From positions 1 to 36,327 of the IMG/VR virus record IMGVR_UViG_3300021467_000017: DNA of 36,327 nt; one strand, 5' to 3'. The stretch comes from a virus. Within the stretch, counting starts at the first letter, position 1. Every line of letters begins with the position of its first letter. Below the pieces are notes generated by a model. That model did not search any database, had not been told where the DNA came from, and was given only the letters and a program-made list of their open reading frames with translations. A program made the translations under genes and the position numbers. This document shows, piece after piece, positions 1 to 36,327 of this stretch.

Positions 1-1
1 C

Positions 2-625
2 GACTACAGGACGGGTTACGGTTTAACCCAGTTTCAGCGAGACGTAAACAAAAACCCACCTATATCTCGTCTTCGAGAAAGTGTTCTCTACAGTGCTAAA
101 CTCCGTTTAGGACGAAGTACCTGGGTGTCTCTAGGACGCCCCACAGAGAATCGAGCTTTAGCCCGTTGTTGGATGGTGGGAGGAGGGACTCCCAAAGAGG
201 TACGGCATTGGGTAAATCGTGAGGTAATGGTAGTGTCCTCAGACAAGGTGCTGGAGGCCACCCGCGCCTACCGAGATGAACTTCGCCAGATAAGGGAACA
301 CGGCTATGCGTCTCTGTCTCCAACAGAGAAACGCAAGGGAGTCATTTTTGTAGGGTATGATGGAGACGGTAGCCCCATCCCCATTCGTCCCACCTTTCTA
401 GCCTCCTTGCGAGAGGCAATGTGTACCCTAGGAGTCAAGGAGAAAGAGGCTACACGGGTAATACGGGCCGGCCTCCACGTGATTGCTGAGCCCGACCCAG
501 ATTCTCGATGGAAGTGGGTTATCTACAACTTCAGAAGAAGAGGGGGGAAGGGGATAAAGTGGGATTGTTTTCCAAAGGGTGTCCTCTTGACAAGAGAAGG
601 TAAATCAATATTTATCGAGGTGTGA
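2..625 (+). CDS. Unknown phage protein, 5' end cut by the window edge
   Basis: The reading frame is open from base 2 with no stop, so the true start probably lies outside the window and at least 207 codons are visible. An internal GTG at 125 could act as a start, but no convincing ribosome binding site precedes it. The N-terminal half is basic and Arg-rich. The middle (roughly residues 78-105) looks helical and charged, and the last 60 residues contain several Trp and basic residues (RWKWVIYNFRRRGG). I do not recognise a family. It is followed after one base by the next gene, which points to one early operon leading into the helicase. A DNA-binding role would fit the basic character but is only a guess. 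Confidence 0.6.
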   Translation, partial: DYRTGYGLTQFQRDVNKNPPISRLRESVLYSAKLRLGRSTWVSLGRPTENRALARCWMVGGGTPKEVRHWVNREVMVVSSDKVLEATRAYRDELRQIREHGYASLSPTEKRKGVIFVGYDGDGSPIPIRPTFLASLREAMCTLGVKEKEATRVIRAGLHVIAEPDPDSRWKWVIYNFRRRGGKGIKWDCFPKGVLLTREGKSIFIEV

Positions 626-626
626 T

Positions 627-983
627 ATGGACTTAACTTTTCCTTTAACTTATAAAGTTTTTGATGATAAGGGGCAAAGCCATCTCTGTCATCTCCACGC
701 AATGAAGGTTCGTAGGATAAACCCGGAGCGGGTGTTTCTGGAGCTCTGGTTTCGGCCCGTCATCATCACTCCGGGCCCGGAGACCATCGTTTATGGCCCC
801 TATCTTTGGGGTTGGATGGAGGGACGCCCTATCAGAGACAACAGGGTGCAACCCAGCAATGACTACGCTGAGCGCAAGCTGGATGAGATGCTGGCAAGAG
901 CTCGAGGGATGCGTTATCAGGAAACTCCCTTCTTGCGTATTGGAGGAGACCCTGGCATAAAGAAAGTCTATACGAAAGGATAG
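627..983 (+). CDS. Hypothetical protein (118 aa)
   Basis: The ATG at 627 follows the previous stop codon (623-625) by one base, and GAGG at 617-620 serves as ribosome binding site. The product is 118 aa, mixed charged and aromatic, with no membrane segment and no motif I know. The first 20 residues resemble a beta strand pair, and the C-terminal part (from about residue 75) is a charged helix followed by a basic tail. It sits directly upstream of the DnaB-type helicase gene with a five-base gap, so it is likely co-transcribed with the replication genes. No function is assigned. Confidence 0.75.
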   Translation: MDLTFPLTYKVFDDKGQSHLCHLHAMKVRRINPERVFLELWFRPVIITPGPETIVYGPYLWGWMEGRPIRDNRVQPSNDYAERKLDEMLARARGMRYQETPFLRIGGDPGIKKVYTKG

Positions 984-988
984 CCCCT

Positions 989-2065
989 ATGACAATCGAA
1001 TATATTCAGAGCGACATCAAAGCATGGGTAAACTCGACGAAGGAGACCCTCGCTCTGTTAAGAGGGCAAGCTTTTATCGGCTTGCCCTCTTGTTTTCCAG
1101 AACTCGATGAGCTCATTCAGGGTTTTATCCGAGGAGCTACGACTGTTGTTGCGGGGGCTCCTGGTATGGGAAAGACCGCTTTTACTACTAATGTGGTAGT
1201 GAGAAACGTCTACTTTCAAAACCTTCACCCCAAGCAACGAATCTTAATGGTATCAGCAGAGATGGGAGAACATCTCTGGATACAAAGAGTTATCAGCCTC
1301 TTGACGGGCATCCCCCAGGGTATGCTGGTATTAGGGGAATATAGCGAGTGGTGGAATGGAGAGGAAATGGAGGCAATCCCCGAGGACGTAGATGTGGACG
1401 GTCTTATAGCTCAGGCCCTGGAATGCATAGCCACTTTTCCTGTGGAACTCATGGGTGGGGGAGCTACAGACACCTTTTCTATCGAGCAGAAGCTGACCGA
1501 GCTCGTCTTTTCCGAGGGGTTGGACATCCCCCTTGTTATCATAGACCATGCAGGAGTATTGAGTGATGTAGGGGAGTACGATGGCGCAGTTGCCAGACCT
1601 GACTTCATCTGTCAGAGATTGGAGTCTCTGGCACAAAAATTCAATACTCACATTTTGACTATCTGGCCTCTCACAAAAGAGGGGTTAAGGTCGGGCAAGA
1701 TTCCCTCCTATGGAGCTCTACGAGGCAGTGTTATGCCATCTTACCAGGCGGCAAATATCATTATTGTGCACTCTCCTATGCTTGCTGAGTTACAGCAGGC
1801 AAGCAGGAGTGTAGTAGGAAGGAAAGTCCCAGTTTATTTGAGTGTTCAGAAGAACAGATTTATGGGCCGATTTGAGGTAGTCAGAGTTTTCTTTATCCCT
1901 TCTGTGGGAAGGTTTGTTTTGCATAACGACGATGAGTGGATGAAGAGGTATCGAGACTATCAATGCGAGTTTATGAGACCAAAAGAACAAGACGATAAGG
2001 AATATGCTAACAACCATCTGGAGGACATAAAATGCAGAAGAACCTCGTTGACATCGAAAGTTTAA
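989..2065 (+). CDS. DnaB-type replicative DNA helicase (SF4, RecA fold)
   Basis: This protein unwinds duplex DNA ahead of the phage replication fork using ATP. The Walker A motif GAPGMGKT is at residues 56-63, preceded by the DnaB-like sequence FPELDELIQGF. SAEM at 89-92 matches the catalytic-Glu motif of DnaB. Walker B is LVIIDHAG around 182-189. A late motif, LRGSVMPSYQAANIII, matches the DnaB arginine-finger/H4 region, and VQKNR follows. At 358 aa it is shorter than bacterial DnaB (about 450-470 aa) and lacks the N-terminal primase-interacting domain, as is common in phages that encode a separate primase (here at 5533). AAAGGA at 975-980 is the ribosome binding site. The end overlaps the next gene by 34 bases. 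Confidence 0.9.
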   Translation: MTIEYIQSDIKAWVNSTKETLALLRGQAFIGLPSCFPELDELIQGFIRGATTVVAGAPGMGKTAFTTNVVVRNVYFQNLHPKQRILMVSAEMGEHLWIQRVISLLTGIPQGMLVLGEYSEWWNGEEMEAIPEDVDVDGLIAQALECIATFPVELMGGGATDTFSIEQKLTELVFSEGLDIPLVIIDHAGVLSDVGEYDGAVARPDFICQRLESLAQKFNTHILTIWPLTKEGLRSGKIPSYGALRGSVMPSYQAANIIIVHSPMLAELQQASRSVVGRKVPVYLSVQKNRFMGRFEVVRVFFIPSVGRFVLHNDDEWMKRYRDYQCEFMRPKEQDDKEYANNHLEDIKCRRTSLTSKV

Positions 2066-2496
2066 GTGCACTTTTGCGCCCTCGGAGAATGAGTCGGGAG
2101 GAGGCCCGTCTGGCTCAGCTGGGTATCTGGAAGCAGGCACTCGACATCCTCGAAGAGAAACGGTCTGGGTATAGCGGTAAGCGTTATGCTTTTAACAACT
2201 TCTATACTCAGATGCTTATGGGTATCCTACCAGAACAGGGAGCGTTTATCCGTTACTTTGACAAGGTAGCGAGAATGACGCAGCTCGCCTATCACGGCCA
2301 TAAAGACAACCTGGGTGAACCCTTGCTCGATGTCTTCCGGGATAAGGCAAACTACGACGCTATCGTTTCCCTCCTGGTGTTGGAAACGATGTTGAATAGC
2401 CCCAATCCTGATGTTGCGGGAGAGGCAGAGAAAATGTTGGAGGACTTAATAAAGGAAGGTAGAGAATTTGATAAGTATATAGGAGGTAAGGAATGA
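2032..2496 (+). CDS. Hypothetical protein downstream of helicase (154 aa)
   Basis: The ATG at 2032 lies inside the end of the helicase gene and is preceded by a clear GGAGG, so translation is probably coupled. The 154-aa product is largely alpha-helical by eye, soluble and rich in Leu, Glu and Arg, with no cysteine cluster or nucleotide-binding motif. It ends in an ATGA overlap with the next gene. Position suggests a replication accessory role such as helicase loading, but no sequence motif supports this and I do not recognise the family. Confidence 0.75.
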   Translation: MQKNLVDIESLSALLRPRRMSREEARLAQLGIWKQALDILEEKRSGYSGKRYAFNNFYTQMLMGILPEQGAFIRYFDKVARMTQLAYHGHKDNLGEPLLDVFRDKANYDAIVSLLVLETMLNSPNPDVAGEAEKMLEDLIKEGREFDKYIGGKE

Positions 2497-3041
2497 GCGA
2501 AAAGAATATTTTGGAGCAGGCCGTCTTTGATATGGTTGAGACGGCAGCCGAGGATGTTCCTCCTCCCTCCGAGGACACTCCTGGCGTCCCTCTTCCCGAG
2601 GGGGCAATACTGAAGCTCGACACCAAAAAGTATCTGTGGTCTGTAATGGGGCATATTGGAGTTGAGCTTCCCATAGGAAGCTGGGAAGAGATGACCCGCT
2701 ATGTGGAGGAGTGGATGAACATCCAGGATGAGTGGGAAGATGCTCTGGCCGAAGACCTGGAGGAATTCTATAGCCGTTTTGGAGACAGACAGGACATACC
2801 TGTTACATCCAAGCCAAAGTCTCGACCTACTCAAGATGATACCAGGGCCAGGCGGGCCGTATTGGGCCGTATTTTTGAAACGGCAACCGCGAAAGGAATC
2901 TTTGCCAAAAGAGAATTTCCTGGACTGAACGACATGAGTCTTGATGAGCTAGAGGAGGTGTTGGCTACCCTCCGTAACATGTCGGGCCGCGAAGATTCAG
3001 CGGTAAGTAAGACTAGAAAGGCGCGGCGATTGCGCCGCTGA
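2493..3041 (+). CDS. Hypothetical acidic protein with basic tail (182 aa)
   Basis: The gene starts within the stop of its neighbour (ATGA at 2493-2496), and AGGAGGT just upstream gives a strong ribosome binding site. The first 110 residues are acidic and contain a Pro-rich stretch (about residues 22-35) and a Trp-rich helix. The last 20 residues are strongly basic (KTRKARRLRR), suggesting nucleic-acid contact. No known domain is recognised. It is the last gene of the first plus-strand cluster, and a tRNA gene begins 43 bases after its stop. Confidence 0.75.
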   Translation: MSEKNILEQAVFDMVETAAEDVPPPSEDTPGVPLPEGAILKLDTKKYLWSVMGHIGVELPIGSWEEMTRYVEEWMNIQDEWEDALAEDLEEFYSRFGDRQDIPVTSKPKSRPTQDDTRARRAVLGRIFETATAKGIFAKREFPGLNDMSLDELEEVLATLRNMSGREDSAVSKTRKARRLRR

Positions 3042-3084
3042 TATTACTGTCGCTGCTGTCTTGTCCCTCCTTTCTGTCTGTAGC

Positions 3085-3157
3085 AGGGGGCTAGCTCAAT
3101 TGGTAGAGCAGCGGTCTCCAAAACCGTTGGTTGGGGGTTCAAGTCCCTCGTCCCCTG
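3085..3157 (+). tRNA. tRNA-Trp (anticodon CCA)
   Basis: A complete 73-nt cloverleaf can be drawn. The acceptor stem is 3085-3091 with 3150-3156 (7 bp, one G-U). The D arm is GCTC/GAGC at 3094-3097 and 3106-3109. The anticodon stem is 3111-3115 with 3123-3127 and the loop is CTCCAAA. The T arm is 3133-3137 with 3145-3149 and its loop is TTCAAGT. The anticodon is CCA (3118-3120) and the discriminator base is G, as expected for bacterial tRNA-Trp. CCA is not encoded, so the host must add it. This tRNA reads only UGG, and long genes in the window end at normal TGA codons, so it is not evidence for stop-codon recoding. Confidence 0.95.
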
Positions 3158-3160
3158 CTT

Positions 3161-3707
3161 TGCCTGTGAGTCAATATAAGTCATAAAAGGAGGAGTGAAT
3201 ATGTTTAACAAGCGTTTTGTAAAGTTTATATTGCTTGTACTATTGCTTGCAACTCTGGCAGGAGTGATGACGGTTGAGGCAGCCCCACCTCCGCAGTACA
3301 AGGAAATCTGGTATCGTTATGATATCAACAAACCTGGCTTCTGCCAGGTCAATCTCCGTGTATGTTCGGCAGGAGCGTGGGATGTTGCTGTAAAAGTTTA
3401 TAGCAATACCGATGGAACTTGGTATGACCTGAGAGAGACTACATCAGGTCAACAATGGCATTGCATCAGCGGGAATTGGACAAATGGGTGTCCATCCATT
3501 CTCTCATTTGAGAATGACAATGCCGATGGAGACTATATCAGGTACACTCTAATCCGCTGGCGAGTTCCTGTAGATGACCCATTTGAGCCGTCTCATTGGG
3601 GAGCAGTTACAGTGTATGGCTATAGCTGGGCTCCTTGCCACTATAGCGTAAAGCACAATGACACCGACTGTCTTCCCTAGTATCTAAGCATCGCTGACTC
3701 ACAGGCA
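3161..3707. repeat. Perfect 13-bp inverted repeat flanking the secreted-protein gene
   Basis: TGCCTGTGAGTCA at 3161-3173 is repeated exactly in inverted orientation as TGACTCACAGGCA at 3695-3707. The left arm starts four bases after the tRNA-Trp gene, and the right arm lies 14 bases after the stop of the signal-peptide protein, so the pair brackets exactly that one gene. No target-site duplication is evident next to the arms. It could be the ends of a small mobile cassette, a recombination site, or a long-range RNA stem. Confidence 0.65.
3201..3680 (+). CDS. Secreted cysteine-containing protein with signal peptide (159 aa)
   Basis: The ATG at 3201 is chosen over a GTG at 3195 because the ribosome binding site AGGAGGAG (3188-3195) would overlap the GTG. 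The product has a classic Sec signal peptide: basic residues at 4-8 (KRFVK), a Leu/Val core at 9-22, and a likely signal peptidase I site after VEA (residue 27). The mature part is about 130 aa, Trp/Tyr-rich and probably beta-stranded, with six cysteines that could form three disulfides outside the membrane. No lipobox Cys is present. I do not know a family. A phage protein exported alone from an early region could act in superinfection exclusion or alter the host surface, which is inference. The gene lies between two arms of a 13-bp inverted repeat. Confidence 0.85.
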   Translation: MFNKRFVKFILLVLLLATLAGVMTVEAAPPPQYKEIWYRYDINKPGFCQVNLRVCSAGAWDVAVKVYSNTDGTWYDLRETTSGQQWHCISGNWTNGCPSILSFENDNADGDYIRYTLIRWRVPVDDPFEPSHWGAVTVYGYSWAPCHYSVKHNDTDCLP

Positions 3708-3710
3708 GTA

Positions 3711-3831
3711 CGGAGGAGGCGGGTGATACAAATGTTAAAGAACAGAGAATGTAAGATAAAAAGACTGTTTTGGTCTGTGCGTCTAACCAGCCTGTAGTAT
3801 GGTATTTAGACAAATTCATCCGCCTCCTCCG
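3711..3831 (+). ncRNA. Candidate structured RNA closed by a 16-bp long-range stem
   Basis: Bases 3711-3726 pair without gaps with 3816-3831: 15 Watson-Crick pairs and one G-U, including CGGAGGAGGCGG with its exact complement. The 89-nt interior contains at least two smaller hairpins: AGAC at 3762-3765 with GTCT at 3773-3776, and GTCTAA at 3781-3786 with TTAGAC at 3806-3811. This would make a closed multi-branch RNA. The 5' arm contains a Shine-Dalgarno-like GGAGGAGG, followed in frame by a weak 21-codon reading frame (ATG 3732 to stop 3797), so the stem could instead hide a ribosome binding site. No known RNA family is recognised. Confidence 0.45.
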
Positions 3832-3832
3832 A

Positions 3833-3844
3833 TACTCTAGAGTA
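3833..3844. promoter_or_regulatory. Perfect 12-bp palindrome (possible operator)
   Basis: TACTCTAGAGTA is its own reverse complement. It sits immediately after the closing stem of the candidate structured RNA and about 65 bases upstream of a candidate promoter, in a gene-free stretch. It has the size of a dimeric repressor half-site pair, but no protein in the window can be tied to it. Confidence 0.3.
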
Positions 3845-3890
3845 GCTGACCGTGTATTCAATACTTATCCTTGGAATCACTATGGTTGTA

Positions 3891-3937
3891 GTGTACTTTG
3901 TACACCTGTTGCATTTAAAAATCATAAGCGATATAAA
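3891..3937 (+). promoter_or_regulatory. Candidate promoter with adjacent dyad operator
   Basis: A perfect dyad GTGTAC-TTT-GTACAC spans 3891-3905. It abuts a sigma-70-like promoter with a poor -35 (TTGCAT, 3909-3914, only TTG matching) and a good -10 (TATAAA, 3932-3937) separated by 17 bases. The downstream gene starts at 3959 with a strong GGAGG site. This is the only sizeable gene-free stretch in the plus arm, so it is the most likely place for an internal promoter driving the nuclease, primase and polymerase genes. Confidence 0.4.
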
Positions 3938-3958
3938 TAAGTATAGAAGGAGGTAGAC

Positions 3959-4261
3959 ATGTCAGTATATATTCCAATAGCAACATACGTTTATCAAAAC
4001 GGGGCGTTTATGGGTGGGCTGGTTGAGGACAGCCCTCATAAAGACAATTGTATTTTTATTGCCTACGATGGAGAGGACGAGAATGGAAACCCCGATACCT
4101 GGGGTCATGAGTTAACTTTGGGTGAGGCACTTGTCTTGGCAAATGCGCTCATTCAAGCGGCTATGATGTATATTGAACCTGTAACAGATGTACGTGTAGA
4201 AGGGAGGGCCGACCATGACACGGAAGAGAGTAACAACTCCGAACGGTCGAAGGACGTATGA
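3959..4261 (+). CDS. Hypothetical protein (100 aa)
   Basis: The ATG at 3959 follows the strong ribosome binding site AAGGAGG and is the first gene after the gene-free regulatory stretch. The product is acidic and soluble, with a beta-rich N-terminal half (CIFIAYDGEDENGN) and a helical segment around residues 54-70 (LGEALVLANALIQAA). The C-terminal 20 residues are very polar. The family is not recognised. Its last 47 bases overlap the HNH gene, so the two are co-translated in different frames. Confidence 0.7.
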   Translation: MSVYIPIATYVYQNGAFMGGLVEDSPHKDNCIFIAYDGEDENGNPDTWGHELTLGEALVLANALIQAAMMYIEPVTDVRVEGRADHDTEESNNSERSKDV

Positions 4262-4538
4262 TTACCGTCTTCAAGTGGAGACAGCCTTGGGGCGACGGCT
4301 TAAGTCTGATGACCACGTCCATCATATTGATGGTAATCCAACCAATAACGAATGGGAAAACCTGGCCGTCATGCCAAGAGGTATTCATGTTCTTTTAACC
4401 AGACTGGAACAGAATCTAGATAAAATAACTTTGTTTAACCACGAGGGAAGACCTTATCATCCAGAGGCAATAGTGTTCTTCCCTCTACCGCTTCCTCCTG
4501 TAATTCGTGAGGAAGACATCGGAGGAGGTTACTTATGA
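4215..4538 (+). CDS. HNH endonuclease (107 aa)
   Basis: This is a small metal-dependent HNH nuclease. The core is visible: HVHHIDGNPTNN (residues 34-45) with the paired His 36-37, then ENL (48-50) and the terminal His in RGIH at residue 58. The N-terminal 30 residues contain Tyr/Arg-rich sequence typical of small phage HNH proteins. GGGAGG about ten bases upstream supports ATG 4215. It ends in a four-base ATGA overlap with the Cas4-like nuclease gene. Free-standing HNH genes in phages often act as homing endonucleases, and no intron signature surrounds this one. A role in packaging is less likely because it is far from the terminase genes. Confidence 0.85.
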   Translation: MTRKRVTTPNGRRTYDYRLQVETALGRRLKSDDHVHHIDGNPTNNEWENLAVMPRGIHVLLTRLEQNLDKITLFNHEGRPYHPEAIVFFPLPLPPVIREEDIGGGYL

Positions 4539-5278
4539 TAAAGGGTGTTATCTGCCCCATAACGGGCAAAAACACCCCCACCCACAGATGTTTGGAGTGC
4601 GCTTTGAATAAAGAGCGGCCCGATTGTAAGTATGACCCGATGGTGTTAGCTCAGATGCTGCAAAATAGGCGGCTGAGAGGTTTATCCGTAACTGAGATAA
4701 CGTCAGAGTTCCCTCGAAAAACGCTTCTTAACCATCTGATTGATTATTACATATCTCCCGATATAGGATACTACTCGGTTCGAGGAAGGTGGGCTCATGC
4801 GGATAAACAAGCAGTGAAACTGCCGCCCGAGTTCGGGAAAGTTCTCAGGGAGGTCAGGTTTTCTTTCCCCGATATTCCCGATTTGTCAGGTCAGATAGAT
4901 GCGTATTATCCCGACCAGCAAATTCTGGTGGATTACAAGACGACATCCCGACTCCCTGACCAACCCAAACCAGAACATATCCGACAGCTTAACGTTTATG
5001 CTGAGCTTTTGCGAGCGAATGGGTATCCTGTGTGTAAAGCTTTTGTCACATATTTGACTTATTCTACACATAAACAAGAGGCCATCCCTTTATGGGACAG
5101 AGATAAAGTGATGAGCATGGTTGTGGAGTTGCTTGATTTCTATCAGGAGTGTTTAGATAAAAGGGAAGTGCCGCCTCGCGAGTTGTGTGCAGGGCCCGAT
5201 AAATATTTTATGTGTAGGTATTGTCCCCACCGAGATATTTGTGTTGAACATCCTGATTGGTGGCGGGTTGACCAGTAA
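4535..5278 (+). CDS. Cas4/RecB-like PD-(D/E)XK nuclease with Fe-S cluster cysteines
   Basis: This is a predicted DNA exonuclease for end processing or recombination. The nuclease core shows RGRWAHA with His 88, GQIDAYY with Asp 122, LVDYKTT with Asp 133 and Lys 135, and the motif IV pattern QLNVY (Gln 151, Tyr 155). C-terminal cysteines at 227, 230 and 236 (CRYCPHRDIC) match the CxxC-x5-C of Cas4/AddB proteins that bind a 4Fe-4S cluster with one more Cys. Unusually there is also an N-terminal Cys set (7, 19, 22, 31) that may form a separate metal site. The length, 247 aa, fits phage Cas4-like proteins. No CRISPR array or other cas gene is present, so adaptation is not implied. Confidence 0.85.
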   Translation: MIKGVICPITGKNTPTHRCLECALNKERPDCKYDPMVLAQMLQNRRLRGLSVTEITSEFPRKTLLNHLIDYYISPDIGYYSVRGRWAHADKQAVKLPPEFGKVLREVRFSFPDIPDLSGQIDAYYPDQQILVDYKTTSRLPDQPKPEHIRQLNVYAELLRANGYPVCKAFVTYLTYSTHKQEAIPLWDRDKVMSMVVELLDFYQECLDKREVPPRELCAGPDKYFMCRYCPHRDICVEHPDWWRVDQ

Positions 5279-5289
5279 GGAGGTAGAAT

Positions 5290-5415
5290 ATGGTAGCAAT
5301 TGCGTTGGCAGCGGTGATAGTTGCCTATATTATAGGTGCAATGCTTGCGGAGATAGGGAAAGATGTCAAAGAAAAATACCAGAGAAGACAACAAAGAGGT
5401 CAAGGTTACTATTAG
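5290..5415 (+). CDS. Small single-pass membrane protein (41 aa)
   Basis: This short gene has a strong ribosome binding site (AAGGAGGT at 5278-5285, overlapping the previous stop) and an ATG at 5290. Residues 2-20 are hydrophobic (VAIALAAVIVAYIIGAML), forming one membrane span. Residues 21-41 are charged and basic, placing the C-terminus in the cytoplasm. Its end overlaps the zinc-ribbon gene by 53 bases in another frame. The function is unknown. Candidate roles for such phage peptides include membrane anchoring of replication or inhibition of host functions. Confidence 0.65.
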   Translation: MVAIALAAVIVAYIIGAMLAEIGKDVKEKYQRRQQRGQGYY

Positions 5416-5536
5416 AGTATGTTATCAATGTCGGCGGTTTACAGCATTTGACATTTGTGGGGTTTGCGGCTCTAAAACATACCCCTGGGTTCAGAAACGA
5501 GCCGCGATTCAACCCTCTGGAAAGGGGCGAAAATGA
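5363..5536 (+). CDS. Small zinc-ribbon protein (57 aa)
   Basis: The ATG at 5363 lies within the preceding small gene, and GGAG/AGGG runs just upstream can serve as ribosome binding site. The product has one zinc ribbon: CYQC at residues 20-23 and CGVC at 32-35, followed by a basic C-terminus (KRAAIQPSGKGRK). It ends in an ATGA overlap with the primase gene (5533-5536), a strong sign that it is translated. Zinc ribbons of this size usually bind nucleic acid or a partner protein. Coupling to primase makes a replication accessory role possible but unproven. Confidence 0.7.
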   Translation: MSKKNTREDNKEVKVTIRVCYQCRRFTAFDICGVCGSKTYPWVQKRAAIQPSGKGRK

Positions 5537-6444
5537 GTTCACGAACAAGGGTTCAGGGGCGACTCATTCGGAAGTACATCAATTGGCAAGACGTATTTGG
5601 AGTTGGACATAGGCGGTGTCCTTTTCCCGAAAGACACGCTGAAGGAGACAAACATCCGTCTGTGTTTATCTATCCCAATGGCGCTTACTGCTTCGGCTGT
5701 GGCTGGCATACATCAGACATATTTGAAGCGTGTAGAATCTTCCTGGGATGGTCAATCCCCAAAGCCCGTCGTTACCTGTATGGGTTGTTGGCCCAGGGAA
5801 GAGTTCAGCAAACAGTGCAACAAAGCGAGGCTATCAAACCCGTATCTCCAACTCTCATTCGGAAATGGATGAACCAACGTAAGCCACAGGATGTACAATA
5901 TTTGTGCGATAGGTATGCTTTATCGCCTATTGTCTTAAATAGAGCTTTTATTGGGTACGAAGGGAATGCCTTTACCATTCCTCATTTAGGTTTAGACCAC
6001 CAGGTCTGGGCGGTTAAATTCCGAAGAGATGACCGCAAAACTCAAGACGGCCCAAAGTATTGGGCACTAGAAGGACGAGGATTCTATTATCTTTATCCCG
6101 CTTTCGCACTAAATTGGATTCTCAATAACCGCCCTTCTCAGGTTCTGTTATGTGAGGGGGAATTCGATGCCCTGAGCGCGCTGTCTCACAACATCCCTGC
6201 TATATCTGTTCCATCAGGCAGTAGTACAAAGTTAAAATGGTGGAGCGGGATTTGGGGGCGCTTTGCTGACATGGGAACGACTCTCTATCTGGCGTTCGAC
6301 ATGGACGATGCGGGACAGCGAGCTCGAACAGCGGCATTTTATTACTTCGAGCGCAATTTCCCTAATCTATTAGTGGTTAGCCTGGAATGGGAAGGCGGTA
6401 AAGATGTAGCAGAAGTTTTGAAAGCCAGAGGGAGGTTGTGGTAA
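5533..6444 (+). CDS. DnaG-type DNA primase (CHC2 zinc finger plus TOPRIM)
   Basis: This protein makes RNA primers for DNA synthesis. The N-terminal zinc domain shows CPF (Cys 29), His 35/41, and CFGC (Cys 53 and 56). The TOPRIM fold follows with VLLCEGEFDAL (Glu 208) and YLAFDMDDAG (Asp 256, Asp 258), the metal-binding residues. The length of 303 aa is short compared with bacterial DnaG (about 580-600 aa): there is no helicase domain and no long C-terminal helicase-binding region. The partner helicase is encoded separately at 989-2065. The start is fixed by the ATGA overlap with the upstream zinc-ribbon gene. The gene ends with a one-base overlap (TAATG) with the next gene. Confidence 0.92.
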   Translation: MSSRTRVQGRLIRKYINWQDVFGVGHRRCPFPERHAEGDKHPSVFIYPNGAYCFGCGWHTSDIFEACRIFLGWSIPKARRYLYGLLAQGRVQQTVQQSEAIKPVSPTLIRKWMNQRKPQDVQYLCDRYALSPIVLNRAFIGYEGNAFTIPHLGLDHQVWAVKFRRDDRKTQDGPKYWALEGRGFYYLYPAFALNWILNNRPSQVLLCEGEFDALSALSHNIPAISVPSGSSTKLKWWSGIWGRFADMGTTLYLAFDMDDAGQRARTAAFYYFERNFPNLLVVSLEWEGGKDVAEVLKARGRLW

Positions 6445-6689
6445 TGACATTATGGCATGTAATTCTTCAGCGGGAGATGCGGGGAGCTGGAGAGCGGTGG
6501 AATTACATCGTTCGCGCTTCTAGTGCATCAGACGCAGTTACCAAAGCACAACAGAGTAACCAGGATTGGCTGGAATGTCATACTAAGCCGACATCTTTGC
6601 CGACAGGGTATTGGACATATACTGTTAAAGAAATCAAATTCGATGGCGATGTGATAGAGTTTGCCCACTCAGCCTGGGGAGGATGGTAG
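6444..6689 (+). CDS. Hypothetical protein (81 aa)
   Basis: The ATG at 6444 is chosen because GGAGG at 6431-6435 is properly spaced and it overlaps the primase stop by one base (TAATG). A GTG two codons earlier is less well placed. The product begins WHVILQRE and contains a pattern of beta strands with a helix (ASDAVTKAQQ), with many Trp residues. The family is not recognised. It sits between primase and a zinc-ribbon peptide in a tightly packed operon. Confidence 0.7.
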   Translation: MTLWHVILQREMRGAGERWNYIVRASSASDAVTKAQQSNQDWLECHTKPTSLPTGYWTYTVKEIKFDGDVIEFAHSAWGGW

Positions 6690-6702
6690 AAAGGAGAACA
6701 TA

Positions 6703-6864
6703 ATGAATATATACTGTCATAAATGCGGGGAGTCATTAGAGCGATTGATGGTATATGCTTTACTTACGATGCTTGGCGTGTCAATAAGTCCTGACCCATT
6801 TGTATGTCTGGATGGCAAAGAACATGAATTCATTATAGCTCAGGACGAAGAGGAGGACAGATGA
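6703..6864 (+). CDS. Small zinc-binding-like protein (53 aa)
   Basis: The ATG at 6703 is preceded by AAAGGAG at the expected distance and ends in an ATGA overlap with the methyltransferase gene. Residues 5-8 are CHKC, a half zinc knuckle. A further Cys at about residue 35 and a His at about 41 could complete a metal site. The centre (residues 14-26) is hydrophobic and the C-terminus is very acidic (DEEEDR). No function is assigned. Confidence 0.65.
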   Translation: MNIYCHKCGESLERLMVYALLTMLGVSISPDPFVCLDGKEHEFIIAQDEEEDR

Positions 6865-7520
6865 CAATAGAGAAATATATCGGAAAGGTTATACTATCTG
6901 ACGCAATCGAGTTTATGCAACAACTTCCTGAAGGAAGTGTTGACTTGATTTTAACAGACCCTCCCTACGGAAGAGATTATATTTGGTTGTATGAGGCTTT
7001 GGCCCGAGAGGGTAGTCGCGTTTTGAGAGTTGGTGGTAGCCTGGTAGCTATGGCCCCTCTGTTTTGCCTGGACGAAATACTCACCCAGATGAGTAAGCAT
7101 ATGAAATACAGGTGGGTGATTCACTATGATTACTGGGAGGGGTCTCATGCTCGAATGGTTATGGGAATTGAGGTTTGCTGGAAACCTCTGGTTTGGTATG
7201 TAAATCAGAAACTGACTCCAAATCGCCCTATTACAGATTCAATCCGAGCTTGGGCCAGAGACAAGAGTATTCATCCCTGGCAACAGGATGAGGGATGGGC
7301 CGTGTATCTCATCAACAAACTTACTGACCCTGGCGATGTTGTTCTTGACCCTCTTGTAGGGACGGGGACAGTAGCATTAGTTGCACAGGCGTTAAACCGC
7401 AAGTGGCTCGCCTGCGACCACGACCCTGTTATGGTCGCCAGGGCACAAAAACGATTGGAGGCCGGTCATGCCTTACTCACTGAAAGCAATGATGGCAGTG
7501 GGCGCGGCGGGAGCAGCTAG
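6861..7520 (+). CDS. DNA methyltransferase (N4-cytosine/N6-adenine type)
   Basis: This enzyme transfers a methyl group from S-adenosylmethionine to an exocyclic amine in DNA. The catalytic motif IV, DPPY, is at residues 33-36. The SAM-binding motif I comes near the C-terminus (DPLVGTGT at about 163-170). That order, motif IV before motif I, is the beta-class arrangement. At 219 aa it is a compact phage-type enzyme with only a small target-recognition region between the motifs. The start has an ATGA overlap with the upstream gene. Its last 53 bases overlap a predicted PD-(D/E)XK nuclease gene, an arrangement that could form a modification/cleavage pair. Phage methyltransferases also commonly protect against host restriction. 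Confidence 0.9.
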   Translation: MTIEKYIGKVILSDAIEFMQQLPEGSVDLILTDPPYGRDYIWLYEALAREGSRVLRVGGSLVAMAPLFCLDEILTQMSKHMKYRWVIHYDYWEGSHARMVMGIEVCWKPLVWYVNQKLTPNRPITDSIRAWARDKSIHPWQQDEGWAVYLINKLTDPGDVVLDPLVGTGTVALVAQALNRKWLACDHDPVMVARAQKRLEAGHALLTESNDGSGRGGSS

Positions 7521-8004
7521 AGTAAAACTGCTTTTAGCAAGAAAATTTGGTACCCTGATAGACTACGAGGGGAATCGAAAGAAACAACGAGAGGGTGTAG
7601 ATTTGCATATATCTCCCTGGGGAGATGTGGAAATCAAAACAGACACCCATACAGGGGCAAACTTTTTCTTGGAATACGAGTGCTCTGGCAAGCCATCTGG
7701 AGTGATGACAAGCAAGGCAAACTGGTATGCTTATTACTTTGTCAAACAGGGGCGCATTTATATGATTCCCCTCAATGACTTACAGAAATATCTGAAAGCA
7801 AATTGGAAATGGCTTACGGCCAGGTTTACCAAAGTTGTGGAGAGTAAAGCGGGAAAGGCACGATGGTCGGCAAAAGGGTTGGCCATCCCGCGAGATTATA
7901 TATGTGCGGCAATGAATGTAGTTGTTTATGAGGACTACGACGACCGCCTCTGGTTGGTAGCAGGCCGAGAGCCGAGGAAGGAGGTTAAAGATGATGGAAG
8001 ATAG
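7468..8004 (+). CDS. PD-(D/E)XK nuclease-like protein (178 aa)
   Basis: Residues 42-57 contain the catalytic pattern of the PD-(D/E)XK fold: GVDLHI (Asp 45) followed by DVEIKTD (Glu 55 and Lys 57). The following KANWYAYYFV and IYMIPLNDL strands resemble phage resolvase or restriction-like nucleases. GGAGG six bases before ATG 7468 supports that start, inside the methyltransferase gene. Alternative roles are a Holliday-junction-type resolvase, a host DNA-degrading nuclease, or the restriction half of a pair with the overlapping methyltransferase. The sequence alone cannot decide. The last bases overlap a small membrane-protein gene. Confidence 0.7.
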   Translation: MPYSLKAMMAVGAAGAARVKLLLARKFGTLIDYEGNRKKQREGVDLHISPWGDVEIKTDTHTGANFFLEYECSGKPSGVMTSKANWYAYYFVKQGRIYMIPLNDLQKYLKANWKWLTARFTKVVESKAGKARWSAKGLAIPRDYICAAMNVVVYEDYDDRLWLVAGREPRKEVKDDGR

Positions 8005-8116
8005 AATTTCCGACACAACCTTATTGGGCTGTTTCATGCTTCTGTGCGCACTGTTGTTTGGGCTATGCGCAGGTATGGCTATTATGCAAGCCATAGCGCA
8101 GCTAGTAGGAGGGTAG
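7991..8116 (+). CDS. Small membrane protein (41 aa)
   Basis: AAGGAGG at 7978-7984 precedes two adjacent ATG codons (7991 and 7994). The product has a short polar start (MMEDRISDTT), one hydrophobic span from about residue 11 to 32 with three Cys, and a short tail ending LVGG. It overlaps the preceding gene by 14 bases and is followed four bases later by the next gene. It is the second 41-aa single-span peptide in this arm and shares no obvious sequence with the first. The function is unknown. Confidence 0.6.
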   Translation: MMEDRISDTTLLGCFMLLCALLFGLCAGMAIMQAIAQLVGG

Positions 8117-8120
8117 AGAG

Positions 8121-8588
8121 ATGAACGTATACAGAATTTATTTTGCTCACCCCGCAACTTCACACAATACAGAGGGTGAGAAACGTATTACAGATATTCT
8201 GAAGGAGCGAGGATGGCAGGTTATCAACCCATTTCTCGACGATGCTCATCAGAAGGCGGAGTTTGTGAATAATATCAGACAGAATAGGTTTGGAATTCTG
8301 GACTCTGCCAAACTGGTGCTGAACGACATCATTCATATAGGCCGCAGTGATGCTATCCTGGTATGGCTTCCTAAAGGGCATACCAGTGTCGGAACAATCT
8401 GTGAGTTGATTCACGGATGGTATATGGGAAAGTATATCATCATCATTTACGAGCTCCATGATTTTCCCCATCCCTGGGCATGGTGGCACAGCGATGAGTT
8501 CTACCGCAGCATAGACGATTTTGAAAACAGACATGTTTGCTCCGATGATTGGTGGAAGGAGGTAGAGCATGATAATAACGACTCTTGA
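8121..8588 (+). CDS. Nucleoside 2-deoxyribosyltransferase-like protein
   Basis: The protein has the flavodoxin-like layout of the nucleoside 2-deoxyribosyltransferase/DUF4406 group. It starts YRIYFAHP, has GWQVINPF, then ND (about residue 68), SDAILVWLP, and the signature GTICELIHGWYMGK, where the Glu would be the nucleophile. Members exchange bases between deoxynucleosides or cleave nucleotides, and in phages they sit among nucleotide-metabolism genes. At 155 aa the length fits. GGAGGG upstream supports ATG 8121, and the end overlaps the DNA polymerase gene by 20 bases. The exact substrate cannot be told from the sequence. Confidence 0.75.
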   Translation: MNVYRIYFAHPATSHNTEGEKRITDILKERGWQVINPFLDDAHQKAEFVNNIRQNRFGILDSAKLVLNDIIHIGRSDAILVWLPKGHTSVGTICELIHGWYMGKYIIIIYELHDFPHPWAWWHSDEFYRSIDDFENRHVCSDDWWKEVEHDNNDS

Positions 8589-10443
8589 TGCGGCAATAGA
8601 CTTGCGAGAACGTCTGCGAGGTAGACCGATTGCGTTTGACTTTGAAACCACCGGTACTGACTGGACATCAGACCGCATTATCGGGCTGGGGATTGCGGAT
8701 GCTCGTGATGAGTGGTACATCCACGTAGGGGAGGGCGGGCTTGATGAAGATGGGCTAGCCGCTGCCCTGGAGAGTTGGTTTGATAACCCCTACCAAATAC
8801 TTGTCGCTCACAACGCTAAATTCGACCTGCATTGGCTGGCAAATTTGGGAGTATTGCCTCTGAAAGTTCCCATTGATACGATGGGGCTTGCCATTACTTA
8901 TAACGAAGCTTTACCTCGCGACTTAAAGACTCTGACCTGGCTCGTCCTGGACAGACAGCCCAGGAGATGGGATAAAACCTTTCCAATATGGTCTCTGGAA
9001 GAAAAGGCCGAATACTGTTGCTCTGATGTTCGGAATACCTTCGACTTATTCCGTTGGTTCTCAACAAGAATTCCCAGAAGTCTTCATGATTTCTATCAAA
9101 CACAGGTATACAAACTACCTTTGGTAGGATTTTTGATGGAAAGAGTCGGATGGCAGCTCGATAGAGACGCAGTTCTAACGTACCAAAGCGAGCTTGCCAA
9201 AGAGATAGACGAGCTTAAAGCACAGATATGTGCATCAGCTCCTGGTTTGGAAAACCCAAACTCTACACAGCAGTTGGTCGCCGCACTTGAGTTATTAGGA
9301 GCAAAATGGAATAAAGATGAATATACTAAGAGAGGGCGCAAGTCCGTCGCCAAGAGTGTCCTGGAGCGATTCGCAGAGTCTTCCAGTTCTCCCGAAGTAC
9401 GGGCGTTAGCAAGCGCAATTCTCGACCTCCGCAAAAAAGTCAAATTATTAGGTTATTTAAGCGGAGACAGAGGATGGCTTGCGAGTTCGGTAAATGGGAG
9501 GCTGCACCCCACCTGGAAAGTCTTCGGCACCTTTACGGGGCGATGGGCTTGCGCCAACCCCAACCTGCAGAATATTCCCAAGGCCCGCTCTGAAAATACG
9601 GTTAATATGAGGGATTGGCTTATCGCCGCTCCTGGCCATGTACTGGTCGTTGCCGACCTGTCTCAGGCAGAGTTAAGAGTGTTGGCCGCTTTATCTCAGG
9701 ATGAACGTTTGTTGAATGCCTATAAACAGGGGCAAGATGTCCATAAAGTTACGGCAGCCGCTATCTTTGATAAGCGGTTGGACGAAGTGTCTAAGATGGA
9801 AAGATTTATTGGCAAAACCGTAAACTTTGCTACCATTTACGGAGCGGGCCCGAGTCGGGTATCTAAAATTACAGGAGTATCGTTGGATGATGCACGAGAT
9901 TTGTTAGAACGCTTCTACCTTGTATATAAAGGAGTCAGGCGTTGGATAGAAAATACCCGCTGTACTGCGCTGGCCGATGGAGTAGTTTACACCGCGTTTG
10001 GGCGGCCTCGCCGCCCCATGCTATTAAAGGCCAAAGAATTATTGGATGTAGATATTGATGATTGCTCGCCAGGTGAAGAGCGCCTGGAGCGAGCAGCATT
10101 AGAGGAAGAACTTCATAAAGTCGGCTTGTCTTCCCGCATTCTCCGAGAGATGAGTGTTGGAGAACAAGAACATGCCATTAAACAACTTGAGGAGCGTGCC
10201 CTTCGCCAAGCAGTTAATGCAGTCATCCAAGGTACTGTAGCAGATATAATCAATCAAGGAGTCTTTAAGTTAATCCGACAACGGCGACGGGTTATCGGTC
10301 AGGTACATGACGAGCTCATTGTTGAAACGCCTATTAGCGAAGCAGAGGAGACGGCCAAAGCAGTTCAAGATGCTCTATCCGTCTCAGTCAGAGGTCTTCC
10401 AATGGTGATAGATGCAAAAGTAACTCCCCGTTGGGGAGCCTAG
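8569..10443 (+). CDS. Family A DNA polymerase with 3'-5' exonuclease domain
   Basis: This is the phage replicative polymerase. The exonuclease domain starts with DFETTG (Asp 24, Glu 26), then VAHNAKFD around 83-91 and CSDVRNTFDL around 144-153. Polymerase motif A is VADLSQAELR (Asp 363). Motif B is GKTVNFATIYG (Lys 416, Phe 420, Tyr 424), and motif C is QVHDELIVE (Asp 581, Glu 582). There is no 5'-3' exonuclease domain, as usual in phage enzymes of about 600 aa. Phe 420 aligns with E. coli Pol I position 762, a position where Phe or Tyr has been linked to virulent phages and Leu to temperate ones. The start has a strong GGAGG site. Confidence 0.95.
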   Translation: MIITTLDAAIDLRERLRGRPIAFDFETTGTDWTSDRIIGLGIADARDEWYIHVGEGGLDEDGLAAALESWFDNPYQILVAHNAKFDLHWLANLGVLPLKVPIDTMGLAITYNEALPRDLKTLTWLVLDRQPRRWDKTFPIWSLEEKAEYCCSDVRNTFDLFRWFSTRIPRSLHDFYQTQVYKLPLVGFLMERVGWQLDRDAVLTYQSELAKEIDELKAQICASAPGLENPNSTQQLVAALELLGAKWNKDEYTKRGRKSVAKSVLERFAESSSSPEVRALASAILDLRKKVKLLGYLSGDRGWLASSVNGRLHPTWKVFGTFTGRWACANPNLQNIPKARSENTVNMRDWLIAAPGHVLVVADLSQAELRVLAALSQDERLLNAYKQGQDVHKVTAAAIFDKRLDEVSKMERFIGKTVNFATIYGAGPSRVSKITGVSLDDARDLLERFYLVYKGVRRWIENTRCTALADGVVYTAFGRPRRPMLLKAKELLDVDIDDCSPGEERLERAALEEELHKVGLSSRILREMSVGEQEHAIKQLEERALRQAVNAVIQGTVADIINQGVFKLIRQRRRVIGQVHDELIVETPISEAEETAKAVQDALSVSVRGLPMVIDAKVTPRWGA

Positions 10444-10452
10444 GAGGTTGAA

Positions 10453-10749
10453 ATGGAAATAGAAAGGTTAAGTCCTAGTATTTGGTGGGAGTGTCCTTAC
10501 TGCGGGGAGAAACTAGAATTTCCTGTGGAGGCAAGAGGACATTTAATCAGCAAACATAGTCCTAGCGATACGTCTGCTCAAACCGAGAGGTCGGCTTTGG
10601 CCATCCCCAATTTCGGGGATGAAGAGGACATGAGAGGAAAGAGATTTCGTTTGCACTGCCCGTTTTGTGAAACAGGAACGGCTCACGCTTCATTCAAAAC
10701 AAAAGCTTTGTTAAAAGCTCATTTGACAAACGTGCATGGGTGCTCGTAG
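10453..10749 (+). CDS. Protein with two C2H2-like zinc fingers (98 aa)
   Basis: Two similar fingers are visible. The first is CPYCGEKLEF ending HLISKH (residues about 14-35). The second is CPFCETGTAH ending HLTNVH (about 69-95), each with CxxC and HxxxH. A linker of 35 polar residues separates them. This arrangement suggests DNA or RNA binding. TAGGAGG overlaps the polymerase stop and gives the start at 10453. It is the last plus-strand gene before the convergent terminators. The minus-strand protein at 20328-20774 carries a related C-terminal finger (CPICGETLVH...), so the phage uses this module more than once. Confidence 0.8.
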   Translation: MEIERLSPSIWWECPYCGEKLEFPVEARGHLISKHSPSDTSAQTERSALAIPNFGDEEDMRGKRFRLHCPFCETGTAHASFKTKALLKAHLTNVHGCS

Positions 10750-10767
10750 GTATTGAATCAAAACTGA

Positions 10768-10805
10768 AAAGGGCGGGGAGATGGTCTCCCCGCCCTTTCT
10801 TTTTA
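10768..10805 (+). terminator. Rho-independent terminator, probably bidirectional
   Basis: A perfect 14-bp stem (10768-10781 with 10785-10798, very GC-rich, loop TGG) is followed on the plus strand by CTTTTTAT. On the minus strand the stem end is followed by the weaker run TTTTCAGTTTT. It lies between the last plus-strand gene and the last minus-strand gene, so it can stop both convergent operons. Confidence 0.9.
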
Positions 10806-10806
10806 T

Positions 10807-10838
10807 ACCACCCTGGGCGGGGCGAGACCCAGGGTGGT
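10807..10838. terminator. Second hairpin of the convergent terminator block
   Basis: ACCACCCTGGG at 10807-10817 pairs perfectly with 10828-10838 (11 bp, ten-base loop). It lacks its own T-run on either strand and may back up the neighbouring terminator by slowing polymerase arriving from the minus side. Confidence 0.55.
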
Positions 10839-10856
10839 TGAAGGAGGTAGAGAGCG

Positions 10857-10883
10857 GGAGGGCAAGAACCCTCCTTTTCTCTT
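10857..10883 (+). terminator. Third hairpin with T-rich tail
   Basis: GGAGGG (10857-10862) pairs with CCCTCC (10869-10874), and TTTTCTCTTT follows directly. It forms a short plus-strand intrinsic terminator placed after the first two hairpins. Together the three stems fill most of the 161-base gap between the two gene arms. No gene is seen in that gap. Confidence 0.6.
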
Positions 10884-10910
10884 TGTACTCCAAGCTTGAA
10901 ATACAAAGCG

Positions 10911-11195
10911 CTAGGCTTTCATGGCTTCATCGTACCACTTCTGAGCAAGCCAGTGCAGGATGTAATCGGGAACTGCCCCCTTGAATAGTTTTTCGTTCAT
11001 GAGCTGCATAACAGCCTGCAACTTCTCGGGGCCGCTCAGCTCAAGATTCTCTCTGGCCTCTTTCTCCATTTGGAGCATAAAGGCTATGGCTTGCTTCTTC
11101 CACCACTGCCAGGTGAAAGAGGCAATAGCAGCTAAGGCCAAGAGAATCTCAGACCTATAGGCTATCAATATAGCCAATACGTCCTTCCAGTCCAT
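10911..11195 (-). CDS. Holin-like protein (LLH-type), 94 aa
   Basis: The N-terminal 30 residues contain one hydrophobic span (VLAILIAYRSEILLALAAIASF), followed by WKKQA and an amphipathic, charged C-terminal domain with SGPEKLQAVMQ and a final helix. This layout matches phage holins of the LLH type, which place one N-terminal span in the membrane and form the lysis pore. AAAGGAGGT just upstream supports the start. It is the last gene of the late operon, next to a second small coiled-coil membrane protein, a usual position for lysis genes. No endolysin gene is present beside it. Confidence 0.65.
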   Translation of the reverse strand: MDWKDVLAILIAYRSEILLALAAIASFTWQWWKKQAIAFMLQMEKEARENLELSGPEKLQAVMQLMNEKLFKGAVPDYILHWLAQKWYDEAMKA

Positions 11196-11217
11196 TTTTA
11201 CCTCCTTTGCGTTGTGA

Positions 11218-11249
11218 TAGATTAGTCTAATTTGGATTAGACTAATCTA
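11218..11249 (-). repeat. Perfect 14-bp inverted repeat between the two lysis genes
   Basis: TAGATTAGTCTAAT at 11218-11231 is exactly complementary to 11236-11249, with TTGG between. It includes the stop codon of the upstream gene on the minus strand and ends about 23 bases before the holin-like gene start. It is AT-rich with no T-run, so it is not a typical terminator. It could be an mRNA hairpin that adjusts expression of the last gene, or a protein-binding palindrome. Confidence 0.75.
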
Positions 11250-11444
11250 AATTATATTAAGTACCTTTAGAACCAGAGGAATCAACGAGCCCGCCAGCAT
11301 CATGATAAGTGCCCATACATGTTTTTGCTCGTTGTCCTTGATTTGGTTCACCGCCTGGCTGATGTTATGAATTCTTTCTTCCAGCCTTGCCAGGCGTAGC
11401 TCTATTTGATTCACCCTCTGATTGAGTCTGTCGCTGTCCTGCAT
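11247..11444 (-). CDS. XhlA-like coiled-coil membrane protein (65 aa)
   Basis: The ATG at 11444 is preferred, with GGAGAGG at a reasonable distance; an in-frame TTG six codons earlier lacks a site. Residues 1-40 form a charged coiled coil (RLNQRVNQIELRLARLEERI). The C-terminus is one hydrophobic span (HVWALIMMLAGSLIPLVLKVL). This is the layout of XhlA/haemolysin-type proteins that help phage holins. Its start lies within the end of the upstream gene, overlapping by 80 bases in another frame. Its stop codon lies inside a perfect inverted repeat. Confidence 0.65.
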   Translation of the reverse strand: MQDSDRLNQRVNQIELRLARLEERIHNISQAVNQIKDNEQKHVWALIMMLAGSLIPLVLKVLNII

Positions 11445-11748
11445 TGGTAGTGTCCTCTCCAAGAGCTTGTGCTAAAGCCTGTCGAGAGCAAGTGTCAGCA
11501 GCTGAACGAAGAATTTGTGCAATATTCTCTAAAGCTACGGGGTCATTAGTATTTATACCCAAAGTTACGATGTTGAGAGAGCCCGCGACTCCTTCCCTCC
11601 AGACCAGGAAGACTCCCTGGGGAGCAGCTAAGGCTATATCAAAAATCTGAGATATCCGCTGAGGAAGCTGCTCATAGCTGCCAGGGTCTGTACCCGTAAG
11701 TTTGCAAACCTCGTTCAGAACTTGCTTTACAGACGGTCTTTTTCCCAT
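11365..11748 (-). CDS. Hypothetical protein (127 aa)
   Basis: The ATG at 11748 is chosen because GAAGGAGGT lies just upstream. Longer in-frame forms would begin before that site. The first 85 residues look folded (helix, strand, helix with LAAPQGVFLVW). The last 40 residues are Gln/Thr/Ser/Gly-rich and probably disordered, in the part that overlaps the XhlA-like gene. The family is not recognised. Position between tail fibre and lysis genes makes a minor virion or lysis accessory role possible. Confidence 0.65.
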   Translation of the reverse strand: MGKRPSVKQVLNEVCKLTGTDPGSYEQLPQRISQIFDIALAAPQGVFLVWREGVAGSLNIVTLGINTNDPVALENIAQILRSAADTCSRQALAQALGEDTTNAGQRQTQSEGESNRATPGKAGRKNS

Positions 11749-11762
11749 ATTTCTACCTCCTT

Positions 11763-12023
11763 CTATAGATATTGTCGTATGTCGGCATGTATTCTCTGTA
11801 TTAGATTTACCAAATCGGCTCTCCATGCAGAAGGAAGAGGATGCCGACGTGCATCGGCCAGGTCTCCTAGAGGCTCCGCCAGAAATATATGAGTTTCACC
11901 ACCTACAAGAGTACGTCGTGCATTGGTGTTCTCAATAGGTACATCATCATGAAAGGTTAAATCAACCCGTAGAGTATTGTTGAGCAAGTCAATCTCGACC
12001 TTCTCGATTTTGATGCGTGCCAC
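11763..12023 (-). CDS. Hypothetical protein, GTG start (86 aa)
   Basis: The start codon is GTG at 12023, preceded by GGGAGGAATT. The first half is beta-like (IKIEKVEIDLLNNTLRVDLTF), as in small tail-associated proteins, and the second half is a helix with Arg/His. The gene lies nine bases after the tail fibre stop. Similar short genes after tail fibres can encode assembly helpers or spike tips, but no specific family is recognised. Confidence 0.65.
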   Translation of the reverse strand: MARIKIEKVEIDLLNNTLRVDLTFHDDVPIENTNARRTLVGGETHIFLAEPLGDLADARRHPLPSAWRADLVNLIQRIHADIRQYL

Positions 12024-12032
12024 AATTCCCTC

Positions 12033-15000
12033 CTATGCCTTTATTCTCCAGATAAAGAAGCGTTGTTTATGTATCGTTGGCCCCGTTGAGCTAGACCGAA
12101 ATTGCAACTGCAAGGAATGGCTGCCTGCCGAAAGGTTAGTCCAGAACCAACATGCAGGTCTCTGAGGCCAATCATCGTGTTCAAAAGTAAAGCGGAAGAA
12201 CTCATCATACACGGCTCCTGAATCTAGATTCCACCGCAACTGAACAAAATCATTGTCTCCAGCAGTTCCTTTATGCCAGTGAGATTGGCCTATAGCCAGG
12301 ATATGTTCGGTAGTATATGATGTCCAGGATACACTTGCACCTGTCACGTTATACCAAGTCCAGGTTGCTGCGGGGCTCTGGGCCGTACTGACATCAATAA
12401 TCATAAATTTAGGCTTCATAAGCCCATCGAAATAACAGGCATTTCCACTGGCATAGAGTGCCGTAATTGCCCCAGCCCCTATCTGGAGTCTTTGTGTGTT
12501 CCCGATGAAAAAGCGGAAGTAGTTATTAGCCGTATCATAATCCAGGTAGTCCCCAGAGTCAAACTCCAGGTCGTTCTCCAGGCGGATTTTGCCCTTGAAA
12601 AGGTTGATGTCGTTTGTGCCGTCCTGGTAAACGCCATAACTTGTAAGGGCGTTCGTACTCATATCGGGGAGCATTAAACCATAGGCCGTGTTTATGGTTC
12701 CGCTTAGGGCGTTAACCGCCATCATGCCCTTAAACAGGTAGACGTTCTGGATGTCTCCACTACTTGCCTCGACTATTCCGTATGACCAAACCCCCGTCAA
12801 CTCATCTAGATTTCCGCACCCATTTCGAGCAAAGGCAGATGCATAAACGCCCACAACTTCATCTGTTGTTCCGCCTCCATAGTGAGATGCAGTTCCGATT
12901 GCCCCAATCAGCGTACCTATATTATGAGCATTTCCACTCTGACTTTGGGCTTTCAGAAAAGCTCCCCAAGTATCTACAGCAGAGTCTGAACCAGGATTGG
13001 CAGTAACAACATTATTTAAGCCCTTGATAGTCCCACTGGTTTGTGTGTGTGTGAAAATAATATCCAGGGTGTCGCTTAACTCAATCCCCGAAGCACTGAG
13101 AACTGCATTACCACCAGCAAAATAAGCTTTACCCGTAGCAGCATCAATGTAGAACTCCTTGGTAGTTGCATCGCTGTAACCTGCCAGTAAGCTTGTGGTT
13201 AGCTCAATGCGTGGATTTGGGCTCGCAGCAGTAATGATTTTACCGCTGCCTGATAAGGTAAGCGTTCCCTCAACCGATAAGTCCTTCAGCGATACTGTGC
13301 CATCGGTATTGAGAACAATCTTGGGGTTATCAAACGTCCCGCCGAATCCTCCTAACTTTGACCAGAGCTTTCCTGTACTGGCATCTAGCTGAGATACAAC
13401 ATTGGCGCCTGAATCATAAGCCTTTAATCCGTTTGCATCAAGTCGAAGACTAGGCAAGCCAGAACTCGTCCAGATAGTTCCACTGCCAGTCAGCAATAAG
13501 AAACCAGTAATATCAAGTGTTTGTAGCTCGCCAGATGTAGCCTTGATTTTACCAGTAAAATAACCATTATCTGTCCATATACCGTAACCCGACAAGCTAC
13601 CAAATTTAGGGTCTGTTATGCCATCAAGCTTTCCTATCCTGACCCGTTCAGTCAAGCTCGACCAGGGAGAGCCTGCATGAGTAAATATGTTAATAAAAGG
13701 AGCGTTGGCAAGGGTGGCAGTAAGTTGTACAAGACCTTGCCCGCTTGAACCGTAATTAACTACAGCTTCCCCGGCGTAGAAAGTCGTATTGGCATTGCCA
13801 CTATTAAAAGTAGCTGTATATGTATAGGGGCCAGCTCCGGATATGCCAGTGATGGTTGCCCAAAATTGCCGTGTGCCATCAGGCTTGCACCTTACAATAT
13901 CATTAACGGCAAAGTAATTATGCTCACATTTAAATGTAAACGAGCTGCCAGTAGATGATGGAGTTGTTACATCAGAAGTTAATGCGTCTACTTCGGCGAC
14001 AAGGAATGAACCGCCGATAGCTGTTACTTCGTCTTTTAAGAAAACGGGAGTACGGAAGACGCCTCGCGCTGTGATGTTGTTAAATTCAGCATCACCATTT
14101 GCATCAATGCGCCATCCACGTACGCCAGACGAGAAATTACTAACCCCAACCCGACCGTTTGCTCCATCAATTAAGATGTATGTATCTCCAGTGTCACCTA
14201 CTTTAACGGCTGGTATAGTGCTGTCCAGAATAATACCTACGTTTGCAGACAGCTTCTGAAGAACGGAGGATGTAATACTCCATCCACCTATTGTACCGCC
14301 ATCCGCCGTGAGGTTAGATGTAGTAATTGTGCCCGATATTGTAGCGTTATTTGCCGTAATATTACCGCTTGCATCCAACTCAGTATTGGCTGCTTTCCAC
14401 GTCAGCTTACTGCCGTCAAATTGCAGGAAGGCATTAGCCCCATCACCAACATACAAGCGTGGAGAGCCCGCATTGTATTCTAGCTGGATACCCGCGTTGC
14501 CAAATGTCTGACTCTTGATGGCAATTTGTTTGGCCGCAGCGTCTAACCAAATGTCGGTATTGTGGAGCTCGGTAGAAGTGATAGTCCATCCACCGATTTG
14601 GCCTGCAGTAGCGGTAATCGTACCTGATATTGTGGCATTAGATGCCGAAAGGTTTCCAGACGCATCGAGCTCGGTATTGGCTGCCTTCCAGGTAACTTTG
14701 CTGCCATCAAACTGGAAAAAGGCGTTAGCGCCGTCTCCAACGTAGAATTTAGCTACGGCATTGGCACTATCATACTCAGCCTGGAGACCTGCTGCACCAA
14801 ACGTCTGAGATTTGATAGCAATTTGTTTGGCTGCCGCATCAAGCCATATATCTGTATTGTGGAGTTCGGTTGATGTTATCGTCCATCCGCCGATAACACC
14901 AGCGGATGCAGTAACTGTCCCCTCAAACTCAGCATCACCAGTAGCTGCATCCAGGAAGACTGTTCGCTTTGCAGCACTATACAAGGATAGCCCTGTATCA

Positions 15001-15290
15001 TCGAAGATGATACGAGCTCCACTAGCGGCTGACCTGAAGTCGAATGCGTCTCCACGTGCTTCGACTCTTCCTGCTCTAAGACGTGCCCACCGTCCTTGTG
15101 TCCAGGACAGAGGACGGTCTGTATTGGTAGACCAGACAGCTATTTGGTCTCCTGATACCTCCCACGTCTCCCCACTGAGTTGAATCTGTTCGGGCTGGGC
15201 TTGCCAAAAGCCAATAGCACCGAGTCGCTTTTCCAGGTCTTGGAGACGCTCATCATGTCTTTTTAGAATCTCACGAACCGTTAAAGCCAT
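12033..15290 (-). CDS. Tail fibre/adhesin-like protein with internal repeats (1085 aa)
   Basis: The ATG at 15290 has GAGGAAA upstream. The N-terminus is a short helix or coiled coil (REILKRHDERLQDLEKRL), suited to trimer formation or attachment. Residues about 100-420 contain repeated GxIGGWxI units typical of phage tail-tip and fibre proteins. The centre is beta-rich and low in charge. The last 120 residues resemble a beta-sandwich receptor-binding tip (FFRFTFEHDDWPQRPA...). It most likely binds the host surface. It follows a nuclease-fold protein gene with a 20-base overlap. No chaperone-peptidase motif is evident at the end. Confidence 0.8.
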   Translation of the reverse strand: MALTVREILKRHDERLQDLEKRLGAIGFWQAQPEQIQLSGETWEVSGDQIAVWSTNTDRPLSWTQGRWARLRAGRVEARGDAFDFRSAASGARIIFDDTGLSLYSAAKRTVFLDAATGDAEFEGTVTASAGVIGGWTITSTELHNTDIWLDAAAKQIAIKSQTFGAAGLQAEYDSANAVAKFYVGDGANAFFQFDGSKVTWKAANTELDASGNLSASNATISGTITATAGQIGGWTITSTELHNTDIWLDAAAKQIAIKSQTFGNAGIQLEYNAGSPRLYVGDGANAFLQFDGSKLTWKAANTELDASGNITANNATISGTITTSNLTADGGTIGGWSITSSVLQKLSANVGIILDSTIPAVKVGDTGDTYILIDGANGRVGVSNFSSGVRGWRIDANGDAEFNNITARGVFRTPVFLKDEVTAIGGSFLVAEVDALTSDVTTPSSTGSSFTFKCEHNYFAVNDIVRCKPDGTRQFWATITGISGAGPYTYTATFNSGNANTTFYAGEAVVNYGSSGQGLVQLTATLANAPFINIFTHAGSPWSSLTERVRIGKLDGITDPKFGSLSGYGIWTDNGYFTGKIKATSGELQTLDITGFLLLTGSGTIWTSSGLPSLRLDANGLKAYDSGANVVSQLDASTGKLWSKLGGFGGTFDNPKIVLNTDGTVSLKDLSVEGTLTLSGSGKIITAASPNPRIELTTSLLAGYSDATTKEFYIDAATGKAYFAGGNAVLSASGIELSDTLDIIFTHTQTSGTIKGLNNVVTANPGSDSAVDTWGAFLKAQSQSGNAHNIGTLIGAIGTASHYGGGTTDEVVGVYASAFARNGCGNLDELTGVWSYGIVEASSGDIQNVYLFKGMMAVNALSGTINTAYGLMLPDMSTNALTSYGVYQDGTNDINLFKGKIRLENDLEFDSGDYLDYDTANNYFRFFIGNTQRLQIGAGAITALYASGNACYFDGLMKPKFMIIDVSTAQSPAATWTWYNVTGASVSWTSYTTEHILAIGQSHWHKGTAGDNDFVQLRWNLDSGAVYDEFFRFTFEHDDWPQRPACWFWTNLSAGSHSLQLQFRSSSTGPTIHKQRFFIWRIKA
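14280..14895 (-). repeat. Tandem 99-codon repeats inside the tail fibre gene
   Basis: Two nearly identical protein units begin IGGWTITSTELHNTDIW and are spaced 297 bases (99 codons) apart, near 14892 and 14595. A third, partial unit (GGTIGGWSITS) begins near 14290. The first two units share a 33-residue identical stretch while their DNA differs at many third positions, so they are diverged and not recent copies. Confidence 0.8.
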
Positions 15291-15810
15291 AGATGATTTC
15301 CTCAAACGGGTCAGTAGTTTGATGGGCTATTGTAGCCTCAGGCACGCTGCCTGTTGTAGCATTGGTGAAGATTAGTTCTCGCATCCTTCGGGAGAGAAAC
15401 TCCCAGTCCATGGTTTCCCATTCCCAGATGTCTACTACTCGAAACTGAAAATCCTCCTCCAGAACAGCTTTTTGAAGGGCGTCAATTTCTCGTTGAGCAG
15501 GGTCGGTATGCCAGTAAGACATAACCCTTAGCACTGTAGGAGGAGTGGTAATGTAGATTAAAAAGTCTACTACTGCACCTCCGGGAACGGCTCGCCCTCC
15601 CATCACAGGTACTTGATAGTCAAAGGGGATACCAAAACGGAGAAGCCAGCCGTAGATTATCCGCTCGGATGCAGGAGCATCTACAGGGCCCGCCATCATT
15701 GCCTCTCGCAAAGTCTCTCCGAGAGGAATAAGTCTAGTCCCTGTTTTGGGCTCACGAATATAACGGCCTTTCCTGGGTGTCCTGGGCCATTTTATATCTG
15801 ATAAACGCAT
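15271..15810 (-). CDS. VSR-like endonuclease-fold protein with altered active site (179 aa)
   Basis: The start at 15810 shares one base with the stop of the upstream gene (TAATG). The central region follows the very-short-patch-repair/DUF559 nuclease layout: ASERIIYGWLLRFG, FDYQVPV, GGAVVDFLI (Asp), VLRVMSYWHTD, REIDALQKA and FRVVDIWEWE. The usual Glu before YWH (as in EVxGxYWH) is replaced (VLRVMS), so it may be inactive or use other residues. Its first residues, MRLSDIKWPRTP, resemble those of the 63-aa protein at 18617-18808. The setting is a tail-gene cluster, so a structural use of the fold is possible. Confidence 0.6.
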   Translation of the reverse strand: MRLSDIKWPRTPRKGRYIREPKTGTRLIPLGETLREAMMAGPVDAPASERIIYGWLLRFGIPFDYQVPVMGGRAVPGGAVVDFLIYITTPPTVLRVMSYWHTDPAQREIDALQKAVLEEDFQFRVVDIWEWETMDWEFLSRRMRELIFTNATTGSVPEATIAHQTTDPFEEIIYGFNGS

Positions 15811-18617
15811 TATGCTTCCACTATTGAAAGTAGGGCCACTCTTTCCCATTGTGGAGTAGCGCCCTGCTCTTTATAAACCGATGTTTGTTCCTGTAATGCG
15901 CTGATAAACCCCCGTACTGATTTGAACGGAAAATGAACGATAATAGGCGTTACTTTGGCCTGAGCTTTTTGAAGATGAGTCCAGAGGGTATCTGCAGAAT
16001 TGGTATCCTCAGACCCGTCCATCAGGCGAACTCTATCACCAATAGTCAAAGCAACGGAATGAACATAACTCGCTGGCGGCCTTACTAAACACTCACAGTT
16101 GTAACTACGCAATCTGGGCGTTTCCGACGCATCTTGCGTATAAAGATAGAAAATAAAGCGGATGCTGTATGCCTCGGTCTCATCGGGCAGATGGAAGGTT
16201 TGAGGATTAGGAGAGCTACTGTCTAACCTCCCCAGATAGTACTGGTCGTCATCAATGTCAGCCCCGTCGAGCTGATAAAAAATGTCTATGTAGGTGTTAT
16301 CGGTTAAACCATCAGCTACGAACGTAACGTTGTTGAAATACTTCTTGGCATTGTATAGCCCACCATCCCACCAGGGAGTAACAAACCACCCTTCTGTGAT
16401 AAACTTCGCTCCGTCCCACTCAAAATGGTTCTCTGTACGGTCAGATAAGACGATGTAAGATATATGATAGTTTGTGAATATCCACAGGCGGGTCTCATTT
16501 CCAATGTCTGTAGTTAAGGCCAGAGCCGTCAACCTACCGTCGGTGGATTGGGTTTGACCCATTAAGAAGCCATGCCATCCAATTCCGTTATAGTAGAGAA
16601 GACTTGACCAGTCGCTTGCACTGGCATTGTTATCATAGGCTACAAACATACCATTGCCAAATGCCAACATGTCTGCGACTCGGCCGCGCCAATACTTCGG
16701 CATACCGCTTCGACGGTCGGGCCCCATCATATCCACCATAGAGCCTGTCCATCTCCACAATCCTGAATGAACGGGGATATAAATATTATTCGACCAAACC
16801 TGGATATTCTTTCCGTTAAGGCTGTCTGCTTGGTCTCTATACAAGAAATAGCTGTGAGCTAGAAAGTCACGGTCAATATAATATAAACCGTCTTCTTTTG
16901 CTACAACGACTACGTTGTTAAACTCACAAAAGCCCGTGACCTCATAATCGTCCGTTCCTACGGAGATGTCTGATGACCAGGTTGTACCGTCGTTAGAGTA
17001 CTGTATTTTGTGACCATTTGTGGTATCCTTTTTCCACAAATATCCTTTTCCAACCCAGAGCAAGTCTGCGTTGATACCTGATACATCGTTCCAGGTTGAA
17101 CCATCGTTAGAGCGGCGAACAACGTTTCCGCTTCCCCAGGCAGCATAAATGTAATCACCAAAGGCAGCTAAACCTTTACATTCCCCACCCGATACAGTAT
17201 CTACTACAGACCAGGCATTTGATGTCTCACTCCACTTATACACCTTTTGGTGGTAAGCAAAGTAAAGGTCTCCGTTAAATTCACAGAAGAAAGCAGGATG
17301 GTCGAGGTCATTCCAGTCCTGTACAAACGTCTGATGGTTTACACAGAAAACAAGTGAATAACCGTTATCACTCTTCCAGGTTGAACCGTCATAGTATTTA
17401 ATTTCCCCCGTATCTCCAGGGGGACAGCCTGCCCAAACCTCAAAGGATGAGAAATCGGTGGCAGTTGTCTCAACTACAATCCAGAGATTTTCGTCAGATG
17501 TCCCTGCTGTATAATTTGAAAAGTCTACCCAAACGGGAGTTGTCCACTGGCGAACATGCGATGTGATGGTCTTGGTCTCAATAACTGACCCCGGATTGCC
17601 GGAGTTATCCTGGCAGAGAGATACTTTGAGGTCGCCTCCAATTTTAGCGTTTTGCCAGTGCTTTTTGACATAAACAACTACTCCATAGAGTGTATCATTA
17701 GCCTTGAGTGTAAAAGGTTGAGCAACTTTTTGAACTGTTACAGTATCGGACGAGTGTTTTCGCCAAGGGAGTTCTATATCATAACGGTTATCGGGGAGAT
17801 ATCTATCCCAGTCATCGTTGACGGTAGTAATTGTTGGCAGAGGGGCTAAAATGGCTTGTCCATCAACCCTCATATCAACGTTCATACCAAACCAATACGT
17901 TTGAGGGTCTTCAAATCGTAACCATCCCATCCCATGATAGAAAGAATCTTGAGAGAAAGACGAATAGGGATACTGGAGCTGAGAGTACTTCTGCATTCCA
18001 CCTCTAAGGTTTGCTCCAAACGATGTGGCAAGCTGGCAGCGATAGCTAGCCAGGTCGTCTGGCGTCATGAAGCCGACTCCGTCTACAACGCAATGATATT
18101 TGACTCCAGCCTGTGGGTCTGTTATTTCATAGCGACAATACCAATCCGCCAGTTTACTCCAAGAGCCTCCACAATACGAGTAAACCTGTGCATAACCTGT
18201 AGGTGCTCCACTAGAATTGTATTGGATTAACCAGGCAGGTTTAAATTTAATATCTACGACATCTCCTGGTATTTTTATAACAAACCAGTAATACTTTGAC
18301 GAGTTTATAGTGACAGGTGATGTAAATACTGCTGTTGCCCACCTTTCTTGATGAGGTGGCCACAAGTCGTCGTTATCCCAAACCCAACTACCTGATGCCT
18401 TAACAGTGGAATTAGCTAAACCTGTTTCGTCTCCGGATGTTCCCTCACGGAACTCCCACTCAATAGACGATATCTCAGTAGTATGAGGGGGATAGTCCGG
18501 ATTTCGTTTTAGATACACGGATATATGTTTAATCCGTGTATCTGATGTCCAAGTAAGCTGGATTGCCCTGCGAGTTTCGCCTCGCCACCAAGCCCAATCA
18601 AAGTATGGTGTTCCCAT
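15810..18617 (-). CDS. Large tail/virion protein with propeller-like repeats (935 aa)
   Basis: The start at 18617 overlaps the upstream stop by one base (TAATG). The N-terminal 400 residues are beta-rich and include two regions resembling carbohydrate-binding jelly-roll folds (ITSHVRQWTTPVWVDF...). Residues about 435-725 contain repeated strands such as GDLYFAYHQKVYKW, GDYIYAAWGSGNVVRR and NVVVVAKEDGLYYID, the pattern of a beta-propeller. A C-terminal domain of about 200 aa follows. It is probably a tail tube, nozzle or fibre-base protein; in short-tailed phages nozzle proteins are large and propeller-like. There is no tape measure or major tail protein nearby. Confidence 0.65.
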   Translation of the reverse strand: MGTPYFDWAWWRGETRRAIQLTWTSDTRIKHISVYLKRNPDYPPHTTEISSIEWEFREGTSGDETGLANSTVKASGSWVWDNDDLWPPHQERWATAVFTSPVTINSSKYYWFVIKIPGDVVDIKFKPAWLIQYNSSGAPTGYAQVYSYCGGSWSKLADWYCRYEITDPQAGVKYHCVVDGVGFMTPDDLASYRCQLATSFGANLRGGMQKYSQLQYPYSSFSQDSFYHGMGWLRFEDPQTYWFGMNVDMRVDGQAILAPLPTITTVNDDWDRYLPDNRYDIELPWRKHSSDTVTVQKVAQPFTLKANDTLYGVVVYVKKHWQNAKIGGDLKVSLCQDNSGNPGSVIETKTITSHVRQWTTPVWVDFSNYTAGTSDENLWIVVETTATDFSSFEVWAGCPPGDTGEIKYYDGSTWKSDNGYSLVFCVNHQTFVQDWNDLDHPAFFCEFNGDLYFAYHQKVYKWSETSNAWSVVDTVSGGECKGLAAFGDYIYAAWGSGNVVRRSNDGSTWNDVSGINADLLWVGKGYLWKKDTTNGHKIQYSNDGTTWSSDISVGTDDYEVTGFCEFNNVVVVAKEDGLYYIDRDFLAHSYFLYRDQADSLNGKNIQVWSNNIYIPVHSGLWRWTGSMVDMMGPDRRSGMPKYWRGRVADMLAFGNGMFVAYDNNASASDWSSLLYYNGIGWHGFLMGQTQSTDGRLTALALTTDIGNETRLWIFTNYHISYIVLSDRTENHFEWDGAKFITEGWFVTPWWDGGLYNAKKYFNNVTFVADGLTDNTYIDIFYQLDGADIDDDQYYLGRLDSSSPNPQTFHLPDETEAYSIRFIFYLYTQDASETPRLRSYNCECLVRPPASYVHSVALTIGDRVRLMDGSEDTNSADTLWTHLQKAQAKVTPIIVHFPFKSVRGFISALQEQTSVYKEQGATPQWERVALLSIVEA

Positions 18618-18808
18618 TATGTCGTCTCCTCTTCAGGATGCCAAACAGCCCAGGGTTGTTGAATTTGTACAAGAGGTGTGCGGCGACGACCGCGAGAGGT
18701 CAAATCAAATTTTGGTTTTCTCTCGCGGTCGTGCCGTGTACGCTTTAATCCAAAACGCTTCCGTGTTCGAAGCTTTGGCCATCGAACATCAGACAGAGAA
18801 TAAGCCAT
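18617..18808 (-). CDS. Small basic protein (63 aa)
   Basis: The gene is coupled on both sides by TAATG overlaps. The product is strongly basic in the middle (KLRTRKRFGLKRTRHDRERK) and ends with a Trp/Glu tail. Its start, MAYSLSDVRWPKLR, resembles MRLSDIKWPRTPRK at the start of the gene at 15271-15810, which lies on the other side of the large tail gene. This may be a shared docking segment. No known family is recognised. Confidence 0.6.
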   Translation of the reverse strand: MAYSLSDVRWPKLRTRKRFGLKRTRHDRERKPKFDLTSRGRRRTPLVQIQQPWAVWHPEEETT

Positions 18809-19617
18809 TATGCTGTCCTCTTGCTGGGATATGCCCTCCCCTGGCGGTCAATATAGTATTCAGCCATCTGAGCATGAAACTCAGCCCATTGCATATCTTC
18901 TGTAACGTCTTGCCCCAGCCCTTTATGACCGGATAGCTGAAACAATTCTGACGCTGCTTTGTGAAGTATATACATCTCAGGTACGAAGGTGAAGTAATTG
19001 ATATAGTAAGTAATATTGGTATCTGTAGCCGAGAAGTTACCGTAAACAGTTAGCTGAGTTTCGCTGTCTACTGACTTTATAAGCCAGAACTTTCTATCCT
19101 CATCATCACAACCCGAGTACAACCATAAAACATCTCCAGGCTCTACTCCATCTGTCTGAAAAGTAGCACTAGATGAGGTGAACGTCCCCGTAGATATAGT
19201 CGTTGCGCCATCCGAGCCCGTAACTCCTGTGGTATTAAATTCCCAGGGAGCCCGAACGCAAACTAACCTCATATCGTGGCCATCGTAATCTTTATAAGAA
19301 TCATGGAGATATAGAAAATCTCCATCTACATGCCACTTCTTTACCAACCACCAGGGGTCATCAGTATTGCTGGGTTTGAAATAAAGGGCAATTACGTCGT
19401 CTATTCCCTCGGGCAGAAGATATGCAAATGTTTCCATATCATATGTATCAAAGGGATAGACATCTATAATCTCCACCCAGCGCGGCCAGACCGCCTGGAT
19501 AGCCAGGTTGATTGCCTCTTGCTTCTCAGTAGACGACCAGCGCGTATGACCAGTATCATCCAACATCGCTGCCAATCGGCTGACCAGGGCCGAAAGCGTT
19601 CGTTTTCTGCTTCTCAT
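18808..19617 (-). CDS. Probable head-tail adaptor/neck protein (269 aa)
   Basis: The N-terminal helices, especially LSALVSRLAAMLDDTG and WSSTEKQEAINLAIQAVWPRW, match the style of phage adaptor proteins that dock beneath the portal. A beta domain (residues about 130-205, with Gly/Thr/Ser-rich turns) is inserted, and a helical C-terminus (MYILHKAASELFQL...) follows. The position after capsid genes and before the large tail protein supports an adaptor role. AGGTGAG upstream supports the start. The call rests on pattern and position. Confidence 0.6.
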   Translation of the reverse strand: MRSRKRTLSALVSRLAAMLDDTGHTRWSSTEKQEAINLAIQAVWPRWVEIIDVYPFDTYDMETFAYLLPEGIDDVIALYFKPSNTDDPWWLVKKWHVDGDFLYLHDSYKDYDGHDMRLVCVRAPWEFNTTGVTGSDGATTISTGTFTSSSATFQTDGVEPGDVLWLYSGCDDEDRKFWLIKSVDSETQLTVYGNFSATDTNITYYINYFTFVPEMYILHKAASELFQLSGHKGLGQDVTEDMQWAEFHAQMAEYYIDRQGRAYPSKRTA

Positions 19618-19624
19618 TGCTCAC

Positions 19625-19936
19625 CTACTTGTACAGCACGATAACAGTAGCGTTGGTACCAGACAGAGAAAGATAAATATCGGTATCAAATCGTACTCCA
19701 GGCGGTGGAAGCATGACGGTATTGGTAACATCGGAACCAGCGCAATAGCCGTAGACTTTCTGAGTGCCACTTGAACCTCCATCCCGTAGGATGACGGTGG
19801 CGTCATTTGTTCCGTCCGTGATAATGATTATCCCTCCAACTCGGCCTGGCCCGGATTTGATTGCCCCGCTACTACTCTTGTAGCCGCTGGACTCCCAAGG
19901 CTCCCATAGAATGTGCTGCTTGTATGTCCTAGCCAT
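19625..19936 (-). CDS. Small virion protein candidate (103 aa)
   Basis: The product is beta-rich with many Gly/Ser/Thr residues: SGPGRVGGIIIITDGTNDATVILRDG followed by GVRFDTDIYLSLSGTNATVIVLY. This resembles short phage structural proteins with an immunoglobulin-like or decoration fold. It lies between another beta-rich protein and the adaptor with short gaps, so it is likely co-transcribed with virion genes. No catalytic motif is seen. Confidence 0.65.
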   Translation of the reverse strand: MARTYKQHILWEPWESSGYKSSSGAIKSGPGRVGGIIIITDGTNDATVILRDGGSSGTQKVYGYCAGSDVTNTVMLPPPGVRFDTDIYLSLSGTNATVIVLYK

Positions 19937-19947
19937 AGCCTATCTCC

Positions 19948-20304
19948 TTACGCCTGTTTTGTCTGAGCGAAAAACTTGGTAATCATGACCTCACCATCGC
20001 CAGCAGAACCGGCAGTCAGGTCAATTCCCAGCCCGTTGGTAAAATTCAAGCCGTTGCGGAAGCGAACCTCAACAGTCTCGCCTGCCGCCTGGAAGGGTAG
20101 GGTTATCAAGATGGTTCCACCGCCGTCAGACGTAGCGTCTTCGATGTTCAATAGTGAATATCCGTCTGTGCTGTCCACTTTCAGACAGGTGAAAACGGCG
20201 CGATAAAGTACACAAGGGCCATCCGATAATCGAATGCCCGTCTCATCCACCACACGGTTTGCCGCTTTGGGTGGGTTCAAAGAGTCAACGCTCGTCCATG
20301 CCAT
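19948..20304 (-). CDS. Small beta-rich virion protein candidate (118 aa)
   Basis: The start at 20304 follows GGAGGT. The sequence is beta-rich (GPCVLYRAVFTCLKVDS, TILITLPFQAAGETVEVRF), ends with GDGEVMITKFFAQTKQA, and has no membrane span. Together with its downstream neighbour it forms a pair of small structural-type genes between the zinc-finger protein and the adaptor. It may be a capsid decoration or fibre component. No specific family is known to me. Confidence 0.65.
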   Translation of the reverse strand: MAWTSVDSLNPPKAANRVVDETGIRLSDGPCVLYRAVFTCLKVDSTDGYSLLNIEDATSDGGGTILITLPFQAAGETVEVRFRNGLNFTNGLGIDLTAGSAGDGEVMITKFFAQTKQA

Positions 20305-20327
20305 TGTCGTTTACCTCCATTAGGGTC

Positions 20328-20774
20328 TTATAAGTTTGCCAATGCCTCTTTATGGGTCTGAATATGTTTGAGATATTCAGAGATGTGAACAAGGGTCTCC
20401 CCGCAAATGGGACAGCCAAACTCATACATCTCCTGTTTGTCAAAGTAGTTTAGAAGTTTATCGTAGGTATTTAGCCATTCGTAGATAGCCTTACCCTCAA
20501 TATAATTCTCGTACCAATCCTTGGTCAGCTTAATGCAGCACATGGGAGTATCTTCTCCCGCTCCCAAACCGGCCCGCTTGATGTCCCAGTACGAGAAATA
20601 CAAGTAGGTTGGGTAGCCTGGGTCAGTTACCCTGGGGCCAATCTCCACACGATGGCTGCGGCCCATAGTAACAACAAGGACGGGAATTTCCTCTTTAAGT
20701 TTGGCATCTACTTCCTCTGGTCGAGGGTATTTGCGAGGACGACCAGGCCCTCTCTTTTTAACTTCTTCTGCCAT
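20328..20774 (-). CDS. AT-hook plus C2H2 zinc-finger protein (148 aa)
   Basis: The ATG at 20774 is chosen because GGGAGGT lies just upstream; a start five codons earlier would overlap that site. An AT-hook-like motif, KKRGPGRPRKYPRP, is at residues 6-19, the GRP core that binds the minor groove of AT-rich DNA. A C-terminal zinc finger reads CPICGETLVH...HIQTH. Between them lies a domain of about 95 aa with many Tyr/Trp. It is encoded in the virion operon between the probable decoration protein and small structural genes, an unusual place for a DNA-binding protein. It could bind packaged DNA or regulate late transcription. Confidence 0.75.
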   Translation of the reverse strand: MAEEVKKRGPGRPRKYPRPEEVDAKLKEEIPVLVVTMGRSHRVEIGPRVTDPGYPTYLYFSYWDIKRAGLGAGEDTPMCCIKLTKDWYENYIEGKAIYEWLNTYDKLLNYFDKQEMYEFGCPICGETLVHISEYLKHIQTHKEALANL

Positions 20775-20799
20775 TTCTACCTCCCTCACATGTCGGGAT

Positions 20800-20819
20800 G
20801 GGGGGCTGTAAAGCCCCCC
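20800..20819 (-). promoter_or_regulatory. GC-rich intergenic hairpin
   Basis: GGGGGGCT at 20800-20807 pairs perfectly with AGCCCCCC at 20812-20819 around a GTAA loop, in the gap between two late genes. No T-run follows on the minus strand, so it is more likely an mRNA-stabilising or partial attenuation hairpin than a full terminator. Confidence 0.6.
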
Positions 20820-20842
20820 TTCCCCCGAAATTATTTAGTTAT

Positions 20843-21292
20843 TTACGTCGCAAAGTATGGAATCCACTCCACCACTAGAGTCGGAGCAACTACCGCTGCA
20901 GCGTTGGATGTGCCATAGTCAGTTTCCGTTCGCTCCACGCCCAGGACGTAGCCCTCAGCCAACTTATAGCCACCCGCCTCAAAATCATGCAGGATGTCGT
21001 CGGCCAGAGCTGCGGTATTCTCGATAGTACTACCTACCTGAGTAGTACCAGAACCGTCATCCTTCCTGTCGTAGAGCTTGAAATTGACCTTGGACACAGA
21101 ACCCGAAGCCTGCTTGCTGATGTCGGCACCGAAGATGATGCCAACCCTGAGCAGCAAAGCATCTACAGGAGCACGCCAAAAGCCGATACATTCGCTCACC
21201 TCAGTCGCACCACCTGCGCTGGACTTCAGGCCAACAATGTCGCAGCGCTTTTCCCACTTGCGACGATATTCCAGTAGTCTAACGTCAGCCAT
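20843..21292 (-). CDS. Probable capsid decoration/structural protein (149 aa)
   Basis: The ATG at 21292 fits GTGGAGGT upstream; in-frame codons before it would overlap that site. The product begins MADVRLLEYRRKWEKR and is beta-rich, with GFWRAPVDALLLRVGIIFG and FEAGGYKLAEGYVLGVERTE. It directly follows the major capsid gene and is itself bracketed by GC-rich hairpins, as expected for an abundant head protein. A decoration (capsid-stabilising) role is inferred from order and size. No motif proves it. Confidence 0.6.
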   Translation of the reverse strand: MADVRLLEYRRKWEKRCDIVGLKSSAGGATEVSECIGFWRAPVDALLLRVGIIFGADISKQASGSVSKVNFKLYDRKDDGSGTTQVGSTIENTAALADDILHDFEAGGYKLAEGYVLGVERTETDYGTSNAAAVVAPTLVVEWIPYFAT

Positions 21293-21337
21293 TTTTACCT
21301 CCACGTTTGTTTATCCAGTTGGTCTCTGGATTATGGT

Positions 21338-21365
21338 GGGGGCGGTAGATAATACTACCGCCCCC
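21338..21365 (-). promoter_or_regulatory. Strong GC-rich hairpin after the major capsid gene
   Basis: GGGGGCGGTAG (21338-21348) pairs with all 11 bases of 21355-21365 around an ATAATA loop. It starts 24 bases after the capsid protein stop codon on the minus strand. No U-run follows, so it probably protects or partly attenuates the mRNA and does not end it. Confidence 0.7.
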
Positions 21366-21389
21366 GAGTCAGGTTCCGACCTATATCCA

Positions 21390-22358
21390 CTACGTGGTTG
21401 TACTGAAGTTATAAATCTTGGCCATAGTTTGCTCGTTGCGAATACGCCAGCCGTACTCACCCAGGATTCGACGAGCGATATGGTCTTTACCGGGGATAGT
21501 CGCGTCTATCGCCTTGAAAGACCGAGCGCCCAGTACAACCGAGTCAATGTACCGCATGTTCAGCAAGTAGAGCTCACCGCCCTTCACCAGATGGTCGAGC
21601 AGGAAGTCTACTGTGCCAAAATCGGTCTCGATTCGGTCAATCCTGGCTCCACCTACGCGCTCAGCACGGTCGGTCGTAATGAGACCACGATACCAGGCAG
21701 TCATCTTCCGCTTAACCCAGGAATTGCCGACCATCAAGTCAGGAACTTCCTCCTGACCGTAGTTGTTGAAGATGTTTTCCAACTCATCAATGATGTCGGC
21801 CTCCTCCAGGGCCGCACCAGACTTGTCGGTAACGTTGGTGCTCAGGAACTGGGCCAGACCGCCGGAAACGCGAGGCTCGGTATTGTCGGAAGGCGCATTG
21901 CGCTTCGCATAGAGCAAGCCGCGCTCCATCTTCTGATAGAGCTCGCGCATTCGCTTGTCCATGCGGTAGTCGAGCTTGGCCATACCCTCAACTCCATATT
22001 CCGCCATCTCAGTCTCGGAGCCGAAAATCTCGACATCCTCACTGAAAATCTGAGTGTAGTTGTAGACCTGGGTGGTTACAACTTGACGAGCGGCACCAGG
22101 ACTGGAGCCCTCGAGCTGAGCGTTTCCCAAAATATAAACGACGGTATTGTCGCTGTGGTTGGCAGCACTTGTACCACACATAGCGGGCTTAACCGTCAGG
22201 TCATCGCCCTCAACTGCCATTACCCACATAATCTCCGAATCCACCAGAATCAAATCGCCTGGCTTGAAGTATTCGCCATTGTCAACCGTTAGGGTTGTTC
22301 CATCGGCGGTATAACCACCCGCCATGTTAATGGCGTCGGAGATGGGAATCAACTCGTC
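21390..22358 (-). CDS. Major capsid protein, exon 2 (C-terminal 322 residues)
   Basis: This is the larger part of the major capsid protein. It contains a beta region (GGYTADGTTLTVDNGEYFKPG), then QVYNYTQIFSEDVEIFG, a long helical spine (YGVEGMAKLDYRMDKRM) and a C-terminal domain with GARIDRIETDFGTVDFLLDH. The pattern resembles SU10/DUF5309-type HK97-fold capsid proteins. Only a TTG could act as a local start and no ribosome binding site precedes it, so it is not a stand-alone gene. It joins exon 1 (23049-23207) after removal of a group I intron, giving about 375 aa. The 3' splice site after G at 22359 is chosen to keep the frame. The true junction could differ by a few bases. Confidence 0.85.
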   Translation of the reverse strand, partial: DELIPISDAINMAGGYTADGTTLTVDNGEYFKPGDLILVDSEIMWVMAVEGDDLTVKPAMCGTSAANHSDNTVVYILGNAQLEGSSPGAARQVVTTQVYNYTQIFSEDVEIFGSETEMAEYGVEGMAKLDYRMDKRMRELYQKMERGLLYAKRNAPSDNTEPRVSGGLAQFLSTNVTDKSGAALEEADIIDELENIFNNYGQEEVPDLMVGNSWVKRKMTAWYRGLITTDRAERVGGARIDRIETDFGTVDFLLDHLVKGGELYLLNMRYIDSVVLGARSFKAIDATIPGKDHIARRILGEYGWRIRNEQTMAKIYNFSTTT

Positions 22359-23048
22359 CAAAACGTGTTAACTCTATGTCGCCATAGAGGTCGGACTATG
22401 TCATCGTCCATTAACAGGACGCCCCGCGTATAGTCTCTGGGGCACGCCCGTTGAGACGACCGATTTCAATCCACATCTCAACATCATAGTTATCGGGAGG
22501 AGTTTTTGGAGGACGCCGTAGCCTAACATCTACGTATTCGGCCAAAAGCTGAAGTTGTTTTCGCTTTGCCTTTGCACATATTCCAAAAACAGATAGGAAT
22601 CTTGCCACGCGCTTCAGCCCCTGTATATGCAACACTCCTACAGGCTTTTGGCCTAGTCCCCGTTGTGGTCTCCATCCTATCCAGTGTCCTACACCATACC
22701 TGTCGAAAATAGTATGTAGCCCCTCTATGAACTCGGAGTTGGTGTTTTGAAACTGGATGACAGGAATAAACCTTCCTCGTGGCCGTCTCTTGCGAGGCTG
22801 TACCCGCGTGATAGTAATACACCCATCACAATCCAAACAGCCTCCCACATATCCTATATCAAACGGGCTTGCCTGCAAATTGCCTGCACCATTGGTTTGT
22901 CGCCTCATCAGCACCTCCGGATACTCAGGTGTCCTTGCATACAGCGGGGTTTTTACAGTACAACGAGTTAGTCATACTGCCACTCCACTTTGTATGACAT
23001 CCCACGTCTCGTTGTACTGGGTGGAAGAAGTACAAGTGGCTATTTCTC
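22359..23048 (-). ncRNA. Group I self-splicing intron in the capsid gene
   Basis: Core helices are visible on the minus-strand RNA. P1: exon bases 23049-23057 pair with 23025-23033, with a U-G pair at the 5' splice site. P2: 12 bp, 22956-22967 with 23008-23019, capped by a 7-bp hairpin. P3: CCCCGC (22944-22949) with GCGGGG (22422-22427). P7: GACTAT (22430-22435) with ATAGTC (22394-22399). P8: 22405-22409 with 22417-22421. P9: a 7-bp hairpin with a GCGA tetraloop (22372-22389). Order and motifs (CAGAGACTA, CATAGTCC) match group I introns. The exact 3' end is uncertain. Confidence 0.88.
22411..22908 (-). CDS. LAGLIDADG homing endonuclease encoded in the intron (165 aa)
   Basis: The dodecapeptide GYVGGCLDCDGCITITR (about residues 20-36) is a LAGLIDADG motif. 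Later helices, and the ending NYDVEMWIEIGRLNGR, fit the single-motif class that acts as a homodimer and cuts intronless capsid genes to spread the intron. The ATG at 22908 has GGAGG five bases upstream; that site is partly paired in a hairpin (CACCT with AGGTG), which could limit translation of unspliced RNA. The coding region runs through the P4-P6 area, P7 5' strand and P3 3' strand, and its stop codon sits in the P8 loop, so protein and ribozyme share sequence. Confidence 0.88.
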   Translation of the reverse strand: MRRQTNGAGNLQASPFDIGYVGGCLDCDGCITITRVQPRKRRPRGRFIPVIQFQNTNSEFIEGLHTIFDRYGVGHWIGWRPQRGLGQKPVGVLHIQGLKRVARFLSVFGICAKAKRKQLQLLAEYVDVRLRRPPKTPPDNYDVEMWIEIGRLNGRAPETIRGASC

Positions 23049-23207
23049 ATACTTCTTGTTATCCACCGACCCACCACTACCCAGACCCACAGTGCGCAAG
23101 AGTGGATACTCGTCATTGGTGATGAGGTCGAGACGGTCTTCGAGACTGCGGACAACCTGCTGAGTAGCGGAATAGGTACTTTCAGGGCCAATCTTCACCG
23201 TAGCCAT
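23049..23207 (-). CDS. Major capsid protein, exon 1 (N-terminal 53 residues)
   Basis: GTGGAGGT lies just before the ATG at 23207. The 53 codons begin MATVKIGPESTYSATQQVV and include NDEYPLLRTVGLGSGGSVDNKKY. That stretch matches the N-terminal region of SU10-type capsid proteins, where a short arm with a T(P)F/LL..G segment precedes the fold. Without splicing the frame would stop two codons later at TAG (23040-23042), giving a useless 55-aa peptide. Its last nine bases pair with the intron guide sequence. It sits 12 bases before the scaffold gene end on the late operon, at the expected place for the capsid gene. Confidence 0.85.
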
Positions 23208-23219
23208 TTCTTACCTCCA

Positions 23220-24029
23220 CTACACTTTTGATGTAGCACCTCCTCTCGTACCTTTTCCTAAATCTTCCAGCGTAGATATGGCATTAGCAATCTGTGCCCA
23301 GGAACAATTCCTGGGAAGGTATTTTGACGGATAGCCCAGCGAGATGCATACATCTCGTGCTTTGCGCAGAGCTGCGATGCCCTCAGGGGAATCCTTCCAC
23401 AGTCGCTCTCGCCGTGCGCGGGCAACGTCTTTCTTTACAGAATCAAGAACATCCCCGCTCGCCGCTGGCGAAGAAGGTGACGTAGGAGGAAGTGCTCCGC
23501 TTGTAACTCCAACAGTCGTAGACATGGCTTGCTGCCTCCTCTCTTCTCTCTCTTTCTTTTGTGTGCTTAGCCCGATAAGCTCAGGGAGTTTGTCATTATA
23601 AAATTCGTATAACAGAGCGCTGAGATGGTCAGGACTCTCCGCCTGCATCAACATTTCCTCTGCTGTCCGCCCGATTTCTGGGCCATAACTCATAGCAATT
23701 CGAGTAGCGGCAGCTTTGACACTTTGGCGAAGTGCTACCTGACGTTGTGCTTCTGAGGCCATTGCCTCCGCCGTTCTAGCACGTTCTTCCAAAATCGCCC
23801 GCTCTGTCTCAGCCTTCTGAAGACGTTCCTTGAGCTCGGCAAGCTGTTTTTTGACGGCAGCAATCTCCTTGTCTTTGACAGACCTCAGAGCATCCAGGTC
23901 TCGCGCCGGTACTACCTTCTCGCTCGACACCTCCGGGGTATCTGCGCCTTGAGGCATCCCTTCGTCGGAACCCTCTTCGGGGGAAGGTTTGTCCTGCGTG
24001 TCCTGAACCTTCATCTGGTCGTCATTCAT
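23220..24029 (-). CDS. Scaffold-like coiled-coil protein (269 aa)
   Basis: The ATG at 24029 is chosen over one seven codons upstream because the ribosome binding site AAGGAGGT lies between them. The N-terminus is acidic and disordered (Asp/Glu/Pro/Ser-rich). Residues about 45-105 form a long coiled coil (VKKQLAELKERLQKAETER). A helical region and a basic C-terminus follow. Size, composition and position directly before the major capsid gene fit a phage scaffolding protein, which organises capsid assembly and is then lost. The ribosome binding site is formed by the last codons of the giant gene upstream. Confidence 0.75.
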   Translation of the reverse strand: MNDDQMKVQDTQDKPSPEEGSDEGMPQGADTPEVSSEKVVPARDLDALRSVKDKEIAAVKKQLAELKERLQKAETERAILEERARTAEAMASEAQRQVALRQSVKAAATRIAMSYGPEIGRTAEEMLMQAESPDHLSALLYEFYNDKLPELIGLSTQKKEREERRQQAMSTTVGVTSGALPPTSPSSPAASGDVLDSVKKDVARARRERLWKDSPEGIAALRKARDVCISLGYPSKYLPRNCSWAQIANAISTLEDLGKGTRGGATSKV

Positions 24030-24031
24030 TT

Positions 24032-27000
24032 CTACCTCCTTATTCTCCATCGCGTCCGCCCGGTGACGTAAGGGCCACCGAGAACAGGCGGAATATTAAC
24101 TCGTGGCGCGCTGGGCTGCTTGAAGCCGGTTGCCCCAAACCGAACCCATAGCCGCCGAATGTAGTCCAACCAGTCGTCAAAAGACAGGTCTGTGCCACTC
24201 GCTTCCCAAACACGACGTAGATGTCGTCTGGCCGCAGCGGATAAAGGACGGTTAGAAGCCCAATGCTCAATAAGCTCTCCCATTACTAGAGGGCCAAGAG
24301 AATGTACCAGACCCCGCCAGGTTACCTGCGACATAGGCGAGCCCCGATAGAAGCCTTTCCCTGTATACGCACTCCCTCGATACCGACCACCACCTGTACG
24401 TTGAGCGTACTTCTCTTGCCGCTGTACCCAATCCGGGTCGTAATACTTAGTAAAGATTGGGTGCTCGGCCTTAAATTTGTTTTGGGCATCGAAGAGAGCT
24501 AGTAATTCGGGATGCTCCTCTAAGAATTTACGTCGGCAACTCATGCCTTCGCAGCGAGCTCCTTGCGGAATCTGGAAATATGCGTCTCGTAGTGCCTCTA
24601 GTTCTGGAGTCATCAGGGCAAAATACTCTTCAGCCTCTGTCCGTGCCTGTTCATACTCCCTGGGGTCACCAATGTCGTGTTTAGGAAGTTCCTCAATCAG
24701 AAACTCCATAGCCGCAGTATAAGCATCGTCAGTAATGTATTTACGAGATACTTTGTCCAGGATGGCAGAAACAAGAGGATGCTCTCTTGCCCACTTTCCC
24801 AGCTCCCCCGGCGGCACGCAGTCATACCAGAGTTTCCAGAAGCGTCGGGATGGAGTATTGGGTGGGAACCACTTCTCAACAAGTTCGTGTTCCCATAAGT
24901 CGGACTCTCCGTTAAGAGCACGTTGTAACAGTTCGTAGGCCCGCTGATACTCTTGTTCTTCTGCGGGGGACGGAAGAACAATCTTCTCAGGGGCCTCCCC
25001 CGCACGGAGCTGTTCGCGTGCTCTCTCCAGAGCTTCTTGTGCTTCCTTACGTGCTTCCTCCTCGGTAAGTCCAGTCTCGGGGCGAGCTGTTGGAGCAAAG
25101 CGGTATGCCTCCCTATCTTCTGGCTCAGGAGGTATCCAGCCACCCTGTACCATCTCGTCCCACTCTTCTTGGGTCAGACGACGCGCTGCGAATAAAAGTT
25201 CTTGTTCCGTCATCGGCACAGGCCCTGTACCGAAAGGAGGACGGCGACCCTCGGGAATTAACGATGTCCAGTCGTCTGGCAGAAGGTTAAGCCACAGGGC
25301 CAATTCCTCATCAGAAATCTGGTTGTACTCACCGGCCAGAAAGAGCTCGGCGAAACGAGGCCCTAGAACGTCTTTGGCCATTCGTCTTGCCAAACTTTTT
25401 TCGGGCAGGGTTTCCCAAAAGCGCCACAGTTCAGATATAACCATATCTCGGTCGCTTCCGCGTATGTACGTATAATCTCTTGCGACGAAAGCGCCGATTT
25501 GTTTACCAATCCGTTTTAACTCAGCAATCTTATCTTCATCCCAATCAGGGTGAAGGACGGTAATAGCAGCAATAAAGTCGGGGCTTGTTGGGTCAAGTAC
25601 TGTATTGAGCAGGTCATCTCTCCATTGCTGGTAATCATTAAGTGCTTTATCCAGCTCGGGATGTGCTTCTCGAAACTCCTGATTGGATGGGAAATCTAAG
25701 TCTCTATAAACAGCATACAAATCTTGAACTTCCTGTGTAGTATTTTCCTTCCACCAGTCAGTTTGATAGAATTTGTCCCATACCTTAGCAACTTGATTGT
25801 TTAACTCTCGATATACTGCATCAACGGGTGTGTCCCGTCTTACCAGCTCCCTACGGATGTCTAGAGCCGTAAAAAGACGAGGCTCTTCATCAGCCCGTAC
25901 AGAAGCTGCAACCTCCAACATGGTTTGTGGGAGGTTTTCTAGCATCCTTTCTTTTTGTTCGGGGTCAGCCTTGTACCATCTGTCCAGAAATTCCCGCATA
26001 GCCTTGGCTTTTGGCCCATCCCGCCACTGGATAAACTTCTTACGATTATCGGCCAAAACATCAAAATACTCTGTAAGAACGTCTTCATACTCCTCATTTA
26101 ACTCTTGCCGTCTACGAGAAAATTCCTGAATTGTACGATAGTGTTCGGGAGAACCAATCGGAAATCGCTGTAAAGCGTCCTGGCGCTGTCGTTCGAGCTC
26201 GCCTCGTTTCTGATAGTATTCGTTAACCTTGAGATTAAGGTCAACCCATTCCTGCCACTCTTCCTCGGAGATTTCGCCTTTGGCTACATCCCAGTAGCGA
26301 AAAGCCAGCTGACGAAAACGGTACTCGGGATAAATTTCATAAAATTCTTTGAGGGCATCTCTATCCCCTTGCTCATACCGTTCATAATATTTCTTATAAA
26401 TTTGCCCTTGCCCACGAAGGATACGCTCTTCCGATGGGTAAATTTTAAAGGGCATATACGTACCCCAGCGGATAGCAGATGGAATGGCGACCTGTTCAGC
26501 AGCTCTACGAACGGCTAAATCCCAGGCTCTACCTTTCTGTTCTCTGAGAGCCTGAATTGCCTCCTCTTCGGTTATCTCGCCGCTGCCCAGGAGGTTAGCA
26601 ATCCACTGATAACGCCAGTAAGTTTCGGTGGGCTGTATTCTACCTAGACCTAGCCAATCATGAATAGTCCCTTCGGGGTTTAGTCCCTCAGGAGGGACAT
26701 CAATTCCCATCCGTTTTAGTATTGATTCTCCAAGAATAGATAATCCCCGAATCCCTCGGGTGGCTGACCAATACGCTGTACCCGTCTTCATAGCCATGGG
26801 CGGGATATACCGTTTGATATAACGGGCCAATGTAGGTTGGTGTTCCTCTGCCCAAGGAAGCACGGCGTTAGCCAGCAAAGCGACCGAATCAAAGAGAATT
26901 GGGCTGGTAGACCACATATTATTTATAAATACCCATTCACGACCTCGAGTGATGTCCATATAGTTGTCGGGTAAGTATGTCTTTCCCCACATCGGCATAG

Positions 27001-30000
27001 TCTCGAGCGGAAATAAAATTCTCATAGGAGCGAAATAAAGCTCTGTATCCGCCGACCATGCCTGGTCGGTTAGAAACTTATACATACCTTGAATCCCAAC
27101 CGGAAACCAGCCTTTCAGCCGCCTTGGAACGAGCGGGTCTTTCTCAAGTTGGGCTTCCATCACCGCCTGATAGCGGTTAAGCCAACTCATCACACGAGGG
27201 TGGTCAACAATATAAAGTAACCAATTCCAGATGTTATGAACAGCCCAATACTCATAGGGAATCCCCAAACCCAAAAAGACATCAAGAATCGTGCGGTCAA
27301 GATAGTCCAGAATGGCAAAGTCCCTATCTGCAAGAGCTAGTCGAGCAGTGGTGTATTGGGCTAAGTCCATCGCTTTCTGGAATTCGGTATCAAACCAATC
27401 AACAATCTTACTCCACAAAGACGGAGGAATGTCCATTGATGGATTCAGTGCCTTGAACGTTCGCTGGTCTAGTTTCTCGATGGCAGATTCCAAATGGGTC
27501 TTATACAGGCGGACAATATCATACAGGTTCGGGATATTCTCAGGCAGGCGGTCTATCTTCCAGGACGAGTTGGCCCACTCTACCCACTCATCCATGTTTT
27601 CTTTATAGAGCATGTAGCGCTTGGCGAGCTGAACCGCGTGCTGTAAGTCGTCATAATCCTCAGGCGATACAACATACTGAGGGTTATCTTTAACCCACTG
27701 TTGTACTTTCTTAAGAATTTCCAGAGCTCCGGCATCGTCTATTAGAGACGGAGGAATTCGTAAAGTATCAACCTCTGGAATATCTTTTACAAGTTTCTGA
27801 CGACCCTTCGGAAGAAGCTTTTTGTAAATCTCAAAGAATGCGTCCTTTGCCTTGATGGGAGTTATTTCGTCAAAGTGGGTTAGCTGATGCATGGCCTCCA
27901 TAACGCCATCTTGGAGAACCTGCTCCCCAATATCGTCCGTGAATCTGGGATAAAACTTCCGCATAAAGGGATAAGTCTTTTGATAATACTCCCACAGCTT
28001 CCTCGGAGGCTCGCCCGCCTGAATCATCTTAAATACAACATCGTCCATCGGTTCACACAGGTCAGCAACGTCCACACCATAAACTGCAGCAACTCGACGC
28101 AAGAGGTCGAAATCATGTGAGTCGGATGTCATTACCTCTCGGACAAGAGGATGGCGGGCAAAACGCTGCGTAACACTCTCCACCGCCCGAAGAATTTTTG
28201 CTTTATGATGTCCCCAACCCACAAACTGGAGGTCACGAAAGTGCTTCTCTTTGGCAACCTCTTCGGCTCCCTCGGTTATCATTCGCCGAAGGTTGTTTAT
28301 AATTCCCCGCCGTTCTGCCTCACTTGTTACACCAGATAGTTTCTGAACTTCATCAAGAATATCGGGATGGGCAAGAATAGCCTCTCGTTCGGGTTTAGTT
28401 AGCTGACGAAGGTACCAGCCGATTCCAATAACCCGTCCCTCTACTTCTGCCCCCTCTACAACGGCTTGCTCAATAGCCTTAAGTTCATCCAGAACGGCAC
28501 GGTAGCCGTATTTTCCAATTCCTACGGAATTGATGGCCTCTACCAACTCCTCTCCCCGTTCGGGAGATGCGGCGCGAATAGCATCTGCAAGCTCATCAGG
28601 AAGCTGGGGCATAGCCTGACTCCAAATTCTTGGCCAGCGCTTGATATAAGATTGTGTGATAGCAAATGCCGAAGCCCGTTCCTCAATAGAACCTGCTGCT
28701 TTTAGAAAAGGGCCTTTAATAGTATCCCATACAGTCTTCCAAACAGTCTTAACCCGATTCGCATCTTCAACACCAACCTCAGCCATCGTTACGGTAAAAC
28801 CTGTTTTCAGGCGTTGAGGTATGGCCCCTACCATATCAGAAAAGAATTTTTCGGCTGCTCGAGCATTTAGAGCTAGGTTATCCGTAAAACTGCCTCCCGG
28901 TATTCGCTGCCACCCAATACGGGTAAAGATGTTACGCATATTATCGAACCAGTTAGCAATCGCGTATTGTGGGTTCCAACCCAGGAAGAGCGGCGATAAG
29001 ACCTTCTTCTGCATACGAGACCACTTTTCAGCCCAGCGCGAAAAGTCATCCAAAACCCGCCCCCATCGGGTATTCCGCAGGTAACGCATCTCTTCTGCAC
29101 GGGCAACCTTGGATGCATTAGTTGCAACAACCTCCAGCGCTTCGCGGACAGTCTGAGTCGAGTGCACTCCATCAAAGAGCTGCTCCTCCGGGATGTTTTC
29201 TAACACTCGTTTAACCAGTTGACCATAAGTCGAATTGTACCGTGAGTCCTCCATAAACTCACGAATAACCCGAGGTAAATCGTCTACACTATGAGCCCGT
29301 TTAAGTTGAAAGACAAGAAAGTCATGAACGGTCTCTCCGACCTTCCGAGCTCTCGCAGCAGGTGTACGCCCTACTCCCGTGATACGATATGCAGCGGTCT
29401 GAAAATCAAGAACCTCATCAAGAGGCTGTGATGCTGCATGAACAATTTTTCTGGCACGAGATGTGGCTATAGGAGTTTTACCTGTCCAAGATACAATATT
29501 GAGAGGGTCGAGCACAAACCCAAAAACCAGCTCCGGAATGAATTTCTGATGTTGTTTCAGAATCTTTTCCCTTTCATCATCGTCCTCAGCCTGCATAAGC
29601 TTCCGATGGATTTGTTTGAACTCTTCATGACCCCGTGCTCGCCCCTCTGGGCCTGGGCCTGCGCCGAATACCCAGGAAAAAGATATACGGTCTACATCTC
29701 GAGCAATTTCCTCTGCCTTTTTACGTAAATCAGGGTCATAACCGTACTCCTCATCCAACCATTCATCAATGCTTTGAGATGGTGCAGTTTCTATCCACTG
29801 TTCCCAAGACTCGTATTTGTCGGGGTCGAAAGGCTCTAAAGGAGCGGGTTTGGTACGAGCAATACGACCGACAGCACGTTCTACCAGATAGCCTGCCTGT
29901 CCAAAAGCAGGGCCAACAAAACGGAAAAGACCCTGGCCCGCCAGTCCCATAAGTCCATGTTTGATTGGCTCAACAACTTTGCGCCAGCCAGTCTTGGCTT

Positions 30001-30406
30001 CGTATTGGGTTTGGACAGTCTCTCTGGTGTCCTGAAACATTTCTACCGTCTCATCCCACCAACGTTGAAGCCCCTGCTTAGCTTCCTCTATCGCCCATAA
30101 CTCCAGGTCTGTAGGTTCTGCCTGCGTATAATAAGCAGGGTATGTATATGGTGTTGCCCCTACAGGAGACACAATACGGGAGAGGTCTAGCCAGCGCCTC
30201 CACCAGGGTACAGATTCGGTTTCCTGTTTAGGACGATACTCCCAAGGTTTGAGAGGTTCCCCTCGCTCATAACGCATGATAGCGTCCCGCTCATAGTCGG
30301 GACGTTCTTTCCAAATCATAGGAAGCCAAGGCTTCCTCTCTTCACCCTCTTCTTGAGGAGGTCTATAAGTTCCTCCTCCGTGGGTCATAGATATTATATC
30401 AGCCAT
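24032..30406 (-). CDS. Giant virion-associated protein of unknown fold (2124 aa)
   Basis: A single uninterrupted frame starts at 30406 (TAATG overlap with the upstream gene). The N-terminal 250 residues are basic and Trp/Pro-rich. Residues about 290-700 are helical with a hydrophobic patch (LSPLFLGWNPQYAIANWFDNM). The middle is mixed. From about residue 1400 it is strongly charged and coiled-coil-like, with related segments such as FREAHPELDKALNDY (near 1570) and FLEEHPELLALFD (near 1960). No catalytic motif is recognised. Lying between portal and scaffold, it could be an internal or ejected virion protein or a large polyvalent protein. A head-morphogenesis domain cannot be excluded. Confidence 0.8.
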   Translation of the reverse strand: MADIISMTHGGGTYRPPQEEGEERKPWLPMIWKERPDYERDAIMRYERGEPLKPWEYRPKQETESVPWWRRWLDLSRIVSPVGATPYTYPAYYTQAEPTDLELWAIEEAKQGLQRWWDETVEMFQDTRETVQTQYEAKTGWRKVVEPIKHGLMGLAGQGLFRFVGPAFGQAGYLVERAVGRIARTKPAPLEPFDPDKYESWEQWIETAPSQSIDEWLDEEYGYDPDLRKKAEEIARDVDRISFSWVFGAGPGPEGRARGHEEFKQIHRKLMQAEDDDEREKILKQHQKFIPELVFGFVLDPLNIVSWTGKTPIATSRARKIVHAASQPLDEVLDFQTAAYRITGVGRTPAARARKVGETVHDFLVFQLKRAHSVDDLPRVIREFMEDSRYNSTYGQLVKRVLENIPEEQLFDGVHSTQTVREALEVVATNASKVARAEEMRYLRNTRWGRVLDDFSRWAEKWSRMQKKVLSPLFLGWNPQYAIANWFDNMRNIFTRIGWQRIPGGSFTDNLALNARAAEKFFSDMVGAIPQRLKTGFTVTMAEVGVEDANRVKTVWKTVWDTIKGPFLKAAGSIEERASAFAITQSYIKRWPRIWSQAMPQLPDELADAIRAASPERGEELVEAINSVGIGKYGYRAVLDELKAIEQAVVEGAEVEGRVIGIGWYLRQLTKPEREAILAHPDILDEVQKLSGVTSEAERRGIINNLRRMITEGAEEVAKEKHFRDLQFVGWGHHKAKILRAVESVTQRFARHPLVREVMTSDSHDFDLLRRVAAVYGVDVADLCEPMDDVVFKMIQAGEPPRKLWEYYQKTYPFMRKFYPRFTDDIGEQVLQDGVMEAMHQLTHFDEITPIKAKDAFFEIYKKLLPKGRQKLVKDIPEVDTLRIPPSLIDDAGALEILKKVQQWVKDNPQYVVSPEDYDDLQHAVQLAKRYMLYKENMDEWVEWANSSWKIDRLPENIPNLYDIVRLYKTHLESAIEKLDQRTFKALNPSMDIPPSLWSKIVDWFDTEFQKAMDLAQYTTARLALADRDFAILDYLDRTILDVFLGLGIPYEYWAVHNIWNWLLYIVDHPRVMSWLNRYQAVMEAQLEKDPLVPRRLKGWFPVGIQGMYKFLTDQAWSADTELYFAPMRILFPLETMPMWGKTYLPDNYMDITRGREWVFINNMWSTSPILFDSVALLANAVLPWAEEHQPTLARYIKRYIPPMAMKTGTAYWSATRGIRGLSILGESILKRMGIDVPPEGLNPEGTIHDWLGLGRIQPTETYWRYQWIANLLGSGEITEEEAIQALREQKGRAWDLAVRRAAEQVAIPSAIRWGTYMPFKIYPSEERILRGQGQIYKKYYERYEQGDRDALKEFYEIYPEYRFRQLAFRYWDVAKGEISEEEWQEWVDLNLKVNEYYQKRGELERQRQDALQRFPIGSPEHYRTIQEFSRRRQELNEEYEDVLTEYFDVLADNRKKFIQWRDGPKAKAMREFLDRWYKADPEQKERMLENLPQTMLEVAASVRADEEPRLFTALDIRRELVRRDTPVDAVYRELNNQVAKVWDKFYQTDWWKENTTQEVQDLYAVYRDLDFPSNQEFREAHPELDKALNDYQQWRDDLLNTVLDPTSPDFIAAITVLHPDWDEDKIAELKRIGKQIGAFVARDYTYIRGSDRDMVISELWRFWETLPEKSLARRMAKDVLGPRFAELFLAGEYNQISDEELALWLNLLPDDWTSLIPEGRRPPFGTGPVPMTEQELLFAARRLTQEEWDEMVQGGWIPPEPEDREAYRFAPTARPETGLTEEEARKEAQEALERAREQLRAGEAPEKIVLPSPAEEQEYQRAYELLQRALNGESDLWEHELVEKWFPPNTPSRRFWKLWYDCVPPGELGKWAREHPLVSAILDKVSRKYITDDAYTAAMEFLIEELPKHDIGDPREYEQARTEAEEYFALMTPELEALRDAYFQIPQGARCEGMSCRRKFLEEHPELLALFDAQNKFKAEHPIFTKYYDPDWVQRQEKYAQRTGGGRYRGSAYTGKGFYRGSPMSQVTWRGLVHSLGPLVMGELIEHWASNRPLSAAARRHLRRVWEASGTDLSFDDWLDYIRRLWVRFGATGFKQPSAPRVNIPPVLGGPYVTGRTRWRIRR

Positions 30407-31131
30407 TATAGATACTCTGGGTGAGGGAGCATCGGAACCGTTCCAGACCGATACCAGCCCGTTTCAGGAGAATAGCGTAACCCCAGATAATACTGCTGTT
30501 GGAAAAACGGCAGGTTCACCAGGGATTGTAAAAACTCATTCCATGCCTGAGCATAAGACTCCGCCGTCTCCATATACTCTAAAGTATCTAAATCTTCAGG
30601 TGTTGGAAGCAACTTACCCTCTTCAATCTCAGGAACAGGAACAGCAAACTGAGGGTTGCGTGTCAAGAGTTCCTCGATATAGCGTCCAAAATCTTGTAAA
30701 TAAGACGGATATTGCCATTGCTCCGGAAATTGTAGCTGTTCCAAAATATCCCTGATAGTAAATTTAGGTTCAGGCAAGGACGGAGCTCCTCCACCCCCGC
30801 CTCCAAAGGAAGGAGGCGGCACAGGAGCAGTAGGCTGAGCTGGACGCGCTTGCCAAGGAAACCCATAGGGGTACAACGAACCCCAAGGGCTGAAGCTGGG
30901 CTGCTCGGGCGGTCGCCGCTGTTCAAGCCAGGCTCTGTACAGCGCTCCGTAGTCGGGTTGTCCGGACGGAAGAGTAGGATAGGGATTCAGAATTATTGGC
31001 TCCCGCTTCGTCTCCTGCGTCCATCGGGATGCAGGTCTAGAGGGCTTTGGCCCATACTTCTTCCACCATGCTCCCCAAGGATTATACCTTTCCTTTTTCT
31101 TCTTTGTTCCACCGTTAGCGCTTAGTGCCAT
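30406..31131 (-). CDS. Proline/glycine-rich protein next to the giant gene (241 aa)
   Basis: GAGGGAAT precedes the ATG at 31131. The start is Lys-rich (GGTKKKKERYNPWGAWWKKYG). The middle (residues 40-120) is Pro-rich with a run of six Gly. The last 110 residues are helical with Gln/Tyr clusters. Its composition suggests a flexible linker or virion-interior protein. The gene overlaps its upstream neighbour by 17 bases and is joined by TAATG to the giant gene, so the two proteins are probably made together and may interact. The family is not recognised. Confidence 0.7.
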   Translation of the reverse strand: MALSANGGTKKKKERYNPWGAWWKKYGPKPSRPASRWTQETKREPIILNPYPTLPSGQPDYGALYRAWLEQRRPPEQPSFSPWGSLYPYGFPWQARPAQPTAPVPPPSFGGGGGGAPSLPEPKFTIRDILEQLQFPEQWQYPSYLQDFGRYIEELLTRNPQFAVPVPEIEEGKLLPTPEDLDTLEYMETAESYAQAWNEFLQSLVNLPFFQQQYYLGLRYSPETGWYRSGTVPMLPHPEYL

Positions 31132-31363
31132 ATTCCCTCAACTTACTTAACTGGTCTTGAATATAGTCCTGAAGATATTCAGGCCCCCAGCGTGCCTGTA
31201 ACATCGCCAGGTCCTCCATTGTTAAGTTCAGAAACTCATCAAGCTGCTCTTCAGGAGATAAAATTTCAATATCATCAAGTGAAGGTTGGAACGCCCAGCG
31301 TATGTGCTGGCGTTTTTCTTGCATAGACCGTGCAGTCCTTGATATAACTCCTCGAATGTCCAT
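31115..31363 (-). CDS. Hypothetical protein (82 aa)
   Basis: The start at 31363 follows the previous stop by one base. The product is a small acidic, helical protein with Glu/Leu-rich segments (SPEEQLDEFLNLTMEDLAMLQ) and a C-terminal helix. It has no cysteine, span or nucleotide motif. It is one of three small genes between portal and giant protein, likely head-assembly accessories. No specific function is assigned. Confidence 0.65.
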   Translation of the reverse strand: MDIRGVISRTARSMQEKRQHIRWAFQPSLDDIEILSPEEQLDEFLNLTMEDLAMLQARWGPEYLQDYIQDQLSKLREYGTKR

Positions 31364-31364
31364 G

Positions 31365-31529
31365 TCAATTTTCGCGCCTGAACATCAAATCGCGTTCGCC
31401 AGTAACAAAGTTGTAACCACTTGCATACCACTCCCAGCCGAGAGCAGCAAGGACGTTTTCAATACACGTATCTAATATATGGTAAGGAGCATCTGTAAAC
31501 AGATAAGATATTCGCAGGATATCAACCAT
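31365..31529 (-). CDS. Small hypothetical protein after portal (54 aa)
   Basis: This short gene begins at 31529 through a TAATG overlap with the portal stop, and GAGGTAAG inside the portal end serves as ribosome binding site. It ends one base before the next start codon. The product begins MVDILRISYLFTDAPYH and includes LAALGWEWYASGYNFV and a basic end. Precise packing against both neighbours is the main support. The family is unknown. Confidence 0.65.
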   Translation of the reverse strand: MVDILRISYLFTDAPYHILDTCIENVLAALGWEWYASGYNFVTGERDLMFRREN

Positions 31530-33382
31530 TAGCTTACCTCACTTTGCGCTGTGCTAGCCATTGTAGGAGCTGCTACTGTCCTAGGCGGTCGCCCTCCTTG
31601 CTGTCCTTGAATCGTATTTATCAGCCGCGTGAGGGCCTCCGCAGGGGTAGGTTCAGCCCGACCACTAACTCTCCAAGGGAACTGCTGTGGAGGAACTGCC
31701 CCAGGCGGCATACCGGGGATAGCCCCTTGCATCGGAGACCCAGGAATATTTCCGCGCCCAGGGCCGGCTTCCATAAAAAGTTCCACTCCGGCCTCACGAG
31801 CCGCATCCATTGCAAGAGCTACCTGGAATTGAGGCAAAGCCAAAAGCTTCTCGATAAGAATCTGGTTCTCCTCATCCTCCAGAGATTGAGTTGTAAGGTC
31901 TCGCAGGGTCTGCTGAATAATATCCCTGGCTGTTCGACTAGATAGAACATCGGTCTGCCGAAGAGCAGTGACCATAGCCGTAACTGCTGTCTCATCAGTT
32001 GGCAGGCTAGCCGTTAGCTTAACGTTCGTTCTGTAGTAACCATTTATTATAGTAGGGTCAAGAGCGATGTCTATCGTCTGTCCTTCGCTATCCCGCCCCC
32101 AGAGATATATAGGTTCGGCAACATAGTTCTCAATAGTTCGCAAAATGATTTCGTTGATGTCCTCCAGGGCCTCTTCTACAGACATCTGCTTGAATGCCAC
32201 CTTCATGAGAACGGGTGTTCGTAGAAGGCTAAGAGCAATACCAGACAGGCGGCTGATAGCAAGTTGCCCCATAATATGTCGAGGTAATCCCGTCTGCTCG
32301 ATTTGGGCGATAATTTCGTTCAGTTGTACGTCCACATCAGGTGGCGTACCGGGTGGAAGCAGAAACTCCGCACTCTCCTCCAATTCAAGAGGGAGCTCTC
32401 CACCAATAGGCGATGGAATGTCAAAGCCTCTCCCCTCCACTGTCTTTGTAACGAGAGTGGGATTAGCATACCGATGGATGATAGAGGCTTTCTGAGATAT
32501 CAATTGGCAAGAGTACCGAACCAAACCCTCCAGAGGGAAGAGAACGCCAACTCCCATCCGCTCTCCTCGGTCTCGGAAAGGTAAGCCTACCCCAAAGAAT
32601 ACCGCAAACGGAATCCGTCCAAAGCGATGCTCGGTAGGAGGAAGTAGCCATTCACCAAGCGCTACGTCGGGCTCCTCCTGCTCGGTCTCTTCGGGAATCA
32701 CCATAAAAGCATGATGAGTATCATCCCAATACTCGAGGATTTTTACGCGGTCAGTATCATCATAACCTTCAAGTGCTTGTTTGGCGGACTTAACTGCCTT
32801 GAGGCGGCCATCCTTGCCTAAGATAAACGAACGTCGCAAATCACCAACCAACCGATGTTGTATTATGATAACATATTCCCACTCACCTGGTCTGGCGCTA
32901 GGCATAGGATAGAAACCCATAGGGTCTATGCTTTTCACGTAGATAGGGCATCTGCCCTTAAGGTCTGCGTCGGGTTCGTAGACAACCTGAAGAACTCCCC
33001 ATCCATCCACCAGACTATGCCAGAGAGCATCTCGTAGCACGCTGTTTAAGCGACTTTTTGACCAGACCGCGTAGAGCATCTTCTCTATCATATCGGCCTG
33101 CTCTTTGTGAACCTCTCGAACCTCGGATGTCGGAACAGTGATGACAGGGGGCCGGGTTAACATCAGCGCCAGATAAGTCTCAATTGTATTCCAAGCAGTC
33201 GGAAGGATAATCCTGACCTCATAATCCTCGGGAGGAACATAATTGCCTTCCGAGTCCACCCAATAACTCTCCTTTGTCAGGAGAGCTAACTCCCGCCATA
33301 CCAACATATTGGTATTGCGCTGAGAATAGAATTCCTCTAAACGCTGTGCGTAATCAAATATCTGTTCTTTTGTTGGTACCAT
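31529..33382 (-). CDS. Portal protein (617 aa)
   Basis: The portal forms the twelve-subunit ring through which DNA is packaged and leaves the head. The protein has the usual mixed helix-strand body of phage portals (IILPTAWNTIETYLALMLTRP, VDGWGVLQVVYEPD), a conserved-looking region with PFRDRGERMGVGVLFPLEGLVRYSCQ, and a long helical segment with LSGIALSLLRTPVLMKVAFKQ. The C-terminal 70 residues are Pro/Gly/Gln-rich and probably disordered. It starts two bases downstream of the terminase stop, with an AGGAG site overlapping the end of that gene. Length and place (terminase, portal, then scaffold and capsid) are typical. Confidence 0.88.
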   Translation of the reverse strand: MVPTKEQIFDYAQRLEEFYSQRNTNMLVWRELALLTKESYWVDSEGNYVPPEDYEVRIILPTAWNTIETYLALMLTRPPVITVPTSEVREVHKEQADMIEKMLYAVWSKSRLNSVLRDALWHSLVDGWGVLQVVYEPDADLKGRCPIYVKSIDPMGFYPMPSARPGEWEYVIIIQHRLVGDLRRSFILGKDGRLKAVKSAKQALEGYDDTDRVKILEYWDDTHHAFMVIPEETEQEEPDVALGEWLLPPTEHRFGRIPFAVFFGVGLPFRDRGERMGVGVLFPLEGLVRYSCQLISQKASIIHRYANPTLVTKTVEGRGFDIPSPIGGELPLELEESAEFLLPPGTPPDVDVQLNEIIAQIEQTGLPRHIMGQLAISRLSGIALSLLRTPVLMKVAFKQMSVEEALEDINEIILRTIENYVAEPIYLWGRDSEGQTIDIALDPTIINGYYRTNVKLTASLPTDETAVTAMVTALRQTDVLSSRTARDIIQQTLRDLTTQSLEDEENQILIEKLLALPQFQVALAMDAAREAGVELFMEAGPGRGNIPGSPMQGAIPGMPPGAVPPQQFPWRVSGRAEPTPAEALTRLINTIQGQQGGRPPRTVAAPTMASTAQSEVS

Positions 33383-33383
33383 A

Positions 33384-34769
33384 TTAAGCTCCTATTGGCC
33401 ATAGCCTCTTCCCGCGAATGAAAGCCCTTTTAGGTCGCACTCCTCTCCAGCCTAATTTCGTTACTAGAAAGTAAGTAATCGCCTTAATCAAATGGTTATA
33501 CTCGTCTGATGGAGGAGCTGCGGCGTAATCCCGTCCCACCGACCTGCGAGTTCTTTTGTATTTGACAACTTCCCTTAAAAAGTTAGTGCAACGAGGATGT
33601 ACAAGAAATCTTCCTTGATGAAGTAGAGTGCATAATAAATCGGCTCCCGCCTCAGGGTTCACCCGAACCCGGCGTTGAAGCGGATACCCCTCTCGTATCC
33701 AGATGTCTGCACTTTCCTTGTTGGCAATATCAATCGCGCCGACAATATCTCCCAAGCCCACCGAGGGCCACCATTCCTTCTCCCTGCATTTTTGGATGAT
33801 AACCGGCGTAGGGCCTCCTCGTGTATCATATATCTCATCAAAAAGACAGACAACATCCTTGCCTGTTTGTTCATTGTACTTTATCTGCAGAGCGGCAACA
33901 GCATATGTTCCGCCTGGGTCAACTCCAAGATAAACGGGATATCTCTTATCGTAATCTGCCCACCTACTAACATGTTCAACGAAATTGAAATTGCGAATCA
34001 TGAGCCTACGACCTACGATGGGCTTTGCCAAGAATCTGGCAGCAAAAATGTCGGGGTCGTAGATTTTCCTTTGTTCTTCCAGCCACTCCTGAGACACATA
34101 AGGACTACCTACCGTTGGATGACAAAAGCTCTCAATCCCCTGGTCATTTTCGGTTTGGCCGATATTGAAAAAGTCCACAAACCAACGTCCAACATCGGCC
34201 TCTTCAAATGTCCCGATAGCGGCTATCCAACCACCAGTAACGGTAAGACGAGGGACGAGGTTAATCTGATAAACTTCAAACGGAACAAGACCGGCCTCAT
34301 CAATAACGATAAAATCTAGAGGCTGAGCATGAAGCCCTGCAGGTTCATCGGCAGATTTTACCCATAACTCTGCACCATTCCAGATACTCAGATAATGAGT
34401 ACGTTCCGAATACCAGAACTCGCCTTCAGCGAGGTTAGCTTTTCGAGATACTCGCTGAAAGTCCAAAAGATAAAGAACATTGATAATCTCATTAAGAATC
34501 GGGTCGGCCAGAGAGTACCTCGGAACGACGACCCAGCCTCTTCGTCCACGAGCGGCTCCGAGAGTTGGGTCGTATATAGGTACAAAAAGCTGACAGACAA
34601 CCTCCCTGGCTGCTGCAAACGTCTTGCCAGACTGGTTGCCCGCTGCCAAAATTCTGTGGGTTGCCAAGGAACGATGGAAAGGTTCCTGGGCTCCCCAGGG
34701 TTTGTACCTTATTGCATTAAAAATTTTTTGTTTAACAGAATATGGTAGATGTGCTCTCGATATAGCCAT
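33384..34769 (-). CDS. Terminase large subunit
   Basis: This is the packaging motor and nuclease. The ATPase part has a Walker A-like AAGNQSGKT (residues 42-50) and Walker B with FIVIDEAG (Asp 157, Glu 158). A coupling motif follows around IAAIGTFEEADVG. The RNase H-like nuclease domain has YLGVDPGG (Asp 284), CLFDEIYD, GAIDIANKES and the late acidic DEYNHLIKA. At 461 aa it is full length. The start overlaps the upstream stop by one base (TAATG), and the portal gene follows immediately. The small terminase subunit is not identified. It may be among the unknown genes at 34975-36326. Confidence 0.93.
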   Translation of the reverse strand: MAISRAHLPYSVKQKIFNAIRYKPWGAQEPFHRSLATHRILAAGNQSGKTFAAAREVVCQLFVPIYDPTLGAARGRRGWVVVPRYSLADPILNEIINVLYLLDFQRVSRKANLAEGEFWYSERTHYLSIWNGAELWVKSADEPAGLHAQPLDFIVIDEAGLVPFEVYQINLVPRLTVTGGWIAAIGTFEEADVGRWFVDFFNIGQTENDQGIESFCHPTVGSPYVSQEWLEEQRKIYDPDIFAARFLAKPIVGRRLMIRNFNFVEHVSRWADYDKRYPVYLGVDPGGTYAVAALQIKYNEQTGKDVVCLFDEIYDTRGGPTPVIIQKCREKEWWPSVGLGDIVGAIDIANKESADIWIREGYPLQRRVRVNPEAGADLLCTLLHQGRFLVHPRCTNFLREVVKYKRTRRSVGRDYAAAPPSDEYNHLIKAITYFLVTKLGWRGVRPKRAFIRGKRLWPIGA

Positions 34770-34975
34770 TATTTGCGCCGACGACGGCCACGAGCGGCCA
34801 TCTGTTGGAAGCGCTTCTTTCCATATTTCTTACGACCTATCCAGGCTGCAAGAGCCTTGGGATTCTTTGCACCTCGTTTCCTGAGTGCAGCAGTCAGTTT
34901 ACGGAAGCGCTGTCCAGTTCCCACGCGGCCTGTGGCCTTATAACGTGTTGTTTTCTTCTTTTTACGTCTCGCCAT
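34769..34975 (-). CDS. Small, very basic protein before terminase (68 aa)
   Basis: The product is extremely basic at both ends (MARRKKKKTTRYK and AARGRRRRK). The core RFRKLTAALRKRGAKNPKALAAWIGRKKYGKKRFQ resembles short proteins often found near terminase genes in environmental phages, with a pattern of paired helices. It may bind DNA during packaging. It is coupled to both neighbours by TAATG overlaps. The family resemblance is from memory and cannot be checked here. Confidence 0.7.
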   Translation of the reverse strand: MARRKKKKTTRYKATGRVGTGQRFRKLTAALRKRGAKNPKALAAWIGRKKYGKKRFQQMAARGRRRRK

Positions 34976-35214
34976 TATAACTCTAAATCCTCCACTATTC
35001 TTCTAAAGCCTCGAAAGGCTGATTTACGACGAAGTCTTGCTGCCTCTTTTTCCAATCCGTCCAAAACGCCTTTACGAATCCCATCCATAGCCTGTCGTTG
35101 AAACTCGGCCTGTCGAGCAGGTAAGTTACTATACTTCGCCGCCTCCTCCGCATTGAAACGACGGAATACATCGGCAATGCCACAACACTGTTTTGCAAAC
35201 GTATCTCGCCCCAT
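34975..35214 (-). CDS. Small helical protein (79 aa)
   Basis: The start at 35214 overlaps the upstream stop (TAATG) and has AGGAGGT before it. The protein is mostly helical and charged (FRRFNAEEAAKYSNLPARQAEF and VLDGLEKEAARLRRKSAFRG), with two adjacent Cys at residues 10-11. It is the right size for a terminase small subunit partner or head accessory, but no recognition-helix pattern is visible. The family is not identified. Confidence 0.65.
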   Translation of the reverse strand: MGRDTFAKQCCGIADVFRRFNAEEAAKYSNLPARQAEFQRQAMDGIRKGVLDGLEKEAARLRRKSAFRGFRRIVEDLEL

Positions 35215-35486
35215 TAAAACCTCCTTTTGGCCCCTGGAATCACCCGTCTATAAACTTGTTTGTCCTCATCCCACAACCCTTTACCGTCCTTTGTTTTTTG
35301 GAGACGATTTCCGGTTATGGGGTCAAACCATTGAGCGCGACCGTTCTCTACAACCTGGATGACATCCTTGCCTTTAGTATAAGCGATACCATCCCCATGC
35401 CGTCCCACTTTTTCAACATAGGGTTCCCATCCTTTCTTGGTACGTCGAAGGACGGGGAAACAGGTCAAAACGTCAATTTTTGCCAT
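35214..35486 (-). CDS. Hypothetical protein (90 aa)
   Basis: The start at 35486 lies within the end of the upstream gene (14-base overlap) and has AGAGGT in front. The product has a beta-rich pattern (KIDVLTCFPVLRRT, GWEPYVEKV, DVIQVVENGRAQWFDPITG) and a basic end. It resembles no family I can name. It forms part of a chain of overlapping small genes upstream of terminase. Confidence 0.65.
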   Translation of the reverse strand: MAKIDVLTCFPVLRRTKKGWEPYVEKVGRHGDGIAYTKGKDVIQVVENGRAQWFDPITGNRLQKTKDGKGLWDEDKQVYRRVIPGAKRRF

Positions 35487-35667
35487 GACGTAACCTCTTG
35501 AATTCCTTCAATGGCATAACCCGAACCGACCCGTTACGGAGCTGAACAACTGCTCCGTGTTGGTCGGCGTGAATGACATCCTCCACATCTTCCGCATCAA
35601 GTGGGAGATTACGAATGTATTGCTCCTCCAGGTCGTTACCCCTTGGCGTACGAAATCTCCACCCCAT
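35473..35667 (-). CDS. Hypothetical protein (64 aa)
   Basis: GAAGGAGGT before the ATG at 35667 is a strong ribosome binding site. The product starts MGWRFRTPRGNDLEEQ and contains beta-type segments (AVVQLRNGSVRVMPLKEF) similar in style to its downstream neighbour (DVIQVVENGRAQWF). A distant relationship between the two small proteins is possible. The function is unknown. Confidence 0.65.
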   Translation of the reverse strand: MGWRFRTPRGNDLEEQYIRNLPLDAEDVEDVIHADQHGAVVQLRNGSVRVMPLKEFKRLRHGKN

Positions 35668-35670
35668 AAT

Positions 35671-35814
35671 CTACCTCCTTCGTTTCTTCTTTTTGCGTCG
35701 CTTAACGCGACGAGGTAAATTTTTTGGTATCCCGTATTTCTTCACCCATCTTCGCGCAATACGGGGATGTCTAGCAAACAGATAACGTAGTTGGGCCTTG
35801 CTTCGGAACGGCAT
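35671..35814 (-). CDS. Small basic phage protein (47 aa)
   Basis: ATG 35814 is chosen over a frame extension from 35877 because it sits one base after the previous stop and has AGGTGG upstream. The sequence MPFRSKAQLRYLFARHP followed by a run of Lys/Arg is a pattern common in small phage proteins near terminase genes (K/RSxAQ.RYL.A.HP). It is likely a nucleic-acid-binding accessory. The resemblance is from memory. Confidence 0.7.
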   Translation of the reverse strand: MPFRSKAQLRYLFARHPRIARRWVKKYGIPKNLPRRVKRRKKKKRRR

Positions 35815-35815
35815 A

Positions 35816-36094
35816 TTACCACCTATATGGACGATATTTTGGGCTAGCATGTTCGGCATAGGGATTACCTTTACCAAAGATGCAATAGCCTATAAGGGCG
35901 ACCAAGGCTATCCCGGCGAGTGCTTTGTTAATAGCACACAAAAAACCAATAACGACAAGAGGCCCCCATGCAGCAACTCCGCATATGAGGAGGCTTCTCC
36001 AAAAAGAACATTTGAACTTATCTGCCATCACTACCGCACCAAGAGCTGTAGATGTGGCCATCCCTACGAGTGCAAGAATTGCTAATCCTAGCAT
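35816..36094 (-). CDS. Small membrane protein (92 aa)
   Basis: GGAAGGAGGT, made by the end of the upstream gene, precedes the ATG at 36094. Two or three hydrophobic spans are visible (LGLAILALVGMATSTALGAVVM, SLLICGVAAWGPLVVIGFL and ALAGIALVALIGYCIFG), followed by a polar tail. It could act in membrane disruption or exclusion, but lysis-type genes lie at the far end of the operon, so no role is assigned. Confidence 0.65.
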   Translation of the reverse strand: MLGLAILALVGMATSTALGAVVMADKFKCSFWRSLLICGVAAWGPLVVIGFLCAINKALAGIALVALIGYCIFGKGNPYAEHASPKYRPYRW

Positions 36095-36095
36095 C

Positions 36096-36326
36096 TTACT
36101 CTACCTCCTTCCCATTTTCCTCATCCGGAGCCGGTAGCTCCTCCACGTAATGCCAGTCCTCTGCATCCACGATGTCACCAGATGTAATGCGTTTGACTTC
36201 GGACATCATATCCGAAAGGACTCGTCTCCAGTTCGCCCCAATATCGCGCGTAACCTTGACATGACTCTGAAAAGTTGGGTCTTCAATGGCCCGAAGACAG
36301 GCTTTTGCCGCGTCCAGAGCAACTCT
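36096..36326 (-). CDS. Hypothetical protein, 5' end cut by the window edge
   Basis: At least 76 codons are visible on the minus strand, ending at TAA 36096-36098. The visible part is helical and acidic at its C-terminus (DIVDAEDWHYVEELPAPDEENGKEVE). It begins with a helix (RVALDAAKACLRAIEDP) that could belong to a terminase small subunit or a packaging helper, which is only a positional guess. Its last codons form the ribosome binding site of the next gene. Confidence 0.6.
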   Translation of the reverse strand, partial: RVALDAAKACLRAIEDPTFQSHVKVTRDIGANWRRVLSDMMSEVKRITSGDIVDAEDWHYVEELPAPDEENGKEVE

Positions 36327-36327
36327 G

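What the first reader, a model, noticed from the sequence alone, without database searches (positions are those of the whole stretch)
22359..23207. Major capsid gene interrupted by a group I intron
Exon 1 (53 codons with a strong ribosome binding site) and exon 2 (322 codons without one) both look like parts of one SU10/DUF5309-type capsid protein. They are separated by about 690 bases in which P1, P2, P3, P7, P8 and a GNRA-capped P9 can be paired by hand. Introns in phage capsid genes are uncommon, and a normal gene caller would miss the N-terminus. The exact 3' splice site is not settled: in-frame joining favours G22359, giving ...NKKY|DELIP.
Basis: partly seen in the sequence, partly recalled or inferred. 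Interest (0 to 1): 0.85.

Follow-up and report, generated by a model that had tools for sequence, protein, structure and literature searches.

The report
Capsid gene with core-less mini intron
This phage's capsid gene holds a normal self-splicing intron plus, 12 bases upstream, a 63-base intron that keeps the guide sequences but has no catalytic core; similar miniatures (35-70 bases) in other phages' capsid genes are followed by a full intron downstream wherever the contig extends, so one ribozyme probably cuts out several introns.

Summary
It therefore splits into a normal 615-nt group I intron B (22973-22359; LAGLIDADG-like ORF; P1 and P10 match both exons) and a separate 63-nt insert A (23048-22986). 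A has its own 16-nt guide (P1 9 bp + P10 7 bp), group I U|...G| borders, an in-frame stop and no catalytic core. Removing both gives KYEWQYDELIP, as in intronless relatives; NKKY|DELIP does not. A is not alone. In another phage capsid family I found 13 further distinct core-less mini-introns (35-70 nt, five sites). All have stops, guide pairing to both exons and restore the intronless protein. Every mini gene complete enough to tell has a full group I intron downstream (minis in 8 of 17 intron-bearing versus 0 of 35 intronless clusters, p=3e-5). One mini is a full intron with the core deleted. Best reading: non-autonomous 'satellite' introns spliced by a neighbouring intron's core. No RNA data exist, so splicing and core sharing are inferred.

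The parts
23049..23207 (-). Exon 1 of the major capsid gene (codons 1-53, ...VDNKKY)
   Evidence: Translation; aligns with the N-terminus of L002, L003, L007; 'gtggaggtaag' upstream is a plausible ribosome binding site
22986..23048 (-). Insert A: 63-nt core-less mini-intron, borders T|GAG...GTG|G, in-frame TAG at 23042-23040
   Evidence: Absent from intronless relatives; coordinates; guide pairing 16 bp, reached by 0 of 2000 shuffles
23025..23040 (-). Guide sequence of A, GCCACUU|GUACUUCUU: pairs with AAGAAGUAU (P1) and GAGUGGC (P10); the only wobble pairs are the two at the splice junction
   Evidence: no other T|..G| pair 63 nt apart in the window exceeds 12 bp
23008..23019 (-). CAGUACAACGAG in A: perfect complement of the guide of intron B, a mimic of the ligated exon junction; proposed to keep B's guide masked until A is removed
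   Evidence: 12-nt match, 0 of 300 shuffles; duplex -19.3 versus -17.9 kcal/mol for the true junction. Function is inference
22974..22985 (-). 12-nt micro-exon GAGTGGCAGTAT (EWQY)
   Evidence: Conserved KYEWQxD motif in relatives; raises the PF17236 score from 176.3 to 193.8 bits
22359..22973 (-). Intron B: 615-nt group I intron, CAGTAT|GACTAA...TTTTG|GACGAG
   Evidence: Rfam gpI 27.2 bits; alignment with 12 related introns
22956..22969 (-). Guide of B, AACUCGUU|GUACUG: P1 with CAGUAU and P10 with GACGAGUU
   Evidence: 16 contiguous pairs when extended
22944..22949 (-). P3 5' strand CCCCGC (partner GCGGGG 22427-22422)
   Evidence: P3 covaries across relatives
22394..22435 (-). P7 (GACUAU 22435-22430 / AUAGUC 22399-22394) with P3 3' strand and P8 (GUCC 22420-22417 / GGAC 22409-22406) between
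   Evidence: First five P7 pairs invariant in 13 of 13 introns; Rfam alignment
22372..22389 (-). P9 hairpin CUCUAUG-GCGA-CAUAGAG
   Evidence: Sequence; Rfam alignment
22411..22914 (-). LAGLIDADG-like homing endonuclease ORF inside intron B (GTG 22914 or ATG 22908 after GGAGGT); its 3' end overlaps P7, P3 and P8
   Evidence: PF14528 LAGLIDADG_3, E 7.6e-4, 20.1 bits against a 22.5 cut-off; PHROG 5046 E 1.1e-4; no match in solved structures
21390..22358 (-). Exon 2 of the capsid gene (DELIP... to stop)
   Evidence: PF17236 E 1.2e-48; 76% and 64% identical relatives L002, L003

Best explanation
The capsid gene carries two intervening sequences of group I type. Intron B (615 nt) is a complete ribozyme with a LAGLIDADG-like ORF. 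Insert A (63 nt) is a non-autonomous 'satellite' group I intron: it kept the 5' end (guide sequence forming P1 and P10) and the terminal G, and lacks the whole catalytic core (P3-P8), probably by internal deletion. The core of intron B, 12 nt downstream in the same transcript, probably docks A's P1 helix, removes A with exogenous G and A's own terminal G, and then splices itself. Because B's core must act before it leaves, A has to go first; the 12-nt copy of the B exon junction inside A would mask B's guide until A is gone. Shown: exon borders, conservation of the micro-exon, guide pairing, recurrence of mini-introns, and a downstream full intron wherever the contig allows a test. Inferred: that A is spliced, that B's core does it, and the enforced order.
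For: (1) Removing A and B gives exactly the conserved KYEWQYDELIP. (2) A's 16-nt contiguous guide pairs with both flanks and wobbles only at the junction, the same design as in B. (3) Fourteen distinct mini-introns including A (35-70 nt), in two capsid families and at five sites in the second, all T|...G|, P1 6-9 bp plus P10 4-8 bp, all with an in-frame stop, ten with lengths not divisible by 3. Shuffled inserts reach the pairing in 0-13 of 2000. (4) P1 covaries with the exon at the VKY site: AAGUUU/GGACUU in L093; position -7 as U-A, G-C and C-G in L021, L114, L116. (5) L108 (45 nt) and the full intron of L092 (652 nt) sit at the same site and share guide CATGAATGTCTCGTA and 3' end TTATTG: a core deletion. 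(6) Clusters at 97%: 8 of 17 with a full intron carry a mini, 0 of 35 without (Fisher p 3e-5); every mini gene whose contig extends has a full intron downstream. (7) Two phages about 98% identical to L100 lack its mini and its full introns; identity stops at the mini's 5' splice site. (8) Excision of 64-100 nt introns in trans by an engineered group I ribozyme is demonstrated (PMC4094466).
Against: No RNA evidence; everything rests on DNA. The mini-introns share no obvious motif beyond guide and terminal G, so how a foreign core selects the 3' splice site is unexplained. The junction mimic was found only in this window. Minis arise from full introns, so co-occurrence partly reflects ancestry, and the p-value ignores phylogeny. 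Tiny fungal introns of similar size are reported to splice by themselves (PMC3160393). The window phage has only one example, and no close relative with the same introns was found.
Confidence: 0.6

Rival explanations
1. One reading: one 690-nt intron 23048-22359 with P1 = AAGAAGUAU/GUACUUCUU and P2 = CAGUACAACGAG/CUCGUUGUACUG; EWQYD is a relic in the P2 loop and the protein is NKKY|DELIP.
For: P1 and P2 are perfect, and the minimum-energy fold of the 5' region forms both; the 3' site is the normal one.
Against: Deletes four residues of a motif present in all close relatives and lowers the family score. Leaves the 7-bp P10 of A, the 16-bp guide of B and the terminal G of A unexplained; P10 with exon 2 would be 2 bp. 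Most related introns have no P2 at that place. In the other mini genes the same logic would skip whole exons.
Confidence: 0.15
2. The mini-introns splice by themselves, like the 63-75 nt degenerate group I introns of Phialophora rDNA, or with a host protein, without borrowing a core.
For: PaSSU (67 nt) is reported to splice in vitro (PMC3160393).
Against: The Phialophora introns keep a P7-like pairing and end in U; the phage minis end in G, go down to 35 nt and show no shared structure outside the guide. Minis are absent from genes without a full intron.
Confidence: 0.13
3. Insert A is skipped by ribosomes (translational bypassing as in T4 gene 60, take-off GAG to landing GAG).
For: In the window the codons before gap and landing can both be read as GAG, with a strong hairpin and a stop just downstream.
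Against: None of the 14 minis has matching take-off and landing codons at the mapped borders, and L108 and L100 interrupt codons; guide pairing with both flanks and covariation are not expected.
Confidence: 0.03
4. A is a dead remnant and this capsid gene or contig is defective.
For: Single record, no RNA; A has a stop codon.
Against: Guide pairing is intact here and covaries across other phages; mini-introns recur in otherwise intact capsid genes.
Confidence: 0.09

Closest known systems
Degenerate small group I introns (PaSSU etc.) in Phialophora and lichen fungi rDNA (PMC3160393)
   Same: Similar size (63-75 nt in Phialophora, 56-81 nt reported overall); P1 with U.G at the splice site, P10, most core helices lost
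   Different: rRNA genes, described as one clade, terminal U, a P7-like pairing, reported to splice without a neighbour intron; the phage elements sit in protein genes at several sites, end in G and accompany a full intron downstream
Group I intron in the major capsid gene of mycobacteriophage LittleE (PMC3706429)
   Same: Phage capsid gene, LAGLIDADG-like ORF, intronless relatives; splicing shown by RT-PCR and protein sequencing
   Different: One 819-bp insertion; no mini-intron described in the passages read
Engineered trans-acting group I ribozymes ('spliceozymes', PMC4094466)
   Same: One group I core removes a separate intron of 64-100 nt and joins its flanks
   Different: Laboratory design with the guide on the ribozyme; here the guide lies on the substrate intron, as in Szostak's 1986 core-in-trans experiments (recalled, not read here)
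Phage group I introns with homing endonucleases (T4 td, nrdB, nrdD; reviews PMC2988022, PMC3984707)
   Same: Intron B: canonical core, borders, ORF inside the intron
   Different: Accompanied by a core-less satellite and a 12-nt micro-exon

Membership tests
Group I intron (intron B) | P1 with U.G at the 5' splice site, P10, terminal G | tested here: met
   Guide AACUCGUU|GUACUG pairs with CAGUAU and GACGAGUU; ends TTTTG
Group I intron (intron B) | Conserved core P3, P7, P8 and P9 | tested here: met
   Aligned with 12 related introns; P7 invariant, P3 covaries
Group I intron (intron B) | Rfam RF00028 score above the curated gathering score | tested here: not met
   27.2 against 50 bits; this is a curation threshold rather than a biological feature: the ORF splits the core, two relatives without ORF score 38.6 and 40.8 and one 55
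Group I intron (intron B) | Self-splicing activity | not testable with these tools
   Needs RNA
Group I intron (insert A and other minis) | Guide sequence, U.G, P10, terminal G | tested here: met
   14 of 14 minis
Group I intron (insert A and other minis) | Catalytic core P3-P7 with G-binding site | tested here: not met
   Inserts of 35-70 nt leave 19-59 nt after the guide, with no common structure; hence 'group I-derived, non-autonomous', not a member as an autonomous group I intron
Phialophora-type degenerate group I introns | P7-like pairing and terminal U, independent splicing | tested here: not met
   Terminal G in all; no conserved P7 seen; activity not testable
LAGLIDADG homing endonuclease (P0001) | LAGLIDADG domain above curated cut-off | tested here: inconclusive
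   PF14528 20.1 against 22.5 bits
SU10 major capsid protein | PF17236 over full length | tested here: met
   193.8 bits with both introns removed

The most novel reading that the evidence does not exclude
Phages carry core-less satellite group I introns (35-70 nt) that are excised by the ribozyme core of another intron downstream in the same transcript, so one natural ribozyme splices several introns; in the window a junction mimic in the satellite enforces the order. This would be a natural two-component splicing system with the guide in the substrate and a shared catalytic core.
Probability: 0.5. Interest if true: 0.95.

Novelty: new variant of a known kind. Interest (0 to 1): 0.88.

Why it matters
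Group I introns are described as acting naturally only on themselves (abstract of PMC6155759). Introns that dropped their core and rely on a neighbour's would be non-autonomous parasites of a ribozyme, a natural counterpart of engineered trans-splicing ribozymes, and a concrete model for how self-splicing introns could evolve towards substrates served by a shared splicing machine. In practice they break capsid genes for gene callers and are too small for intron searches to detect. The numbered loci make the idea directly testable in vitro.

Tried and rejected
HEG relatives in viral contigs and phages: none. Exact P7/P3 DNA pattern of intron B: none. SU10 capsid relatives in bacterial genomes: none; the second capsid family gave one intronless hit. 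Rfam gathering thresholds miss most of the full introns. A general junction mimic in other minis: not found. Small gaps in other genes of five mini-bearing phage contigs: junctions mostly unlike the reference protein (2-10 of 20 matches) with short P10, i.e. ordinary indels; minis were seen only in capsid genes, though portal genes carry full-size introns. Three pattern hits (L117, L121, L122) lie outside the capsid family and were not counted. Spliced copies of mini genes as cDNA-like contigs: none closer than 88% by script; a natural pair lacking the introns was found instead. Bypassing rejected on codons and phases. Automatic site calls for some full introns (L022, L087, L099-L105 codon 52) were imprecise; the class (full-size) is not in doubt but exact borders there are not settled.

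Full report
Observation. On the minus strand the capsid gene starts at 23207; exon 1 (53 codons) runs into a stop, and the rest of an SU10-type major capsid protein lies at 22358-21390 (PF17236, E 1e-48). Rfam finds a sub-threshold group I match at 22604-22372 (27.2 bits, E 1e-4). The core aligns with related phage introns: P7 is invariant, P3 covaries, and P9 has a GCGA loop. Inside lies an ORF with a weak LAGLIDADG match. So the group I intron is real.

Exon structure. Intronless relatives from viral contigs (76%, 74%, 64% and 62% identical) read KYEWQYDE.. or KYEWQEDT.. without interruption. The segment therefore consists of insert A (63 nt), a 12-nt micro-exon and intron B (615 nt). The protein with EWQY scores 193.8 bits, without it 176.3.

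Borders. Intron B has the guide AACUCGUU|GUACUG, which pairs with CAGUAU (P1, U.G at the splice site) and GACGAGUU (P10), and then passes through UAAAAA directly into P3, as most of its relatives do. Insert A has a guide of the same design, GCCACUU|GUACUUCUU, pairing with AAGAAGUAU and GAGUGGC. In A's guide the only wobble pairs are the two at the junction, and A ends in G. Among 4166 T|..G| pairs 63 nt apart in the window, A's 16 bp is unique and the next best is 12. A has no room for a core. A also contains CAGUACAACGAG, a perfect complement of B's guide.

Recurrence. A P7 pattern scan of viral contigs brought up a different capsid family in which the same thing happens: a 42-nt insert with a stop, upstream of a 200-nt group I intron. 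The phage Tunturi_3 (host Tunturiibacter, soil, Finland) has the intronless gene. Eighty relatives and a pattern search gave, with the window, 14 distinct minis of 35-70 nt. In the second family they lie after codons 20, about 54, about 300, 303 and 315. All fit T|...G| borders, contiguous P1 (6-9 bp) plus P10 (4-8 bp), an in-frame stop, and restoration of the reference protein. Ten of the 14 lengths are not divisible by 3. At the codon-20 site the guide covaries with the exon. L108 is a core-deleted version of the full intron in L092.

Association. In the unbiased set, clustered at 97%, 8 of 17 clusters with a full intron carry a mini and 0 of 35 without (p 3e-5; relatedness between clusters not corrected for). 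One mixed cluster holds intronless L059 and L064 together with mini-bearing L099-L105. For every mini whose contig extends far enough, a full intron follows downstream in the same gene; L114 ends too early to tell. Phages about 98% identical to L100 lack its mini and its full introns, and the identity stops at the mini's 5' splice site, as if mini and downstream intron had been exchanged together. In five contigs, small gaps in other genes look like ordinary indels.

Mechanism. The simplest account is that the core of a full intron in the same transcript accepts the P1 and P10 helices of the mini. The chemistry is documented for an engineered ribozyme that removes 64-100 nt introns in trans (PMC4094466). 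For the window I propose that the mimic holds B's guide until A is out, since B's core would be lost if B left first; the duplex energies allow it (-19.3 against -17.9 kcal/mol) but do not prove it.

Known relatives. Tiny degenerate group I introns exist in fungal rDNA (PMC3160393) and are reported to splice alone. Capsid introns are known in phages (PMC3706429). A dependence of core-less introns on a neighbour was not found in the paper searches made; the library lacks preprints and most subscription journals, so priority is not established.

Limits. No RNA was seen. The association ignores phylogeny. The role of B's core and the order of events are inference. Confidence: B is a group I intron, about 0.95; A is group I-derived and removed from the message, about 0.8; removed by a neighbouring core, about 0.5-0.6.

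Noticed in passing
L008 1893-2500 (same contig as L141) versus L007/L142: A relative of the window's capsid gene carries a different insertion with a LAGLIDADG-like ORF at codon 33, absent from a 95% identical neighbour; Rfam gives no group I match for it.
   Followed up: partly
L143 around 4290-4915: A third insertion of about 620 nt in the same SU10 capsid family, at codon 358.
   Followed up: no
L022 (minus strand): One capsid gene appears to hold five intervening sequences: two minis and three full-size ones.
   Followed up: partly
L021 5465-5664 and L022 near 3101-2894 (minus strand): Near-identical intron cores sit at sites five bases apart with different guide sequences, as if the intron had shifted its insertion site.
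   Followed up: no
L130 8746-9264; L135 near 5965-6203: Portal genes of mini-bearing phages carry full-size introns without ORFs (two in L130, one in L135).
   Followed up: partly
L059/L064 versus L099-L105: Natural pair of phages about 98% identical differing by their capsid introns, with diverged exon sequence downstream of the mini (co-conversion-like).
   Followed up: yes
window 8569-10443 (+): DNA polymerase I-like protein, with weaker matches to the aminoadenine-incorporating DpoZ models.
   Followed up: no
window 24032-30406 (-): 2124-aa ORF with no Pfam match at E 0.1.
   Followed up: no
window 3085-3157 (+): A tRNA gene, anticodon read by eye as CCA (Trp).
   Followed up: no
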